NCBI RefSeq assembly: GCF_030811855.1
Contig: NZ_JAUSRN010000023.1
Span: forward strand, 1-64,000
Reading direction: 5' to 3'
Origin: Variovorax paradoxus
GTDB taxonomy: Bacteria > Pseudomonadota > Gammaproteobacteria > Burkholderiales > Burkholderiaceae_C
DNA: 64,000 bases
Part shown: positions 1 to 64,000 of the stretch, piece by piece
Numbering within the stretch: position 1 is the first letter of the stretch
Layout: each line of letters begins with the position of its first letter
Position numbers and translations under genes: made by a program
The notes under the pieces: model-generated
What the model was told of the DNA's origin: nothing
Databases searched by the model: none
Seen by the model: only the letters and a program-made list of their open reading frames with translations

Positions 1-89
1 GAGGATTCCTTGCTGCTCGATGGAAAGAAAGAAGCCGGAGCACTGCGTGTCCGGCTGCGGAAAATCGAAACGGGAGAGAGACTAAACCT

Positions 90-1448
90 TCAGCGAACCA
101 TGCATGGTTTTTTATTGTCGAAAGTCCACCCAGGGATCAGGTATTGCATTGCCTGCGCGTCGTTACGTGCGCCGAGTCCATGCTTGAGGTACAGCTGATG
201 CGCCTTCTCGACCTCGTCCATGTCGAGTTCCACACCCAGCCCGCCGCGCGTCGGCACCTTCACGAAGCCGCCTTCGATCTGTAGCGGCGCCTTCGTCAGG
301 CGCTGGCCGTCCTGCCAGATCCAATGCGTGTCGATGGCCGTGACCTTGCCCGGCGCCGCGGCCGCCACGTGCGTGAACATGGCAAGCGATACGTCGAAGT
401 GATTGTTGGAGTGTGAGCCCCAGGTCAGGCCCCAGGCCTGGCACAGCTGCGCCACGCGCACCGAGCCCTGCATGGTCCAGAAGTGCGGGTCGGCCAGCGG
501 AATGTCGACCGACTGCAGCGAGAGGCTGTGCACCATCTCGCGCCAGTCGGTGGCGACCATGTTGGTGGCGGTGGGCAAGCCGGTGGCACGGCGGAACTCG
601 GCCATCACTTCACGGCCCGAGAACACGCCTTCGGCGCCGCAGGGGTCTTCGGCATAGGCCATGATGCCGTGCAAATCCCGGCAGAGGCGAATCGCATCCT
701 GCAGCAGCCAGCCGCCGTTCGGATCGAGCGTGACGCGCGCTTTGGGGAAGCGCTCGTGCAGCGCACGGATGGCCTCGACTTCTTCTTCGCCGCGCAGCAC
801 GCCACCCTTGAGCTTGAAGTCGGTGAAGCCGTAGCGCGCATGCGTGGCCTCGGCCAGGCGCACGATGGCTTCGGGCGTCATCGCTTCTTCATGGCGCAGG
901 CGGAACCAGTCGTTGTCGGCGCCTGGATCGGTCTCGTAGGGCAGGTCGGTCTTGGTACGGTCACCCACGTAGAACAGGTAGCCGAGCATCTGCACGGCAT
1001 CGCGCTGCTGGCCTTCGCCGAGCAATGCGGCCACCGGCACTTCGAGATGCTGGCCCAGCAGGTCGAGCAGCGCCGCCTCGACCGCGGTGACTGCATGGAT
1101 GGTCACGCGCAGGTCGAAGGTCTGCTGGCCGCGGCCGCCGCTGTCGCGGTTGGCGAACGCATTGCGCATGCTGTTGAGCACCGCGTTGTGCTTGCCGAGC
1201 GGCTGGCCCACGATGAGGTCGCGCGCATCTTCGAGCGTCTGGCGGATCTTCTCGCCGCCGGGCACTTCGCCGACGCCGGTGTGGCCCGCGCTGTCGGTCA
1301 GGATCAGCAGGTTGCGCGTGAAGAACGGGCCGTGCGCCCCGCTCAGGTTCATCAGCATGCTGTCGTGGCCCGCGACGGGCACCACGCGCATGCCGGTGAC
1401 GACGGGCGCGCCCGACACAACTTTGGAAACGGATTCAGGACTTGTCAT
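90..1448 (-). CDS. gudD: Glucarate dehydratase
   Basis: Dehydrates D-glucarate (and probably L-idarate) to 5-keto-4-deoxy-D-glucarate in the cytoplasm. The 452-residue protein is close to the usual 440-450 of the family and belongs to the enolase superfamily. Visible catalytic elements are the KLKGG segment at about residues 212-216 (the KxK base), D242 and E267 as Mg ligands, and the SHSNNH segment at 345-350 that carries the second base. It is the last gene of a leftward run (Bug receptor, kdgD, lipoprotein, Bug receptor, gudD), 16 bp after the receptor gene. Its product is the substrate of the KdgD encoded two genes upstream. Assignment to GudD rather than a generic enolase-family dehydratase is firm from full-length similarity as recalled. 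Confidence 0.95.
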
Positions 1449-1464
1449 TTTCGGGCTCGGTGCC

Positions 1465-2451
1465 TCAATCTGCGGTGATATGGCGAGTGTCGATCAATGT
1501 CTTCCAGCGCGTCCACTCGCGCAGCTGGAAGGCGGTGAATTCTTCGGGGGTGCTGGCGACGATTTCCAGGCCCTGGTCGAGCATGCGCTTCTTCGTCTCC
1601 GGGTCCTGCATGGCGGCGATCACCGCGTCGCTCAGCTTCTTCTTCGTGGCAGGCGGCAGGCCCTTCGGCGCAGCCATGCCTTGCCACGAGTAGACCTCCG
1701 CGCCCTTCACGCCAGCCTCGGCCAGCGTGGGCACATCGGGCAGCACGGGCGAACGCTTATCGCCGGTGACTGCAAGGGCGCGCAGCTTGCCCGCGCGGAT
1801 ATGAGGCAGCACGGCATTCACGTTCTGGAACGAAAAATCGACCTGGTTGCCGAGCAGATCGTTGATTGCCGGCGCACCGCCCTTGTAGGGCACATGCACG
1901 CCTTCGGTCTTGCTCTGCTGCCAGAACAGTTCGGCCGACAGATGGTCGGACGAACCGTTGCCCGAACTCGCGAACGAGACCTTGCCCGGAGTCTTGCGCA
2001 GCAATGCCAGCACCTCGGCCACGGTGTGCTCGGGCCGCGCGGCATTGGTCACCAGCACATTGGGCGCCTGCACGGGTACGGTGATGTAGTCGAAGTCTTT
2101 GGTGGCGTCGTAGGGCACGCTCTTCTGCAGGTGCGGCGTGACGACGAAGGCGCCGAGCGAAGACACCAGCAGCGTGTAGCCGTCAGGCGCCGCGCGCTTG
2201 ACTTGTCCCGTGCCGATGGTGCCCGTGGCGCCGGGGCGGTTGTCGACGACGAAGCTCCCGCCGAGCTTTGCCTGCAATTGCAGCGCCAGTGCACGCGCCA
2301 CCATGTCGGTGGAGCCACCGGCGGGGAACGGCACCACGATGGTCACCGGCTTCTGCTGCGGCCATGCGTCGGCCTGGGCCAAGGCATGAAGAGGCAGCAG
2401 CGCGGTGACGGCAAGTGCGAGGCCCGCCGCGAGAAGTTCTTTTCTCTTCAT
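1465..2451 (-). CDS. Bug/TctC-family periplasmic solute receptor
   Basis: Extracytoplasmic solute-binding protein of the tripartite tricarboxylate transporter type, 328 residues. An N-terminal signal peptide ends near AQA (about residue 27). The Bug hallmarks follow: [14 protein letters not shown], then a VVDNRPGA segment, then [10 protein letters not shown] in the middle. These receptors bind carboxylates in the periplasm. It lies between the lipoprotein gene and gudD in the aldarate run, so glucarate or a related sugar acid is the likely ligand (inference). No TctA or TctB membrane gene is nearby, so it must use permeases encoded elsewhere or act as a sensor. Confidence 0.9.
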
Positions 2452-2464
2452 CCGAGCCTTCCGG

Positions 2465-2920
2465 TCAGGACGTGATGCGCACGGCCTGGCGGGCCAGCAG
2501 CTTCCAGTCGCCGCCCTGCTTTTGCCACACGCCGAGGATCTTCAGCGCCACCTTGCCGGGCTTGCCCGAATCGAGCGTGTCGGCCGCGAGCGTGTGGCGC
2601 ACAATGGCCGTTTGGCCGTCGACCACCTTGATGGTCTGGTCGGTGATGGTGATGGACACGAAGTCCGACTTGCCGGCGATGAGGTCACCGATGAAGCTGG
2701 CCTTGGTGTCGACTCTGCCGCCCGAATGGCCGTAGCTCAGGTCCTCAGCCACCAGCGCGCCGAGGGCGCCGGGCGTCGGATCGACCATCGCAATGCGCAA
2801 CCGCTCGGCGGCCGCGGCCACTGCCGGTTCGGCCGCGGCGCCGCCGCCGGCCGGCACCATGGCGCAGCCCGAGAACAGAACCGCCGACGCGGCAATGAGA
2901 AGAAGCTTTTTCATGAGCAT
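2465..2920 (-). CDS. Small lipoprotein with NTF2/DUF4440-like domain
   Basis: A 151-residue protein with a lipoprotein signal peptide: a basic start, a hydrophobic stretch and an FSGC lipobox with Cys19. The rest resembles the SnoaL/DUF4440 NTF2-like fold (RLRIAMVDPTPGALGALVAE near the start, VWQKQGGDWKLLARQAVR at the end). This fold is used for ligand binding or small-molecule enzymes and the exact role is unknown. A GGAG motif lies 10 bases before the chosen ATG; a second ATG two codons later is possible. It sits between kdgD and a Bug receptor gene and is probably co-transcribed, suggesting an envelope accessory to sugar-acid use (inference). Confidence 0.75.
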   Translation of the reverse strand: MLMKKLLLIAASAVLFSGCAMVPAGGGAAAEPAVAAAAERLRIAMVDPTPGALGALVAEDLSYGHSGGRVDTKASFIGDLIAGKSDFVSITITDQTIKVVDGQTAIVRHTLAADTLDSGKPGKVALKILGVWQKQGGDWKLLARQAVRITS

Positions 2921-2961
2921 GTGGTGTTGTCTCCGTTGTTGTTGCTTGTGGCTGGTCTCGA

Positions 2962-3873
2962 TTACTGCGGGCCGAGCGCGTCGATCAGCGCCTTGAGCTG
3001 TTCCATCTCGTCGGGCTTCAGGTCGGTGAGCGGCGCGCGCACCGGGCCGGCGTCGTGGCCGACGATCTTGGCACCGGCTTTGACGATGCTCACGGCATAG
3101 CCCGGCGTGCGGTTGCGCAGCTCGAGGTATGGCATGAAGAAGTTCTTCAGCAGGCGATGCTGGGTGGCCATGTCGTCGTCCCGCACGGCTTCATAGAACT
3201 GCACCGCGGTCTTCGGAATGAAGTTGAAAACGGCCGACGAATACACGGGCGTGCCCATGGCCTTGTAGGCCGCGGCATACACCTCGGCCGTGGGCAGGCC
3301 GCCCAGGTAGGCGAAGCGGTCGCCCATCTTCTGGTAGATCGCAACCATGGCTTCGATGTCGCCGATGCCGTCCTTGAAACCGACGAGGTTCGGGTTGCGC
3401 TCGGCCAGGCCGGCCAGCGTGTCGGGCTTGAGGCGGCTGGTGGCGCGGTTGTAGACGATGACGCCGAACTTCACGCTCTTGCACACCGCTTCGACGTGCG
3501 CAGCCAAGCCTTCCTGGCCGGCTTCGGTCAGGTAGTGCGGCAGCAGCAGGATGCCGTGTGCGCCGGCCTTTTCGGCCGCTTGCGCGCACTGGATCGCAAA
3601 GCGAGTCGGGCCGCCGGCGCCGGCAATGATCGGCACCACGCCGCGGCAGGTGTCGACCGCGCTCTGGATGATGCCGGGGTACTCGTCGCCGGTCAGCGAG
3701 AAGAATTCGCCCGTACCGCCGGCCGCGAACAGCGCGCTCGCGCCGTAGGGGGCGAGCCATTCGAGACGCTTCTCGTAGCCCTTGCGGTTGAAGTCGCCGT
3801 TCGCGTCGAAGTCGGTCAACGGGAACGAGAGCAGGCCGGAGCCCATGATGGATTTAAGTTCTTGAGGGTTCAT
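2962..3873 (-). CDS. kdgD: 5-dehydro-4-deoxyglucarate dehydratase
   Basis: Converts 5-keto-4-deoxy-D-glucarate to 2-oxoglutarate semialdehyde with loss of water and CO2. This is a DHDPS/N-acetylneuraminate-lyase-family TIM barrel of 303 residues, the normal size. GGTGEF at about 52-57, Tyr141 (VIVYNRA) and the Schiff-base Lys167 (GFKDG) are in the expected places. It sits between a Bug receptor gene and the lipoprotein gene in the leftward aldarate run, and joins the products of GudD and GarD. The next enzyme, 2-oxoglutarate semialdehyde dehydrogenase, is absent from the window. Confidence 0.95.
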
Positions 3874-3968
3874 CGAGACACCAATGAGAGTGGGTTAAAA
3901 AATGGATCCGTTCTTTTCGTGGACTTGGCGAAGCGACACGAAGTGCGCGCAGACTGGGGGAGAGCCGA

Positions 3969-4943
3969 TCAGTCCAGCTTGATGCCGGCGTCGGCCACCA
4001 CCTTGGCCCAGCGCGTGCGTTCCTTGCCGAAGAATTGCTCTTCCTCGGCCGGTACCATGGTCACGACCTCCGCGCCCTGCCCCGCAAGGCGCGAGCGGAT
4101 GTCGGCCGCGCGGATGACGGTGATCAGTTCCTTGTTGAGGCGCTGCACGATGGCGTCGGGCGTGCCCTTGGCAACCCGCACGCCTTGCCAGGTGCCCGAT
4201 TCGAAGCCGGCCACGCCCTGCTCCGCGATGGTGGGCACGTCGCCGATCAGCGGCATGCGGGTCGATTTCGAAACGCCGAGCACCTTGAGCTTGCCGCTTT
4301 GCACGTGCGGCAAGGTGGCCAGCATGCCGTTCATCAGGATCTGGGTCTGGCCGGCGACCGTGTCCTGCACCGCCTGCACGCCGCCTTTGTAGGGCACGTA
4401 TTGCCAGCGCGCGCCGCTGGCGCGCTCGAGCGCCACGCCGGCAAGGTGAGGCGCGCTGCCGGTGGCGGTCACGGCAAAGTTGATGTCCGATTTCTTCGAC
4501 AGCGCGATCAGTTCCTTCAGGTTGTTGGCCTGCACCGACGGATGCACCACGAGCAAGTGCGGCGAATAAGCCAGCATCGTCACGCCGCGCAGGTCCTTGG
4601 AGGGATCGAAAGGCAGCCGCGTGTAGACCGAGGGGCTGATGGCGAGAGCACCCACGTCGCACAGCAGCAGCGTGTAGCCATCGGGTTTGGACTTCGCGAC
4701 AAAATCGGCGCCGAGGTTGCCATTGGCACCCGGCTTGTTCTCAACGATGACCGGCTGGCCGAGCGCTTCCGACAGCGGCTGGCTGATGGAGCGGGCAATG
4801 ATGTCGGACGAACCGCCCGGCGGGTACGGCACCACAATGCGCAGCGGTTTGGTGGGCCAGGCCTCGGCCGCATGCACACCACCGGCCGCGAGCACTCCGC
4901 CGCCCAGGGCGCCAAGCATCAGGTCACGTCGTTTCAAGCTCAT
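3969..4943 (-). CDS. Bug/TctC-family periplasmic solute receptor
   Basis: Periplasmic carboxylate receptor of 324 residues. The N-terminus (MSLKRRDLMLGALGGG) reads like a twin-arginine-type or Sec signal, with cleavage near VHAAEA. The core has LRIVVPYPPGGSSD and YVPYKGGVQA, diagnostic for the family. It is the first gene of the leftward aldarate run and starts 28 bp from a candidate GntR operator (4971-4985). An AGGAG motif precedes the start. Regulation together with kdgD and gudD by the adjacent GntR protein is inferred from that site. No transporter membrane genes of this type are present. Confidence 0.9.
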   Translation of the reverse strand: MSLKRRDLMLGALGGGVLAAGGVHAAEAWPTKPLRIVVPYPPGGSSDIIARSISQPLSEALGQPVIVENKPGANGNLGADFVAKSKPDGYTLLLCDVGALAISPSVYTRLPFDPSKDLRGVTMLAYSPHLLVVHPSVQANNLKELIALSKKSDINFAVTATGSAPHLAGVALERASGARWQYVPYKGGVQAVQDTVAGQTQILMNGMLATLPHVQSGKLKVLGVSKSTRMPLIGDVPTIAEQGVAGFESGTWQGVRVAKGTPDAIVQRLNKELITVIRAADIRSRLAGQGAEVVTMVPAEEEQFFGKERTRWAKVVADAGIKLD

Positions 4944-4970
4944 TCAGGTCTCCTGCTAGGTTGTGTTGTC

Positions 4971-4985
4971 AGTCATCGTACAACT
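4971..4985 (-). promoter_or_regulatory. Candidate GntR/FadR operator (left run)
   Basis: Read on the minus strand this is AGTTGTACGATGACT. It matches 12 of 15 bases of the site at 5875-5889 (AGTTGTACGACAACA). The core TTGT-ACG fits the T.GT-N3-AC.A pattern known for FadR-type GntR operators, although the right half here is degenerate. It lies 28 bp upstream of the receptor gene that heads the leftward run, a position suited to control of kdgD and gudD. Confidence 0.55.
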
Positions 4986-5023
4986 ACGAATGACGCTTGT
5001 CCAGCGTTTGCGCGAAATTTCGA

Positions 5024-5857
5024 TCAGGTAGTGGCCGGAGGCGTGGCAGCAGCGTCCTGCTGCGCTGCCTGCTGGGCCGCTTCCTGCGCCACGCGCAGCC
5101 GCTCGCGGCTGTTGGTCAGGTGGATGCGCATGGCCGCGCGGGCCGAGTCGGGATCGCGGCGCGCAATGGCCGCATAGATCTCTTCGTGCTCGCGGTTCAC
5201 GCGGCTCAGGTACTCGCCGCGCCGGTCGTAATTGCGAATGGCGTGGATGCGCGTACGCGGAATGATCGTGGTGCCTAGGTGGCTCATGATGTCCGCGAAA
5301 TACGGGTTGCCCGTGGCTTGGGCGATCTGCAGGTGAAAGCGGAAATCGGGCGCCACGGTGTCCCCCGCCACTGCCACATTGCGCTCGAAATCATCGAGCG
5401 CCTGGCGCATGGCAAGCAGGTGCTCCTCGGTGCGGCGCGTGGCTGCCAGCCCGGCGGATTCGGTCTCCAGGCTGATGCGAAGCTCGAGCACGGCCAGCAC
5501 GTCCACCGATGTGGCGATGTCGGCCGAATCGAGCCGGAACATGCCTGCGGCGCGTGGCTGCAGCACGAAGGTGCCGACGCCATGATGCGTTTCGACCAGC
5601 CCGGCGGCCTGCAGCTTGGACAGCGCCTCGCGCACCACCGTTCGACTCACGCCGAAGGTTTTCATGATGGCCGACTCTGTGGGCAGCTTGTCGCCAGGGC
5701 GCAGCGACTGGTTGCGGATTTTCTCGCCCAGATCTTCCACCAGGCCATGGGCCAGGCCGCGCGGACGCGGGCGCCCCACGAAGGAGGCGCCGGCAACGGC
5801 GTCAGCCGCTGCATCTGAAATTGAGGGATTACCCGTAGCCGTTTGGACCATGGTCAC
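5024..5857 (-). CDS. GntR/FadR-family transcriptional regulator of the aldarate genes
   Basis: A 277-residue DNA-binding regulator. The winged helix covers about residues 45-100 (GDKLPTESAI, then SRTVVREALSKLQAAGLV) and an FCD ligand-binding domain covers about 115-255. It probably senses a sugar acid or aldarate. I take the GTG at 5857 because AGGAG lies 9 bases before it; an in-frame ATG at 5851 is further away. It sits between the two divergent runs of uronate/aldarate genes, and two matching palindromic sites lie upstream of itself and of the leftward run. Autoregulation and control of both runs is inferred. Confidence 0.85.
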   Translation of the reverse strand: MTMVQTATGNPSISDAAADAVAGASFVGRPRPRGLAHGLVEDLGEKIRNQSLRPGDKLPTESAIMKTFGVSRTVVREALSKLQAAGLVETHHGVGTFVLQPRAAGMFRLDSADIATSVDVLAVLELRISLETESAGLAATRRTEEHLLAMRQALDDFERNVAVAGDTVAPDFRFHLQIAQATGNPYFADIMSHLGTTIIPRTRIHAIRNYDRRGEYLSRVNREHEEIYAAIARRDPDSARAAMRIHLTNSRERLRVAQEAAQQAAQQDAAATPPATT

Positions 5858-5874
5858 GATAATAATCTCCTATT

Positions 5875-5889
5875 AGTTGTACGACAACA
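5875..5889 (-). promoter_or_regulatory. Candidate GntR/FadR operator (regulator/udh side)
   Basis: Contains the perfect inverted repeat GTTGT-ACG-ACAAC (5876-5888), matching the FadR-class T.GT-N3-AC.A pattern. It lies just before the ribosome binding site of the regulator gene and 143 bp from the udh start, so it could serve autoregulation, the rightward run, or both. The matching site at 4971-4985 supports it. Confidence 0.65.
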
Positions 5890-6031
5890 GATAACTCATC
5901 ACTTCAGCTGTTGGCGCGTTCCATTCATTGATTTGATTGTCTGGACTGACCCAGCCGCCGGATTGTCCGGCCCACCTTGTCGGTGATTGCGTCATCGCCC
6001 CTGGAAATCAACCTTTTTCATAAGCCAACAC

Positions 6032-6862
6032 ATGTCGACGTCCCCACAAGCCTCAAACAACAAGCTCCACCGGATTCTGTTGACCGGCGCGGCCGGCGGC
6101 CTGGGCAAGGTACTGCGCGAACGCCTGCGCCCCTTTGCCGAGATCCTGCGCCTTTCCGACATCGCGGCGATCGCGCCTTCCGAGGGTCCGCACGAGGAGG
6201 TCGTGCCTTGCGACCTCTCGGACAAGGCGGCGGTCCACGCGTTGGTCGAAGGCTGCGACGCCATCGTGCACCTTGGCGGCGTCTCGGTCGAGCGCCCGTT
6301 CGAGGAGATCCTGGAGGCCAACATCAAGGGCGTGTTCAACGTCTATGAAGCCGCCCGCCGGCACGGCGTGAAGCGCGTGGTGTTCGCGAGCTCGAACCAC
6401 GTGATCGGCTTTCACAAGCAGAGCGACCGGCTCGACGCCAGCGCGCAGCGCCGCCCCGACGGCTACTACGGCCTGTCCAAGTCGTTCGGCGAAGACGTCG
6501 CGCAGTTCTACTTCGATCGCTACGGCATCGAGACGGTGAGCATCCGCATCGGCTCCTCGTTCCCGGAGCCGCTCAACCGCCGGATGATGAGTACCTGGCT
6601 CAGCTATCGCGACCTCACCTCGCTGATCGAGAAATCGATCTTCACGCCGGACGTCAAGCACACGATCGTCTACGGCATGTCGGCCAACCGCGACGTCTGG
6701 TGGGACAACAGCGCGGCCTCGCACCTCGGCTTCGTGCCGCAAGACACCTCCGAAGTGTTCCGCGACAAGGTCGAGGCCCAGCCTCCCGTGGCGCCTACCG
6801 ACCCCAATGCCATCTACCAGGGCGGTGCGTTCACGGCGCAGGGCCCGTTCGGCGACAAATGA
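6032..6862 (+). CDS. udh: Uronate dehydrogenase (NAD-dependent)
   Basis: Oxidises D-galacturonate or D-glucuronate to the corresponding aldarolactone using NAD+. It is a short-chain extended-family protein of 276 residues. The Rossmann glycines are at 19-25 (GAAGGLG) and the active-site Tyr146-xxx-Lys150 is in YYGLSK. The length fits known Udh enzymes (about 265-275). I chose the ATG at 6032; an in-frame TTG at 5987 would add 15 residues with no family support. The stop overlaps the start of the lactonase gene (ATGA), so the lactone made here is hydrolysed by the next product. It is divergent from the GntR regulator. Confidence 0.9.
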   Translation: MSTSPQASNNKLHRILLTGAAGGLGKVLRERLRPFAEILRLSDIAAIAPSEGPHEEVVPCDLSDKAAVHALVEGCDAIVHLGGVSVERPFEEILEANIKGVFNVYEAARRHGVKRVVFASSNHVIGFHKQSDRLDASAQRRPDGYYGLSKSFGEDVAQFYFDRYGIETVSIRIGSSFPEPLNRRMMSTWLSYRDLTSLIEKSIFTPDVKHTIVYGMSANRDVWWDNSAASHLGFVPQDTSEVFRDKVEAQPPVAPTDPNAIYQGGAFTAQGPFGDK

Positions 6863-7770
6863 CGTCCAGCATGCAGGCCGAACTCGTTCTCGATGCGCAG
6901 TGCGCAACCGGCGAAAGCCCTGTCTGGCGCGCCGATGAGCAGTCGCTCTACTGGGTCGACATTCCGGCGCGGCAACTGCACCGCTGGCATGCGGCGACCG
7001 GAGCGCGCAGTTGCTGGACCGGCGACGAGATGCTGGCCTGTATTGCACCGCGCGCCGACCATCCGGGCGAGTGGATCGCCGGCATGGAAAGCGGCCTCTT
7101 CGCCATCGCCACGCGCCCCGACGGCACGCTCGCCGCGAGCCCCATTGCGAGTGCCGTGCATGCGGAGCGCGGCATGCGCTTCAACGATGGCCGCTGCGAC
7201 CGGCAGGGCCGCTTCTGGGCCGGCACCATGCAGATGGACATGGCCGCAGCCCACGAGGTCGGCCGCGTGTACCGCTACCAGGGCGACGTGAATGCGGAAG
7301 TGGCGCTGCGCGTTCAGTTCGATCGCATGATCGTTCCAAACGGCCTCGCCTTCAGTCCCGACGGCAAGACCATGTACCTCTCGGATTCGCATCCGGCGGT
7401 GCAGACCATCTGGGCTTTCGACTACGACACCGACACTGCCACGCCGCATGGCCGCCGCGTGTTCGTCGACATGAAGCCGCTGCCGGGCCGCCCTGACGGC
7501 GCTGCCGTCGACGTCGACGGCTGCTACTGGATCTGCGGCAACGACGCCGGGCTCGTGCACCGCTTCACACCTGACGGAAGGCTCGACCGCTCCTTGGCCG
7601 TGCCGGTAAAGAAGCCCGCGATGTGCGCCTTTGGCGGCCCAGAGCTCGACACGCTCTACGTGACGTCGATCCGCCCCGGCGGCGACCTGTCCGACCAACC
7701 GCTGGCCGGCGGCGTTTTTGCGCTGCGCCCCGGCGTCCAGGGGCTGCCGGAACCCGAATGCCGTTTCTGA
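6859..7770 (+). CDS. SMP-30/gluconolactonase-family aldarolactonase
   Basis: A six-bladed beta-propeller lactonase of the SMP-30/regucalcin family, 303 residues. The metal-site glutamate is in TGESPVW near the start, and the conserved RFNDGRCDRQGRFW and PNGLAFSPDG segments are clear. Beside udh it most likely opens galactaro- or glucaro-lactone to the free aldarate. The ATG overlaps the udh stop; another ATG four codons later is possible. No signal peptide is seen, so it is cytoplasmic. The substrate is inferred from context. Confidence 0.85.
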   Translation: MTSSMQAELVLDAQCATGESPVWRADEQSLYWVDIPARQLHRWHAATGARSCWTGDEMLACIAPRADHPGEWIAGMESGLFAIATRPDGTLAASPIASAVHAERGMRFNDGRCDRQGRFWAGTMQMDMAAAHEVGRVYRYQGDVNAEVALRVQFDRMIVPNGLAFSPDGKTMYLSDSHPAVQTIWAFDYDTDTATPHGRRVFVDMKPLPGRPDGAAVDVDGCYWICGNDAGLVHRFTPDGRLDRSLAVPVKKPAMCAFGGPELDTLYVTSIRPGGDLSDQPLAGGVFALRPGVQGLPEPECRF

Positions 7771-7805
7771 TTGTTTTTTAACCACCAACCCCAAGAGGAA
7801 GACAA

Positions 7806-8774
7806 ATGAAATACACCCGCCACCTCATCGCCCTGGCCGTAGGCGCCTTGGCCATGGCAGCGAATGCGGTCGAGTTTCGTTCGGCCGACGTGCACAACAG
7901 CGACGACTACCCCACCGTCGCAGCCGTCAAGCACATGAGCGAACTGCTCGAGAAGCGCAGCAACGGCAAGTACAAGATCAAGGTGTTCAACAAGAGCGCG
8001 CTCGGCAGCGAGAAGGAAACGCTCGACCAGGTGAAGATCGGCGCGCTCGAGATGAACCGCGTCAACATCAGCGCGCTGAATTCGATCTGCCCCAAGACGC
8101 TGGTGCCGACAATGCCCTTCCTGTTCGACTCGATCGCCCACATGCGCAAGTCGCTCGACGGCCCCATCGGCGAAGAAATCCTGAAGGGCTGCGAGCATGA
8201 AGGCCTGGTTGGTTTGGCCTTCTACGACAGTGGCGCTCGCTCCATCTACGCGAAGAAGCCGGTGAAGACGCTGGCCGATGCAAAGGGTCTCAAGATCCGC
8301 GTGCAGCAGTCCGACCTGTGGGTTGCGCTGGTGAGCGCCATGGGCGCCAACGCCACGCCAATGCCCGCCGGCGAAGTGTTCACCGCGCTCAAGACCGGCC
8401 TCATCGATGCGGCGGAAAACAACATCCCTTCGTACGACGGCTTCAAGCACTACGAAGCGGTGAAGTTCTATTCGCGCACCGAACACTCGATGGCGCCTGA
8501 AATGCTTGTGATGTCGAAGGCCGTTTACGACAAGCTGCCCAAGGCCGACCAGGAGCTGTTCCGCGCCACGGCCAAGGAATCGGTCGCGTTCCAGCGCAAG
8601 AAGTGGGACGAGCAGGAAGCCAAGTCGCTCGAAGTCGTGACCAAGGGCGGCGCCCAGATCGTTGCCGACGTTGACAAGGCCTCGTTTCGCTCGGCAATGA
8701 CCCCGGTCTACACCAAGTTCATCTCGACGCCTGATCTGCAGCGCCTCGTCAAGGCCGTTCAAGACAACAAGTAA
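7806..8774 (+). CDS. dctP: TRAP transporter substrate-binding protein (DctP type)
   Basis: Periplasmic receptor of a TRAP transporter, 322 residues. A signal peptide of about 21 residues ends in ANA. The mature protein has the DctP fold features, including the [20 protein letters not shown] segment (residues 160-180) with the arginine that usually contacts the ligand carboxylate. It is followed by the small and large permease genes. Its place between the uronate/lactone enzymes and garD suggests galacturonate, glucuronate or an aldarate as ligand (inference). A stem-loop after the gene (8783-8807) would favour high receptor expression relative to the permeases. Confidence 0.9.
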
Positions 8775-8782
8775 CGCGCCCC

Positions 8783-8807
8783 GGCCTTCCCGATCTTCGG
8801 GAGGGCC
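8783..8807 (+). terminator. Intercistronic stem-loop between dctP and dctQ
   Basis: An 11-bp stem (GGCCTTCCCGA against TCGGGAGGGCC, one G-T pair) with a 3-base loop and no T tract. It lies just after the receptor gene. Such hairpins between binding-protein and permease genes commonly act as partial terminators or 3' mRNA stabilisers. Confidence 0.6.
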
Positions 8808-8832
8808 CTCATCCATATTCAGGGAAATTCCC

Positions 8833-9420
8833 ATGACTCTTACCGTTCCCGCGGTAGACACGATGGCGACTGGCGTGCCCATCGAGCTCGAAGACCTGGT
8901 CGATCCGCACGGACGTCCGCCCTCCAATCACGCCTATTCGCGCTTCTGCGCGTTTCTGTCCAAGGCCAGCCTGATGCTCGCGGTGGCAATGCTCATCACC
9001 ATCATCGTCTGCGTTCAATACCAGGTGATTGGCCGCTATGTGTTCAACGACACGCCGACCTGGGCCGAAGGCCTTGCACTGCAGCTGGTGCTGTATGTCA
9101 CCGCACTCGGGGTTGCCGTGGGCGTGCGCGATGCCGGCCACATCGGGCTCGACTCGCTGGTGGTGCTGCTTCCCGAATCGCTGCGCCTGAAGATCGAAAT
9201 ACTGATCCATGCGCTGGTTGCGCTCTTCGGCGGAATCATGACCTGGAGCGGCTGGGTCTGGACCACGCTCAAGTGGAGCGACATCAAGCCCATGATGGGC
9301 ATTCCGGTCGGCCTCGACTACCTGGCGCTCGTGATCGCGGGCCTCTTGATCGTCTTTTTCTCGATTGAACATATCGTCGCCCTGCTGCGCGATGAAGAAG
9401 TGGTGCCCGCGTGGAACTGA
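8833..9420 (+). CDS. dctQ: TRAP transporter small permease (DctQ type)
   Basis: A 195-residue inner-membrane protein with four predicted transmembrane segments, starting after a soluble N-terminus of about 45 residues (LMLAVAMLITIIVC, then LALQLVLYVTALGVAVG, and two more). This is the usual DctQ topology. It pairs with the DctM protein, whose gene overlaps this one by 10 bp, and with the DctP receptor upstream, to form a Na+-dependent sugar-acid importer. Confidence 0.9.
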   Translation: MTLTVPAVDTMATGVPIELEDLVDPHGRPPSNHAYSRFCAFLSKASLMLAVAMLITIIVCVQYQVIGRYVFNDTPTWAEGLALQLVLYVTALGVAVGVRDAGHIGLDSLVVLLPESLRLKIEILIHALVALFGGIMTWSGWVWTTLKWSDIKPMMGIPVGLDYLALVIAGLLIVFFSIEHIVALLRDEEVVPAWN

Positions 9421-10709
9421 CTGTCCTCTCCCTCGTTTTCCTGGCACTGCTGGTGCTGGGTGTGCCGGTTGCGTTCTCGATCGGCCTGGCCTCCGTCGCC
9501 ACCGTGCTCTATGCCGGCCTTCCCGTTGCCGTGGTGTTTCAGAAGATGGTCGGCGGCATGCAGGTCTTCTCGTTCCTGGCGATCCCGTTCTTCGTGTTTG
9601 CCGGTGAGCTCATGCTTTACGGCGGCATCGCGCAGCGCATCGTCCGATTTGCCAACAGCCTGGTGGGCCACGTGCGTGGCGGCCTCGGCATGAGCAACGT
9701 GATCGGCTGCACGCTGTTCGGCGGCGTGGCCGGCTCGCCGGTGGCCGACGTCTCGGCCATGGGCTCGGTGATGATCCCGCTGATGAAGAAGGAAGGCTAC
9801 GACGCCGACTACGCCGTCAACGTGACGACGCACGCGGCCCTGGTGGGCGCGCTGATGCCCACGTCGCACAACCTGATCATCTTCACGCTCGCAACGACCG
9901 GCATTGCGTCGGTCAGCGTGCTGAGCCTGATTCTCGCGGGCCTGATTCCCGCGCTCATCCTCACGCTGTGCAACCTGGGCGCGGCCTACTACGTGGCGAT
10001 TCGCCGCGGCTATCCGATCCGCGGCGCGTTTCCGGGCTGGGGCGAAGTGCTCTCGGCCTTCATCGGCGCCCTTCCAGGCCTGATGATCGTGGCGATCATC
10101 CTGGTGGGCATTCTGTCGGGCGTGTTCACCGCCACCGAGTCGGCTGCGACAGCCGTGCTCTGGGCCTTGGGCGTGACGGTGCTCGTGTACCGCTCGCTCA
10201 GCCGCAAGGACTTCTTCAAGGCCTGCGCCAAGGCCTGCAAGACGACCGGCGTGGTGCTGCTGCTGATCGGCATCTCCTCGGCCTTCGGCTACTTCATGGC
10301 GATCTATGAAGTGCCGCAGAAGACCGGCGAACTCATGACCAGCGTCTCCAGCGATCCGTGGGTCATCTTCCTGATGATCAACGTACTGCTGTTCGTGCTG
10401 GGCACCTTCCTGGACATGGCCGCGACCATCCTGATCTGCACGCCCATCTTCCTGCCGATTGCCATGCAGTTCGGCATGAGCCCGGTGCAGTTCGGCATCG
10501 TCATGCTGATCAATTGCGCGCTGGGCCTCAACACGCCGCCGGTGGGCACCACGCAGTTCATAGGCTGCGCGATCGGAGGGGTATCCGTGGGGCAGGTGAT
10601 GCGGTCGATCTGGCCGTTCTATGGTGCCCTTTTGATCTGCCTGATGCTCGTGACCTATGTTCCGGCGTTCTCGATGTGGCTGCCGGACCTCGTCAACGCG
10701 GTCAAGTGA
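9411..10709 (+). CDS. dctM: TRAP transporter large permease (DctM type)
   Basis: The 432-residue transport channel subunit, with about a dozen hydrophobic segments and typical DctM motifs ([32 protein letters not shown], and [13 protein letters not shown] near the C-terminus). It starts at GTG inside the end of dctQ, so the two are translationally coupled. It imports uronate or aldarate into the cytoplasm, where Udh, the lactonase and GarD act (inference from context). Confidence 0.93.
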
Positions 10710-10741
10710 CACCAAAGACAAGCAACGCGGAGTTCGATCCG

Positions 10742-12349
10742 ATGGCCGACTCATCACTACCCTCTTCCCCGCCGGTGCGCCCGCCGCACCGCATCCACAT
10801 GCACGCGGCGGACAACGTCGCCATCGTGGCCAATGACGGCGGCCTGAAGGCCGGCGCAGCGTTTGCCGATGGCCTCGTGCTGGTCGACAACGTGCCGCAA
10901 GGCCACAAAGTCGCATTGGCCGACCTGGCCGAAGGCGATGCGGTCATCCGCTACAACGTGGTCATCGGCTATGCGCTGAAGGCCATTCCGCGCGGCAGCT
11001 GGGTGCACGAGCGGCTGCTCAAGATGCCCGCGGCGCGCGAGCTCGAAGGCCTGCCAATCGCTACCGTCAAGCCGCCTGTGCAACCGCCGCTCGAGGGCTA
11101 CACCTTCGAGGGATATCGCAACCTCGACGGATCGGTGGGCACGCGCAACATCCTCGCCATTACGCAGACCGTGCAGTGCGTGGCGGGCGTGGTCGATTTT
11201 GCGGTGCAGCGCATCAAGGCCGAGCTGCTGCCGAAATACCCCAACGTCGACGACGTGGTGGGCCTCTCGCACAGCTACGGCTGCGGCGTGGCCATCGACG
11301 CGCCCGACGCGATCATTCCGATCCGTACGCTGCGCAACATCAGCCTCAACCCGAACTTCGGCGGCGAGGTGATGGTCATCAGCCTGGGTTGCGAAAAGCT
11401 GCAGCCCGAGCGCCTGCTTCCGCCGGGAAGCATTGCGCTGGTGGATGAACGCAATGTGGCCGACATCGGCGAGACGGCCAATGCCAAGCTCGACGTGGTG
11501 TGCCTGCAGGACGACGCGCATGTGGGCTTCATGTCGATGATCGATTCGATCATGCGGCAGGCCGAGGAGCACCTGGAGCGGCTCAACGCCCGCAGGCGCG
11601 AAACCGTGCCAGCCAGTGAACTGGTGGTGGGCGTGCAATGCGGCGGCAGTGATGCCTTCTCTGGCGTCACGGCCAACCCGGCCGTCGGCTTTTGCACCGA
11701 CCTGCTGGTGCGCGCCGGCGCCACCGTGATGTTCTCGGAAGTGACCGAGGTCCGCGACGGCATCGACCAACTCACCTCGCGCGCGACCACGCCCGAAGTG
11801 GCCGAAGCCATGATCCGCGAGATGGCCTGGTACGACACCTACCTGGACCGCGGCCGCGTCGACCGCAGTGCCAACACCACGCCGGGCAACAAGAAAGGCG
11901 GGCTCTCGAACATCGTCGAAAAGGCCATGGGCTCGATCGTCAAGAGCGGCAGTGCGCCGATCTCCGGCGTGGTCTCGCCGGGCGAGAAGGCAAGGCAGAA
12001 GGGCCTGCTCTATGCGGCCACGCCCGCCAGCGACTTCATCTGCGGCACGCTGCAGCTGGCCGCCGGCATGAACCTGCACGTGTTCACCACCGGCCGCGGC
12101 ACGCCCTACGGGCTGGCCGAAGTGCCGGTCATCAAGGTGGCGACGCGCAGCGACCTGGCGCGCCGCTGGCACGACCTGATGGACGTGAATGCAGGCCGCA
12201 TCGCCGATGGCGACGCCACCATCGAGGACGTGGGCTGGGAAATGTTCCGCCTGATGCTCGACGTGGCCAGCGGCAGAAAGAAGACCTGGGCCGAGCAGTG
12301 GAAGCTGCACAACGCGCTGGTGCTGTTCAACCCCGCCCCCGTGACCTGA
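10742..12349 (+). CDS. garD: Galactarate dehydratase
   Basis: Dehydrates meso-galactarate to 5-keto-4-deoxyglucarate. It is 535 residues, against about 523 for the E. coli enzyme. An N-terminal SAF-type domain (about 20-105) is followed by the long UxaA/GarD domain with [24 protein letters not shown] and [10 protein letters not shown]. The start at 10742 follows a GGAG motif by 9 bases. Related altronate dehydratases share this architecture, but the similarity and the Udh/lactonase/KdgD context favour galactarate. It follows the TRAP permease gene by 32 bp and feeds the same KdgD as GudD does. Confidence 0.88.
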
Positions 12350-12380
12350 CTTCACCCGACGACCTCAAAAGGAAACACTC

Positions 12381-13142
12381 ATGGAAGACCTCAAAGGCAA
12401 GACCGCACTCGTCACCGGCGCTAGCACCGGCATCGGTGCCGCGGTGGCTATTGCATTCGCGGCCCGCGGCATGCGCGTGGCGGTGCACTACAACAGCTCG
12501 GCCGAAGCCGCCAACCAGGTGGTCGAGACCATCCGCACTGCCGGCGGCGACGCCTTTGCGCTGCAGGGCGACGTGCTCAACACCGCCGCCATCCGCGAAT
12601 GCGTGAAGCAGACCGCCGCACGGTTCGGCCGCATCGACGTGCTGGTGAACAACGCCGGCAGTTTGGTGAAGCGCGTGCCCATCGCTGAATTCGACGATGC
12701 GCTGTTCGACGAGGTGATGCACATCAACGCCCGCTCGGTTCTCGCGTTTGCGCGCGAGGTGGTGCCGCTCATGCGCACCCATGGCGGCGGCAACATCATC
12801 AACGTGACCTCGGTCGCGGCGCGCACCGGCGGCGGGCCCGGCGCCTACCTGTATGCGGGCTCCAAGGGCTTCGTGAGCACGGCCACGCACGGCCTCGCCA
12901 GGGAACTCGTCGGCGACAAGATCCGTGTGAACGCGGTGGCGCCGGGCGTCATCCAGACGCCGTTCCAGGACCGCTTCTCGACGCCCGCGATGCTCGAATC
13001 GTTCCGCGCCGGCATTCCGATGGGCCGCATCGGCACGCCGGATGAATGCGTGGGCGCTTTCCTCTACCTGGCTTCGGAACAGCTCTCGGGCTATGTCACC
13101 GGCCAGGTGATCGAGGTGAACGGCGGGCAGTACATGCCCTGA
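12381..13142 (+). CDS. SDR-family oxidoreductase
   Basis: A classical short-chain dehydrogenase of 253 residues: TGASTGIG (12-19), NNAG (90-93), catalytic Ser144 and Tyr158-xxx-Lys162. AAGGA precedes the ATG. It resembles FabG-like sugar or polyol dehydrogenases. The position, 31 bp after garD, makes it part of the sugar-acid run. It may oxidise or reduce a sugar acid or alcohol that enters the pathway, but the substrate cannot be read from the sequence. It is not an aldehyde dehydrogenase, so it does not fill the missing semialdehyde dehydrogenase step. Confidence 0.85.
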   Translation: MEDLKGKTALVTGASTGIGAAVAIAFAARGMRVAVHYNSSAEAANQVVETIRTAGGDAFALQGDVLNTAAIRECVKQTAARFGRIDVLVNNAGSLVKRVPIAEFDDALFDEVMHINARSVLAFAREVVPLMRTHGGGNIINVTSVAARTGGGPGAYLYAGSKGFVSTATHGLARELVGDKIRVNAVAPGVIQTPFQDRFSTPAMLESFRAGIPMGRIGTPDECVGAFLYLASEQLSGYVTGQVIEVNGGQYMP

Positions 13143-13210
13143 CGGAAGACCGCCTTCGCTCCAATTCGCTCCAAGGCTGCAGCACAGAACCACAACAGAG
13201 ACAACAACCA

Positions 13211-14197
13211 ATGAACAGAAGCAGATTCCTTCGCGGCCTGGCCGCCCTTTCGGCAACGGCGAGCCTCTCGTTCGGGTATGCGGCAGTGGCCGCCGCCCAA
13301 GGCAACGGCAGCAACTTTCCGACCCATGCCATCGAGCTGCTGGTGCCCTACCAGCCCGGCGGCGGCACCGACGGCCTGGCGCGTGCCTTTTCCGAAGCGA
13401 GCCGCAAGCACATTTCGCAGAGCATCGTCATCGTCAACCGCCCGGGTGCCGGCGGCGCGATTGGCTGGACCGAGGTGATCAATGCCAGGCCCGACGGCTA
13501 CAAGCTCGCGGTGCTCACGGTGGAACTGCTGACGCTGCCGCACCTGGGCCTGGCCAAGTTCAACTACGACGACTTCCAGCCGATTGCGCAGCTCAACGCA
13601 GACCCGGCCGCGATCACCGTCAAGGCCGATGCGCCGTGGAACACGATTGAAGAGTTTCTGGCCGCGGCAAAGAAGTCGCCCGAGAGCGTCCGTGTCGGCA
13701 ATTCGGGCAACGGCTCGATCTGGCACCTGGCCGCGGCCGCGCTGGAAGACAAGACCGGCACCAAGTTCGGCCACATCCCGTTTCAGGGCGCGGCGCCCGC
13801 GGTGCTGGCGCTCTTGGGTGGCCACATCGAGGCGGTGGCGGTGAGCCCGGCCGAGGTGACGACGCATGTCCAGTCCGGCAAGCTCAAGGTGCTGATGGTC
13901 ATGGCCGACAAGCGCGTGAAGGGCTTCGACAACGTGCCTACGGCCAAGGAGCGCGGCATCGACCTGTCGATCGGCACCTGGCGCGGCCTTGGCGCACCCA
14001 AGAACACGCCGCCCGAAGTCATGGCAAAGCTGCGCGAGATCACGGCCAAGACGGCGGCCGAGCCGCTGATGCATGAAGTGATGGACAAGCAGAACCTTGG
14101 CTATGTCTACACCGACGGCGCGGTGTTCAAGGAAACGCTTGCCAAGGACAACGCGTACTTCAAGGCGCTGATCGCCAAGCTCAACATCAAACCATGA
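13211..14197 (+). CDS. Bug/TctC-family periplasmic solute receptor
   Basis: Periplasmic carboxylate receptor of 328 residues. The signal peptide is cleaved near AAAQG (about residue 30). ELLVPYQPGGGTDGLAR, IVNRPGAGG and HIPFQGAAPA mark the family. Its stop overlaps the start of a periplasmic lactonase (ATGA), so the two are translated together. This supports a shared role in taking up the acid released from a lactone outside the cytoplasm (inference). Confidence 0.9.
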   Translation: MNRSRFLRGLAALSATASLSFGYAAVAAAQGNGSNFPTHAIELLVPYQPGGGTDGLARAFSEASRKHISQSIVIVNRPGAGGAIGWTEVINARPDGYKLAVLTVELLTLPHLGLAKFNYDDFQPIAQLNADPAAITVKADAPWNTIEEFLAAAKKSPESVRVGNSGNGSIWHLAAAALEDKTGTKFGHIPFQGAAPAVLALLGGHIEAVAVSPAEVTTHVQSGKLKVLMVMADKRVKGFDNVPTAKERGIDLSIGTWRGLGAPKNTPPEVMAKLREITAKTAAEPLMHEVMDKQNLGYVYTDGAVFKETLAKDNAYFKALIAKLNIKP

Positions 14198-15324
14198 ACC
14201 GGCACACTCCCATGCTTCACGCAATTCGTGTCTCTTTGCGCACCCGCTTGCCTCGGGCGATGGCTCGGAGCGCGGCCGCGCTGCTGTCCATGGCCGCCAT
14301 CGGACACGCCTCGGCGGCCACCTGGGTTTATGTGTCCAACGCGGACAGCCAGGAAATCTCGGTGCTCGAGCTGGACCGCGCGCAAGGCGTGCTCAAGCCG
14401 GTGCAGACGCTCAACGTCGGCGGCACGGTGATGCCGATGACGGTGAGCCACGACAAGCGCGTGCTCTACGCCGCGCTGCGTTCGCAGCCGTTCCGGGTGG
14501 TCTCGATGTCGATCGATGCCGCCAGCGGCAAGCTGCAGAAGCTCAGCGAGGCGCCGCTGGCCGACAGCATGGCCAACATCGACCTCGACGCGAGCGGCAA
14601 GTGGCTCTTTGCCGCTTCCTACCAGGGCGGCAAGATCTCGGTCAACGCCATCGGCAAGGACGGCGCGGCGGGCGCTATCCAGCAACTGGTGCAGACGGCG
14701 CCGAACGCGCATGCGATCCACGCGGATGCGAGCAACCGTTTCGTGCTGGCCACCAGCCTGGGCGGCGACAACGTATCGAGCTGGCGCTTCGATGCCGAGA
14801 AGGGTCTGCTGTCGGCCAACGAACCGCCGCTGACCCAGGGCGCGTCGAAATCAGGGCCGCGCCACTTCGTGTGGGACAAGGCGCAGCGACGCGTCTACCT
14901 GTTGAACGAACTCGATGCGAGCTTGCACGTCTACGGCTGGGATGCCGCGCGGGGAACGCTCAAGCACGAGCAGAGCACCACCACGCTACCGCCCGGATTC
15001 ACCGGCAAGCCCTGGGCAGCCGATCTGCATCTGACGCCCGATGGGCGCTTTCTGTATGCCTCGGAGCGCACGTCGAGCACGCTGTCGGCCTTCAGGGTGG
15101 ACGCGTCCACCGGACAGCTGAAGCCGCTCGGCCAAACGCCGACCGAGAAAACGCCGCGCGGTTTTGCCATCGATTCGAGCGGCCGCTACCTGATTGCCGC
15201 CGGGCAGGAGTCGCACAGCGTTGCGCTGTACGCCATCGATCCCGCGACTGGCGCATTGGACAAGCCCGCGCGCATCAGCGTGGGCAAGAACCCGAACTGG
15301 ATCGAGATCGTCGACACGCCGTGA
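14194..15324 (+). CDS. Periplasmic lactonase-family beta-propeller protein
   Basis: A 376-residue protein of the YbhE/6-phosphogluconolactonase-like seven-bladed propeller family (repeats such as SADGRFLYAS-type strands, LTPDGRFLYASE, FAIDSSGRYLIAAG, and a closing PNWIEIV). An N-terminal signal-like segment of about 42 residues ends in ASA, so it is probably periplasmic. That is unusual for sugar-phosphate lactonases and argues for an unphosphorylated lactone. It lies between two Bug receptor genes. The likely role is hydrolysis of aldono- or aldarolactones before uptake; this is inference. Confidence 0.78.
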   Translation: MNRHTPMLHAIRVSLRTRLPRAMARSAAALLSMAAIGHASAATWVYVSNADSQEISVLELDRAQGVLKPVQTLNVGGTVMPMTVSHDKRVLYAALRSQPFRVVSMSIDAASGKLQKLSEAPLADSMANIDLDASGKWLFAASYQGGKISVNAIGKDGAAGAIQQLVQTAPNAHAIHADASNRFVLATSLGGDNVSSWRFDAEKGLLSANEPPLTQGASKSGPRHFVWDKAQRRVYLLNELDASLHVYGWDAARGTLKHEQSTTTLPPGFTGKPWAADLHLTPDGRFLYASERTSSTLSAFRVDASTGQLKPLGQTPTEKTPRGFAIDSSGRYLIAAGQESHSVALYAIDPATGALDKPARISVGKNPNWIEIVDTP

Positions 15325-15365
15325 CGACGACAAACACACGCAACATCATCAAAGGAGATATCGCT

Positions 15366-16358
15366 ATGCAACGCCGCACACTGATTCGCACGGCCCTCGC
15401 CTCTTCACTCGCCGCGGGCTTGCCCGCGTTCGCGCAAGGCCCCGGCAACTGGCCCACGGGCAAGGCCATCACCTACCTTGTGCCGTTTCCCGCGGGCGGC
15501 ACGACCGACGTGCTGGCACGGCTCATCGGCCAGAAGCTCGGCACGGTGCTGGGCACGAGCGTGATCATCGACAACAAGGGCGGCGCGGGTGGCAGCGTGG
15601 GCTCCGAAATCGGCGCGCGCGCGGCACCCGACGGCTTCACGATGGTGGGCGGCACCATCAGTTCGCACGCCATCAACATCAGCCTGTATCCGAAGCTCGG
15701 CTACGACCCGCAGAAGTCGTTTGCGCCGGTTACGCTCATCGGCACCAACCCGCTGGTACTGGTGGTGAACCAGGCGAGCCCGTACAAGACCTTGAAGGAC
15801 GTTCTTGAAGCCAGCAAGACCAAGTCGGGCGGGCTGTCGTCTGCTTCGGCCGGCACGGGCACCTCGCAGCACCTGTCGCTCGAACTGCTGGCGTTCAAGT
15901 CGGGCGTGAAGTTCACGCACATTCCCTACAAGGGCAGCGGCCCGGCCATCCAGGACGTGATCGGCGGCCAAGTCGACATGATGTTCGACACCACGGTGGT
16001 GGCCGGCCCGCACGTGCAGAGCGGCAAACTGCGCGCCATTGCCGTGACCTCGGCCAAGCGCCTGGCTTCGATGCCCGACGTGCCGACGGTTGCGGAGTCC
16101 GGCATCGCCGGCTTGCAGGATTTCGAGGTGCTGTCTTGGCAGGCGATCTTCGTGCCCGCGGGCACGCCCGCCCCCATCGTCGACCGGCTGCACACCGAGA
16201 TCCGCAAGATCCTTGCAACGCCCGAGATGCAGGAAAAACTCAAGGGCTTCGGCATGGAGCCCGCCGACCTGACCACGGCCAAGATCGCCGCGTTCCAGAA
16301 GGCCGAAGTCGAGAAGTGGGCGCAAGTGATCAAGGCGGCCGGCATCAAGGCCGACTGA
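15366..16358 (+). CDS. Bug/TctC-family periplasmic solute receptor
   Basis: Periplasmic receptor of 330 residues. The signal peptide ends near AFAQG (about residue 22). ITYLVPFPAGGTTD, IIDNKGGAGG and HIPYKGSGPA are the family marks. A strong AAAGGAGAT ribosome site precedes the ATG. It is the last gene of the rightward sugar-acid run, 41 bp after the periplasmic lactonase, and probably binds an acid related to that enzyme's product. No TctAB genes are present. Confidence 0.9.
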   Translation: MQRRTLIRTALASSLAAGLPAFAQGPGNWPTGKAITYLVPFPAGGTTDVLARLIGQKLGTVLGTSVIIDNKGGAGGSVGSEIGARAAPDGFTMVGGTISSHAINISLYPKLGYDPQKSFAPVTLIGTNPLVLVVNQASPYKTLKDVLEASKTKSGGLSSASAGTGTSQHLSLELLAFKSGVKFTHIPYKGSGPAIQDVIGGQVDMMFDTTVVAGPHVQSGKLRAIAVTSAKRLASMPDVPTVAESGIAGLQDFEVLSWQAIFVPAGTPAPIVDRLHTEIRKILATPEMQEKLKGFGMEPADLTTAKIAAFQKAEVEKWAQVIKAAGIKAD

Positions 16359-16499
16359 CGCCGGCCGGCGTGCTTGCGAGGGTCCAGCGTGCGAACGAGG
16401 GGCCCCCGCATACAAGGGAAGCTTCCTACGTCCGGCGCGTGGAGCCCTTTATAGAATGCCCCTCCGATCCGCATTCCAGGCACTCCACGCCTTTCACAC

Positions 16500-17351
16500 G
16501 TGTCCGACCGCTCAGCCGTACTGCACCAATACCTGTTTCCGAAGCAGGCCCTGACGAACTTCGCCGGCTGGGTCGCGGGCAAGGAACGCGGCGCCGTCAC
16601 CACCTGGATCATTCGGCGCTTCGTGGCCAAGTACGGCGTCGACATGGGCGAGGCGCTCGAGTCGGACATCAACCACTACAAGAGCTTCAACCAGTTCTTC
16701 ACGCGCGCGCTCAAGCCCGGTGTGCGGCCGCTCGCACAGGCCGATCTCGTGTGCCCGGTGGACGGGGCGATCAGCCAGTTCGGCCCTATCGACGGGCATC
16801 AGATCTTCCAAGCCAAGGGCCACAACTACACGACGACCGCGCTGGTCGGCGGCGATGCGGCGCTCGCACACCGGTTCGCCCATGGCAGCTTTGCAACGCT
16901 GTACCTGAGCCCGAGGGACTACCACCGCATTCACATGCCGTGCGAAGGACGGCTGCTGCGCATGATCTACGTGCCCGGCGACCTGTTCTCGGTCAATCCG
17001 GCCACCGCGCGCGGCGTGCCTGGCCTCTTCGCGCGCAATGAGCGCGTGGTCTGTGTCTTCGAAACCGCGCGAGGACCCTTCGTGCTGGTGCTGGTGGGAG
17101 CCACCATCGTCGGCAGCATGGAAACCGTGTGGCACGGCGTGGTCAATCCGCCGCGCGGCGGCGAACTGCGCGAGTGGCACTACGGCGACCAGCAGATCGT
17201 GCTCAAGAAGGGCGAGGAAATGGGGCGTTTCCTCCTCGGGTCCACCGTCGTCATGCTGTTCCCGCCGCCTGTGCTGGCCTTCAATCCGGAATGGGCGCCC
17301 GCCCGCGCAGTTCGCCTGGGCGAAGCCATGGCCAATTTCGCCAAATTGTGA
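16500..17351 (+). CDS. psd: Phosphatidylserine decarboxylase proenzyme
   Basis: Makes phosphatidylethanolamine from phosphatidylserine at the inner membrane. The 283-residue protein has the LGST self-cleavage motif at 246-249, where Ser248 becomes the pyruvoyl cofactor and the chain splits into beta and alpha subunits. DYHRIHMP carries the conserved histidines. I take the GTG start at 16500, giving MSDRSAVLHQYLFPK. It stands alone after the sugar-acid region. Confidence 0.95.
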   Translation: MSDRSAVLHQYLFPKQALTNFAGWVAGKERGAVTTWIIRRFVAKYGVDMGEALESDINHYKSFNQFFTRALKPGVRPLAQADLVCPVDGAISQFGPIDGHQIFQAKGHNYTTTALVGGDAALAHRFAHGSFATLYLSPRDYHRIHMPCEGRLLRMIYVPGDLFSVNPATARGVPGLFARNERVVCVFETARGPFVLVLVGATIVGSMETVWHGVVNPPRGGELREWHYGDQQIVLKKGEEMGRFLLGSTVVMLFPPPVLAFNPEWAPARAVRLGEAMANFAKL

Positions 17352-17389
17352 AGCTTTGTCTCAGGGGCCCCGTGCAGCATGCACTGGCA

Positions 17390-17406
17390 GCTATAAAACT
17401 AGTAGC
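17390..17406. repeat. GCTAT/TAGC small palindrome
   Basis: GCTATAAAACTAGTAGC, with short inverted ends GCTA/TAGC, lies between psd and the next regulator gene. A similar palindrome is at 63525-63543. Short AT-cored GCTAT...ATAGC palindromes are a familiar dispersed feature of Comamonadaceae genomes (recalled, not checked). Confidence 0.4.
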
Positions 17407-17531
17407 ATCCTGATCCTTGCGCTATAGTCGCCGGCCAACGAGCCCCTAGCAGGCCACGAGCCACCACACGCAAGGCAGCGGTCCTGCCCAGGACCGATGG
17501 CCCGACGACCAGCCCCGAGGAGATGAAGTCG

Positions 17532-17984
17532 ATGAGTACCAAGGAAAACGCAGCCGTCAGCCAGCTGCTCGCACTTCTCGAGGCCCGCTACGCAATGAGA
17601 GTGCTCTGGGCCTTGCGCGACGGCCACGCCCAGACCTTTCGCCTGCTGCAGGACAGCGTCGGCGGCATCACCCCCAATACGCTCAACACCCGCATCAAGG
17701 AGTTGCGCGAGGCAGGCCTCGTGAGCCACGGCGGCGACGGCTACAGCCTCACCGTGAGCGGGCAAGACCTTCTCAAGCGGTTGTCGGACCTGCAGGCCTT
17801 TGCGGGCAAATGGCAGCTGGGCCAGGTCAAGAAAGCCGCGGCGCCCGCGGCGGCGCCTCCTTCCTCGTCGACGTCGCCTCCCTCTTCGCCTTCTTCCGCT
17901 GGTCCTTCGCCCTCCCCTGCGGCGCCCTCCTCTTCTTCTCCTTCGACCCCGCCTTCCGGCCCGCCTCTTGACACTGCCAATTGA
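17532..17984 (+). CDS. HxlR-like winged-helix regulator with Pro/Ser-rich tail
   Basis: A DNA-binding protein of 150 residues. The first 95 residues form an HxlR/MarR-like winged helix (GGITPNTLNTRIKELREAGL is the recognition region). The last 50 residues are almost only Ser, Pro and Ala. The ATG at 17532 is preferred because the GAGGAG motif ends 9 bases before it; the in-frame ATG at 17523 would sit on that motif. Target and signal are unknown. The tail is encoded by a pyrimidine-rich stretch on the plus strand and looks intrinsically disordered. Confidence 0.75.
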   Translation: MSTKENAAVSQLLALLEARYAMRVLWALRDGHAQTFRLLQDSVGGITPNTLNTRIKELREAGLVSHGGDGYSLTVSGQDLLKRLSDLQAFAGKWQLGQVKKAAAPAAAPPSSSTSPPSSPSSAGPSPSPAAPSSSSPSTPPSGPPLDTAN

Positions 17985-18083
17985 GCAGGCTGGCCGGCCG
18001 GTGCCGGCGCATCGGTAAACTTCGCGCCTTCGGGTTCTGCTTATCCATCCACATCCATTCCATTGACGCAAGGAGCGTTCAAC

Positions 18084-18434
18084 ATGCCTACCACCCCCTC
18101 CGGACTGCAATACGAAGACACCACCGTGGGCGACGGCGCTGAAGCCAAGGCCGGCCAGCACGTGCACGTGCACTACACCGGCTGGCTCTACAACGACGGC
18201 GTGCAAGGCGCCAAGTTCGATTCGAGCCGCGACCGCAACGACCCATTCGCGTTCTCGCTGGGCGCGGGCCAGGTCATCAAGGGCTGGGACGAAGGCGTTG
18301 CCGGCATGAAGATCGGCGGCAAGCGCACGCTCATCATTCCGGCATCGCTGGGCTACGGCGCACGCGGCGCGGGCGGAGTGATTCCCCCGAACGCCACGCT
18401 GAAGTTCGACGTCGAGCTGCTCGACGCACACTGA
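18084..18434 (+). CDS. FKBP-type peptidyl-prolyl cis-trans isomerase
   Basis: A minimal single-domain FKBP of 116 residues with the complete active-site pattern (VHYTGWL, FDSSRDR, VIKGWDEGVAGMKIGGKR, LGYGARG). No signal peptide, so it acts on proteins in the cytoplasm. The ATG at 18084 follows AGGAG by 8 bases; an in-frame TTG upstream is unlikely. A strong terminator follows the gene. The grpE-dnaK-dnaJ cluster is next, so folding genes are grouped here. Confidence 0.93.
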   Translation: MPTTPSGLQYEDTTVGDGAEAKAGQHVHVHYTGWLYNDGVQGAKFDSSRDRNDPFAFSLGAGQVIKGWDEGVAGMKIGGKRTLIIPASLGYGARGAGGVIPPNATLKFDVELLDAH

Positions 18435-18459
18435 TCGTTTCCGAGCCAAGACTGGCACG

Positions 18460-18483
18460 AAGGCCCGATTGCGGGCCTTTTTC
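18460..18483 (+). terminator. Rho-independent terminator after the FKBP gene
   Basis: An 8-bp perfect stem AAGGCCCG/CGGGCCTT with a 4-base loop, running into a T tract (18478-18482). It separates the FKBP gene from the heat-shock promoter of grpE. Confidence 0.85.
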
Positions 18484-18517
18484 ATGCCTTCGCGGCCTCT
18501 TTTGCCGCATTTTTTCG

Positions 18518-18545
18518 CTTGAAAAGCCCCTGACCAGCCCCAAGT
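18518..18545 (+). promoter_or_regulatory. Sigma32 heat-shock promoter for grpE
   Basis: CTTGAAA at 18518-18524, 13 bases, then CCCCAAGT at 18538-18545. This is close to the sigma32 consensus (CTTGAAA-N13/14-CCCCATNT). It lies 45 bp upstream of grpE. No CIRCE inverted repeat is present, so control by sigma32 rather than HrcA is indicated for this cluster. Confidence 0.8.
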
Positions 18546-18590
18546 GGCTGGCTATCGTTTGTTTCCCGGCACACGCCGGTTCTTTGAAAA

Positions 18591-19166
18591 ATGTCTGACC
18601 CGCAACAATCCGCACAGAATTCGCAAATGCTGCAAGGCGAGCCAAGCCCCGAAGAACTGGAGGCCGCGCAGGCTGCCAATGAAGCCGAAGCGCAAGACGC
18701 CCTGGCCGTGGCTCAAGGCGAGCTTGCCGCCCTGCAGAGCAAGAACGCCGAACTGGCCGACCAATATCTTCGTGCCCAGGCCGACGTGCAGAACGCCCGC
18801 CGCCGTGCAGACGACGAAATCACAAAAGCCCGCAAGTTCGCGGTCGAGGCTTTTGCCGAGAGCCTGCTGCCCGTGACGGACAGCCTCGAAGCCGGCCTGG
18901 CCATCAAGGACGCCACCCCCGAGCAGATCCGCGAAGGCGCCGAAGCCACGCTGCGCCAGTTGAAGAGCGCACTCGAGCGCAACAAGGTGATCGAGGTGGC
19001 GCCCGCCCCCGGCACCAAGTTCGATCCGCACCAGCACCAGGCCATCTCGGTGGTGCCCGCCCCCGAGCAGGAACCTAACACCGTGGTGAGCGTGCTCCAG
19101 AAGGGCTACACCATCAACGAGCGCGTGCTGCGCCCGGCGCTGGTCACGGTCAGCGCACCCAAGTAA
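18591..19166 (+). CDS. grpE: Nucleotide exchange factor GrpE
   Basis: Releases ADP from DnaK. It is 191 residues: an acidic, coiled-coil N-terminal half ([20 protein letters not shown]) followed by the beta-domain with [11 protein letters not shown] and [19 protein letters not shown], the conserved C-terminal signature. It is the first gene of grpE-dnaK-dnaJ, behind a sigma32 promoter and a terminator that insulates it from the FKBP gene. hrcA is not adjacent. Confidence 0.97.
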
Positions 19167-19213
19167 CCGCGCAACGGTTCACACGATTCCCACAGGAAAT
19201 CCCCGCTTCATAC

Positions 19214-19241
19214 CTTGAATCGCGCCGGGTTATCCACAAGT
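19214..19241 (+). promoter_or_regulatory. Possible second heat-shock promoter before dnaK
   Basis: CTTGAAT at 19214-19220 followed after 13 bases by CCACAAGT. The first box matches sigma32 in 6 of 7 positions and the second is weaker. If real it would give dnaK its own transcript in the 114-bp gap after grpE. Confidence 0.4.
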
Positions 19242-19280
19242 TCATAACAACATATTTTTCAGGCTTTCAGGAGTAAGAAC

Positions 19281-21224
<1,944 letters not shown>

Positions 21225-21241
21225 TCTTCAGCTTTTCGAAC

Positions 21242-21277
21242 AAGGCTGGATCACCTGATCGGGTGCTCCAGCCTTTC
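21242..21277 (+). terminator. Terminator-like hairpin after dnaK
   Basis: A 9-bp stem AAGGCTGGA/TCCAGCCTT enclosing a smaller CACC/GGTG stem, followed by TTTCT. It lies between dnaK and dnaJ and may reduce read-through so that dnaJ is made at a lower level than dnaK. Confidence 0.65.
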
Positions 21278-21321
21278 TCGCTTCAAGTTACGGCTTCCCG
21301 CCCGCCCCGACCGAATCAGCC

Positions 21322-22458
21322 ATGGCCACAAAACGCGACTACTACGAGACCCTCGGCGTTCCCAAGAACGCGAGCGAGGAGGAAATCAAGAAGGCTTATC
21401 GCAAGCTTGCGATGAAGCACCACCCGGACCGCAACCACGGTGACACCAGCAAGGATGCCGAGGCCAAGTTCAAGGAGGTCAAGGAAGCCTACGAAATGCT
21501 GTCCGACGGACAGAAGCGCGCAGCTTACGACCAGTACGGCCACGCCGGTGTCGACCCCAACATGCGCGGCGGCCCTGGTGCCGACGGCTTCGGCGGATTT
21601 GCCGAGGCCTTCGGCGACATCTTCGGCGACGTGTTCGGCGGTGGCCGCGGCCGCACCAGCGGCGGCCGCCAAGTGTTCCGCGGCAGCGACCTGAGCTACG
21701 CCATGGAAATCACGCTGGAAGAAGCGGCCGAAGGCAAGGAAGCGCAGATCCGCATCCCGAGCTGGGACGACTGCGGCACCTGCCACGGCTCCGGCGCCAA
21801 GCCGGGCACCAAGCCCATAACCTGCACAACCTGTCACGGCGCTGGCGCAGTGCAGATGCGCCAGGGCTTCTTCAGCGTGCAACAGACCTGCCCCACCTGC
21901 CACGGCAGCGGCAAGATCATTCCAGAGCCCTGCACCGTGTGCCATGGCCAGGGCAAGATCAAGAACAACAAGACGCTCGAAGTCAAGATTCCGGCGGGCA
22001 TCGACGACGGCATGCGCATTCGCAGCACTGGCAACGGCGAACCCGGCACCAATGGCGGGCCGCCCGGCGACCTGTACATCGAGATCCGACTCAAGAAGCA
22101 CGAGTTGTTCGAACGCGACGGCGACGACCTGCATTGCGTGGTGCCCGTGAGCATGACCACGGCCGCGCTGGGCGGCGAGATCAGCGTGCCCACGCTCAAG
22201 GGCGCCGCGGCCATCGACATTCCCGACGGCACCCAGAGCGGCAAGCAGTTCCGCCTGCGCGGCAAGGGCATCAAGGGCGTGCGCTCGAGCTATCCGGGCG
22301 ACCTGTACTGCCACGTGCGAGTCGAAACACCGGTCAAGCTCACCGAGCACCAGCGCAAGCTGCTGAAGGAGCTCGACGATTCCTTGAAGAAGGGCGGCGA
22401 CAAGCACAGCCCAACGGACAAGGGCTGGTTCGACAAGGCCAAGGAATTCTTCAGCTGA
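21322..22458 (+). CDS. dnaJ: Chaperone DnaJ (Hsp40)
   Basis: DnaK co-chaperone of 378 residues. The J domain has HPD at 34-36. A Gly/Phe-rich linker runs to about 115. Four CxxCxGxG zinc motifs begin at C151, C168, C190 and C204, and the C-terminal substrate domains follow. All features of a complete class A DnaJ are present. It is the last gene of the cluster; a hairpin follows at 22472-22508. Confidence 0.99.
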
Positions 22459-22471
22459 GAAGAAGCACCTG

Positions 22472-22508
22472 AATGCAGCAGGGGCACATCGCTGCGCCCC
22501 GCTGCATT
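22472..22508 (+). terminator. Hairpin after dnaJ
   Basis: Inverted repeat of 12 bp with a one-base bulge (AATGCAGC-A-GGGG against CCCCGCTGCATT) and a 12-base loop, 14 bp after the dnaJ stop. No long T run follows. It probably ends or stabilises the dnaJ transcript. Confidence 0.6.
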
Positions 22509-23191
22509 GCCTTCTGCCCGGCGCTCATCAGCGGCCGGTGCACCGATTCCCCAGATTTTTCAAGCAGTTAGAAGAGGGCCGCATGGCGAGTCTTCGATGC
22601 CGTGCGCCTTCGCGCACGTGAACGGTGCTCACCGACCTTGTTCGGTGCCTTGCACCGTGACGACCCCACCTCGGAACCACGCTGACCACGCCTTGGCGCG
22701 CTTTCCCACGCCCACATGCGCAACATGCCCATCAAAAGATGGCGCGGGGATTGCTTTTATATATTTTTCGATTGAGCAATAAACCTAATCGAGGTGCGGC
22801 GCGTTATTGGTGGGTGTAACAGCTTTGAGCCGCTCGATGCTCTTTAGGAGGTGTGTTCGCTGGAAAAGATGCAATGACTGCATATGCCGATCGCCATAGG
22901 TATTTTCACTGGGCGGAAGGGTCGCGCGAACGTCGATTGCCGAACCCTGAAATTTAGCTGGAATTGCCAAATGCTGCGGGTTTTTCTCAGGAACTTTACT
23001 CGGCACTGTGGTTCTGATTTAACAAAGAATTTTCCGGGTGCACTCTTTGCTTTATGCTGTTTGAGAAGATGTGATTAAGGGAGTTTTCCACGGCTTGCAG
23101 CCATGGGGCGGGCACACCTTTAAAAAGTTGCAACGCATTGGGGCTGCAGGCTTCCGGGCCAATAACCCGCAGACCTGATGGAGGCGTGACC
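22509..23191. other. Long gene-free stretch before prkA
   Basis: About 680 bp without a convincing gene. It contains a two-part hairpin at 22622-22658 (outer ACGGTGC/GCACCGT, inner CACCGA/TCGGTG), an AT-rich block around 22735-22795, and further lower-GC sequence up to about 23130. Short open frames here lack ribosome sites and family-like sequence. It may hold the promoter and a long 5' leader of the prkA operon, or a small RNA. I could not identify a clear promoter. Confidence 0.5.
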
Positions 23192-25114
23192 ATGGATGTG
23201 ATCAGCAACTTTGCCGCCCGTTACGAGCGCACCCGCGAGGAGGTCCTGTCGCTGCAGGACTACCTGGATATCTGCAAACGCGATCCCACGGCGTATGCCA
23301 CTGCTTCCGAGCGGATGCTCAAGGCCATCGGCGAGCCCGAGCTGGTCGACACGCGCAACGACTCCCGGCTGTCGCGAATCTTCGCGAACAAGGTCATCAA
23401 GATCTACCCGGCGTTCAAGGAGTTCTACGGCATGGAGGACGCCATCGAACAGGTGGTGTCGTACTTCAGGCATGCCGCCCAGGGCCTCGAAGAAAAGAAA
23501 CAGATCCTCTACCTGCTCGGCCCGGTCGGCGGTGGCAAGAGCTCGATCGCCGAGCGCTTGAAGCAGCTCATGGAGCACGTGCCGTTCTATGCCATCCAGG
23601 GTTCGCCGGTCAACGAAACGCCACTGGGCCTGTTCGACGCCGTCGAGGACGGTGAGATTCTCGAAAAGGAATACGGCATTCCCCGCCGTTACCTGAACCG
23701 CATCCTTTCCCCCTGGGCCGTCAAGCGGCTCGAGGAGTACGGCGGCGACATCCGCCAGTTCAAGGTGGTCAAGCGCTACCCGTCGGTGCTGCGGCAGATC
23801 GCGGTCGCCAAGACCGAGCCCGGCGACGAGAACAACCAGGACATTTCTTCGCTGGTCGGCAAGATCGACATCCGCAAGCTCGAGACCTATGCACAGGACG
23901 ACCCCGACGCCTACGCCTACTCGGGCGGCTTGTGCCTGGCCAACCAGGGCCTCTTGGAGTTCGTGGAAATGTTCAAGGCGCCCATCAAGGTGCTGCACCC
24001 GCTGCTCACGGCCACGCAAGAAGGCAACTTCAAGGGTACCGAAGGCTTCGGCGCCATTCCGTTCGACGGCATCGTTCTAGCGCACAGCAACGAGAGCGAA
24101 TGGAAGGCCTTCCGCAACAACAAGAACAACGAGGCTTTCCTCGACCGGATCTACATCGTCAAGGTGCCCTACTGCCTGCGCGCATCGGAAGAAATCAAGA
24201 TCTACGAGAAGCTGGTGCGCAACTCGTCGCTTGCCAAGGCGCCCTGCGCACCCGGCACGCTGCGCATGATGGCCCAGCTGTCGGTGCTCACGCGCCTGAA
24301 GGAGCCCGAGAACTCCAGCATCTACAGCAAGATGCAGGTGTACGACGGCGAGAACCTCAAAGACACCGACCCCAAGGCCAAGTCGATCCAGGAATACCGC
24401 GACTACGCCGGCGTCGACGAAGGCATGAGCGGCGTCTCCACGCGCTTCGCCTTCAAGATCATCTCGAAGGTGTTCAACTTCGACAGCTCCGAGGTGGCGG
24501 CCAACCCGGTGCACCTGATGTATGTGCTCGAACAGCAAATCGAGCGCGAGCAGTTTCCGCCGGAAACCGAGCAGAAGTACATCAGCTACATCAAGGAGCT
24601 GCTGGCGCCCCGCTATGCCGAGTTCATCGGCAAGGAGATCCAGACCGCCTACCTGGAGAGCTACAGCGAATACGGCCAGAACATCTTCGACCGCTATGTC
24701 ACCTATGCCGACTACTGGATCCAGGACCAGGAGTTCCGCGACGTTGACACCGGCGAAGTGTTCGACCGCGCCTCGCTCAACGCCGAACTCGAGAAGATCG
24801 AGCGGCCCGCGGGCATCGGCAACCCGAAGGACTTCCGCAACGAGATCGTCAACTTCGTTCTGCGTGCGCGCGCCGGCAACGCCGGCCGCAATCCGGCCTG
24901 GACGAGCTACGAGAAGCTGCGCGCAGTCATCGAGAAGAAGATGTTCTCCAACACGGAGGAACTCCTCCCGGTGATCAGTTTCAACACCAAGAGCAGTGCC
25001 GACGAGCAGAAGAAGCACGAGGACTTCGTGACCCGCATGGTCGAGAAGGGCTATACGGCCAAGCAGGTCCGGCTGCTCTGCGAGTGGTACCTCCGGGTGC
25101 GCAAGAGTTCATAG
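23192..25114 (+). CDS. prkA: PrkA-family serine protein kinase
   Basis: YeaG/PrkA-type protein of 640 residues. An AAA+-like N-terminal part has the Walker A motif GPVGGGKSS at 110-118, and a C-terminal PrkA kinase domain follows. The ATG at 23192 is preferred because GGAGG lies 7 bases before it; an in-frame start at 23138 has no such site. It heads the widely conserved prkA-yeaH-spoVR group, tied in enterobacteria to stationary phase and nitrogen starvation. Cytoplasmic. Targets are not known here. Confidence 0.95.
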   Translation: MDVISNFAARYERTREEVLSLQDYLDICKRDPTAYATASERMLKAIGEPELVDTRNDSRLSRIFANKVIKIYPAFKEFYGMEDAIEQVVSYFRHAAQGLEEKKQILYLLGPVGGGKSSIAERLKQLMEHVPFYAIQGSPVNETPLGLFDAVEDGEILEKEYGIPRRYLNRILSPWAVKRLEEYGGDIRQFKVVKRYPSVLRQIAVAKTEPGDENNQDISSLVGKIDIRKLETYAQDDPDAYAYSGGLCLANQGLLEFVEMFKAPIKVLHPLLTATQEGNFKGTEGFGAIPFDGIVLAHSNESEWKAFRNNKNNEAFLDRIYIVKVPYCLRASEEIKIYEKLVRNSSLAKAPCAPGTLRMMAQLSVLTRLKEPENSSIYSKMQVYDGENLKDTDPKAKSIQEYRDYAGVDEGMSGVSTRFAFKIISKVFNFDSSEVAANPVHLMYVLEQQIEREQFPPETEQKYISYIKELLAPRYAEFIGKEIQTAYLESYSEYGQNIFDRYVTYADYWIQDQEFRDVDTGEVFDRASLNAELEKIERPAGIGNPKDFRNEIVNFVLRARAGNAGRNPAWTSYEKLRAVIEKKMFSNTEELLPVISFNTKSSADEQKKHEDFVTRMVEKGYTAKQVRLLCEWYLRVRKSS

Positions 25115-25128
25115 CGACAGCTCATAGC

Positions 25129-25157
25129 GGCGAGGCGGAGGCTTCGCCCCCTTTTTT
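25129..25157 (+). terminator. Terminator-like hairpin between prkA and yeaH
   Basis: An 8-bp stem GGCGAGGC/GCTTCGCC (one G-T pair) with a GGAG loop, followed by C and six T. It sits inside an apparent operon, so it likely acts as an attenuator that lowers yeaH-spoVR expression relative to prkA. Confidence 0.65.
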
Positions 25158-25178
25158 GCAAGGAGCTTTGACAACATC

Positions 25179-26471
25179 GTGGCCATCCTGCAGCAGATCA
25201 TCGACCGCCGGCTTTCGGGCAAGAACAAGTCCATTGGCAACCGCGAGCGCTTTCTCCGGCGCTACAAGGGGCAGATCCAGGAGGCCGTGCGGCGGGCGGT
25301 CAGCGGGCGCAACATCCGCGAACTGGAGCAAGGTGAAGATGTCACCCTGCCGCGCCACGACGTGTCGGAGCCGGTGTTCGGCCATGCGCGCGGCGGCGAC
25401 CGCGAATACGTGCACCCGGGCAACCAGGAATACCTGAAAGGCGACCGCATCGCGCGGCCCGATGGGCAGGCCGGCGCCGGTTCGGGCAGCGGAGAGGCAG
25501 GAGACAGCGGCGAGGGCGAAGACGATTTCGTGTTCCGCCTCACGCGCGAAGAATTCATGCGCGTCTTCTTCGACGACCTCGCGCTGCCGCACCTCATCCG
25601 CACGCAGATCGCCGAGGTGCCCGAATGGAAGAGCCACCGGGCGGGCTTCACGAACGACGGCTCGCCCAACAACCTGCACGTGGTGCGCTCGATGCGTGGC
25701 GCCCTTGCCCGGCGCATTGCACTGGGCGGCGAGCCGCGCAAGGAGCTCAAGCGCCTAGAGGCCCACTTGCTGACGCTGAGGTCGCATCCGCAGGCGGGGC
25801 AGGGGCTGATCAAGAATGAAATCCGCGAAACCGAAGAGCAGATCGACGAGATTCGCCGCACCATGCGGCATGTGCCCTATATCGACCCCATCGATCTGCG
25901 CTACCGCAACCGCGTGAAAACGCCCGTGCCCAGCGCCAAGGCCGTGATGTTCTGCCTCATGGACGTTTCCGGCTCAATGGACGAGGCGCGCAAGGACATG
26001 GCGAAGCGCTTCTTCATGCTGCTGTACATGTTCCTCACGCGCCACTACGAAAGAATCGACCTCGTGTTCCTGCGCCATCACACGCAGGCGCAAGAGGTGA
26101 CCGAGGAAGAGTTCTTCCACGCCACCGAAACCGGCGGCACCGTGGTGTCGAGTGCGCTGGTGCTCATGGATGAGATCATCAAGGAGCGCTACCCGAGCGG
26201 CGAATGGAACGTCTACGGTGCGCAGGCCAGCGACGGCGACAACTGGCACCAGGACAGCGGCCGCTGCCGCGAGCTGCTGGTCGACCACATCCTGCCGGTG
26301 GTGCGCTACTACGCCTATGTGCAGGTCGCCGAAACCGAGCAGAACCTGTGGCAGGAATACGCGCAGCTCGAAGGCATACAGCCCAACTTCGCAATGCGCA
26401 AGGTGTCGGACGCGCGGGACATCTACCCCGTGTTTCGCGACCTCTTCAAGAAGGAAGGAGTGCCCGCATGA
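25179..26471 (+). CDS. yeaH: YeaH/YhbH family protein (DUF444)
   Basis: A 430-residue DUF444 protein. The N-terminus (DRRLSGKNKSIGNRERFLRR) and an acidic Gly-rich linker at about 88-112 are typical. A von Willebrand A-like domain with the metal motif DVSGSM follows at about 264-269. It starts at GTG. It partners PrkA and SpoVR; the molecular function is not settled. The stop overlaps the spoVR start (ATGA). Confidence 0.93.
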   Translation: MAILQQIIDRRLSGKNKSIGNRERFLRRYKGQIQEAVRRAVSGRNIRELEQGEDVTLPRHDVSEPVFGHARGGDREYVHPGNQEYLKGDRIARPDGQAGAGSGSGEAGDSGEGEDDFVFRLTREEFMRVFFDDLALPHLIRTQIAEVPEWKSHRAGFTNDGSPNNLHVVRSMRGALARRIALGGEPRKELKRLEAHLLTLRSHPQAGQGLIKNEIRETEEQIDEIRRTMRHVPYIDPIDLRYRNRVKTPVPSAKAVMFCLMDVSGSMDEARKDMAKRFFMLLYMFLTRHYERIDLVFLRHHTQAQEVTEEEFFHATETGGTVVSSALVLMDEIIKERYPSGEWNVYGAQASDGDNWHQDSGRCRELLVDHILPVVRYYAYVQVAETEQNLWQEYAQLEGIQPNFAMRKVSDARDIYPVFRDLFKKEGVPA

Positions 26472-28003
26472 CGTCCCTGCACCCTCCCCTCGAACGCCTG
26501 GAGCGCCTGCCCAGCCCGTCGGACTGGACCTTCGACCTCATCGAGACCTATCACACCGAGATCGCAAAAACGGCCAGGGGCTTCGGTCTCGACGTGTACC
26601 CCAACCAGCTCGAGGTGATTACCGCCGAGCAGATGATGGACGCCTATGCCAGTGTCGGCATGCCCATGATCTACAGGCACTGGTCGTACGGCAAGCAGTT
26701 CATCGCCACCGAGAAGAACTACCGCCGCGGCCACATGGGGCTGGCCTACGAGATCGTCATCAACTCCGACCCCTGCATTGCCTACCTGATGGAAGAAAAC
26801 ACCATGGCCATGCAGGCCCTGGTGATCGCCCATGCGGCCTACGGCCACAACAGCTTCTTCAAGGGCAACTACCTGTTCCGGATGTGGACCGACGCGTCCT
26901 CGATCATCGACTACCTCGTGTATGCGCGCCACTACATCGCCGAATGCGAGGAGCGTCACGGGCTCGATGCGGTCGAGCAGCTGCTCGACTCCTGCCATGC
27001 GCTGATGAACTACGGCGTGGACCGCTACCGCCGTCCGCAGAAGCGATCTCTCGCGAGGGAAGGCGCGCAGCGCGCCGAACGCGAGCGCCACATGCAGCAG
27101 CAGGTCAATGACCTTTGGCGCACCCTGCCCCGCAAGAGCGAGCAGGCCGCGGAGTCCGACGCGTCCCGCCGTTTTCCTTCGGAACCGCAGGAGAACCTGC
27201 TCTATTTCTTCGAGAAGAATGCCGCGCTGCTCGAACCCTGGCAACGCGAGGTGGTACGCATCGTGCGCAAGATCGCGCAGTATTTCTATCCGCAGCGCCA
27301 GACCCAGGTCATGAACGAGGGCTGGGCCACCTTCTGGCACTACACCCTGCTGAACACCATGTACGACCGCGGCCAGCTTGCCGACGGCTTCATGATGGAA
27401 TGGCTCAGCTCGCACACGGGCGTGATCTTTCAGCCGCCCGTCGGGCACAGGGCCTACAGCGGCATCAACCCCTACGCGCTGGGCTTCTCGATGTTCACCG
27501 AGCTGCGGCGCGTCTGCCAGAACCCGACCGAGGAAGACCGCCGCTGGTTCCCCGATTTCGCGGGCACCGACTGGGTCAAGACGCTCGACTACGCCATGCG
27601 CAACTTCAAGGACGAGAGCTTTGTCGGCCAGTTCCTGAGCCCGAAGACCATGCGCGATTTCAGGCTGTTCGCGATCCGCGACTACCAGAGCGAGTCCGAA
27701 CTCGAGGTGTCCGCCATCCACGACGACAGCGGCTATCACGCGCTGCGCGAATCGCTGTCACGCCAATACGACATCGGCAGCAGGGAGCCCGACATCCAGG
27801 TGTGGAATGTCAACATGCGCGGCGACCGCGCCCTGACGCTGCGCCACACTCAGCGCAACAACTTGCCGCTGCATGACGATGCGGAAGAAGTGCTGAAGCA
27901 CGTCGCGCGGCTGTGGGGCTTCGACGTTCATCTGGAGAGCGTCGATGCGCAAGGCCACATCACCCGCAGCTGGAAAGCCGCTGCGCCCAAGCAGACCGAC
28001 TGA
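26468..28003 (+). CDS. spoVR: SpoVR family protein
   Basis: A 511-residue SpoVR/YcgB homologue (FDLIETYHTEIAKTARGFGL at the start; YGHNSFFKGNYLFRMW and QVMNEGWATFWHYTLLN in the middle). Named for a Bacillus sporulation gene, it is widespread in non-sporulating proteobacteria, always near prkA and yeaH. The conserved His and Glu clusters suggest a metal-dependent enzyme-like fold, but no reaction is established. It is coupled to yeaH by a 4-bp overlap. Confidence 0.93.
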   Translation: MTSLHPPLERLERLPSPSDWTFDLIETYHTEIAKTARGFGLDVYPNQLEVITAEQMMDAYASVGMPMIYRHWSYGKQFIATEKNYRRGHMGLAYEIVINSDPCIAYLMEENTMAMQALVIAHAAYGHNSFFKGNYLFRMWTDASSIIDYLVYARHYIAECEERHGLDAVEQLLDSCHALMNYGVDRYRRPQKRSLAREGAQRAERERHMQQQVNDLWRTLPRKSEQAAESDASRRFPSEPQENLLYFFEKNAALLEPWQREVVRIVRKIAQYFYPQRQTQVMNEGWATFWHYTLLNTMYDRGQLADGFMMEWLSSHTGVIFQPPVGHRAYSGINPYALGFSMFTELRRVCQNPTEEDRRWFPDFAGTDWVKTLDYAMRNFKDESFVGQFLSPKTMRDFRLFAIRDYQSESELEVSAIHDDSGYHALRESLSRQYDIGSREPDIQVWNVNMRGDRALTLRHTQRNNLPLHDDAEEVLKHVARLWGFDVHLESVDAQGHITRSWKAAAPKQTD

Positions 28004-28036
28004 TCGCTGCCGGGCTGGCGCGGCGCGTGCCCAGAG

Positions 28037-28477
28037 TCAGGGCACCAGCGCTGCGATGGCCAACGCGTAGCCCTTCACGCCAAGGCCCACGATGATGCCG
28101 CGCGCCGCCGGCGAGATGTACGACCGGTGGCGAAATTCCTCGCGGGCGTGCACGTTCGAAATGTGCAGCTCGATCAACGGCACGCTCGCGCCCTTGATGG
28201 CGTCGTGCAGCGCGATCGAGGTGTGGGTGTAGGCACCGGGGTTCATCACCACCCCGAGCATGTTGCCGGCGGCCACCTCGCGGCCCGCCTCGTGGATCCA
28301 GTCGATCAAGACGCCTTCGTGGTTCGACTGGCGGCATTCGATCTCGACACCGTGCTTCGCGCCCGCCTCCGCGCACAGGCGCTCGACGTCGGCCAGTGTG
28401 TCGCGCCCGTATTGCTCTGGTTCGCGCGTGCCGAGCAGGTTGAGATTGGGGCCGTTGAGGACGAGTATTTTCTTCAT
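28037..28477 (-). CDS. aroQ: 3-dehydroquinate dehydratase, type II
   Basis: Third step of the shikimate pathway: 3-dehydroquinate to 3-dehydroshikimate. It is 146 residues, the normal size, with [17 protein letters not shown] near the start (Arg18, Tyr23), NPGAYTHTS at 79-87 and ELHISN with catalytic His105. It is convergent with spoVR and divergent from the Rieske gene. Confidence 0.97.
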
Positions 28478-28552
28478 GATGATGGCGGTCGGAGCGAGCC
28501 GACATTATGGGCGAGCGCCTTCACGATCACTTGCGATAAGGTAACGCGCATC

Positions 28553-29233
28553 ATGAGCGCAGACAGCAGCATTTCGACCTGGCACCCGGTGGCACCCTCG
28601 GCGGAACTGCGCGCCGGCGCCAACATCGTTGCGGGCTTTGCCGAAGGCCGTGAACTCGCGCTCTGGCGCTCGGCCGACGGCACGGCCCAGGCATGGGAGA
28701 ACCGCTGCCCCCACCGCAGCGTGCGCTTCACGCTGGGGCAAGTGGTGGAAAACCGCCTCGTCTGCGCGTATCACGGATGGCAGTACGCCGCCGGCAATGG
28801 CCAATGCACCCACATTCCCGCGCATCCCGGCATGCCGCCGCCGCGCAACGTCTGCGCGAAGGTGTTCAGCGCGGTCGAAGCGGCGGGCATGGTCTGGGTC
28901 AATCTTGCGGAGGCGGTGCCCGCTGCTCCGCCGCCGGACGATGCCGTGCCCATGGGCTGGTCATTCTGCCAAACACTCACCGTTCGCGCCGATGCAACAG
29001 GCGTGCGCGATGCGCTCGCGGCGCGGGGCTTCATGGCGGATGCGTCATCGCATACCCTGCGCGGCGCGCTGGACCACATTGATACCGCGGCGCTGGTGCT
29101 CGATGCTCGGCCGCGCCTGGCATTCATTCACCTGTGGACCCCCGCCGCGAGGGGCACCGACAAGATGAAGGCGCTGCACACCGCCGCACGCGGACTGCGC
29201 GGCGAGATCGAAGCACGGCAATCTACGGCTTGA
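28553..29233 (+). CDS. Rieske [2Fe-2S] protein lacking an oxygenase catalytic domain
   Basis: A 226-residue protein. Residues 9-115 form a complete Rieske domain with cluster ligands C52-x-H54 and C71-x2-H74 (CPHRSVRF, CAYHGWQY) and the following MVWVNLAEA strand. The remaining 110 residues do not show the D-x2-H-x4-H iron site of Rieske oxygenases. The next gene encodes that site without a Rieske cluster, so the two look like one oxygenase divided between polypeptides, this one passing electrons. No ferredoxin or reductase gene is adjacent. Substrate unknown. Confidence 0.85.
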   Translation: MSADSSISTWHPVAPSAELRAGANIVAGFAEGRELALWRSADGTAQAWENRCPHRSVRFTLGQVVENRLVCAYHGWQYAAGNGQCTHIPAHPGMPPPRNVCAKVFSAVEAAGMVWVNLAEAVPAAPPPDDAVPMGWSFCQTLTVRADATGVRDALAARGFMADASSHTLRGALDHIDTAALVLDARPRLAFIHLWTPAARGTDKMKALHTAARGLRGEIEARQSTA

Positions 29234-29250
29234 CAGGGAAAAGGAACGCC

Positions 29251-30114
29251 ATGCCTTTCGTCACCGACGACCCCAACGTGCTCGACGACTGGCTGGTCGC
29301 CGGTCCGGCCGCCGCGCTGGCCGGCGCCTCCGAAGCGGAGCCCCGCGCGGCGCGCCTGCTCGGAGAAACGCTTCAGCTGTGGCGCGATGCGGCCGGCATG
29401 CCGCAATGCCGGCTAGGCTCACAGGCGCTGGCCGTCCAATCGCGCCACGGCTATCTCTGGGTTTGCCCAAGCGGCAAGCCCGCTAGGCCGCTGTTCGACT
29501 TTCCGGAATACGGCGAAGCGGGGCGCCGCATCGTCGATTGCGGCGGCATCGGCGTGGCCGTGTCGGGGCTGCGCGTGATCGAGAATTTCCTCGACATGGC
29601 GCACTTTCCCTTCGTGCATGCCGACATCCTGGGCCAGGTGCCGCACACCGAGGTCGCCAGGTACCAGGTGCAGGTCGACCCCGCCACGGGCGAAATTTGG
29701 GCCACCGACTGCCGCTTCTGGCAACCGCGCGCCTCGGCCGCCCACGAAGGCGGCAGCGAAGTGATTTACAAGTACCGGGTGATGCAGCCGCTCACCGCCA
29801 TGCTCTACAAGTCGAGCTCGCGCAACGGCGAGCTCGATGCCATCGGACTGTTCCTGCAACCGCTGGACGACGAACACGTGATTGCCCACACGCTGCTGGC
29901 CTGCTATGACGACACCTCGACCGATGCCGAGCTCATCGCGTTCCAGCACACCATCTTCGGACAGGACAAGCCGATTCTCGAGAACCACGCGTTCAAGCGC
30001 ATGCCGCTCGAAGGCCGCGCCGAGACGCCGACGCGCGGCGACACGTCTTCGGTTACCTACCGGCGCTGGCTGCGCGAGCGCGGGATGCGCTTTGGTGTGA
30101 GGCAGCCCGAATGA
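29251..30114 (+). CDS. Rieske-type oxygenase catalytic subunit without Rieske cluster ligands
   Basis: A 287-residue protein matching the catalytic part of ring-hydroxylating or demethylating oxygenases. The mononuclear iron site is D115-x2-H118-x4-H123 (ENFLDMAHFPFVH), and QDKPILENHAF late in the chain fits the third ligand region. The first 75 residues keep the outline of a Rieske domain (LLGETLQLWRDAAG and GYLWVCPSG), but the two cluster-binding loops are missing. AAAAGGA precedes the ATG. It lies 17 bp after the Rieske-only gene and overlaps a GST gene by 4 bp. The two probably work as one enzyme (inference). Confidence 0.85.
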   Translation: MPFVTDDPNVLDDWLVAGPAAALAGASEAEPRAARLLGETLQLWRDAAGMPQCRLGSQALAVQSRHGYLWVCPSGKPARPLFDFPEYGEAGRRIVDCGGIGVAVSGLRVIENFLDMAHFPFVHADILGQVPHTEVARYQVQVDPATGEIWATDCRFWQPRASAAHEGGSEVIYKYRVMQPLTAMLYKSSSRNGELDAIGLFLQPLDDEHVIAHTLLACYDDTSTDAELIAFQHTIFGQDKPILENHAFKRMPLEGRAETPTRGDTSSVTYRRWLRERGMRFGVRQPE

Positions 30115-30749
30115 TCCGGCTCTACGACTACGCGCTGTCGGGCAACTGCTTCAAGGTGCGGCAGATGCTCGCCTGGCTGGGCCTCGACTACCAGAGCGTG
30201 CCGGTCGACTTTCATCCGGGACGCGAACACAAGTCGGCCGCGTTCCTGGCGCGCGTCAACCCGCTCGGGCAGCTGCCGGTGATCGACGACGACGGCTTTG
30301 TGCTGCGCGATTCGCAGGCCATCCTCGTCTACCTCGCGAGCAAATACGACACGCAAGCCCGCTGGTACCCAGTCGACCCGCAACTGCGCGGCCAGATCGC
30401 GATGTGGTTTGCCACGGCCGACCAGATTACCCGCACGGCGTCGGCGGCGCGGCTGCACGATGCATTCAGCTACGAAACGATAGATATCGAGGCCTGCCGC
30501 CGCGGTGCGCATGAGGTCTTTCGGCTGCTGGACGACCATCTGGCCGAGCGCGCGAGCGGCGGGCTCCTATGGCTGGCCGGTCCGCACGCCACCGTGGCCG
30601 ACCTGGCCTGCTTTCCGTACGTGGCGCTGGCCGGCGAAGGCGGAATATCCCTTGACGAATATCCGGCGTTGCGACGGTGGGTCTGGAACTTTCGACACCT
30701 GCCCGGCTTCATCGGAATGTCGGGTATCTTTGCTGCGGCTCCAGCCTGA
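30111..30749 (+). CDS. Glutathione S-transferase family protein
   Basis: A 212-residue two-domain GST. The thioredoxin-like domain ([20 protein letters not shown], then [23 protein letters not shown]) is followed by a helical domain with the usual [16 protein letters not shown] segment. The start overlaps the oxygenase gene. A GST coupled to an oxygenase suggests handling of a reactive or ether-type product with glutathione (inference). Confidence 0.9.
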
Positions 30750-30801
30750 ACGAGGTCTGGGTATCCTTGGCTCTTCCATCCCCTCTTTGCCCAGAAGCCC
30801 C

Positions 30802-31908
<1,107 letters not shown>

Positions 31909-31928
31909 TCCCGGAGAAAACGCCCGAC

Positions 31929-32852
31929 ATGAACCGCATGGAGCCCTTGCGCAAGATCGAAGCGGGCGTTCTGGAAGTCGCGTACTTCGAAGCCGGCCCC
32001 GCGGACGGCCCGCCCGTGCTGCTGATGCACGGCTTTCCCTACGACATTCATACCTACGCCGAAGTGGCGCCAATGCTCGCTCAGCAGGGTTGCCGCGTCA
32101 TCGTGCCTTACCTGCGAGGCTACGGTGCCACGCGCTTTCTGAGCGATGCCACGCCGCGGTCGGGCGAACAGGCCGCGCTTGGCGCCGACCTGCTCGCGCT
32201 GCTCGATGCCCTCGCTATTCCGCGCGCGGTGCTCGCCGGCTACGACTGGGGCGGTCGCGCCGCCTGCGTGGTGGCGGCGCTGTGGCCCGAGCGCTGCGCG
32301 GGGCTGGTCTCGCTCAACAGCTACAACATCCAGGACATCGCCAAGGCGATGGAGCCCGACACGCCCGCGAACGAGCAGAGCCTCTGGTACCAGTACTACT
32401 TTCACAGCGAGCGCGGCCGCGCCGGGCTGGCGAAGGACCGCAAGGCCCTCACCCGCCTGCTGTGGCAGCTGTGGTCGCCGACGTGGAAGTTCGACGACGC
32501 CACCTTCGAACGCAGCGCCGCCGCCTTCGACCACCCCGACTTCGTCGACGTGGTGATCCACTCGTACCGGCATCGCTTCGGGCTGGTCCCAGGCGATCCG
32601 GCCTACGGCTACATCGAGCGCCGCCTGGCCGCGCAGCCGGCGATTGCCGTGCCCGCCATCACCTTCGACGGCATCGACGACGGTGTGCGTCCGCCCGCCG
32701 ACGCTTCGGCCCATGCGCACCGTTTCAGCGGGCCCCGCTCGCATCGGCTGGTGCCCGGCGTCGGCCACAACCTGCCCCAGGAGGCACCGCGCATCTTTGC
32801 CGACGCCGTGCTCGAACTCGTGCCCGCACTCCACAACGACACCGACCGATGA
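31929..32852 (+). CDS. Alpha/beta hydrolase
   Basis: A 307-residue alpha/beta-fold hydrolase of the epoxide hydrolase/haloalkane dehalogenase type: LMHGFPYDIHTY (oxyanion HG), nucleophile region AGYDWGGR with Asp in the nucleophile position, and PGVGHNLPQE with the catalytic His. The Asp nucleophile favours an epoxide hydrolase or dehalogenase-like reaction over an esterase. It sits between frmA and fghA and overlaps fghA by 4 bp, so it is co-expressed with formaldehyde detoxification, but its substrate is unknown. Confidence 0.85.
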   Translation: MNRMEPLRKIEAGVLEVAYFEAGPADGPPVLLMHGFPYDIHTYAEVAPMLAQQGCRVIVPYLRGYGATRFLSDATPRSGEQAALGADLLALLDALAIPRAVLAGYDWGGRAACVVAALWPERCAGLVSLNSYNIQDIAKAMEPDTPANEQSLWYQYYFHSERGRAGLAKDRKALTRLLWQLWSPTWKFDDATFERSAAAFDHPDFVDVVIHSYRHRFGLVPGDPAYGYIERRLAAQPAIAVPAITFDGIDDGVRPPADASAHAHRFSGPRSHRLVPGVGHNLPQEAPRIFADAVLELVPALHNDTDR

Positions 32853-33724
32853 CCGACATCCTCAAGACCCTTTCCGAGCACCATGCCTTTGGCGGCGTGC
32901 AAAGCTTTCACGAGCACGCCTCGCATGAAATCGGCCTGCCGATGCGCTTCTCGGTCTACCTGCCGCCGCAGGCCGCGAACGGGCGCGTGCCTGCCCTGCT
33001 CTACCTCGCGGGGCTGACCTGCAACGAGGAAACCTTCGCGGTAAAGGCCGGCGCGCAGCGCATGGCCGCCAGCCTGGGCCTCGCGCTGATCGCGCCCGAC
33101 ACCAGCCCGCGCGGAAGCGCCGTCGAAAGCCTGCCCGGCGCCACCGCCAACTGGGACTTCGGCATTGGCGCAGGTTTCTACCTGGACGCCACCGAAGCGC
33201 CCTGGTCCGCCCACTGGCGCATGGAAAGCTGGATCGTGCACGAGCTGCTGCCCTTCGTGGGCCGGCACTTCGCCATCGACGACCAGCGCCTGGGCATCTG
33301 CGGTCATTCGATGGGCGGTCACGGCGCGCTCACGCTCGCGATGCGGCATCCCGGGCGCTTCAAGTCGCTGTCGGCTTTCGCCCCCATCTGCGCGCCCACG
33401 CAATGCCCGTGGGGCGAAAAGGCGTTCAGCGGCTACCTGGGCGAGTCGGGCGGAGACCGCGCACAGTGGCTGGCGCACGACGCCAGCGCACTCATGAAAT
33501 CGCAGACGGCCGCCCCCTACCCGCAGGGCATCCTGATCGACCAGGGCCTGGCCGACAAATTCCTTGCCGAGCAGCTCTACCCGGAAGCCTTCGAGGCCGC
33601 ATGCTTTGCCGCCGGCCAGCCGCTCACGCTGCGCCGGCACGCCGGCTACGACCACGGCTACTACTTCATCCAGACCTTCATGGCGGACCACATCGCCCAC
33701 CACGCGCAAACGCTCAACGTCTGA
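32849..33724 (+). CDS. fghA: S-formylglutathione hydrolase
   Basis: Splits S-formylglutathione into formate and glutathione. The 291-residue esterase-D family protein has LAGLTCNEETF, the nucleophile motif GHSMGGHGAL, PYPQGILIDQGLADKF with the catalytic Asp, and HAGYDHGYYF with the catalytic His. It completes the pathway begun by the frmA product. Its start overlaps the preceding hydrolase gene. Confidence 0.96.
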   Translation: MTDILKTLSEHHAFGGVQSFHEHASHEIGLPMRFSVYLPPQAANGRVPALLYLAGLTCNEETFAVKAGAQRMAASLGLALIAPDTSPRGSAVESLPGATANWDFGIGAGFYLDATEAPWSAHWRMESWIVHELLPFVGRHFAIDDQRLGICGHSMGGHGALTLAMRHPGRFKSLSAFAPICAPTQCPWGEKAFSGYLGESGGDRAQWLAHDASALMKSQTAAPYPQGILIDQGLADKFLAEQLYPEAFEAACFAAGQPLTLRRHAGYDHGYYFIQTFMADHIAHHAQTLNV

Positions 33725-33762
33725 TCGACCTCGGCGGATCGGCGCCGTATCATGGAGCGCAT

Positions 33763-34266
33763 ATGTCCGCAGCACAGATTCCTGCCTTCCATTTGCGCTC
33801 CCGGGACGGCGCCCCGGAGGAGAACCTGGTGCTCGCCGGCATCTGGCGTCGAGCCTGGATCGCGGCCAACCGCAGGGCCACCGTCATCGAGCCGATCACG
33901 CATTGGCTGCGGCGCGTTCAAACCGAGTTCGTGCCGCCGGCCGACGTGGTGCTGGCCGAGCGCGAAGGCCAGGTGCTCGCATTCATGGTGCTGCTGGCGC
34001 GGCGCGAATACGTGGCCCAGCTCTTCGTCGAACCGCATCTGCGCAACCAGGGCCTCGGGCAGGCGCTGCTCGACGAAGCCAGCGTGCGCATGCCGTCCGG
34101 TTGGAAGCTGCACGTGGCCACCAGCAACACCGCGGCGCAACGCTTCTACGAGCGCTATGGCCTGGTGCGCGGCACCATCGATCGGCACCCGTCCAGCGGG
34201 CGTGAACGGGTCGCCTACCATTGGTTTCCGCCGAGCCCGCCACGGCAGCCGCGAAGCATTGGCTGA
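33763..34266 (+). CDS. GNAT-family N-acetyltransferase
   Basis: A 167-residue acetyltransferase. The acetyl-CoA binding motif is LFVEPHLRNQGLGQALL (R-x-x-G-x-G), and the C-terminal ATSNTAAQRFYERYGL is also typical. The acceptor is unknown. It is the first of four small genes packed after fghA. Confidence 0.85.
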   Translation: MSAAQIPAFHLRSRDGAPEENLVLAGIWRRAWIAANRRATVIEPITHWLRRVQTEFVPPADVVLAEREGQVLAFMVLLARREYVAQLFVEPHLRNQGLGQALLDEASVRMPSGWKLHVATSNTAAQRFYERYGLVRGTIDRHPSSGRERVAYHWFPPSPPRQPRSIG

Positions 34267-34288
34267 GCGCTCTTCTTTTCTGTTTCTC

Positions 34289-34678
34289 ATGCGCATCGAT
34301 CACATCGCCCTCTGGACCACCGACCTCGAACGCTGCAAGCGGTTCTACATCGACTACTTTGGCGCCACGGCCGGCGCGGGCTACGTCAACTCGGCCAAGG
34401 GCTTTGCATCCTGCTTCCTGAGTTTGGGCGATGGCGCCCGCATCGAAGCCATGACCACCCGCACGCTCTCGCCCGTGCCCGCCGAACCCGGCGCGCAGCG
34501 CATGGGCTGGACGCACCTGGCGATCAGCGTGGGCTCCGATGCCGCGGTGGACGCGCTCACGCAGCGCCTTCAGGCCGACGGCTACCCGTTGCTCGACGGA
34601 CCGCGCCGCACCGGCGACGGCTACTACGAAAGCGTGGTGCTCGACCCGGACGGCAACCGCATCGAGATCACCGCATGA
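34289..34678 (+). CDS. VOC-family (glyoxalase-like) protein
   Basis: A 129-residue protein with two beta-alpha-beta-beta-beta modules of the vicinal oxygen chelate fold (MRIDHIALWTTDLERCKRFY and WTHLAISVGSDAAVDALTQRL, ending DPDGNRIEI). A metal-site His is in each first strand. Proteins like this include glyoxalase I, dioxygenases and resistance proteins, and the reaction cannot be told. It lies 22 bp after the GNAT gene. Confidence 0.87.
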   Translation: MRIDHIALWTTDLERCKRFYIDYFGATAGAGYVNSAKGFASCFLSLGDGARIEAMTTRTLSPVPAEPGAQRMGWTHLAISVGSDAAVDALTQRLQADGYPLLDGPRRTGDGYYESVVLDPDGNRIEITA

Positions 34679-34708
34679 GCCCCGCCCGGCCAATGAGCCG
34701 CTTGCGCA

Positions 34709-35095
34709 ATGAGTGAATTCGTAGAGAGCCTGCACGAGATTTTCGAGCGCTTCGGCCGCATCGAGCCGCGCCGCATGTTCGGCGGTCACGGCATCTTTCA
34801 CGAGGGGCGGATGATCGCGATCGTTCTCAAGGACACGCTCTATCTCAAGTCGGACGCCGTGAGCGCCGAGCATTTCGACAAGCAAAACCTGCCGCCCTTC
34901 ACCTACGAGCGCAACGGCAAGACGATGCCGATGTCGTACCGGCAAGCCCCGGCCGATCTTTTCGAGGACCGCGAAGAAGCCGCGCTCTGGGCTCGCCGCG
35001 CCTACGAAGCCGCCTTGCGTTCGGGCCAGCCGCCCAAAAAGAAACCCGCTAAAAAGAAAGTCCCCGTGAAGAAAAAGAAAGCAGCCTCCCCTTGA
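34709..35095 (+). CDS. TfoX N-terminal domain protein with Lys-rich tail
   Basis: A 128-residue protein. Residues 1-105 match the TfoX N-terminal domain (GRIEPRRMFGGHGIFHEGRM, MSYRQAP). The last 20 or so residues are mostly Lys, Pro and Ala, giving a basic disordered tail that could bind nucleic acid. The TfoX C-terminal domain is absent, so a competence-activator role should not be assumed. Its stop overlaps the TTG start of the exonuclease gene. Confidence 0.85.
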   Translation: MSEFVESLHEIFERFGRIEPRRMFGGHGIFHEGRMIAIVLKDTLYLKSDAVSAEHFDKQNLPPFTYERNGKTMPMSYRQAPADLFEDREEAALWARRAYEAALRSGQPPKKKPAKKKVPVKKKKAASP

Positions 35096-35706
35096 GCGAC
35101 GATGCAACACTCGCCCTGCCGCCACTTCCCGAGCGCGAGCAGATCGCGCTGCTCGAAGCGTTCGAGGGCCTGGGCCTGAAAGACATCGTGGTCGTTTCCA
35201 CGCTGGCCGAGGCCGAGCACGCCGCCGCCGCGCTGCTGGCCACCGGCGTTGCCGGCTTCGACACTGAATCGAAGCCCACGTTCGCAAAGAACGAAGTGTC
35301 CAGCGGTCCGCACGTGGTTCAGTTTTCCACGCGCGAGACGGCTTGGCTCTTTCAGCTGCACCGCACCGAATGCAATCCGGTGGTGGCCGCGCTGATTGCG
35401 TCGACCGAACTCAGGAAGGTCGGCTTCGGCCTTTCGACCGACCTCACGCTGATACGCAACCGGCTCAACATCGAGCCGAAGGCGGTGTTCGACATCGACA
35501 GCGAGTTCCGCCGACGCGGCTACCGCAAGTCGGTGGGCGTGAAGACGGCCGTGGCGCTGGTGTTCAACCGGCGCTTCGTCAAATCGCGCAAGGCCACCAC
35601 GTCGAACTGGGCCAATCGGCAACTGACCGAAGCGCAGATTCGGTATGCGGCCAACGACGCCTATGCATCGATCCGCGTGTTCGATGCGCTCTTCGCCCAA
35701 GCCTGA
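35092..35706 (+). CDS. 3'-5' exonuclease domain protein (RNase D-like)
   Basis: A 204-residue DEDD-type exonuclease: FDTES carries the first Asp-Glu pair, VGFGLSTDL the second Asp region, and QIRYAANDAYAS the last Tyr-x3-Asp of the DEDDy type. No HRDC domains follow, unlike full RNase D. The start is TTG overlapping the TfoX-like stop (TTGA). It probably trims RNA or DNA; the target is unknown. Confidence 0.85.
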   Translation: MSDDATLALPPLPEREQIALLEAFEGLGLKDIVVVSTLAEAEHAAAALLATGVAGFDTESKPTFAKNEVSSGPHVVQFSTRETAWLFQLHRTECNPVVAALIASTELRKVGFGLSTDLTLIRNRLNIEPKAVFDIDSEFRRRGYRKSVGVKTAVALVFNRRFVKSRKATTSNWANRQLTEAQIRYAANDAYASIRVFDALFAQA

Positions 35707-35720
35707 GGCTGTTAGCAGCC

Positions 35721-36449
35721 CTAGTCCCGCCCCGCCTCCAGGATCGCCTGCGCCAGCCGCTTCGGGTTGGAAAAGAACATCTCGTGGCTGCCGGGGCACT
35801 CCACCAGCCTGAACAGGCCGAGCCGATCCGACAGGCGCGGATGCCACGGCAGGCTGTGCGGCATGGCCGTGTCCTGCTGGCAGTTGACGTAGGACTTGCC
35901 GATCTGCAACGCCGCCAGCGGCTCGCGCAGCCGGATCTTGTCGGTGAAGGTGCGGTAGGGGTGCGGATTCAGCCGCTCGTAGCTGGCCTGCGCCAGCGGC
36001 AGGTCGGCGTCGTTGATGAAGGCTTCGCGCCAGACTTCGAACGGAAGGCTCACCGCGTTGCCGTTGGCCGCCGCCACGGCGTCGAACATCGTGACGTAGT
36101 GCGGCGGCGCCATGTCGTTGAGCGACTCGCCATCGAGCGGCACGAAGGCGTTGACGTAGACCAGGCGCTTGAGCCGCTGCGCAATGCGGTCCGCCACGCC
36201 GGAGATCACCATGCCCCCGTAGCTGTGGCCCACCAGGCGAACCTCGGAGAGGTCTTTCTCTTCGATGAAGCGGACGGCCGAGTCGATTGCTTCATCCAGG
36301 CCGATGCGCGACCGGTCGTCGCCCGCGCGGTTGCCCACGAGCGTGGGGCAATGCACCACGTGGCCGGCTTCGCGCAGGCTGGCGGCCACGGCCTCCATTT
36401 CGGCGCCGGTGTGCCAGGCGCCGTGGATCAGAACATAGGTATCGGACAT
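35721..36449 (-). CDS. Alpha/beta hydrolase (methylesterase/EstC-like)
   Basis: A 242-residue hydrolase with VLIHGAWHTG (oxyanion region), nucleophile GHSYGG, Asp in the FVPLDGE region and a C-terminal PGSHEMFF with the catalytic His. This pattern fits the plant-methylesterase-like/EstC group. I start at the ATG at 36449, which is followed by MSDTYVLIHG; the 26 residues upstream are not family-like. Substrate unknown. It is downstream of an AraC regulator gene in the same direction. Confidence 0.85.
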   Translation of the reverse strand: MSDTYVLIHGAWHTGAEMEAVAASLREAGHVVHCPTLVGNRAGDDRSRIGLDEAIDSAVRFIEEKDLSEVRLVGHSYGGMVISGVADRIAQRLKRLVYVNAFVPLDGESLNDMAPPHYVTMFDAVAAANGNAVSLPFEVWREAFINDADLPLAQASYERLNPHPYRTFTDKIRLREPLAALQIGKSYVNCQQDTAMPHSLPWHPRLSDRLGLFRLVECPGSHEMFFSNPKRLAQAILEAGRD

Positions 36450-36572
36450 GCGTGTCTCCTTCATCTTCGTCGTCGTTGAATAAAAGACGACTTTAGGAAA
36501 CACCAGACGGCGCGAATGGCCGCTCACTGCCAGGCACGTGGCCGATTTGCGCCCGCCCCCACCCGCCCTTTC

Positions 36573-37556
36573 TCAGCGCTGGCGCCGCAAGGTGCCCGGC
36601 GTCATGCCGAGATGCCGACTGAACTGGCGAACGAAGTGCGATGCATCGGTGAACCCGACGCGCGAACCGATTTCCGCAATGCTCAAACGATCGAAGCGGG
36701 CGTCACCGAGCATGCGCCGCGCGACCTGCATGCGAAAGCCGGACAGAGCGGCCGCGAAGGTGGTCGCCCCTTCGTTCAGGCTGCGATGCAGGCTGCGCTC
36801 CGAGATGCCCAGTCCACGCGCCACGCTGGCAGCCGTGAGGCCGGGTTCGGCATGGCGATCGCGCGTGGCGTCGAGCACGCGGCGGCGCAGCGCGGCACGG
36901 GCGCCTTCGCCGTGCGCGGCAGCCCCGCTCGCCTCGTCCGCGGCTCCGGCGGCAAGTGCAAGCAGCCCGCCCAAATGATCGGTCAGCAATGCCGAAGGCA
37001 AAGGCGGCCTCAACACGCCCTGCGGCGAAAGCTGCTGGGCAAAGCCGCTCAGGACCCGGCCCCAGCCCGATTGCCCATCGATGCGCCGCGCCACCCGGTC
37101 GCCGGCATCCGGAAGCCACGACTCCACCCATGCGGTGGGTAGTTCGAGCGACAGCGTATCGGCCGACTGGAGCAGATGCAATTCGTAGCAGCGTCGCGAA
37201 TCGACCAGCACCACGTCGCCCGGCAGCATGCGCGCCGAGCGGTCGTCCTGCACGGCGACCCAGGGCGAATCGGTTTTGCACAACAGGTAGTAATAGTTGC
37301 TGCGGCTGTGGGAAATGGCCCTGCGCGTGCGGTACACGTCCTGCGCGCTGCCGCGCACCCGGTTCACGCCGATGGCGCCGAGCGGCGCGGATTCGAGCGT
37401 GGCGCCGAAGCTGCCGGCCAGCGAACTGGTCACGTCCATCTCGAGAAAGCCTTCGCATACCGCGCCGATCCAGTAGTCGAGCCGCTGCGACGGCGGCACG
37501 GCGTCGGTGGACCAGGTGTGGACCGCGGGAGTAGCGATCAAGGCATTTCCGTTCAT
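36573..37556 (-). CDS. AraC-family transcriptional regulator
   Basis: A 327-residue regulator. The N-terminal two thirds resemble the AraC_binding_2 domain found in FeaR-type proteins (SRSNYYYLLCKT, MLPGDVVLVDSRRCYEL). The C-terminal double helix-turn-helix is clear (SVARGLGISERSLHRSLNE and IAEIGSRVGFTDASHFVRQFSRHLG). Start at 37556 (MNGNALIATP). It is divergent from gnd and upstream of an alpha/beta hydrolase gene, either of which may be its target. Confidence 0.9.
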   Translation of the reverse strand: MNGNALIATPAVHTWSTDAVPPSQRLDYWIGAVCEGFLEMDVTSSLAGSFGATLESAPLGAIGVNRVRGSAQDVYRTRRAISHSRSNYYYLLCKTDSPWVAVQDDRSARMLPGDVVLVDSRRCYELHLLQSADTLSLELPTAWVESWLPDAGDRVARRIDGQSGWGRVLSGFAQQLSPQGVLRPPLPSALLTDHLGGLLALAAGAADEASGAAAHGEGARAALRRRVLDATRDRHAEPGLTAASVARGLGISERSLHRSLNEGATTFAAALSGFRMQVARRMLGDARFDRLSIAEIGSRVGFTDASHFVRQFSRHLGMTPGTLRRQR

Positions 37557-37674
37557 CGCGCCAACATACCCAAGCCGCGCGTGCTTGCCAAGCGGGTATA
37601 GACGGCTCCCATGGCAACGCGAGGGCGCCCCCGGCACAATGCCCGTCACCTCTACCGCAGACGAAAGAAGGGCC

Positions 37675-39099
37675 ATGAGCAACAACAAAAGCGATTTCGG
37701 ATTGATCGGCTTGGCCGTGATGGGCCAGAACCTGGTGCTGAACGTGGAAAGCCGCGGCTTCCAGGTCAGCGTGTACAACCGCACCGAAGCCACCACCGAA
37801 GCCTTCCTGGCGGAGAACCCCGGCAAGAAGCTGCTCGGCGCCAGGACGCTCGAAGAGTTCGTGCAGAGCCTCGCCAAGCCCCGCAAGATCCAGATCATGG
37901 TGAAGGCGGGCGCGCCGGTCGACCAGGTGATCGAGCAGCTGATTCCGCTGCTCGACAAGGACGACATCGTCATCGACGGCGGCAACAGCCTTTACACCGA
38001 CACCGAGCGCCGCGACGCGTACCTGTCGAGCAAGGGCCTGCGCTTCATCGGCGCGGGCGTGTCGGGCGGCGAGGAAGGCGCGCGCAAGGGTCCGTCGATC
38101 ATGCCGGGCGGGCCGCTTTCCACCTGGGAAGTGATGAAGCCCATTTTCGAGAGCATCGCGGCCAAGGTGGACGGCGAGCCCTGCGTGATCCACATCGGCC
38201 CGGGCGGCGCAGGTCACTTCGTGAAGATGGTGCACAACGGCATCGAGTACGGCGACATGCAGCTGATCTGCGAGGCCTACAGCCTGTTCAAGGCCGCAGG
38301 CTTCAGCACCGACGAGATGGCCGCCGTCTTCAACGAATGGAACGAAGGCGAGTTGCAGAGCTACCTGATCCAGATCACCGCCAAGGCGCTGGAGCAGAAA
38401 GACCCCGAGACCGGCCAGCCGATCGTCGAGCTCATCCTGGACAAGGCGGGCCAGAAGGGCACGGGGCAGTGGACGCTCGTCAACGCAGCCGAGAACGCGG
38501 TGGTCATCAGCACCATCAACGCGGCGGTCGAGGCACGCGTGCTGTCGTCACAGAAAAAAGCGCGCGTGGCGGCCAGCAAGGTATTGCAGGGGCCGACGAT
38601 CGAACTCTCGCTCGACAAGAAGGCGCTGGTGGCCAAGGTGCACGACGCGCTCTATGCGTCGAAGGTCATCAGCTACACGCAAGGCTTCGACCTCATCCAG
38701 ACGATGGGCGAAAAGAAGGAGTGGAAACTCGACCTGAGCGGAATCGCGTCCATCTGGCGCGGCGGCTGCATCATTCGCGCGCGCTTTTTGAACCGCATCA
38801 CCGACGCCTACCGTACCGATCCGGCGCTGGGCAACCTGATGCTCGATCCCTTCTTCAAGGACCTGCTCAACCGCACGCAGCAGAACTGGCGCGAAGTGGT
38901 GGCGCTGGCGGTGAACAACGGCATTCCAGTGCCGGCGTTCAGTGCCTCGCTCGCCTACTACGACAGCTACCGCACGGCGCGGCTGCCGGCCAACCTGCTG
39001 CAGGCGCAACGCGATTTCTTCGGCGCCCATACGTACGAGCGCACCGACAAGCCTGAAGGCCAGCTCTTCCACACCAACTGGCCGGAAGTCATCGGCTGA
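37675..39099 (+). CDS. gnd: 6-phosphogluconate dehydrogenase (decarboxylating)
   Basis: Makes ribulose 5-phosphate and CO2 from 6-phosphogluconate with NADP+. The full-length 474-residue form is present: GLAVMGQN at the N-terminus binds the dinucleotide, GAGVSGGEEGARKGPSIMPG and HIGPGGAGHFVKMVHNGIEY carry the active-site residues, and a helical C-terminal domain follows. The gluconokinase gene lies convergent just downstream, and the two enzymes are consecutive in gluconate use. Confidence 0.97.
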   Translation: MSNNKSDFGLIGLAVMGQNLVLNVESRGFQVSVYNRTEATTEAFLAENPGKKLLGARTLEEFVQSLAKPRKIQIMVKAGAPVDQVIEQLIPLLDKDDIVIDGGNSLYTDTERRDAYLSSKGLRFIGAGVSGGEEGARKGPSIMPGGPLSTWEVMKPIFESIAAKVDGEPCVIHIGPGGAGHFVKMVHNGIEYGDMQLICEAYSLFKAAGFSTDEMAAVFNEWNEGELQSYLIQITAKALEQKDPETGQPIVELILDKAGQKGTGQWTLVNAAENAVVISTINAAVEARVLSSQKKARVAASKVLQGPTIELSLDKKALVAKVHDALYASKVISYTQGFDLIQTMGEKKEWKLDLSGIASIWRGGCIIRARFLNRITDAYRTDPALGNLMLDPFFKDLLNRTQQNWREVVALAVNNGIPVPAFSASLAYYDSYRTARLPANLLQAQRDFFGAHTYERTDKPEGQLFHTNWPEVIG

Positions 39100-39111
39100 C
39101 GCAGCGCCGGA

Positions 39112-39618
39112 TCAGCCTGCCGGCAGCCACGCCTTCACCTGCGCGACCAGCTGCCCCAGCGGCGCGGTCGCGTCGACTGCCAGCACACCGGGCTCCCCTA
39201 CCGGTGACTCCAGCGTCGCGAACTGGTTGGCCACCAAGCTCGCCGGAAACATGTGCTCGCCCGCGCCCGCCCGTGCGGCCACGCGGCGTTCGGCCTCTGC
39301 GCGCTCGATGTCCATGAACACGAAGCGCAGCCCCGGCACGGCCGCGCGCAACTGGTCGCGGTAGCTGCGCTTGAGCGCCGAGCAGGTCAGCACCGCGCCA
39401 AGCGACGAGCCGGCCAGCGTGTGCCCCAGCGTCGCCAGCCAGCCGGCGCGATCCGCGTCGGTCAGCGCAATGCCCTGGCTCATCTTCTCGACGTTGGAGG
39501 GCGGGTGGTAGTCGTCGCCCTCGATCAGCGGCAACCCGAACCCGACCGCCAGCGCAGCGCCGAGGCTCGACTTGCCGCAGCCCGAAACACCCATCACCAC
39601 CAGCCATAGCCCATTCAT
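39112..39618 (-). CDS. gntK: Gluconokinase
   Basis: Phosphorylates gluconate to 6-phosphogluconate, the substrate of the adjacent Gnd. It is 168 residues with the P-loop GVSGCGKSS (10-18), GDDYHPPSNVEKM for substrate binding, and CSALKRSYRDQL. The ATG at 39618 matches the usual N-terminus (MNGLWLVVMGVSG) and follows an AGGGG motif; a longer start at 39660 adds unsupported residues. Confidence 0.95.
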   Translation of the reverse strand: MNGLWLVVMGVSGCGKSSLGAALAVGFGLPLIEGDDYHPPSNVEKMSQGIALTDADRAGWLATLGHTLAGSSLGAVLTCSALKRSYRDQLRAAVPGLRFVFMDIERAEAERRVAARAGAGEHMFPASLVANQFATLESPVGEPGVLAVDATAPLGQLVAQVKAWLPAG

Positions 39619-39639
39619 AAGTACCCCTTTTGGTGCAGC

Positions 39640-39657
39640 CACGGGGCAATCCCCGTG
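39640..39657. promoter_or_regulatory. Perfect palindrome in the gntK-RND gap
   Basis: CACGGGG-CAAT-CCCCGTG, a perfect 7-bp inverted repeat with a 4-base spacer. It lies 22 bp upstream of gntK and 72 bp before the RND gene, which is divergent. It could be an operator or a hairpin in the gntK leader. No T run follows it. Confidence 0.4.
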
Positions 39658-39728
39658 CATCAGCTGAACTTAAATCTACTTCCTTATGATGCGAAACCTT
39701 TTTCCGCCGGAAGCAGAGAGTCCCACCC

Positions 39729-42700
39729 ATGGTCCAGCTCGCATTGCGTCGCCCCTACACGTTCATCGTCATGGCGATGCTGATCGTACTGGCCACGCCT
39801 TTCGTGCTGGCGCGGATGGCCACCGACATCTTCCCGGAAATCAACATCCCGGTGGTCAGCGTCATCTGGAACTACACCGGCCTGCCGGCGCAGGAGATGG
39901 GCCAGCGCATCTCCGGCCAGGTCGAACGAGGCCTCACCACCACGGTGAGCGACATCGAGCATATCGAGTCGCAGTCGCTCGCGGGCGTGTCGATCATCAA
40001 GGTGTTCTTCCAGCCCACGGCCAACATCGAGATGGCCATCTCACAGGTCGTAGCTTCCATGCAGGCCCAGGTGCGGCAGCTGCCGCCCGGCATCACGCCG
40101 CCGCTGGTCATCAAGTATTCGGCCTCGAGCGTGCCGGTGGTGCAGCTCGCGCTGTCCAGCCCCACGCGCTCTGAAAATTCGCTGTTCGACGCCACGGTGA
40201 ACCAGCTGCGGCCGCAGCTCATCACGGTGCCCGGCGCAGCCATTCCCTTTCCCTACGGCGGCAAGAACCGGCTGATCTCGGTCGATCTCGACACCCAGGC
40301 GCTGCAGGCGCGCGGCCTCACGCCGGCCGACGTGGTGAACGCGGTCAACACGCAGAACCTGATCCTGCCTTCGGGCACCGCCAAGTTCGGCGCCACCGAA
40401 TACAGCGTGCGCATGAACGGCTCGCCCGATGCAGTGGCGGGGCTCAACGACCTTCCGGTGCGCACGGTGAACGGCGCCACCACTTACCTGCGCGACGTGG
40501 CCTACGTGCGCGACGGCTTCTCGCCGCAGACCAACATCGTGCGGCAGGACGGCGTGCGCGGCGTGCTGCTGTCGGTGCTGAAGAACGGCGGCGCCTCCAC
40601 ACTGGACATCGTGGCGAACATTCGCGCGATGCTGCCAGTCGCCGCGCAGACCATGCCGCAGGACATCAAGATCACGCCGCTGTTCGACCAGTCGGTGTTC
40701 GTGAAGGCGGCCGTCAAGGGCGTGGTGTTCGAGGCCATCCTGGCCGCGGCGCTCACGGCAGCGATGGTGCTTCTGTTCCTGGGCAACTGGCGCAGCACGC
40801 TCATCATCGGCCTCACGATTCCGCTGTCGATCCTGGCCTCTATCCTGGTGCTGTATGCCCTCGGGGAAACGCTCAACCTCATGACGCTGGGCGGACTCGC
40901 GCTCTCGGTCGGCATATTGGTGGACCAGGCCATCGTGACCATCGAGAACGTCGAGCGCCACCTGCACATGGGCACGCCGCTGAAAGAAGCTATCGAGGTC
41001 GGCGCGGGCGAGATTGGCAACGCGGCTTTCGTCTCCACGCTGTGCATCTGCATCGTGTTCGTGCCGATGTTCTTTCTCTCGGGCGTGGCGCGCTTCCTGT
41101 TCGTGCCGCTGGCCGAGGCAGTGGTGTTCGCCATGCTGGCCTCCTACCTGCTCTCGCGCACGCTGGTGCCCACGCTCGTGATGCTGCTGATGGGCGGCGC
41201 GCATGCTGGGCAACCGGCCGCCGAAACCAAGCCCAGTGCACTGCAGCGTGTCTACCGCAGCTTCGACCGGCGCTTCGAGCGCGTGCGCCGGGCCTACACG
41301 CTGCTGCTGTCTGTGGTGCTGTCGAAGCGCGGCGGATTCATCGGCCTTTTCCTCGGCTTCTGCCTGCTTTCGTGCCTGCTGTATCCGGTGCTGGGCCGCG
41401 ATTTCTTTCCGACCGTGGACGCGGGCCAGATCCGCCTGCACGTGCGCGCGCCCACCGGCATCCGCATCGAGGAGACGGCGCGCCTTACCGACCGAGTGGA
41501 AGCCTCCATTCGCGAACTGGTGCCGGCGGACCAGCTCGAGACCATCCTCGACAACCTTGGCATTCCCAACAGCGGCATCAACCTCTCGTACAGCAATGCA
41601 GGCACCATCGGCACTTTCGATGCGGAACTGCTGCTCTCGCTGAAGGACGGCCACCGGCCAACCGAGGAATTCGTGTCGCTGCTGCGAGCCGAACTGCCCA
41701 GGCGCTTTCCGGGCATCGAGTTCTTCTTCCAGCCCGCGGACATCGTCACGCAGATTCTCAATTTCGGCCTGCCCGCCGCCATTGACGTGCAGTTCAGTGG
41801 CGCCGACATGGCAGGCAACGCGGCCCGTGCGGCCGAACTCACCAAGGCCATCAAGCAGATTCCCGGTGCGGTCGATGCCCACGTGCACCAGCGGCTCGAC
41901 GGCCCGAGCCTCAGCCTGCAGATGGACCGCTCGCGGCTGCAGCAATACGGCCTCACCGCCGCCAACGTGGGGCAGAACGTGCTGATCGCGCTCTCGGGCA
42001 GCTCGCAGACGGCGCCGGCCTTCTGGCTCAATCCGCAGAACGGCGTGGTCTACAGCATTGCAGTGCAAACGCCACAGTACAACATCGACTCGCTCGACGC
42101 GCTGCTCAACATTCCGGTGGGCACCGGCGGCACGGCGGCGGCCGGCGGCGCCCCGCAGCAGTTGCTCGGCAACCTCGTCGACGCGCAGGCGGCGCGGCAG
42201 CCGGCCGTGATGTCGCGCTACAACATCGCGCCGGTGATCGACGTCTACGTGAGCGTGCAGGGCACCGACCTCGCGAGCGTGGCCTCCAAAGTGCAGGTGC
42301 TGGTCGACGAGATGCGGCCCAAGCTCTCGCGCGGCAGCCAGGTCACCATTCGCGGCCAGGTGCAGACGATGCAGTCGTCCTTCATTGGGCTCGGCGTGGG
42401 GCTGGCGATGGCCATCGTGCTGGTGTACCTGCTCATCGTGGTTACCTTCCAGTCGTGGCTCGACGCGGCCATCATCATCACCGCCCTGCCCGCGGCGCTG
42501 GCCGGCATCGCGTGGATGCTGTTCATCACCGGCACCACGCTGAGCGTGCCCGCGCTCACGGGCGCAATCATGACCATGGGCGTGGCCACGGCCAACTCCA
42601 TCCTGCTGGTGTCGTTCGCGCGCGAGCGGCTGCAGGCGGGCATCCCGCCGCTCTCGGCCGCGCTCGAAGGCGGCGCCACGCGCATCCGGCCGGTGCTGAT

Positions 42701-42947
42701 GACGGCGCTCGCGATGATCATCGGCATGATCCCGATGGCGCTCGGCCTCGGCGAAGGCGCCGAGCAGAACGCGCCGCTCGGCCGCGCGGTGATCGGTGGC
42801 CTGCTTTTCGCCACGGTGTCGACATTGTTTTTTGTGCCCGCGGTGTTCGCGGGCGTGCACAGTCGACTTGCGCACCGCAAGGCGACACGTGCAGCAACAG
42901 CCGCGGAACCGCCAGCGGGCGCAGCCCCAGGAGAACTGATCCCATGA
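39729..42947 (+). CDS. RND efflux transporter permease
   Basis: Inner-membrane proton-driven pump of 1072 residues with the twelve-segment, two-large-loop RND layout. It starts at an RRPYTFIVMAMLIVLATP segment followed by DIFPEINIPVVSV. In TM4 the proton-relay pair found as Asp-Asp in AcrB is Asp399-Gln400 (GILVDQAIV). It is first in an operon with the adaptor and outer-membrane genes (4-bp overlaps). Substrate unknown; drugs or aromatic compounds are more likely than metals from overall likeness. Confidence 0.93.
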   Translation: MVQLALRRPYTFIVMAMLIVLATPFVLARMATDIFPEINIPVVSVIWNYTGLPAQEMGQRISGQVERGLTTTVSDIEHIESQSLAGVSIIKVFFQPTANIEMAISQVVASMQAQVRQLPPGITPPLVIKYSASSVPVVQLALSSPTRSENSLFDATVNQLRPQLITVPGAAIPFPYGGKNRLISVDLDTQALQARGLTPADVVNAVNTQNLILPSGTAKFGATEYSVRMNGSPDAVAGLNDLPVRTVNGATTYLRDVAYVRDGFSPQTNIVRQDGVRGVLLSVLKNGGASTLDIVANIRAMLPVAAQTMPQDIKITPLFDQSVFVKAAVKGVVFEAILAAALTAAMVLLFLGNWRSTLIIGLTIPLSILASILVLYALGETLNLMTLGGLALSVGILVDQAIVTIENVERHLHMGTPLKEAIEVGAGEIGNAAFVSTLCICIVFVPMFFLSGVARFLFVPLAEAVVFAMLASYLLSRTLVPTLVMLLMGGAHAGQPAAETKPSALQRVYRSFDRRFERVRRAYTLLLSVVLSKRGGFIGLFLGFCLLSCLLYPVLGRDFFPTVDAGQIRLHVRAPTGIRIEETARLTDRVEASIRELVPADQLETILDNLGIPNSGINLSYSNAGTIGTFDAELLLSLKDGHRPTEEFVSLLRAELPRRFPGIEFFFQPADIVTQILNFGLPAAIDVQFSGADMAGNAARAAELTKAIKQIPGAVDAHVHQRLDGPSLSLQMDRSRLQQYGLTAANVGQNVLIALSGSSQTAPAFWLNPQNGVVYSIAVQTPQYNIDSLDALLNIPVGTGGTAAAGGAPQQLLGNLVDAQAARQPAVMSRYNIAPVIDVYVSVQGTDLASVASKVQVLVDEMRPKLSRGSQVTIRGQVQTMQSSFIGLGVGLAMAIVLVYLLIVVTFQSWLDAAIIITALPAALAGIAWMLFITGTTLSVPALTGAIMTMGVATANSILLVSFARERLQAGIPPLSAALEGGATRIRPVLMTALAMIIGMIPMALGLGEGAEQNAPLGRAVIGGLLFATVSTLFFVPAVFAGVHSRLAHRKATRAATAAEPPAGAAPGELIP

Positions 42948-44197
42948 CGGAGCAACGCCACTCGGCATTGGCCATCCACCCCATCGCCGCCGAAGAGGGC
43001 GAGGGCGAACTGCTGCGGCGCCGGCAGATCGTGAAGCGCACGCGCTGGCTCGTGGTCATCGTGCTTGTTTTGCTGGCGCTCGGCGCCGCGCGCACGGTGA
43101 TCGTGCGCATGGCCAATGCACGCGCGCTCGAAGCGGGCACCGCCGAACGCGCCAAGCTGCATGTGCAGACAGCCCTGCCGCGCACGCCCACCGCTGGCCA
43201 GACGCTGGCGCTGCCCGGCACGCTGCAGGGCTTCGTGCAATCGCCCATCTCGGCACGTGCGAGCGGCTACCTCAAGCGTTGGACCCGGGACATCGGCAGC
43301 CGCGTCGAAAAGGGCGAGTTGCTGGCCGAGATCGAAACACCCGAGATCGACCAGCAGCTGTCGCAGGCCATCGCGGCGCGCGCGCAGGCAGCATCGGGGC
43401 TGGAACTCGCAAAGAGCACGGCTGAGCGCTGGGAAAACCTGCGCAAGAAGGACGTGGTCTCGCAACAGGACCTGGACGAGCGCCGCAGTGCGGTGGCGCA
43501 GGCCACTTCGAACGTGGCGGCAGCCGATGCCAACGTGCAGCGGCTTCGGCAGACCGAGAGCTTCAAGCGCATCGTGGCGCCGTTTGCGGGCGTGATCACG
43601 CGCCGCAACGTCGACGTGGGCGACCTGATCGACGCGGGTGCGGGCGGCGGCGCCGGGCGCGCGCTCTTCATGCTGGCGCAGACCGATCCGCTGCGCGTGT
43701 ACATCAACGTGCCGCAAGCCTATGCACAGCTGGTCAAGGCCGGCCAGCCGGTGGTCGTGACGCAGGCCGAGCTGCGTGGCCAACGCTTCAACGGCGAGGT
43801 GGGGCGCACCTCGGGCTCGATCGACGCCACCACGCGGATGATGCAGGTCGAGGTGTCGCTGCCCAACCGCGATGGCGCGCTGCTGCCGGGCGCTTATGTG
43901 CAGGTCTCGCTGCCGCTGGCGGCGGCCCAGACGCTCACCGTGCCGGCCAATGCGCTGCTGTTCCGCGCCGAAGGCACGCGCATCGCGGTGGTCGATGCGC
44001 AAGGCCGCATCGGCCTGCGCCCGGTCACGCTGGGCCGCAACTACGGTGAGAACGTCGAGGTGATCGACGGTATCGGCGGCAACGACCGCATGGTGCTCAA
44101 CCCCTCCGATTCGCTGGCCGAGGGCGACGTGGTGACGGTCGCGCCCGACGCACCGCCGGCGGACGCCAAGCCGCCCGTGCGAAAGGAACCGGCGTGA
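42944..44197 (+). CDS. RND efflux periplasmic adaptor (membrane fusion protein)
   Basis: A 417-residue adaptor. A cytoplasmic stretch of about 30 residues is followed by one membrane segment (WLVVIVLVLLALGA). The lipoyl halves (ISARASGYLKRW and APFAGVITRRNVDVG) flank a helical hairpin at about 135-195, then come the beta-barrel and membrane-proximal domains. The C-terminal tail is rich in Pro, Ala and Asp. It links the permease to the outer-membrane channel and is translationally coupled to both genes. Confidence 0.93.
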   Translation: MTEQRHSALAIHPIAAEEGEGELLRRRQIVKRTRWLVVIVLVLLALGAARTVIVRMANARALEAGTAERAKLHVQTALPRTPTAGQTLALPGTLQGFVQSPISARASGYLKRWTRDIGSRVEKGELLAEIETPEIDQQLSQAIAARAQAASGLELAKSTAERWENLRKKDVVSQQDLDERRSAVAQATSNVAAADANVQRLRQTESFKRIVAPFAGVITRRNVDVGDLIDAGAGGGAGRALFMLAQTDPLRVYINVPQAYAQLVKAGQPVVVTQAELRGQRFNGEVGRTSGSIDATTRMMQVEVSLPNRDGALLPGAYVQVSLPLAAAQTLTVPANALLFRAEGTRIAVVDAQGRIGLRPVTLGRNYGENVEVIDGIGGNDRMVLNPSDSLAEGDVVTVAPDAPPADAKPPVRKEPA

Positions 44198-45681
44198 GGC
44201 TGCGCTATCTGGTTGCTACAGGAGGCGCGGCGCTGCTCGCAGCGGGCTGCGCGGTCGGCCCCGACTACAAGACGCCCGCAACGCCCCTGCCCGTGAGCTG
44301 GAAACTCGAGGAGCCCTGGCGCCAGAGCGCACCGAACGACAGCGCCGACAAGGGCCCGTGGTGGAAGCGCTTTGGCGACGCACAGCTGGATGCGCTGCAG
44401 GACCAAGCCCTGGGCGGCAGCCCGACGCTGGCCATTGCCAATGCGCGGCTCGCCCAGGCGCGCGCCACGCTCGCGGCCAACTCGGCCAGCCGGTTTCCTC
44501 AGCTTGGGCTCGGCACCCGCGCCTCGCGCCTCAAGATTTCCGCCAACCGGCCGCTCACCAACTATGCGACCGCCAATTCGTCGACGGTGCAGAACGACTT
44601 CATGCTGTCGCTCAACGCCAGCTACGAACTCGATCTGGCAGGCCGCGTGCAGCGCAGCGTTGAAGGCGCCACTGCCTCGGCCGAACAATCGGCCGCAGAC
44701 CTGGAGAACACGCGGCTCGTGCTCACCGCCGACGTCGCGAACAACTATTTCAACTTGCGCTCGACCGACATCGAGCTCGACGTGCTCTCGCGTTCCATCG
44801 CGCTGCAGCGGCGCGCGCTCGAACTCGTCACGGCGCGCCATGATCTGGGCGCCGTGTCCGGCCTCGACGTGGCGCAGCAGCAGGCGCTGCTCGACACCAC
44901 GCTGACGCAGGTCGATGTGTTGAAGAAGCAGCGCGCGCAGTACGAGCATGCGCTCGCCACCCTCACGGGCACACCGGCGCCGAGCTTCGCGCTGCCGGCG
45001 GACCTGCGCGAGATCAGGCCGCCCCCGGTGCCGCTGGGCGTGCCGTCTGAAATGCTGCAGCGCCGGCCCGACGTGGCCTCGGCCGAACGCGCCATGGCCG
45101 CGGCCAACGCACAGATCGGCGTGGCCACGGCGGCCTTCTATCCGAGCTTCATCATCTCGCCGACCGTTGGCGTCGACAGCCGCATGATCGAGACGCTGTT
45201 CAACGGGCCGAGCCTCTTGTGGTCGGTGGGCGTGTCGGCCACGCAAGTGCTGTTTGACGGCGGCCGCGTGCGCGCCAATGTCGATTTTGCCAAGGCCGGC
45301 TACGACGCCACCGTCGGCAACTACCGCCGCACGGTGCTCACCGCCATGCAGGAAGTGGAAGACGGCATCACCGGCCTGGCCTCGCTCGACCGCGCGACCA
45401 CCCAGGCGCAGGCCGCAGTCGCCGCTGCGCGCCGCGTGCTCGACATGGCCACCAGTCGCTACGAAGGCGGGGCCTCGACGTACCTGGACGTGATCACCGC
45501 GCAGCAGTCGCTGCTCACAGTGGAGCGCCAGGCCGCCCAGCTGCAGGGCCAGCGGCTGCTGACCTCGGTGTTTCTGGTGAAGGCGCTCGGCGGCGACTGG
45601 TGCGGCGCGGGCGCCCCCGATTCAGTAGACCCTAGAACAGGCTGCCCTGCCCCGCTGCGCCAGGCGGCCGGAACGCGCTGA
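44194..45681 (+). CDS. Outer-membrane efflux channel (NodT/OprM family)
   Basis: A 495-residue outer-membrane factor. The lipoprotein-like start has AAGCAVGPDYKTP, with the lipobox Cys near residue 18, followed by the paired OEP repeats (LAIANARLAQARATLAANSA and MLQRRPDVASAERAMAAANA). It starts at GTG overlapping the adaptor stop. The C-terminal end overlaps the convergent radical SAM gene by 50 bp. Confidence 0.93.
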   Translation: MRLRYLVATGGAALLAAGCAVGPDYKTPATPLPVSWKLEEPWRQSAPNDSADKGPWWKRFGDAQLDALQDQALGGSPTLAIANARLAQARATLAANSASRFPQLGLGTRASRLKISANRPLTNYATANSSTVQNDFMLSLNASYELDLAGRVQRSVEGATASAEQSAADLENTRLVLTADVANNYFNLRSTDIELDVLSRSIALQRRALELVTARHDLGAVSGLDVAQQQALLDTTLTQVDVLKKQRAQYEHALATLTGTPAPSFALPADLREIRPPPVPLGVPSEMLQRRPDVASAERAMAAANAQIGVATAAFYPSFIISPTVGVDSRMIETLFNGPSLLWSVGVSATQVLFDGGRVRANVDFAKAGYDATVGNYRRTVLTAMQEVEDGITGLASLDRATTQAQAAVAAARRVLDMATSRYEGGASTYLDVITAQQSLLTVERQAAQLQGQRLLTSVFLVKALGGDWCGAGAPDSVDPRTGCPAPLRQAAGTR

Positions 45682-46726
45682 GGTCGAGTTCGATTCGCTC
45701 GCGGTTGAAGCCGATGCGGTTTGCCGCCTTCTCGAAGCGCTGGCGGATCAGGTCGGCCCACAGGCCGGTGCCCTTCATGCGAGTCGCAAAGTCGGCGTCG
45801 TAGTCCTTGCCGCCGCGCATCTCGTGGATGCGCGCCATGATGCGGTCCGCGCGTTGCGGGTAGTGCAGATGAAGCCATTCCTTGAAGAGCGGCGCCACCT
45901 CCCACGGCAGCCGAATCACGGTGTAGAACGCACTGCGCGCACCAGCCTCCCATGCGGCTTCGAGCACCTGCTCCATGTCTTCGTTGACGAATGGAATCTG
46001 CGGCGCCACGCTCACCCCCACCGGCACGCCGGCCTCGGCCAAGGTACGGATGGTGCGCAGCCGCCGGTGCGGCGCGGCGGCGCGCGGCTCGAGCTTGCGG
46101 GCCAGCTCGCCGTCGAGCGTGGTCACGGTGATGTACACGGCGGCCAAGTGCTCGGCGGCCATGGGTGCGATCAGGTCGAGGTCGCGCTCCACCGCGCTCG
46201 ATTTGGTGACCAGCGCAAACGGATGCCGTGTTTCCTTCAGCAACTCGATCACCGAACGTGTGAGCCGCAGCTCGCGTTCGATGGGCTGGTAGCAGTCGGT
46301 GGCGGTGCCGATGGCGACGTGGCTCGGCTTGTAGCTCTTGCGGCCGAGTTCGCTGCGGAGCACTTCGACAATGTTGCGCTTGGCGATGAGCTTGGTTTCG
46401 AAGTCGAGGCCGGGCGAGAGATTGAGGTAGCTGTGCGTCGGCCGTGCAAAGCAGTAGATGCAGCCGTGCTCGCAGCCGCGGTACGGATTGAGCGAGCGGT
46501 CGAACGACACGTCGGGCGAGTCGTTTTCGTTCAGCACCGACTTCACGTCCTCGAACCGCACTTCTGTAGCGAGCGGCGGCAGCTCTTCGGCTTCGGCCGC
46601 GCCTTCTTCGAGCGTGCCCCAGCCGTCGTCGAAAGCATTGCGCTCATCGCGCGAAAAACGGTGCGCCAGGCGCGTGGCGGCGCCGCGGCCCTTGATGGCG
46701 TGAATGGGAATGTAGGCGGCCGGCAT
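45632..46726 (-). CDS. PA0069-family radical SAM protein
   Basis: A 364-residue radical SAM enzyme. The cluster motif is C85-x3-C89-x2-C92 (RGCEHGCIYCFARPTH). It resembles the spore photoproduct lyase-like SplB/PA0069 group, whose reaction is not established. The ATG at 46726 gives the usual MPAAYIP start. A perfect LexA-type box (46748-46767) lies 22 bp upstream, so DNA damage control is indicated; this fits a role in DNA or nucleotide repair (inference). The 3' end overlaps the convergent efflux channel gene. Confidence 0.9.
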   Translation of the reverse strand: MPAAYIPIHAIKGRGAATRLAHRFSRDERNAFDDGWGTLEEGAAEAEELPPLATEVRFEDVKSVLNENDSPDVSFDRSLNPYRGCEHGCIYCFARPTHSYLNLSPGLDFETKLIAKRNIVEVLRSELGRKSYKPSHVAIGTATDCYQPIERELRLTRSVIELLKETRHPFALVTKSSAVERDLDLIAPMAAEHLAAVYITVTTLDGELARKLEPRAAAPHRRLRTIRTLAEAGVPVGVSVAPQIPFVNEDMEQVLEAAWEAGARSAFYTVIRLPWEVAPLFKEWLHLHYPQRADRIMARIHEMRGGKDYDADFATRMKGTGLWADLIRQRFEKAANRIGFNRERIELDLSAFRPPGAAGQGSLF

Positions 46727-46747
46727 GGCAGATCCTTTCTCGTCAAA

Positions 46748-46767
46748 TACTGTATGCTCATACAGTA
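46748..46767 (-). promoter_or_regulatory. LexA SOS box before the radical SAM gene
   Basis: TACTGT-ATGCTC-ATACAGTA: a CTGT-N8-ACAG box with matching TA flanks on both sides, very close to the enterobacterial SOS consensus. It is 22 bp upstream of the radical SAM gene and 79 bp from the divergent GbsR gene. Confidence 0.85.
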
Positions 46768-46801
46768 TCCTTCGGCCGCTCATTAAGCAATCCGATTTTT
46801 T

Positions 46802-46821
46802 ATTTCTCTCTTGACAGAAAT
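46802..46821 (+). promoter_or_regulatory. Operator-like palindrome at the GbsR gene promoter
   Basis: ATTTCTCT-CTTG-ACAGAAAT, an inverted repeat with one mismatch. It overlaps TTGACA (46811-46816), a perfect -35 box that is followed after 16 bases by TAGACT (46833-46838). The same palindrome occurs at 47469-47488. It fits an autoregulatory site for the GbsR-type regulator. The -10 box ends only 7 bases before the ATG. Confidence 0.65.
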
Positions 46822-46845
46822 TTCTAAAATCCTAGACTTCGAGGC

Positions 46846-47445
46846 ATGGAACTCACCGACATCCAACGCAAGTTTGTTCTTCACTGGGGTGAAATGGGCT
46901 CGATGTGGGGCGTCAATCGCACGGTTTCGCAAATCCACGCCCTGCTGTTCGCACGCGGCAAGCCGATGCATGCGGAAGAGCTCTCCGAGACGCTGGGCGT
47001 GGCCCGTTCCAACGTCAGCAACAGCCTGAAGGAACTGCAAGCGTGGAACCTGGTGCGCGTCACCCACATCCTGGGCGACCGGCGCGACTATTTCGAGACC
47101 AGTGTCGACGTGTGGGAACTGTTTCGCACCGTGGTGCGGGAGCGCAAGGAGCGCGAATTCGACCCCACCATCCGCATGCTGCGCGAAATCGTCGCCAGCC
47201 CCGATTTCCAGAAAGAGCCCGCCGATGCGCAAGACCGCATCCGCTCCACCATGGACCTGATGAGCAAGCTCGCCACCTGGGCCGACGAGATGCTGCGGCT
47301 CTCGCCCGGCACGCTCGACAAAGTGCTGACGCTCGGCGCCAGCGTGCAGAAGTTCGTTCGCGGTGATGCCCCGGCGCCGACGACTCCGGCCTTGAAGAAA
47401 AACGACGACCCCGATGCCCACCATGCCAGCCTGCCGATGATCTGA
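46846..47445 (+). CDS. GbsR/MarR-family transcriptional regulator
   Basis: A 199-residue regulator starting ELTDIQRKFVLHWGEMGSMWG, the standard GbsR-type N-terminus. A winged helix follows (HAEELSETLGVARSNVSNSLKEL, then the wing at HILGDRRDYFE) and a helical C-terminal part. It heads a cluster with a DCC protein, a methyltransferase, a membrane-SRPBCC protein and a DUF4166 protein. Matching palindromes before this gene and before the DCC gene point to autoregulation and control of the cluster. The only SD-like bases (GAGG) are one base from the ATG, so the mRNA may be leaderless. Confidence 0.9.
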   Translation: MELTDIQRKFVLHWGEMGSMWGVNRTVSQIHALLFARGKPMHAEELSETLGVARSNVSNSLKELQAWNLVRVTHILGDRRDYFETSVDVWELFRTVVRERKEREFDPTIRMLREIVASPDFQKEPADAQDRIRSTMDLMSKLATWADEMLRLSPGTLDKVLTLGASVQKFVRGDAPAPTTPALKKNDDPDAHHASLPMI

Positions 47446-47468
47446 GTCTCCCCTTTTTTTGCTCTTAT

Positions 47469-47488
47469 ATTTCTGTTTTGACAGAAAT
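47469..47488 (+). promoter_or_regulatory. Second copy of the GbsR-type palindrome
   Basis: ATTTCTGT-TTTG-ACAGAAAT, a perfect 8-bp inverted repeat 18 bp before the DCC gene. It shares 18 of 20 bases with 46802-46821. A TATATT at 47466-47471 could be a -10 element overlapped by the site. Repression of the downstream genes is inferred. Confidence 0.65.
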
Positions 47489-47506
47489 AACGAAAACAAA
47501 ACTGCA

Positions 47507-47929
47507 ATGCCCTCCTCCTCGTATCCACTCACCATCTACTTCGACGCCACATGCATGCTGTGCTCGGCGGAAATGAGCGTGATGAAAGCGCGCGATGCCG
47601 CCGACCGGCTGAGGCTCGTCGACTGCTCGCCCGCCGGCTTCGATGCCGGACCGGCGCCGCGCGACACACTCATGAGGGCCATCCATGTGGTCGACGCGGC
47701 GGGCCAGGTGTTCGTCGGGGTTCCAGCCATCCGGGCTTGCCGCGATGCCGTCGGGTTGCCGAGCGGCAGCTTCCTGCTCGACCTGCCGTGGGTCGCGCCG
47801 CTCGCCGATCGCGCGTATGCGCTGCTTGCGCGCAACCGCTACCGGCTGCCGCGCTGGCTGGTGGCCCTGGTCGCCGGCAAGGCGGCGCAGTCGTCCCGCA
47901 CCTGCGCCGGCGGCAACTGCCGGATCTGA
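47507..47929 (+). CDS. DCC-family thiol-disulfide oxidoreductase (DUF393)
   Basis: A 140-residue protein with the thioredoxin-like DUF393 fold. The redox motif is DATCMLC (Asp13, Cys16, Cys19). The family name refers to Asp-x-x-Cys-x-x-Cys, and the YFDATC start is diagnostic. The LLDLPWVAPLADRAYALLARNRYRL segment is also typical, and the C-terminus carries an extra CAGGNC pair. No Shine-Dalgarno is visible. It is the first gene under the second palindrome. Partner and substrate are unknown. Confidence 0.87.
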   Translation: MPSSSYPLTIYFDATCMLCSAEMSVMKARDAADRLRLVDCSPAGFDAGPAPRDTLMRAIHVVDAAGQVFVGVPAIRACRDAVGLPSGSFLLDLPWVAPLADRAYALLARNRYRLPRWLVALVAGKAAQSSRTCAGGNCRI

Positions 47930-47941
47930 AAAGGAGCTTTC

Positions 47942-48904
47942 ATGCCGAATGTCTTCCCGCCCGATTTCCGCGTGCCTCGAACCGCCGGTGCGTCCGAAGC
48001 GCCCTCGCCCGAAGCCGCGCCGCCCATCACCAAGGCCGACACGCAGGACTATTTCACCGAGGTGGCGTACGACTACCGCGCATGGAGCCCCAGCTACAAC
48101 ATGCACTTCGGCTTCTGGCGGCTCGGGCTGAACCCGCTGCGTCGCGAAGGCATGCTGGTGGAAATGAACCGTGCGGTCGGCCGCGCGCTGAAGCTCGACG
48201 AACCCCGGGCCACGCAGGAGGCGCCGCGACGCCGCTGCATGATCGACCTCGGCTGCGGCGCCGGCGCCACCGCGCGCACCCTGGTGGGCGACGACCCTTC
48301 GCTGTATGCCGTCACCGTCACCAATGTGCCGGTGCAGAACAGCATTGCCGTGCGGCTCGACGCGGGCGCCGGAGTGGCCGACCGCATGGCGCATATCGAA
48401 GCCGACTACACGCGCACGGGCCTTCCCACCGCCCAAGCGGACGGCGCCTGGGCTGTCGAAAGCGCCTGCTACGCGAGCGGCACGGCCAAGGCGGATTTCG
48501 TGCGCGAGGCGGCCCGACTGCTGAAGCCGGGTGCGCGGCTCGCGGTGGTCGACGGCTTCCTGCTGCGCCATCGGCCGGGCCGGCTCGCCGGCTGGCTGCA
48601 CCGCCTGTGGGCCGACAGCTGGGCCGTGCCCACGCTGGCCGTGCGCGGCGATTTCGTCGAGGCGCTGCGCAGCAACGGATTCGAAGACATCGAGGTGCAG
48701 TCGCTGCGCTGGCGCGTGGCGCCCAGCGCCCTGCACATTCCGGCGCTTGCGACGCGCTTTGCGCTAGCCGAACTCTGGAAGGCGCGCGGCAGGCTGAGCC
48801 CCTGGCGCCGCAAGCACATCGTGGCCAGTTATTGCGCGCTGGTGCTGGGCCTTTTCTGGCGCGACTTCGACTACTGCATGGTGACTGCGAAGCGCAGCGG
48901 CTGA
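47942..48904 (+). CDS. Class I SAM-dependent methyltransferase
   Basis: A 320-residue methyltransferase. The SAM motif I is DLGCGAGATAR at about 102-112, with an acidic residue at the end of strand 2 less clear. It resembles the cyclopropane-fatty-acid/tocopherol methyltransferase branch, including a YDYRAWSPSYNMHFGFW segment before the core. This hints at a lipid or quinone-like acceptor (inference). AAGGAG precedes the ATG, and the gap to the DCC gene is 12 bp. Confidence 0.85.
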   Translation: MPNVFPPDFRVPRTAGASEAPSPEAAPPITKADTQDYFTEVAYDYRAWSPSYNMHFGFWRLGLNPLRREGMLVEMNRAVGRALKLDEPRATQEAPRRRCMIDLGCGAGATARTLVGDDPSLYAVTVTNVPVQNSIAVRLDAGAGVADRMAHIEADYTRTGLPTAQADGAWAVESACYASGTAKADFVREAARLLKPGARLAVVDGFLLRHRPGRLAGWLHRLWADSWAVPTLAVRGDFVEALRSNGFEDIEVQSLRWRVAPSALHIPALATRFALAELWKARGRLSPWRRKHIVASYCALVLGLFWRDFDYCMVTAKRSG

Positions 48905-48947
48905 ACGCCAGCTAGATCACAACAACACACGAGGAGAAGAAACTTCC

Positions 48948-49994
48948 ATGAGCACCGACCCCACCGAAACCAGTCTCGGGGAACTGGCACCCATCGAGGC
49001 CGACGCCACGCAGATGCGCGACATGCCCGTGCGCCGCATGCCCTTCGCATGGTTCTGGCCGCTGATCGTAGGCGCCGCGGCAGCCCTGGTGCTTCGCATC
49101 GCGTTCAGCGGCCTGCCGGGCCAGCGCTTTTCCGCCATGCTGGGTTCCTTCATCTATCTCGCGCCCGCGGTGTGCGGCGCCGTCACGGTCTACATGGCCG
49201 AGCGCATCGAGCGGCGCAGCTGGGGCTACTACATCTGGGCACCGTGGGTTTCGACCGCGCTGTTCGTCGTCGGCACGCTGCTGGTGTTCATCGAGGGAAT
49301 GATCTGCGCCGTCGTCATCGTGCCCTTGTTCGGCGTGATGGGCAGCCTCGGCGGCCTTGCGATGGGCATCGTCTGCCGCATCACCAATTGGCCGAAGCCT
49401 GCGCTCTACGGCTTCGCGGTGCTGCCTCTGGCGCTGGGTGCCGTCGAGCCGCACTGGCCCAACCCGGAGCAAATTTCGAACACCTCGCGCACGCTCTTCA
49501 TCGCCGCGCCTGCCGAGCGCGTATGGCATGAACTCAACGAAGTGCGTGACATCCGGCCGAGCGAAGTCGGCGATGCCTGGGCCTATCGCATCGGCGTGCC
49601 GATGCCAGTGGCCGCCCTGACCGAAGACACCGCAGAAGGCCGCGTGCGCAAGGTGCAGTGGCAGAAGGACGTGCACTTCGAGGAGGTCATCACCGAGTGG
49701 CAGCCGCTGCAGCGCGTGAGCTGGCGCTACCGCTTTTCGCCCGACTCTTTTCCCGCCGGCGCGCTGGACGACCACGTGGTCATCGGCGGCCACTATTTCG
49801 AACTGCGCGATTCGTCCTACACGCTCACGCCGCGCGAGGGCGGCACGGAGCTTCGCATCGACGTTTCCTGGCGCGTGAGCACGCGCTTCAACTGGTATGC
49901 CGACCGCGTAGCGCAGTTTCTGCTGGGCGACTTCTCCGAGCACATCCTGCGCTTCTACAAGGCGCGCAGCGAAACCGCCGCGGCGGCCGCATGA
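48948..49994 (+). CDS. Membrane protein with C-terminal SRPBCC domain
   Basis: A 348-residue protein. The first 165 residues hold about four membrane segments (PFAWFWPLIVGAAAALVL; FIYLAPAVCGAVTVYMAE; WVSTALFVVGTLLVFIEG; VVIVPLFGVMGSLGGLAMG). The rest is a polyketide-cyclase/START-like SRPBCC domain beginning SRTLFIAAPAERVWHEL. Such domains bind hydrophobic ligands. Its stop overlaps the DUF4166 gene. Together with the methyltransferase this suggests lipid or terpenoid work at the membrane (inference). Confidence 0.78.
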   Translation: MSTDPTETSLGELAPIEADATQMRDMPVRRMPFAWFWPLIVGAAAALVLRIAFSGLPGQRFSAMLGSFIYLAPAVCGAVTVYMAERIERRSWGYYIWAPWVSTALFVVGTLLVFIEGMICAVVIVPLFGVMGSLGGLAMGIVCRITNWPKPALYGFAVLPLALGAVEPHWPNPEQISNTSRTLFIAAPAERVWHELNEVRDIRPSEVGDAWAYRIGVPMPVAALTEDTAEGRVRKVQWQKDVHFEEVITEWQPLQRVSWRYRFSPDSFPAGALDDHVVIGGHYFELRDSSYTLTPREGGTELRIDVSWRVSTRFNWYADRVAQFLLGDFSEHILRFYKARSETAAAAA

Positions 49995-50611
49995 AGGACG
50001 TGCGCCCCGTCTTCCAGCAGGCGCTCGGCCCGGGCTGGGAGCAGTTGGGCGACGTGATCCGCCGGCACTACACGATGGCGCCGTTCTCGAATGCCCACGT
50101 GTGCGTGCGCGGCACGATGGACGAGGTGCACCATGCGCCCTGGGCGCGCGTGCTGATGCCCTTCGGCCGCCTGTTCGGTGCGCTCGTTCCCTACACCGGC
50201 ACCCGCGTGCCGATCGAAGTGCACTACCGCTGCCGGCCCGGCGACGCGCTCCTGTACTGGGACCGCGTCTTCAGCTTCGAGGGCCGCGCGCCGTTCCACT
50301 TTCGCTCGCACATGGCGCACGCGCCCGCGGGCGGCGGCGAGGTGATCGAGTATGTGCGCTTCGGCCTCGGCATGCGCCTGGCCGTGAGCGCCGAAGAAGG
50401 CGCGCTGGTGTTTCGCGACCTGGGCTACGTCTGGCGCCTTGGCCGGCTGCACCTGCCGCTGCCGCTCGGCCTATTGATGGGAACCGCCTACGTCGAGGAG
50501 CGGCCCGACCCGGATGATGCCGACCGCTTCACCATGAAGATGGTGCTGCGCCACCGCTGGTTCGGCGACGTGTTCCGCTACAGCGGGCGCTTCCGGTTGG
50601 GTTCACAATGA
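49991..50611 (+). CDS. DUF4166 domain protein
   Basis: A 206-residue protein matching the DUF4166 pattern (FQQALGPGWEQLGDVIRRHY, VPIEVHYRCRPGDALLYWDRVF, GRFRL at the end). The function is unknown. It overlaps the preceding gene by 4 bp and closes the GbsR-linked cluster, so it likely acts in the same process as the SRPBCC and methyltransferase proteins. Confidence 0.82.
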   Translation: MKDVRPVFQQALGPGWEQLGDVIRRHYTMAPFSNAHVCVRGTMDEVHHAPWARVLMPFGRLFGALVPYTGTRVPIEVHYRCRPGDALLYWDRVFSFEGRAPFHFRSHMAHAPAGGGEVIEYVRFGLGMRLAVSAEEGALVFRDLGYVWRLGRLHLPLPLGLLMGTAYVEERPDPDDADRFTMKMVLRHRWFGDVFRYSGRFRLGSQ

Positions 50612-50618
50612 CCGCATC

Positions 50619-50966
50619 ATGCCGCGCCGCCCCGAGAACCTCTATCCGCAATACCACGCCCACGTCTACTTCGGCCCCGCCACGGTGGCGCAGGCCAGGC
50701 AGCTGTGCGAACAGGCCGGCCGGGAGCTGATGGTGGTGGTCGGCCGGGTGCACGAGCGGCTGGTTGGCCCGCACACGCACTGGAGCTGCCAGCTGGCCTT
50801 CGACGCTGCCGAGTTCGACCAGGTCATCGAATGGCTCGAGGCTCATCGCGACGGCCTGGACATCTTCGTGCACGGCGTCACGGGCAACGACTTTGCCGAC
50901 CACACGGCGCATGCCATGTGGCTCGGCGAAGAGCGCCCGCTCGACCTGCGGATGTTCCGGCATTAG
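50619..50966 (+). CDS. DOPA 4,5-dioxygenase family protein
   Basis: A 115-residue protein with the family marks YHAHVYF near the start and the metal-site region VGPHTHWSCQLAF, ending HTAHAMWLGEERPLDL. Related proteins cleave catechols such as DOPA extradiol-wise, but bacterial members have mostly unproven substrates. It lies 7 bp after the DUF4166 gene and may belong to the same transcript. Confidence 0.88.
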   Translation: MPRRPENLYPQYHAHVYFGPATVAQARQLCEQAGRELMVVVGRVHERLVGPHTHWSCQLAFDAAEFDQVIEWLEAHRDGLDIFVHGVTGNDFADHTAHAMWLGEERPLDLRMFRH

Positions 50967-50992
50967 CCGGCATTGCCGGAACCGGCGACGGG

Positions 50993-51649
50993 TCAGAACT
51001 CCGCATCGAGCTCGTCGATCTCCTCGGGCTCCTCCTTCGCGGCGGCCACCCACTCCCGCATGGCGGGCAAATCCATCACGCGCTTGCAGTAGGCGGCGCA
51101 CACGCTGTCGAGCGGAACGTCGTAGCTGAGAAATCGCGTGACCACCGGCGCATACATCGCATCGGCCATGCCCGCCTCCTTGCCGAACAAGAAGGGTCCA
51201 CCGTAAGTCTTCAGGCATTCGCGCCAGATGGCGACGATGCGGTCAATGTCGGCCTGCGCGCGTGACCAGATCTTGAAGCCTCGGAACCGGGCCTTGATGT
51301 TCATCGGCAATGCGCCGCGCATCGAGGCGAAGCCCGAATGCATTTCGCCGCAGATGGCGCGACAGTGCGCACGGGCCTGGATGTCGGACGGCAGCAGCGC
51401 CCCCTTGGGCTTGATCTCGTTCAGGTATTCGCCAATGGCCAGCGTATCCCACACCTTGACGTTGCCGTGCTGCAGCGAGGGCACCAGCATCGAAGAAGAG
51501 AGCAGCAGCATCTCGGCCTTCATGGCCGGATCGTCGGGCGGGATGATCTTCTCGCTGAAGTCGAGCCCGGCCAGCCTGCACATCAGCCAGCCGCGCAGCG
51601 CCCATGCGCCGTAGTTCTTGCTGCTGATCGTGAGAACGGGTTTGGCCAT
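50993..51649 (-). CDS. Glutathione S-transferase family protein
   Basis: A 218-residue GST. The thioredoxin-like domain starts LTISSKNYGAWALRGWLM with a Ser-type active site and has SSSMLVPSLQHGNVKVWDTLAIGEYL. The helical domain carries FLFGKEAGMADAMYAPVVTRF. The C-terminus is acidic (EEPEEIDELDAEF). The start at 51649 gives the normal N-terminus; upstream codons are not family-like. It is convergent with the dioxygenase gene and divergent from phaZ. Confidence 0.9.
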   Translation of the reverse strand: MAKPVLTISSKNYGAWALRGWLMCRLAGLDFSEKIIPPDDPAMKAEMLLLSSSMLVPSLQHGNVKVWDTLAIGEYLNEIKPKGALLPSDIQARAHCRAICGEMHSGFASMRGALPMNIKARFRGFKIWSRAQADIDRIVAIWRECLKTYGGPFLFGKEAGMADAMYAPVVTRFLSYDVPLDSVCAAYCKRVMDLPAMREWVAAAKEEPEEIDELDAEF

Positions 51650-51750
51650 CGTGGATCTCCTGGACGGACTTGCTGCATGCTGCCGGTTGGCTTTGATGGC
51701 CTGCAAGGCCTGTGCCACCGCTTGGCCCGCAACTTGCCTGTACTACTTTC

Positions 51751-52968
51751 ATGTTGTACCGGGCCTACCAGAACCAAGCCGACCTGCTCTCGCCCTCCCG
51801 GCTCGCAGCCCAGTACCTCGGCCAGGCGCTCTGGAAGGACGGCACCGAACGCACCATGTTGCGGCGCATGGCCGCCCAGTTCGACGTGTTTTCGCGCATG
51901 CGGCTGACCCATTCGCGCCCCGACTACGCCATTGCCAGCGTGCCGGTCGATGGCGTGGAAACCGCGGTGCATGAAGAAACGGCGCTGGTCTCGCCCTTCG
52001 GCACGCTGCTGCATTTCCGCAAGGACACGCAGGCCGTGCATCCGCCCGTGCTGCTGGTCGCACCACTGTCGGGCCATTTCGCCACACTGCTGCGCGAAAC
52101 CGTGCGCACCCTGCTGCGCGACCACGACGTGTACCTGACCGATTGGCACAACGCGCGCGACGTGCCGCTGTGGCATGGCGGCTTCAGCCTGGACGACTAC
52201 ACGCTGCAGGTCATCCAGTTCCTGGAAGCCATCGGTCCCGGCGTGCACATGGTCGCCGTCTGCCAGCCCTGCGTGGCAGCTTTGGCGGCCACGGCTTTGA
52301 TGGCCGAAGACGACAACCCCGCCACGCCGCGCAGCCTCACGCTCATGGCCGGGCCGGTCGATTGCCGCATCAATCCCACGGGCGTGAACGTGCTCGCGAA
52401 CAGCAAGCCCATCGAGTGGTTTCGCCGCAACCTTATTACCCACGTGCCGTGGCCGCATGCCGGCATGATGCGCCGCGTGTACCCCGGCTTCCTGCAGCTT
52501 GCGGCCTTCCTGAGCATGAACCCGGAGCGCCACAAGAAGCAGTTCCAGGACATGGTCCACCACCTGATCGAGGGCGACATCGAGAAGGCCCGCACCATCG
52601 GCCTGTTCTACGACGAATACCTGGCGGTGAACGACCTGCCGGCCGAGTTCTATCTGGAGACCGCGGAGCGCGTGTTCCAGACCTACGACCTGCCGCGCGG
52701 CGTGCTCACGGTGGGTGACCGCACGGTGAACCTGGCAGCCATCCGCCGCACCGCGCTGCTCACGGTGGAAGGCGAGCGCGACGACATCTGCTCGGTCGGA
52801 CAGACGGTGGCGGCGCAAGACCTCTGCACCGGCATCCGTCCCTATCTCAAGGTCCATCACCTGCAGGCCGGCGTGGGCCACTATGGCGTTTTCAGCGGCA
52901 GCAAGTGGAACGCGCAGATCTACCCGCGCGTGCGCGAAACCATCCACGCGGCGGCCGAGTTGCACTGA
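51751..52968 (+). CDS. phaZ: Intracellular polyhydroxybutyrate depolymerase
   Basis: Mobilises intracellular PHB granules to hydroxybutyrate. The 405-residue protein begins MLYRAYQNQADLLSP, the hallmark of C. necator PhaZ1-type enzymes. The nucleophile is a cysteine (C171 in VCQPC) instead of serine, and a His follows in the GVGHYGVFSG segment. It implies PHB storage. The in-frame start at 51712 adds 13 unsupported residues. Confidence 0.94.
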   Translation: MLYRAYQNQADLLSPSRLAAQYLGQALWKDGTERTMLRRMAAQFDVFSRMRLTHSRPDYAIASVPVDGVETAVHEETALVSPFGTLLHFRKDTQAVHPPVLLVAPLSGHFATLLRETVRTLLRDHDVYLTDWHNARDVPLWHGGFSLDDYTLQVIQFLEAIGPGVHMVAVCQPCVAALAATALMAEDDNPATPRSLTLMAGPVDCRINPTGVNVLANSKPIEWFRRNLITHVPWPHAGMMRRVYPGFLQLAAFLSMNPERHKKQFQDMVHHLIEGDIEKARTIGLFYDEYLAVNDLPAEFYLETAERVFQTYDLPRGVLTVGDRTVNLAAIRRTALLTVEGERDDICSVGQTVAAQDLCTGIRPYLKVHHLQAGVGHYGVFSGSKWNAQIYPRVRETIHAAAELH

Positions 52969-53001
52969 GCCGGCTGTCCGGCCTCAGCGCCATCAACGCC
53001 A

Positions 53002-53958
53002 TCAACGCCGGCTGCGCTTTCCCTTGGCCGCCACACGCCGCACCGCGGCCTCGCCGGGCTGCGGGAGCCATTCGCGCAAGAACGCAATGAGCTCCTGCGC
53101 CACCACGTTGCGCATCGGCCCCGGCAGGTAGGCCAGTACCACGCGCCGCTCGATGCGCGGCTTCAGCAGCGGCAGCACCACCAGCTCGGGGTCGCGCAGC
53201 GACGAGGTGTAGAGCCGCGGCATCAGCCCCAGCGCCTGCCCGCTGCGCACCAGCGCGTAGAGCGTTTCGGAATAGCTCACGCGATAGGGCTCGGCGCCCT
53301 GCTCGAATTGCGCACGCGCCGGATTGCCGAGTGCCGGCATGCTGCCGCTTTCGAACAACACCAGCCGCTCCTTGCCGATGGCCTCCCAGCTGGCATCGCC
53401 GGCCGCGGCCAGCGCATGATCGCGGCGCACCACCAGCACCAGCGGATCGCGGAACAGGTCGATGCAATCCAATCCGCCCGGCGGCTCGGTGATGGCGGCC
53501 ACCGCCATGTCGAGCTGGCCGCTGCGCAGTTCGGCCAGCAGCACGGTCGAAGGCGCATCGCGCCACGCGATCTCGACCTCGCGATCGCCTGCTTCAAGAA
53601 ATTCGCTGGCCGCGGCCGTCACGCGCGCGCTGGCCGACGGGATCACGCCGACGCGCACGAAAGCCCGGCCGCGCTGCACCGTGCTTTCGATGTCGCGCAA
53701 GGCCACCTCGAAGGTGTTGACCAGAAAATCGGTGCGCGCGAGCACTTCGGCGCCCACCGGCGTGAGCTGCAGGCGATGGGTGGAACGGGTCAACAACTCG
53801 GCGCCGAGCAGTTTTTCCATCTGCTTGATGGCATTGCTCAGCGCCGGCTGGGTGATGGCCAGGCGCCGCGCCGCCCGGCCGAAGTGCCCTTCTTCCACCA
53901 GCACCGAGAAGAACTGCAGCTGGCGCAGCGTGAGCGCCCGAAGCGGCAAAGAGGCCAT
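53002..53958 (-). CDS. LysR-family transcriptional regulator
   Basis: A 318-residue LysR protein. The HTH is at about 10-65 (LTLRQLQFFSVLVEEGHFGRAARR, ITQPALSNAIKQMEKLLG) and a periplasmic-binding-like effector domain follows at 95-295. It is divergent from the ADA-like deaminase/Bug pair, and a perfect palindrome (53974-53986) lies in the shared gap. It probably controls that pair. Confidence 0.93.
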   Translation of the reverse strand: MASLPLRALTLRQLQFFSVLVEEGHFGRAARRLAITQPALSNAIKQMEKLLGAELLTRSTHRLQLTPVGAEVLARTDFLVNTFEVALRDIESTVQRGRAFVRVGVIPSASARVTAAASEFLEAGDREVEIAWRDAPSTVLLAELRSGQLDMAVAAITEPPGGLDCIDLFRDPLVLVVRRDHALAAAGDASWEAIGKERLVLFESGSMPALGNPARAQFEQGAEPYRVSYSETLYALVRSGQALGLMPRLYTSSLRDPELVVLPLLKPRIERRVVLAYLPGPMRNVVAQELIAFLREWLPQPGEAAVRRVAAKGKRSRR

Positions 53959-53973
53959 AGCGTTCCCGTTATC

Positions 53974-53986
53974 GATTCAGTGAATC
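53974..53986. promoter_or_regulatory. Candidate LysR operator
   Basis: GATTCA-G-TGAATC, a perfect 13-bp palindrome in the 84-bp gap between the LysR gene and the deaminase gene, in AT-rich surroundings. The position fits a LysR recognition site for both promoters. Confidence 0.5.
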
Positions 53987-54042
53987 AAATTATAGGAATT
54001 CAAAATTTTGCTTATGGGCCGCCAATCCCTAGACTGGACGGC

Positions 54043-55137
54043 ATGACTCACCCCGTGCTGCCGCCGCTTTCGCTGGAATCCATGCTGCATGCGATTCCGA
54101 AGGTGGAGCTGCACTGCCACCTTTTCGGCACGGTGCGCCACGAAACCTTCAAGCAACTCAACCACCGCGCCGGCTCGCCGCTCGCGGCCGAGGAGATTGA
54201 GGGCTTCTATACGCGCGGGGAAAAGCCGGTCGGCGTACTGCGCGTGCTGCGCGCGCTCGACGCGCAGCTGGTGCGCAGCCCCGGCGACCTGTACCAGCTG
54301 ACGCGCGAATACCTGGAGGACGCGGCGGCTCACAGCGTGAGATACGCCGAGTTCTTCTGGAACCCAACGGGCACGGTGCACGGCTCCGGCATTTCGTATC
54401 CGATGGCGCAGGGCGCGATCGTCCGTGCGATCCATGACGCGCAGCAGGAATTCGGCATCACGGGCCGGCTCATCGCCGCCATCGACCGCGAGGCGAGCCC
54501 CGAGGCCGCGGTGGAAATGGTGGAGTGGGTCAAGTCCCACCGCTGCGATGAGGTGATCGGCATCGGCATCGACTACCGCGAGGTCGACCGCCCGCCGGAA
54601 CTCTTCGCAGAGGCCTACGCCGAGGCACGGCGCGCGGGGCTCAAGGCCACCGCGCACGCAGGTGAGTTCGGCATGCCGTGGACCAACGTGCGCACCGCGC
54701 TCGACTTGCTGCAGGTAGACCGCATCGACCACGGCTACACCGTGGTCGACCAGCCCGACTTCGCGCGCCAGTGCGCCGAGCGAGGCGTGATCTTTACCGT
54801 GGTGCCCACCAACTCCTACTACCTGCGCACGCTGCCCCCGGAGCGCTGGGCGCTCGACCATCCCATTCGCCGCATGCCCGGTCTGGGCCTGCGCATCCAT
54901 CCCAATACCGACGATCCGACGCTGCACAAGGTCACGCCCACAGGGGCCTGGCTGATGATGGCGCGCGACTTCGGCTTCGGGCTGGACGAACTGCGCGGCT
55001 TCATGCACAACGGGCTCGACGGCGCATGGATCGACGACACGCAGCGCCGCGCGTGGCGCACGCAGTGGAGCTTCGAATTCGACGCGCTGCGCGCGCGCCT
55101 TGCACCAGAGCCACCACCTCCCATTCAGCAGAAATGA
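54043..55137 (+). CDS. Adenosine deaminase-family protein with altered metal motif
   Basis: A 364-residue amidohydrolase. Metal and catalytic residues are present: His24 and His26 (ELHCHLFG), H205-AGE208, His230 (DHG) and D290-D291 (NTDDP). However, the usual HxHxDG is HCHLFG, so the Asp that contacts the ribose in adenosine deaminase is Phe28, and the usual CPTSN stretch is VPTNSYYL. A purine nucleoside is therefore doubtful. The ATG is followed by a Bug receptor gene with a 4-bp overlap, and a LysR gene is divergent. The substrate is probably a small imported amine or carboxylate (inference). Confidence 0.82.
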   Translation: MTHPVLPPLSLESMLHAIPKVELHCHLFGTVRHETFKQLNHRAGSPLAAEEIEGFYTRGEKPVGVLRVLRALDAQLVRSPGDLYQLTREYLEDAAAHSVRYAEFFWNPTGTVHGSGISYPMAQGAIVRAIHDAQQEFGITGRLIAAIDREASPEAAVEMVEWVKSHRCDEVIGIGIDYREVDRPPELFAEAYAEARRAGLKATAHAGEFGMPWTNVRTALDLLQVDRIDHGYTVVDQPDFARQCAERGVIFTVVPTNSYYLRTLPPERWALDHPIRRMPGLGLRIHPNTDDPTLHKVTPTGAWLMMARDFGFGLDELRGFMHNGLDGAWIDDTQRRAWRTQWSFEFDALRARLAPEPPPPIQQK

Positions 55138-56126
55138 CCCACGCCATGACCCACTCTCGCCGCCTTCTACTTGCCGCAACGCTCTGTTCGATGCTGCCCG
55201 CCGCGGCGCTTGCGCAGGGCGCATGGCCCAGCGCCAAGCCGATCACGCTGATCGTTCCCTACACCGCGGGCGGCAGCGTGGACGTTAACGCGCGCCTTGT
55301 CGCCACGCGACTGGGCGAACGGCTGAAGCAGTCGGTGGTCATCGAGAACGTGAGCGGCGCGGGCGGCGCCATCGGCGTGGCCAAGGCCGTGAATGCGGCG
55401 CCGGACGGCTACACGCTGGTGGTCGGCCCCGACAGCGCCATCGCCATCGGGCGGCTGGTCAATCCCTCGGCCTTCAAGTTCGATCCGCTCAAGGACCTGG
55501 CCCCGGTCGGCATGCTCAACACCGCGCCGATGGTGCTGGTCGCACGGCCCGGCCTCGAGGCCCAGACCTATGCCGACTTCGTGAAGCTCGCCAAGGCCAA
55601 GCCAGGCGCCTATAACTACGCCACCTCGGGCGTGGGCACGGTGCTGCAACTGGCCATGGAGCTTTTGAAGCAGCGCAGCGGCATCTTCGTGACTCACGTG
55701 CCCTACCGCGGCGGTGCGCAGATTGCCACCGACGTGATCGGCAACCAGGTTGATCTGGCCATGCTGGTCAGCACCAGCGCCATTCCGCACGTGAACGGCA
55801 ACCGCCTGAAAGCGCTGGGCATCACCGGCAGCCAGCGCCTGGCCGCCCTGCCCAACGTGCCCACCTTCAACGAGATGCCCGGCCTCAAGGGATACGACAT
55901 GGTGAGCTGGACCGGCATCTTCGCCCCCGCCAAGACCCCGCCAGCGATCGTGGCCCGCCTCAACCAGGAATTGAATGCAGTGCTTGCCGAGGAGCAGGTG
56001 CGCAGCAAGCTCAATGAACAAGGCGCCTTGCCCGGCAGCGGCACGCCGGAGCAATTCGGCCAGTTCGTGCAGGCCGAGTACGCGCGCAATCAGAAGATCG
56101 TGCAGTCGGCCAATATCAAGGAATAA
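55134..56126 (+). CDS. Bug/TctC-family periplasmic solute receptor
   Basis: A 330-residue periplasmic receptor. The signal peptide ends near ALAQG (about residue 28). ITLIVPYTAGGSVD, VIENVSGAGG and HVPYRGGAQI mark the family. The first ATG overlaps the deaminase stop, and a second ATG four codons on is possible. Coupling to the deaminase suggests that it captures the deaminase substrate or a related compound. No TctAB genes are near. Confidence 0.9.
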   Translation: MTHAMTHSRRLLLAATLCSMLPAAALAQGAWPSAKPITLIVPYTAGGSVDVNARLVATRLGERLKQSVVIENVSGAGGAIGVAKAVNAAPDGYTLVVGPDSAIAIGRLVNPSAFKFDPLKDLAPVGMLNTAPMVLVARPGLEAQTYADFVKLAKAKPGAYNYATSGVGTVLQLAMELLKQRSGIFVTHVPYRGGAQIATDVIGNQVDLAMLVSTSAIPHVNGNRLKALGITGSQRLAALPNVPTFNEMPGLKGYDMVSWTGIFAPAKTPPAIVARLNQELNAVLAEEQVRSKLNEQGALPGSGTPEQFGQFVQAEYARNQKIVQSANIKE

Positions 56127-56154
56127 GCCAGGCGGCCAGCGCAGGGGCGGCTAG

Positions 56155-56595
56155 TTACTGCTCTTCAGGCCAGTCGCGGATGTAGGCCTTGAGCATCTTG
56201 TTCTCGAAATTCTGGCTGTCCACCACCGCCTTGGCCACGTCGTAGAAGCTGATCACGCCCATCAGCATGCGCTTGTCCATCACGGGCATGTAGCGCGCGT
56301 GGCGCTCCAGCATGATGCGGCGGATTTCGTCGAGGTCGGTTTCGAGGGTGCAAGTCACGGGCGCGTCGTCCATGGCCTTGCGCACCAGCGTGCCGCCCAC
56401 CTGACCGCCGTTGTCGACAATGGCCAGGATCACTTCCCGGAAGGTGAGCATGCCGACGAGGTCGCCGTGTTCCATGACCACCAGGGAGCCGATGTCCTTT
56501 TCCGCCATGGTGTTGACGGCTTCGGCCAGCAGGTCGTCGGGCGTGATGGTGAAGAGCGTGTTGCCCTTGACGCGAAGGATGTCGCTGACTTTCAT
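56155..56595 (-). CDS. CBS-domain pair protein
   Basis: A 146-residue protein made of two CBS motifs (about 8-65 and 75-135; LAEAVNTMAEKDIGSLVVM and IRRIMLERHARYMPVMD). CBS pairs bind adenine nucleotides and act as energy sensors for partner proteins. No effector domain is attached. Start chosen at 56595 (MKVSDILRVKG), after a GGAG-type motif. It is divergent from metY. Confidence 0.9.
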   Translation of the reverse strand: MKVSDILRVKGNTLFTITPDDLLAEAVNTMAEKDIGSLVVMEHGDLVGMLTFREVILAIVDNGGQVGGTLVRKAMDDAPVTCTLETDLDEIRRIMLERHARYMPVMDKRMLMGVISFYDVAKAVVDSQNFENKMLKAYIRDWPEEQ

Positions 56596-56738
56596 CGTGT
56601 GCTCCTCTCGGAAATCTTTCTCGGCGGCGGTGCCGATTTGAATATAGCCCACAATCGGCGCCGACTCCCACGCCCATGATGCGCGCGCATGATTAGCAGA
56701 CGTAACGGGGCATTGCGAACGAACCCAGAAAGGTCCTC

Positions 56739-58049
56739 ATGCCCGGCTATTCCGACCCCGGATTCGACACCCTGGCGCTGCACGCCGGCGCCGCACCCGA
56801 CCCCGCCACCGGCGCGCGGGCGGTGCCGATCCATCTCACCACCTCTTTCGTCTTCGAGTCGAGCGACCATGCGGCGGCGCTCTTCAACCTCGAGCGCGCG
56901 GGCCACGTCTACTCGCGCATCAGCAACCCGACCAATGCGGTGCTGGAGCAGCGCGTCTCGGCGCTCGAAGGCGGCATTGGCGCCATTGCCACTGCCAGCG
57001 GCCAGGCCGCGCTGCACCTGTCGGTCGCCACGCTCATGGGCGCGGGCTCCCACATCGTGGCCAGCACGGCGCTCTACGGTGGCTCGCAGAACCTGCTGCA
57101 CTACACGATGCGGCGCTTCGGCATCGACACCACCTTCGTGAAGCCGGGCGACCTAGACGGATGGAAGGCCGCGATCCGGCCCGAGACCAAGCTGCTGTTT
57201 GGCGAAACCGTGGGCAACCCCGGGCTCGACGTGCTCGACATTCCGGCAGTGAGCGACATTGCGCACGCAGCGGGCGTGCCGCTGCTGGTCGACTCGACGC
57301 TTACCTCGCCCTACCTCATCAAGCCGTTCGACCATGGCGCCGACCTGGTCTACCACTCGGCGACCAAGTTCCTTTCGGGCCACGGCACGGTGATCGGCGG
57401 CGTCGTGGTCGACGGCGGCAGTTTCGATTGGGAGAAATCGGGCAAATTCGCCGAGCTCACGCAGGCCTACGACGGCTTCCACAACATGGTCTTCAGCGAG
57501 GAAAGCACGGTGGGCGCGTTCTTGCTGCGCGCGCGGCGCGAAGGCCTGCGCGACTTCGGTGCATCGATGAGTCCGCACACGGCGTGGCTGATCTTGCAGG
57601 GCATTGAGACGCTGCCGCTGCGCATGGAGCGGCACATCGACAACACGCAGAAGGTGGTCGAATTTCTGGCAATTCATCCGTTCGTGTCGCGCGTGGGACA
57701 TCCGCTGATCGAATCGCATCCGAGCCACGCGCTGGCGCAGAAGTTGTTGCGCCACGGCGCGCGCGGCGCCGGCGCGGTGTTCAGCTTCGACATCAAGGGC
57801 AGCCGCGCGCAGGGCAAGGCCTTCATCGAGGCGCTGCAGCTCTTCAGCCACCTGGCCAACGTGGGCGACTGCCGCAGCCTGGTGATCCACCCGGCCAGCA
57901 CCACGCACTTCCGCATGACCGACGAGGCGCTGGCGGGTGCAGGCATCTCCCAAGGGACGATCCGGCTTTCCATCGGGCTGGAAGACCCGGCGGACCTGAT
58001 CGACGACCTGAAGCGTGCGCTGAAGGCTGCGGAAAAGGCGGGGGTGTAG
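56739..58049 (+). CDS. metY: O-acetylhomoserine sulfhydrylase
   Basis: PLP enzyme that makes homocysteine from O-acetylhomoserine and sulfide, or uses methanethiol to give methionine. The 436-residue length is typical of MetY rather than the 390-400-residue MetZ or MetB. The N-terminus is FDTLALHAGAAPDP, the PLP Lys210 lies in HSATKFLSGHGT, and HPASTTHFRM is near the end. No SAM riboswitch is visible in the short upstream gap. Confidence 0.93.
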   Translation: MPGYSDPGFDTLALHAGAAPDPATGARAVPIHLTTSFVFESSDHAAALFNLERAGHVYSRISNPTNAVLEQRVSALEGGIGAIATASGQAALHLSVATLMGAGSHIVASTALYGGSQNLLHYTMRRFGIDTTFVKPGDLDGWKAAIRPETKLLFGETVGNPGLDVLDIPAVSDIAHAAGVPLLVDSTLTSPYLIKPFDHGADLVYHSATKFLSGHGTVIGGVVVDGGSFDWEKSGKFAELTQAYDGFHNMVFSEESTVGAFLLRARREGLRDFGASMSPHTAWLILQGIETLPLRMERHIDNTQKVVEFLAIHPFVSRVGHPLIESHPSHALAQKLLRHGARGAGAVFSFDIKGSRAQGKAFIEALQLFSHLANVGDCRSLVIHPASTTHFRMTDEALAGAGISQGTIRLSIGLEDPADLIDDLKRALKAAEKAGV

Positions 58050-58112
58050 GAATGAACATTTGCTTTTCTTTGCGCCGGGTTGTCCGTCATTCATGGCGCG
58101 CTCCCGCCGACG

Positions 58113-58321
58113 GGGTACCTTGCTCCGCGAATGTCCCCCGCCCTTCGGGCTCCTCCTTTATTTCGCTGCGCAAGGCACCCCATCGACGGGATCGTTGTTC
58201 AGAGCGGTGGTTGATCGGCGGTACACCAGCAGCGTGCCCCAGTGCACAGGGCGCCGGGTGCTCCCTGCAGCGAAATAAAGCAGGAGGCGAAGCCGGGGGA
58301 CATTCGCGGAGGGGAGTACCC
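58113..58321. repeat. Large imperfect inverted-repeat element
   Basis: Arms of about 66-68 bp (58113-58180 and 58256-58321) are imperfect reverse complements around a 75-bp centre. Perfect blocks are 58123-58140 with 58294-58311 (18 bp, CTCCGCGAATGTCCCCCG) and 58157-58169 with 58267-58279 (13 bp, TTTATTTCGCTGC). It fills most of the 331-bp gap between metY and the next gene, has no ORF of its own, and looks like a MITE/REP-like intergenic element. Confidence 0.8.
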
Positions 58322-58380
58322 GGTGGCCTTTGCACGCGCCCTGAACAACAGCAACACAACGCAACGGCGGAGCGACTGAC

Positions 58381-59193
58381 ATGAACTACAAAGTCAATGG
58401 CCACACCACCTACTGCTACACCGGCGGCAAAACCTTCGATGCGAACAAGCCGACAGTAGTCTTCATCCACGGCGTGCTCAACGACCACAGCGTGTGGATT
58501 TTGCAAAGCCGCTGGTTCGCCAACCATGGCTGGAACGTGCTCGCGCTGGATCTGCCCGGCCACTGCAAGAGCGAAGGCCCACCACCCGCCAGCGTGGAAG
58601 ACGCCGCGCAGTTCGTCATCGCGCTGCTCGAGGCGGCCGGCGTGCAGAAGGCCGCGCTCGTGGGCCACAGCTTTGGTTCGCTGATTGCGCTTGAAGCCGC
58701 TTCACGCGCGCCTGAACGGGTGACCCATCTGGCATTGGTGGGCACGGCCTATCCGATGACCGTGTCGCCCGCGCTGCTCGATGGTGCGCTCAACGATCCG
58801 CAACGCGCCATCGCGATGGTCAACACGTTCTCACATTCGCTGCTCGCGCCACCGCCCTCAGCGCTCGGCCCCGGCACCTGGCTCTATGGCAGCTCGCGCG
58901 CGCTGATGCGCCGCGTGCTCGCGAGCAACCGCGACGCCAACGTGTTCCACATCGGCTTCAAGGCCTGCAACGACTACGCGAATGGCGAAAAAGCCATCGA
59001 GGCTGTCCAGTGCCCCGTGCTTTTCTTGCTTGGCGATGCCGACCAGATGACGCCGCCACGCGCCACCAAAGCGCTGGTCGGCAAGGCGAAGAAGGCCAAG
59101 GTGGTGACCGTGCATGCGGGCCACTCGCTGATGAACGAAGCGCCAGATGAAGTGCTGTTTGCGCTGCGAGACTTCGTCGGAACACCTGCCTGA
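58381..59193 (+). CDS. Alpha/beta hydrolase
   Basis: A 270-residue alpha/beta hydrolase with VVFIHGVLNDHSVW (oxyanion), nucleophile GHSFGS, the acid in LLGDADQMTPP, and His in HAGHSLMNEAP. The general make-up fits esterases and C-C bond hydrolases; no substrate can be assigned. It stands alone between the inverted-repeat element and a convergent Bug receptor gene. Confidence 0.88.
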   Translation: MNYKVNGHTTYCYTGGKTFDANKPTVVFIHGVLNDHSVWILQSRWFANHGWNVLALDLPGHCKSEGPPPASVEDAAQFVIALLEAAGVQKAALVGHSFGSLIALEAASRAPERVTHLALVGTAYPMTVSPALLDGALNDPQRAIAMVNTFSHSLLAPPPSALGPGTWLYGSSRALMRRVLASNRDANVFHIGFKACNDYANGEKAIEAVQCPVLFLLGDADQMTPPRATKALVGKAKKAKVVTVHAGHSLMNEAPDEVLFALRDFVGTPA

Positions 59194-59206
59194 GCCTATC
59201 CGCAGG

Positions 59207-60199
59207 CTATTCCGCCGCAATACCCGCGCGATGCGCCAGCGCGCGGTAGCGGGAAATCTCGCTCTCCATCTGGCTGCGGAACGCCGAGGCGCCGATGGCA
59301 ACGGGCTCCATGCCCTGTGCGCGCAGCTGCGCCTGCAATGCTGCGTTGCCCATCGTGGCCGTGACGGCGCGCGCCAACTTGTCGAGCACCGGAGCGGGCG
59401 TGCGCGCTGGCGCGGCAAAGCCGTACCAGGCGTCGAAGGTTGCGTCGGGCAGCCCCTGCTCGGCCAGGGTGCGCACCTCCGGCAGCATGCTGGAGCGCGT
59501 CGCCCCCACGATGCCCAGCGCGCGCAGCTTGCCCGAGCGCACGTGCGGCGCCACGGCGGCCACGGTGTCGAGACCGATCTCGATCTCTCCGCCGATCACC
59601 GCCATCGAGCCCTGGCTGCTGCCCTTGTACGGGATGTCCTGCAGCTGGATGCCCGCGGCCAGCGCAAACAATTCGCCCGCCAGGTGCGGCCCCGAACCGG
59701 CGCCGAAGGTGGCGTAGCGGATGCTCTTCGGCTTGGCCTTGGCGGCAGCGATGAGCTCGGGCAGCGAGCGCCATGGCGTGCCGGCACCCACCACCAGCAC
59801 CAGCGGGGTGCGCGCCACGATGGCAATGGGCGCCAGGTCGCGCACCGGGTCGTACGGCAGCTTGGCGCGCAGCGCGGGGTTCACGCTGTAGCTGGTGGAA
59901 CCCGAGAGCAGCAACGTGTAGCCGTCGGGTGCGGCCTTGGCGACCGCATCGGTGCCGATGATGGTGGAGGCGCCGGGCTTGTTGTCGATGACCACCGGCT
60001 GGCCGAGCTTCTCCGACAGGCCCTGCCCCATCGCTCGCGCGACGATGTCGGTGCCGCCGCCGGGCGGAAAAGGCACGACCAGCTTCACGGGCCTGTCAGG
60101 CCAGTTGCTTTGCGCAAGCGCGGTTGCATGGAACGCGACGAGTGCCAATGCGCAGGCGAGCAGGCCGCCAAGGCGATGGAAGAGAGCAGCAGTTTTCAT
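59207..60199 (-). CDS. Bug/TctC-family periplasmic solute receptor
   Basis: A 330-residue periplasmic receptor with a signal peptide cleaved near ALAQSN (about residue 30). VKLVVPFPPGGGTD, VIDNKPGAS and DIPYKGSSQG mark the family. The start at 60199 (MKTAALFHRLGG) is preferred to a TTG five codons upstream. It follows an M20 peptidase gene by 24 bp in the same direction, and a LysR gene is divergent from that peptidase. It probably imports the peptidase substrate. Confidence 0.9.
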   Translation of the reverse strand: MKTAALFHRLGGLLACALALVAFHATALAQSNWPDRPVKLVVPFPPGGGTDIVARAMGQGLSEKLGQPVVIDNKPGASTIIGTDAVAKAAPDGYTLLLSGSTSYSVNPALRAKLPYDPVRDLAPIAIVARTPLVLVVGAGTPWRSLPELIAAAKAKPKSIRYATFGAGSGPHLAGELFALAAGIQLQDIPYKGSSQGSMAVIGGEIEIGLDTVAAVAPHVRSGKLRALGIVGATRSSMLPEVRTLAEQGLPDATFDAWYGFAAPARTPAPVLDKLARAVTATMGNAALQAQLRAQGMEPVAIGASAFRSQMESEISRYRALAHRAGIAAE

Positions 60200-60223
60200 G
60201 GATTCGTCCAGCAAGAGAAGAAA

Positions 60224-61642
60224 TCAGGCGGCGGCTTTCGGCATTTTTCCAGCGGCCCAGGGAGCCAGGCCGGGCTCGCCCAGATCCCAATAGAGACCGG
60301 CCATGATCTGCAGGCCTTCGCGCGCCAGCGGCGCCAGCAGGTGTTCGTTGGGCGCGTGCTGCGCGCAGGCCGGGTAGGAATGCGGCACCCACAGCGTGGG
60401 CAAGCCCAGCAAGTCGGCAAAGACATCATTGGGCAGCGAGCCCGCAAGGTTGGGCAGCAGGTCCACGTGTTGGCCGCTGCTTTGCTCGATGGAGCGCCGG
60501 GCCCAATCGACCCACGGGTTCTCCACGTCGAGCCGCGTTGCGGCGCCTTCGAGCGTGACCTGCACTTTCACGTTGCCGAAGCCATGCGCATCGAGGTGCG
60601 CACGCACGATCTTCGCCAAATCGCGCCACGGCGTTCCGACCACAAAGCGCAGCTGGCAATGCGCCACCGCCTCGGACGGAATGGCATTCACCGGCCGCTG
60701 CGGCGAGCCCGCGCCGAGCGCGAGCACCTCGATGGTGTTCCACGCCACCAGCCGCTCGGCCGGGCTCAGGCCCGGCTCGCCCCAGCCTTCGTCGAGCGCG
60801 GGATCGTCGGCCCCGCCGCCGATCGCAATATCGGCCAGTGCTTCGCGCACGCCCTGTGGAATTTGAGGCGGCCGCAAGGCCTCGATCAGGATGCGCCCGC
60901 GCGCATCCACCAGTGATGCCACCGCGTGGCTCAGCACCGTGCCCGGATTCGCGAGCACGCCGCCCCAGTTACCCGAGTGGTAGCCCCGCGCTCGGGCCCG
61001 CAGTCTCAAGCTGAAGTTGACGGCCCCGCGCGACCCCAGGAACAGCGTAGGCCGCGCGGCGCTCACGCGCGGTCCGTCGCTGGCAATGAACAGGTCGGCA
61101 TGCAGCCGGTCGCGATGCTGCTCGCACACCGCATGCAGGCCAGGCGATGCGGCTTCTTCGCCGGTTTCGATGAGCCAGGTGATGTTGTAGCCCAGGCGCC
61201 CGCCCCGCGCCTGCAGCGCAGCGGCCAATCCACCGAGCGCGATGGTGTGCTGGCCCTTGTTGTCGGCAGTACCGCGCCCGTACCAGCGGTCGCCGCGCAC
61301 GGTAAGCGCCCAGGGGCCGAGCCCTTCGTCCCACTGCGCATCCTGCCCGCTCACCACGTCGCCATGGCCATAGCTCAGCACGGTGGGCAGTGCAGGGTCT
61401 TCGATGCGGCGCGCGATCAGGAAGGGCCCGCCGCCGGCCACGGGGTTCTCGACGATTTCGCATGCGAAACCCAGCGTGGCCAGCGGCGGCACCAGCTCGT
61501 CTTGCAGGTAGGCGTCCAGCGCGGGCGTGGCGGCGCCGGTGTCGCTCTCGGTGCGAAAAGCGACGCGCCGCTGCAGGTCGGCAAAGAAGCCACCGTCGTC
61601 GAAATAAGCGGCGGCAGCGGCAAGGCTTTGGGTACGTTGCAT
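60224..61642 (-). CDS. M20-family metallohydrolase
   Basis: A 472-residue M20/ArgE-type enzyme with two-metal motifs: SYGHGDVV (metal His and nearby Asp), GRGTADNKGQ (bridging Asp) and ETGEEAASPG (catalytic Glu pair). A dimerisation domain is inserted near 215-340. Such enzymes cleave dipeptides, N-acyl amino acids or carbamoyl compounds. Next to a Bug receptor gene and a LysR gene it likely hydrolyses an imported amide. The start at 61642 is chosen; 13 codons upstream are unsupported. Confidence 0.9.
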   Translation of the reverse strand: MQRTQSLAAAAAYFDDGGFFADLQRRVAFRTESDTGAATPALDAYLQDELVPPLATLGFACEIVENPVAGGGPFLIARRIEDPALPTVLSYGHGDVVSGQDAQWDEGLGPWALTVRGDRWYGRGTADNKGQHTIALGGLAAALQARGGRLGYNITWLIETGEEAASPGLHAVCEQHRDRLHADLFIASDGPRVSAARPTLFLGSRGAVNFSLRLRARARGYHSGNWGGVLANPGTVLSHAVASLVDARGRILIEALRPPQIPQGVREALADIAIGGGADDPALDEGWGEPGLSPAERLVAWNTIEVLALGAGSPQRPVNAIPSEAVAHCQLRFVVGTPWRDLAKIVRAHLDAHGFGNVKVQVTLEGAATRLDVENPWVDWARRSIEQSSGQHVDLLPNLAGSLPNDVFADLLGLPTLWVPHSYPACAQHAPNEHLLAPLAREGLQIMAGLYWDLGEPGLAPWAAGKMPKAAA

Positions 61643-61725
61643 GAAGGGATTTCCTGTTTCCGTCGGATGCAGCAAGTACAAGGCCTACTGGGCGATGCTC
61701 CTAGCATCGTTTTTGCAAGCTACCA

Positions 61726-61740
61726 TTGCCTTGAAGGCAA
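61726..61740. promoter_or_regulatory. Candidate LysR operator
   Basis: TTGCCTT-G-AAGGCAA, a perfect 15-bp palindrome containing the T-N11-A LysR pattern. It lies in the gap between the M20 gene and the divergent LysR gene, 12 bp before the latter. A second inverted repeat, CGATGC-TCCTA-GCATCG, is at 61693-61709. Confidence 0.5.
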
Positions 61741-61752
61741 GGCTCGATCTAT

Positions 61753-62697
61753 ATGACACCACCGCTCCTCAGCATTCCGATGCGCCATTTCCTGGAGGTG
61801 GCGCGCAGCGGCTCGGTCAGCCAGGCCGCGGCACGACTCTTCGTGGCCTCGTCGGCGGTCAGCCGCCAGATCACCAAGCTCGAGGAAAGCCTGGGCACGC
61901 CCTTGTTCGAGCGCCATGCCCGCGGGATGGCGCTCACCCCAGCCGGCGAGCGGCTCGCCGCGCACTTGCGCAATGCGCAGCTCGACATCGAGCAGGTCAT
62001 CGAACAGGTTCGCGACCTGGGCGGCCGCAGCGCGCACCGCATCCGCATGGCCTGCACCGAGGGGTTTGCCGCGCACTTCATGCCGCAGGTGATGCGCAGC
62101 TTCGAGTCGGCGCATCCGGGCACGCAGCTCGAACTCCACGTGGGTTCACCTGACGGCGTGAGCGCGCTGCTCGCACGGGGCGAAGCAGACATCGCACTGA
62201 AATACGTGGTGGCGCCCGAGCCCGGGTTGAAGATCGAGCACTCCGCCAATGCACCGGTATTCGCGGTGCTGCGCCCCGACCACCCGCTGGCGCGACAGCG
62301 CGTGGTGTCGGTGGCGGACGCGGTGCGCTACCCGCTGGCCGTGGGCGACAAGGGCGTGACGGCGCGGCAGCTGTTCGACCAGGCGTGCAGCTTGCAGGGG
62401 CTGCAGTACCGTGCGATCTTCGTCAGCAACTTTTCATCGGTGCTGCTGCCACTCTTGCGCACGCCGGACGTGATGCTTTCGGGCCATCTCACGGTCACGC
62501 ACCTCATCGACGCGGGCACGGTGGTCGCGCGCCCCTTTGCCGAGGCGCCGCTGCAGCAGCGTCAACTGCAGGTGCTGGCGCTCGAAGGCCGCACGCTCAC
62601 GCCGCTGGCGCAAGAGTTCGTGCAGCATCTGGTGAACGCCATCGCCAGCGCCGGGCGGCGCAAGCTGGGCCGCGCGCGCTCCGGCGCGTCACGGTGA
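61753..62697 (+). CDS. LysR-family transcriptional regulator
   Basis: A 314-residue LysR protein with HTH at about 8-65 (FLEVARSGSVSQAAARLFVASSAVSRQI is broken across helices 2 and 3) and an effector-binding domain. It is divergent from the M20/Bug pair and, with palindromes in the shared gap, probably controls it. Confidence 0.92.
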   Translation: MTPPLLSIPMRHFLEVARSGSVSQAAARLFVASSAVSRQITKLEESLGTPLFERHARGMALTPAGERLAAHLRNAQLDIEQVIEQVRDLGGRSAHRIRMACTEGFAAHFMPQVMRSFESAHPGTQLELHVGSPDGVSALLARGEADIALKYVVAPEPGLKIEHSANAPVFAVLRPDHPLARQRVVSVADAVRYPLAVGDKGVTARQLFDQACSLQGLQYRAIFVSNFSSVLLPLLRTPDVMLSGHLTVTHLIDAGTVVARPFAEAPLQQRQLQVLALEGRTLTPLAQEFVQHLVNAIASAGRRKLGRARSGASR

Positions 62698-62699
62698 GC

Positions 62700-63083
62700 T
62701 CAAAGCGCGAAGTCGGCCGGTCGTTTCTCGATCACCGCCAGCAGCAGGTCGACGTCGAGGCTGGACGGCTGCGGCGCTTGCAGCGCGCCGAGCATGCGCG
62801 AGAGCGTCTCGGCATGCGGCAGCAGCGGGCCCAGAAAGCGGGTGCCGTCGGCACCGGCAATCAACAGCGTGGGAAAGGTCTCGACGTCGAAGGCATCGGC
62901 AATCTCGGCGTGGTCTTCGATGTCGACCCAGGCAAAGCGGAACTGCGGATGCGCCCGCGCCACCTGCTCGAGCAGCGGCCGGTAGTTGCGGCAAGTGCCG
63001 CACCATTCGGCGCACAGGCACACGACCCACGGCGCATTGCGGGCCGGCTCGGCGGAATCGGGGGCGGCGGGAAGAGCGCTCAA
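62700..63083 (-). CDS. Thioredoxin-like protein
   Basis: A 127-residue thioredoxin-fold protein with the active site WCGTC (Cys28, Cys31) instead of the classic WCGPC. FDVETFPTLLI carries the cis-Pro. No signal peptide, so cytoplasmic. It probably reduces disulfides; partner unknown. It is convergent with the LysR gene, with only 2 bp between them. Confidence 0.88.
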   Translation of the reverse strand: MSALPAAPDSAEPARNAPWVVCLCAEWCGTCRNYRPLLEQVARAHPQFRFAWVDIEDHAEIADAFDVETFPTLLIAGADGTRFLGPLLPHAETLSRMLGALQAPQPSSLDVDLLLAVIEKRPADFAL

Positions 63084-63184
63084 AGCTGATGCGGTGAAGG
63101 TGTGAATACAAAGCCGCGTTGGTGCGGACCAATGCTCGTGGCTATTATGAACAAAGCGCCCCCGGCGCCCAGGAGACTCGTACG

Positions 63185-63523
63185 ATGAACACCACGACTG
63201 CCCCGGAATCTGCCGTCGATCCGCGTCGTTTCAAGAGCTTCGCGGAGTTCTACCCGTTCTACCTGTCCGAGCATGCCAACCGCACCTGCCGGCGCCTGCA
63301 CTTCATTGGCTCGACGATTTCGCTGCTGTGCCTGGTGGCGCTGATCGTCACATTCAATCCGCTGTGGCTCTTGGCCGGTCTGGTCGCGGGCTACGGCTTT
63401 GCCTGGGTCGGGCACTTCGGCTTCGAGAAGAACAGGCCCGCATCGTTCAAGCGCCCGATCTACAGCTTCATGGGCGACTGGGCGATGTACCGCGACATCT
63501 GGCTCGGCAAAATCAAGATCTGA
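63185..63523 (+). CDS. DUF962/Mpo1-like membrane protein
   Basis: A 112-residue protein with two hydrophobic segments (STISLLCLVALIVTFNPLWLLAGLVAGYGFAW spans are adjacent) and the family His pattern (EHANRTCRRLHFIG; WVGHFGFEKNRPASF). The yeast relative Mpo1 is a dioxygenase acting on fatty-acid-like intermediates; the bacterial role is untested. The ATG at 63185 is preferred over upstream in-frame codons. Confidence 0.85.
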   Translation: MNTTTAPESAVDPRRFKSFAEFYPFYLSEHANRTCRRLHFIGSTISLLCLVALIVTFNPLWLLAGLVAGYGFAWVGHFGFEKNRPASFKRPIYSFMGDWAMYRDIWLGKIKI

Positions 63524-63524
63524 T

Positions 63525-63543
63525 TGCTATTAAATCAATAGCA
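63525..63543. repeat. TGCTATT/AATAGCA palindrome between convergent genes
   Basis: A perfect 7-bp inverted repeat with a 5-base loop. It lies between the DUF962 stop and the YihY stop; the latter falls inside it. It resembles the 17390-17406 palindrome and could act as a shared two-way transcript end. Confidence 0.6.
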
Positions 63544-64000
63544 CATCGCCCAGGCGAAGCGAGTGCAGCGGACCTTTCTGCCACAGGTCTTCTAGCGGCT
63601 CCGCACGCGGCATCAGCAACTCCCTCAAAAGCGGCTCGATGGGCGTGGACGGATCGGCCAGCAGCACGTAGCGCGGGTCCTCGTCGGCGGCTTCTTCGGC
63701 GAGCGGCGCGATCCAGTCGATCGCCACCAGCGTTTCGAGCACCGGCACCAGCTGCAGCGTGTCGACGCGCATGCGCGTGACGAGCTCGGCGGCGCCCATG
63801 CCCTTGGCCGGCGTGGCGCGCGCACGCGCCAGGTGCTGCAGCACCTCCATGGCCAATTGCAGCGGCCACCCGGCCCGGCCGCCGCGGCGGGCAACGCCGG
63901 TCAAGAGGCTCGGCAGGTAGGCCGCGATGACGGCGCCCAGCAACACGATGACCCAGGCCACGTAGATCCAGATCAGAAGAATGGGCACCGTGGCAAAGGC
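63530..64000 (-). CDS. YihY-family inner-membrane protein (partial, C-terminal part)
   Basis: The open frame runs off the window end without a start. The visible 156 residues begin AFATVPILLIWIYVAWVIVLLGAVIAAYLPSLLTG when read continuously through 64000; this last-membrane-helix pattern is typical of the YihY/virulence factor BrkB family. A soluble C-terminal tail of about 110 residues follows. Earlier members were misnamed ribonuclease BN. Function unknown. Confidence 0.75.
   Translation of the reverse strand, partial: AFATVPILLIWIYVAWVIVLLGAVIAAYLPSLLTGVARRGGRAGWPLQLAMEVLQHLARARATPAKGMGAAELVTRMRVDTLQLVPVLETLVAIDWIAPLAEEAADEDPRYVLLADPSTPIEPLLRELLMPRAEPLEDLWQKGPLHSLRLGDVLLI

Follow-up and report, generated by a model that had tools for sequence, protein, structure and literature searches.

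The window, by which we mean the whole stretch of 64,000 nucleotides analysed here (Variovorax paradoxus, RefSeq assembly GCF_030811855.1, contig NZ_JAUSRN010000023.1, positions 1 to 64,000), contains six genes on the plus strand that encode, in this order, the Rieske protein P0001, the catalytic protein P0002, a GST-like protein (P0003), FrmA, an alpha/beta hydrolase and FghA. P0001 and P0002 are separated by 17 bases, both frames are open over the coordinates listed below, and the spacing of the six genes suggests that they form one operon. FrmA and FghA both exceed the curated cut-offs of NCBI. The features are as follows.

28553..29233, plus strand: P0001, stand-alone Rieske subunit of 226 aa, with an intact [2Fe-2S] domain and a predicted degenerate catalytic domain
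28706..28774, plus strand: [2Fe-2S] ligand motif C52-x-H54 ... C71-x2-H74, invariant in 66 rows
28961..29224, plus strand: residues 137-224 of P0001, predicted shrunken helix-grip (catalytic-type) domain without iron ligands (AlphaFold model, structural alignment)
29251..30114, plus strand: P0002, NdmC-like catalytic subunit of 287 aa, with an iron site and a Rieske domain without cluster loops
29272..29475, plus strand: residues 8-75 of P0002, remnant Rieske domain with deleted loops, limits approximate (profile-alignment gap, model strands)
29584..29619, plus strand: N112..D115..H118..H123, the probable bridging Asp and two iron-ligand His, invariant in 66 rows (roles by alignment and recall)
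29965..29967, plus strand: D239, likely third iron ligand, invariant in 66 rows; the aligned Asp is invariant in 11 intact oxygenases
30111..30749, plus strand: P0003, GST-like NdmE homologue, overlapping the P0002 stop by 4 bases
30802..31908, plus strand: FrmA, S-(hydroxymethyl)glutathione dehydrogenase (TIGR02818, 632 bits, cut-off 544)
31929..32852, plus strand: alpha/beta hydrolase between frmA and fghA (Pfam Abhydrolase_1)
32840..33724, plus strand: FghA, S-formylglutathione hydrolase, start approximate (TIGR02821, 411 bits, cut-off 282)

Upstream, between 23138 and 28477, lie genes which we take by eye to be a PrkA-YeaH-SpoVR group and a divergent AroQ gene; SpoVR and AroQ adjoin the cluster in 7 of 16 loci of the genus. 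Over P0002, the closest named relatives among the matches listed are Variovorax sp. Root318D1 (96% identity) and OV700 (95%).

A preliminary description of this DNA had credited P0001 with an intact Rieske cluster site and no mononuclear iron site, and both statements hold. The Pfam Rieske family matches residues 9-93 (E 8e-20), no catalytic-domain family of Pfam matches at E up to 1, and C52, H54, C71 and H74 are invariant across 66 aligned Rieske partners, as we call the Rieske proteins that accompany NdmC-like genes. The protein nevertheless appears to be more than a mere Rieske domain. With 226 residues and a second folded domain in its AlphaFold model (mean pLDDT 94.1), it is not a single-domain ferredoxin of about 100 residues. 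The structural alignment to whole alpha subunits, among them dicamba monooxygenase, SxtT and GxtA, covers residues 5-226, and in its nine best rows extends over 215-217 residues (Z about 19, rmsd 2.9-3.4). Because the model aligns with whole alpha subunits, the strands and helices of residues 137-224 are best modelled as a shrunken catalytic domain.

Profile comparisons say less about this second half. The match of P0001 ends near residue 155 against intact oxygenases and near residue 157 against NdmC-like proteins. When the C-terminal part of the Rieske partners was cut out, it matched the NdmC-like catalytic profiles with 70% probability (E 4e-5, 25 columns), with all 20 column-shuffled controls at or below 0.5%; against intact oxygenases it reached 0.2%, which does not exceed the shuffled controls. 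Support from sequence for the catalytic-type domain is weak, and it is the fold model that carries the claim. In the fused NdmD-type proteins, the linker may be the same shrunken domain: compared with a profile of the stand-alone C-terminal part, 17 of 19 such linkers beat every shuffled control, 14 of them at E below 0.01.

P0002 shows the opposite pattern. Pfam VanA_C matches residues 108-276 (E 4e-19), with KshA_C just below its cut-off. The outline of a Rieske domain from which both cluster loops are gone, as noted earlier for this protein, was borne out: no Pfam Rieske family matches at E up to 1, and a profile of the P0002 family aligns nearly end to end with intact Rieske oxygenases, leaving a long gap, interrupted by few residues, across the C-x-H...C-x2-H region. 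The AlphaFold model (mean pLDDT 91.6) aligns over nearly its full length with SxtT (270 residues, Z 31.5, rmsd 2.0), so that the models of both P0001 and P0002 display the two-domain fold of an alpha subunit.

The iron site proposed for P0002, D115-x2-H118-x4-H123, is present, and H118 and H123 stand as ligands; the part that requires revision is D115, which by alignment is most likely the bridging aspartate. We take its position to be equivalent to that of the bridging Asp205 of naphthalene dioxygenase (NDO). The third, carboxylate ligand is then most likely D239. N112, D115, H118, H123 and D239 are all invariant across 66 aligned NdmC-like proteins. The retention of D115 in these 66 proteins, together with that of H74 in the 66 Rieske partners, is what would be expected if electrons cross between the two chains. 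Neither chain holds both metal sites, since P0001 carries the cluster motif only and P0002 the iron-site motif only.

This complementary loss extends well beyond the window. We gathered 108 loci, 80 of which are the best matches of one scan among the matches listed; 14 were dropped as repeats or near-copies (both copies from G010 included), which leaves 94 for the tallies. Because the loci were sampled by similarity and are unequal in length, the tallies are not frequencies. Among the matches listed, none of the 117 NdmC-like proteins contains the cluster motif, whereas it is present in 87 of the 89 Rieske partners, among which we count the fused NdmD-type proteins. The D..H....H motif is present in all 117 NdmC-like proteins and in just 1 of the 89 Rieske partners, again among the matches listed. 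That single Rieske partner belongs to locus L116 and bears the motif near the N-terminus of its Rieske domain. Intact oxygenases in the loci examined have both motifs in 7 of 7 cases, among the matches listed. L111 and L113 each contribute one of the two Rieske partners without a cluster motif, an extra copy whose second cysteine has been substituted.

These extra copies (L111:3740-4309 in Pseudooceanicola, L113:3772-4341 in Paracoccus) adjoin a set with an intact motif. Intact Rieske oxygenases share loci with split sets in L005, L082, L085, L111, L113 and L131.

The pairing of the two genes, which had been put forward from this one locus, is conserved. Among 36 genomes of the same genus, 16 contain a P0002 match of at least 67% identity, and in all 16 it lies between a preceding Rieske gene and a GST gene that follows. 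In 14 of these 16, frmA comes next; one contig ends before that point, and G036 has none. A more distant form of P0002 (46-47%) is present in G005, G014 and G015, and G014 has both forms. A search of 61 genomes returned 20 matches to P0001 that run past residue 190, each of them beside an NdmC-like gene. A GST gene lies on the same strand within 2.2 kb of the Rieske gene in 87 of 89 cases, among the matches listed.

The heteromeric reading was also open to challenge by homologues of P0002 that work without P0001, and we looked for NdmC-like genes with no Rieske gene on the same strand within 3.5 kb. Fifteen rows were of this kind; L106 and L126 were excluded because the same loci hold a complete set, which leaves 13 loci in 12 genomes or records. 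Searching these 12 in their entirety with a profile of the Rieske partner gave a result that argues against independence. A full-profile match (start 5-9, end 216-218) was found in 9 of 12; whether a long frame contains a separate Rieske gene was checked where a gene model exists. Another two gave strong partial matches: G062 over positions 7-153 (E 1.9e-56) and the L003 plasmid over positions 6-123, in a frame of 218 aa (E 2.2e-49). The last, the draft genome G061, yielded only a weak match (E 4.8e-23, in a frame of 376 aa), about as strong as those that intact oxygenases produce, and this frame could be an intact oxygenase.

Taken with the fold models, the conserved pairing and the complementary motif loss lend good support to the proposal that the two proteins act as a heteromeric alpha subunit. 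Both chains appear to descend from a whole alpha subunit; the simplest history would be that such a subunit was duplicated and that each copy then lost what the other kept. A simple fission of one gene into two was considered and set aside, because a remnant of the partner's domain persists in both proteins; such mutual remnants fit duplication with complementary loss.

The preliminary description had also assumed that in the known family both sites always lie in one alpha subunit. This premise is outdated. According to a review (PMC4408171), the NdmC protein of Pseudomonas putida CBB5 is devoid of a Rieske cluster, the reductase NdmD bears an additional [2Fe-2S] cluster, and the system also needs NdmE, which is GST-like. 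Reviews (PMC4408171, PMC10380055) describe NdmCDE as a 7-methylxanthine N7-demethylase reported in 2013, and one of them gives a 3:3:3 complex (PMC10380055). The division of cluster and iron site has itself been known since that report.

The link between NdmCDE and the family described here runs through locus L131, which contains ndmB: its neighbouring oxygenase matches NdmB (PDB 6icl, E 3.5e-186), and its fused protein matches the NdmD ferredoxin of 6icm (E 1.5e-32). Identities to this cluster, and not to the CBB5 proteins themselves, are 45% for P0002, 41% over 118 residues for P0001 and 52% for P0003. More broadly, P0002 is 45-46% identical to NdmC-like proteins and likewise has no cluster loops; the Rieske domain of P0001 is homologous to the N-terminus of NdmD-type proteins (41-44% over 112-118 residues) and would supply electrons to P0002; P0003 shows 52-60% identity to its homologues, its role as a subunit being putative. 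The locus resembles NdmCDE in its cluster-less NdmC-like catalytic subunit, in the placement of the Rieske cluster on another chain, in the GST-like third protein and in the adjoining genes for formaldehyde oxidation. It differs in how the Rieske domain is connected. NdmCDE has this domain joined to an FMN/ferredoxin reductase in a single chain, NdmD, whereas in the window the Rieske protein is separate and ends at residue 226, the next genes are those for the NdmC-like protein, the GST and FrmA, and no reductase gene is found in the cluster.

Comparison with other members of the superfamily further defines what is distinctive here. NdmA and NdmB (PDB 6ick, 6icl) also form a hetero-oligomer of two alpha-type chains, described as alpha3-alpha'3 (PMC12445004), but both are described as complete and catalytic (PMC4408171, PMC10380055), unlike P0001 and P0002. 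SxtT and GxtA (PDB 6wn3, 6wnc), full-length alpha3 enzymes, are the best sequence matches of both proteins among solved structures, as well as the best fold match of P0002 and the tied best of P0001; SxtT has both metal sites in one chain, whereas P0001 and P0002 have one each. Three-component systems with a small Rieske ferredoxin likewise place a Rieske carrier on its own chain. In those systems the oxygenase keeps its own Rieske domain, whereas P0002 has lost the cluster-binding part of its own.

The position of the reductase varies among the loci: it may be joined to the Rieske protein or to the catalytic protein, stand free, or be missing from the locus. Among the matches listed, 35 of the 94 loci have an NdmD-type fusion and 7 show an NdmC-like gene only. 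In the others the Rieske gene is separate: 42 of them show no reductase gene within the locus, 8 contain a free-standing reductase gene, and in 2 the reductase is joined to the catalytic protein. The NdmC tree has long branches, and its root within the family is unsettled. It places the window in a group of 34 rows, every one of which has a separate Rieske protein (support 90 by a quick method, without bootstrap). This group is betaproteobacterial except for two metagenome bins, labelled Planctomycetota (L082) and Proteobacteria (L086).

The fusion to the catalytic protein is found in the genus of the window itself, at L059:6203-8038 (G005) and L061:4461-6272 (G014), with a separate Rieske gene adjoining. 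L060, a close relative of these two that is counted among the 8 loci with a separate reductase, has its reductase and catalytic parts in different frames and looks like a frame-shifted copy of the catalytic-fused kind. At L114:7891-9846 (Pseudonocardia dioxanivorans), the frame of the Rieske partner continues, where a reductase would be expected, into stretches which we take by eye to be similar to OHCU decarboxylase and tautomerase; the extended frame may be an artefact.

As for the GST, the preliminary description saw in it a hint of glutathione-dependent processing. The comparison with the required GST-like NdmE favours another role, and P0003 is proposed here as a structural partner. P0003 is 60% identical to a homologue from S. 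meliloti and 52% to the GST of the ndmB-containing cluster L131. The NPxGxxP motif, S10 and C13 are mostly kept among its homologues (76-85 of 85 each; C13 in 78 of 85). P0003 itself retains the serine of the glutathione-binding DSxA motif, but 63 of 85 homologues have alanine there, a substitution that speaks against glutathione chemistry in most NdmE-like GSTs. Glutathione-dependent capture of formaldehyde by the GST was considered as well and not taken up, in view of this substitution and of the occurrence of frmA in only 26 of the 69 loci with NdmC and GST genes, some of them incomplete, among the matches listed. Relatives of the alpha/beta hydrolase occur in 10 of 80 loci, among the matches listed, all from the genus of the window.

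The presence of frmA and fghA in the cluster points to a release of formaldehyde, and the enzyme most likely strips methyl groups from a small molecule. Gene neighbourhoods, in which each family was named from one representative and the genes were called with a crude caller, offer hints of purine-like substrates for the NdmC-like family: among the matches listed, 43 of 80 loci have an ABC binding protein of the PnrA/BMP type as a neighbour of the NdmC-like gene, 39 have an ABC ATPase there and 14 an amidohydrolase. The PnrA/BMP family is known for purine nucleosides. By eye, no purine gene or other substrate-specific gene was recognised among the genes of the window at about 23-35 kb. The one xanthine dehydrogenase family examined, NF043082, gave nothing over its cut-off in the genome of the window; just 1 of the 14 control genomes exceeded that cut-off, so the lack of a hit says little. 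For the substrate, our leading guess is a methylated purine.

Altogether, we consider it quite probable that the locus encodes one Rieske oxygenase spread over two chains, of the NdmCDE type, with a Rieske protein that has no reductase attached, and that it carries out a demethylation from which formaldehyde passes to FrmA and FghA. Electrons from NAD(P)H would reach the cluster of P0001 through a reductase encoded elsewhere, and would then pass from H74 of P0001 across the subunit interface to D115 and the iron (H118/H123/D239) of P0002. The GST-like P0003 might keep the complex assembled, which is the role proposed for NdmE. The iron site of P0002 would activate O2 and oxidise a methyl group on a nitrogen (or oxygen) of the substrate, and the released formaldehyde would be handled by FrmA and FghA. 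Each chain, in this scheme derived from a whole alpha subunit, would have kept the function that its partner lost.

The nearest alternative is that the cluster is a plain orthologue of NdmCDE for 7-methylxanthine, with the reductase relocated and nothing new in function. The homology of all three subunits to a cluster with an NdmB orthologue speaks for it, as does the frequent PnrA/BMP-type neighbour (43 of 80 loci, among the matches listed), but identity to that ndmB-containing cluster is just 41-52%, the group of the window in the NdmC tree is mostly betaproteobacterial and stands apart from the Pseudomonas rows, and the stretch at about 23-35 kb is the one in which no purine gene was recognised by eye; we regard it as unlikely. 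P0001 could also be an ordinary Rieske ferredoxin that serves full-length oxygenases, with P0002 using another donor. Its N-terminal domain does align with the ferredoxin of naphthalene dioxygenase (Z 16.0 over 102 residues), yet P0001 is twice as long and is matched best by whole alpha subunits, with 215-217 residues aligned, and the 20 matches past residue 190 from 61 genomes all adjoin an NdmC-like gene, which makes this reading improbable. That the locus is decaying, with one or both proteins no longer working, might be suspected from the fact that each has only one metal site where a normal alpha subunit has two, and from the relative L022, in which the catalytic gene is frame-shifted near its end. 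The invariance of the metal-site residues in the 66 rows of each alignment and a gene order common to 16 relatives of the genus stand against such decay, and we give it hardly any credence.

If the preferred reading of one oxygenase divided over two chains is followed, the question of assembly arises. In Rieske oxygenases with C3 symmetry, each cluster feeds the iron of the neighbouring subunit. A 2025 review describes the structurally characterised enzymes as consistently C3-symmetric oligomers (PMC12445004). We tentatively speculate, as a possibility that we hold to be somewhat less likely than its opposite, that the split enzymes constitute a distinct quaternary class, in which two reciprocally disabled alpha paralogues, useless alone, enter an obligate hetero-assembly with the reductase as a freely exchanged module. 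Since two kinds of subunit cannot alternate in a three-membered ring, such a class would require an arrangement other than the alternating trimer, for instance stacked trimers with transfer between them or a ring with an even number of members.

Rieske oxygenases are usually read as three-fold rings of self-sufficient alpha subunits, and here the two sites are divided, in many bacteria. A specialist might find novelty in three features: the separate Rieske protein, the anatomy of two twin alpha subunits and the shifting place of the reductase. The literature searched, with limited coverage of subscription papers, yielded no description of any of them. The split chains are natural constructs for the study of the electron step between subunits, a step that cannot be singled out in enzymes with both sites on one chain. 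NdmD expressed alone is reported to have a solubility under 5% (PMC10380055), and a 2026 paper refers to the structure of an NdmCDE-kind complex as unsolved (PMC13237722). A separate Rieske protein of 226 aa might avoid this poor solubility and make a complex of this kind approachable.

The genome of the window encodes four reductases that resemble the reductase part of NdmD-type proteins at E below 1e-40. By identity and tree placement the best candidate partner is the one at C20:2023-2985, with 47% identity to the NdmD-type reductase part against 36-39% for the other three, and its link to the cluster is suggestive only. All 16 relatives of the genus that carry the cluster in its close form have this gene (E up to 1e-80), against 8 of the 20 others (one-sided p 1e-4, uncorrected for kinship). 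Identity is at least 84% in 15 of the 16, one of them in two pieces, and 73% in G036; of the distant-form genomes among the other 20, G015 has it and G005 does not. In the five relatives compared, the gene lies among catabolic-type genes that are conserved with or without the cluster. Because the reductase occurs without the close form and within another conserved gene group, it may be non-dedicated. In a reductase tree with a midpoint root and long branches, where L149, 95% identical, represents the C20 row of the window's genome, the C20 relatives fall together with Ndm-type reductases that are free or fused to the catalytic protein (support 86, in a group whose rows were chosen by similarity to the C20 gene), and the other three reductases of the genome fall outside.
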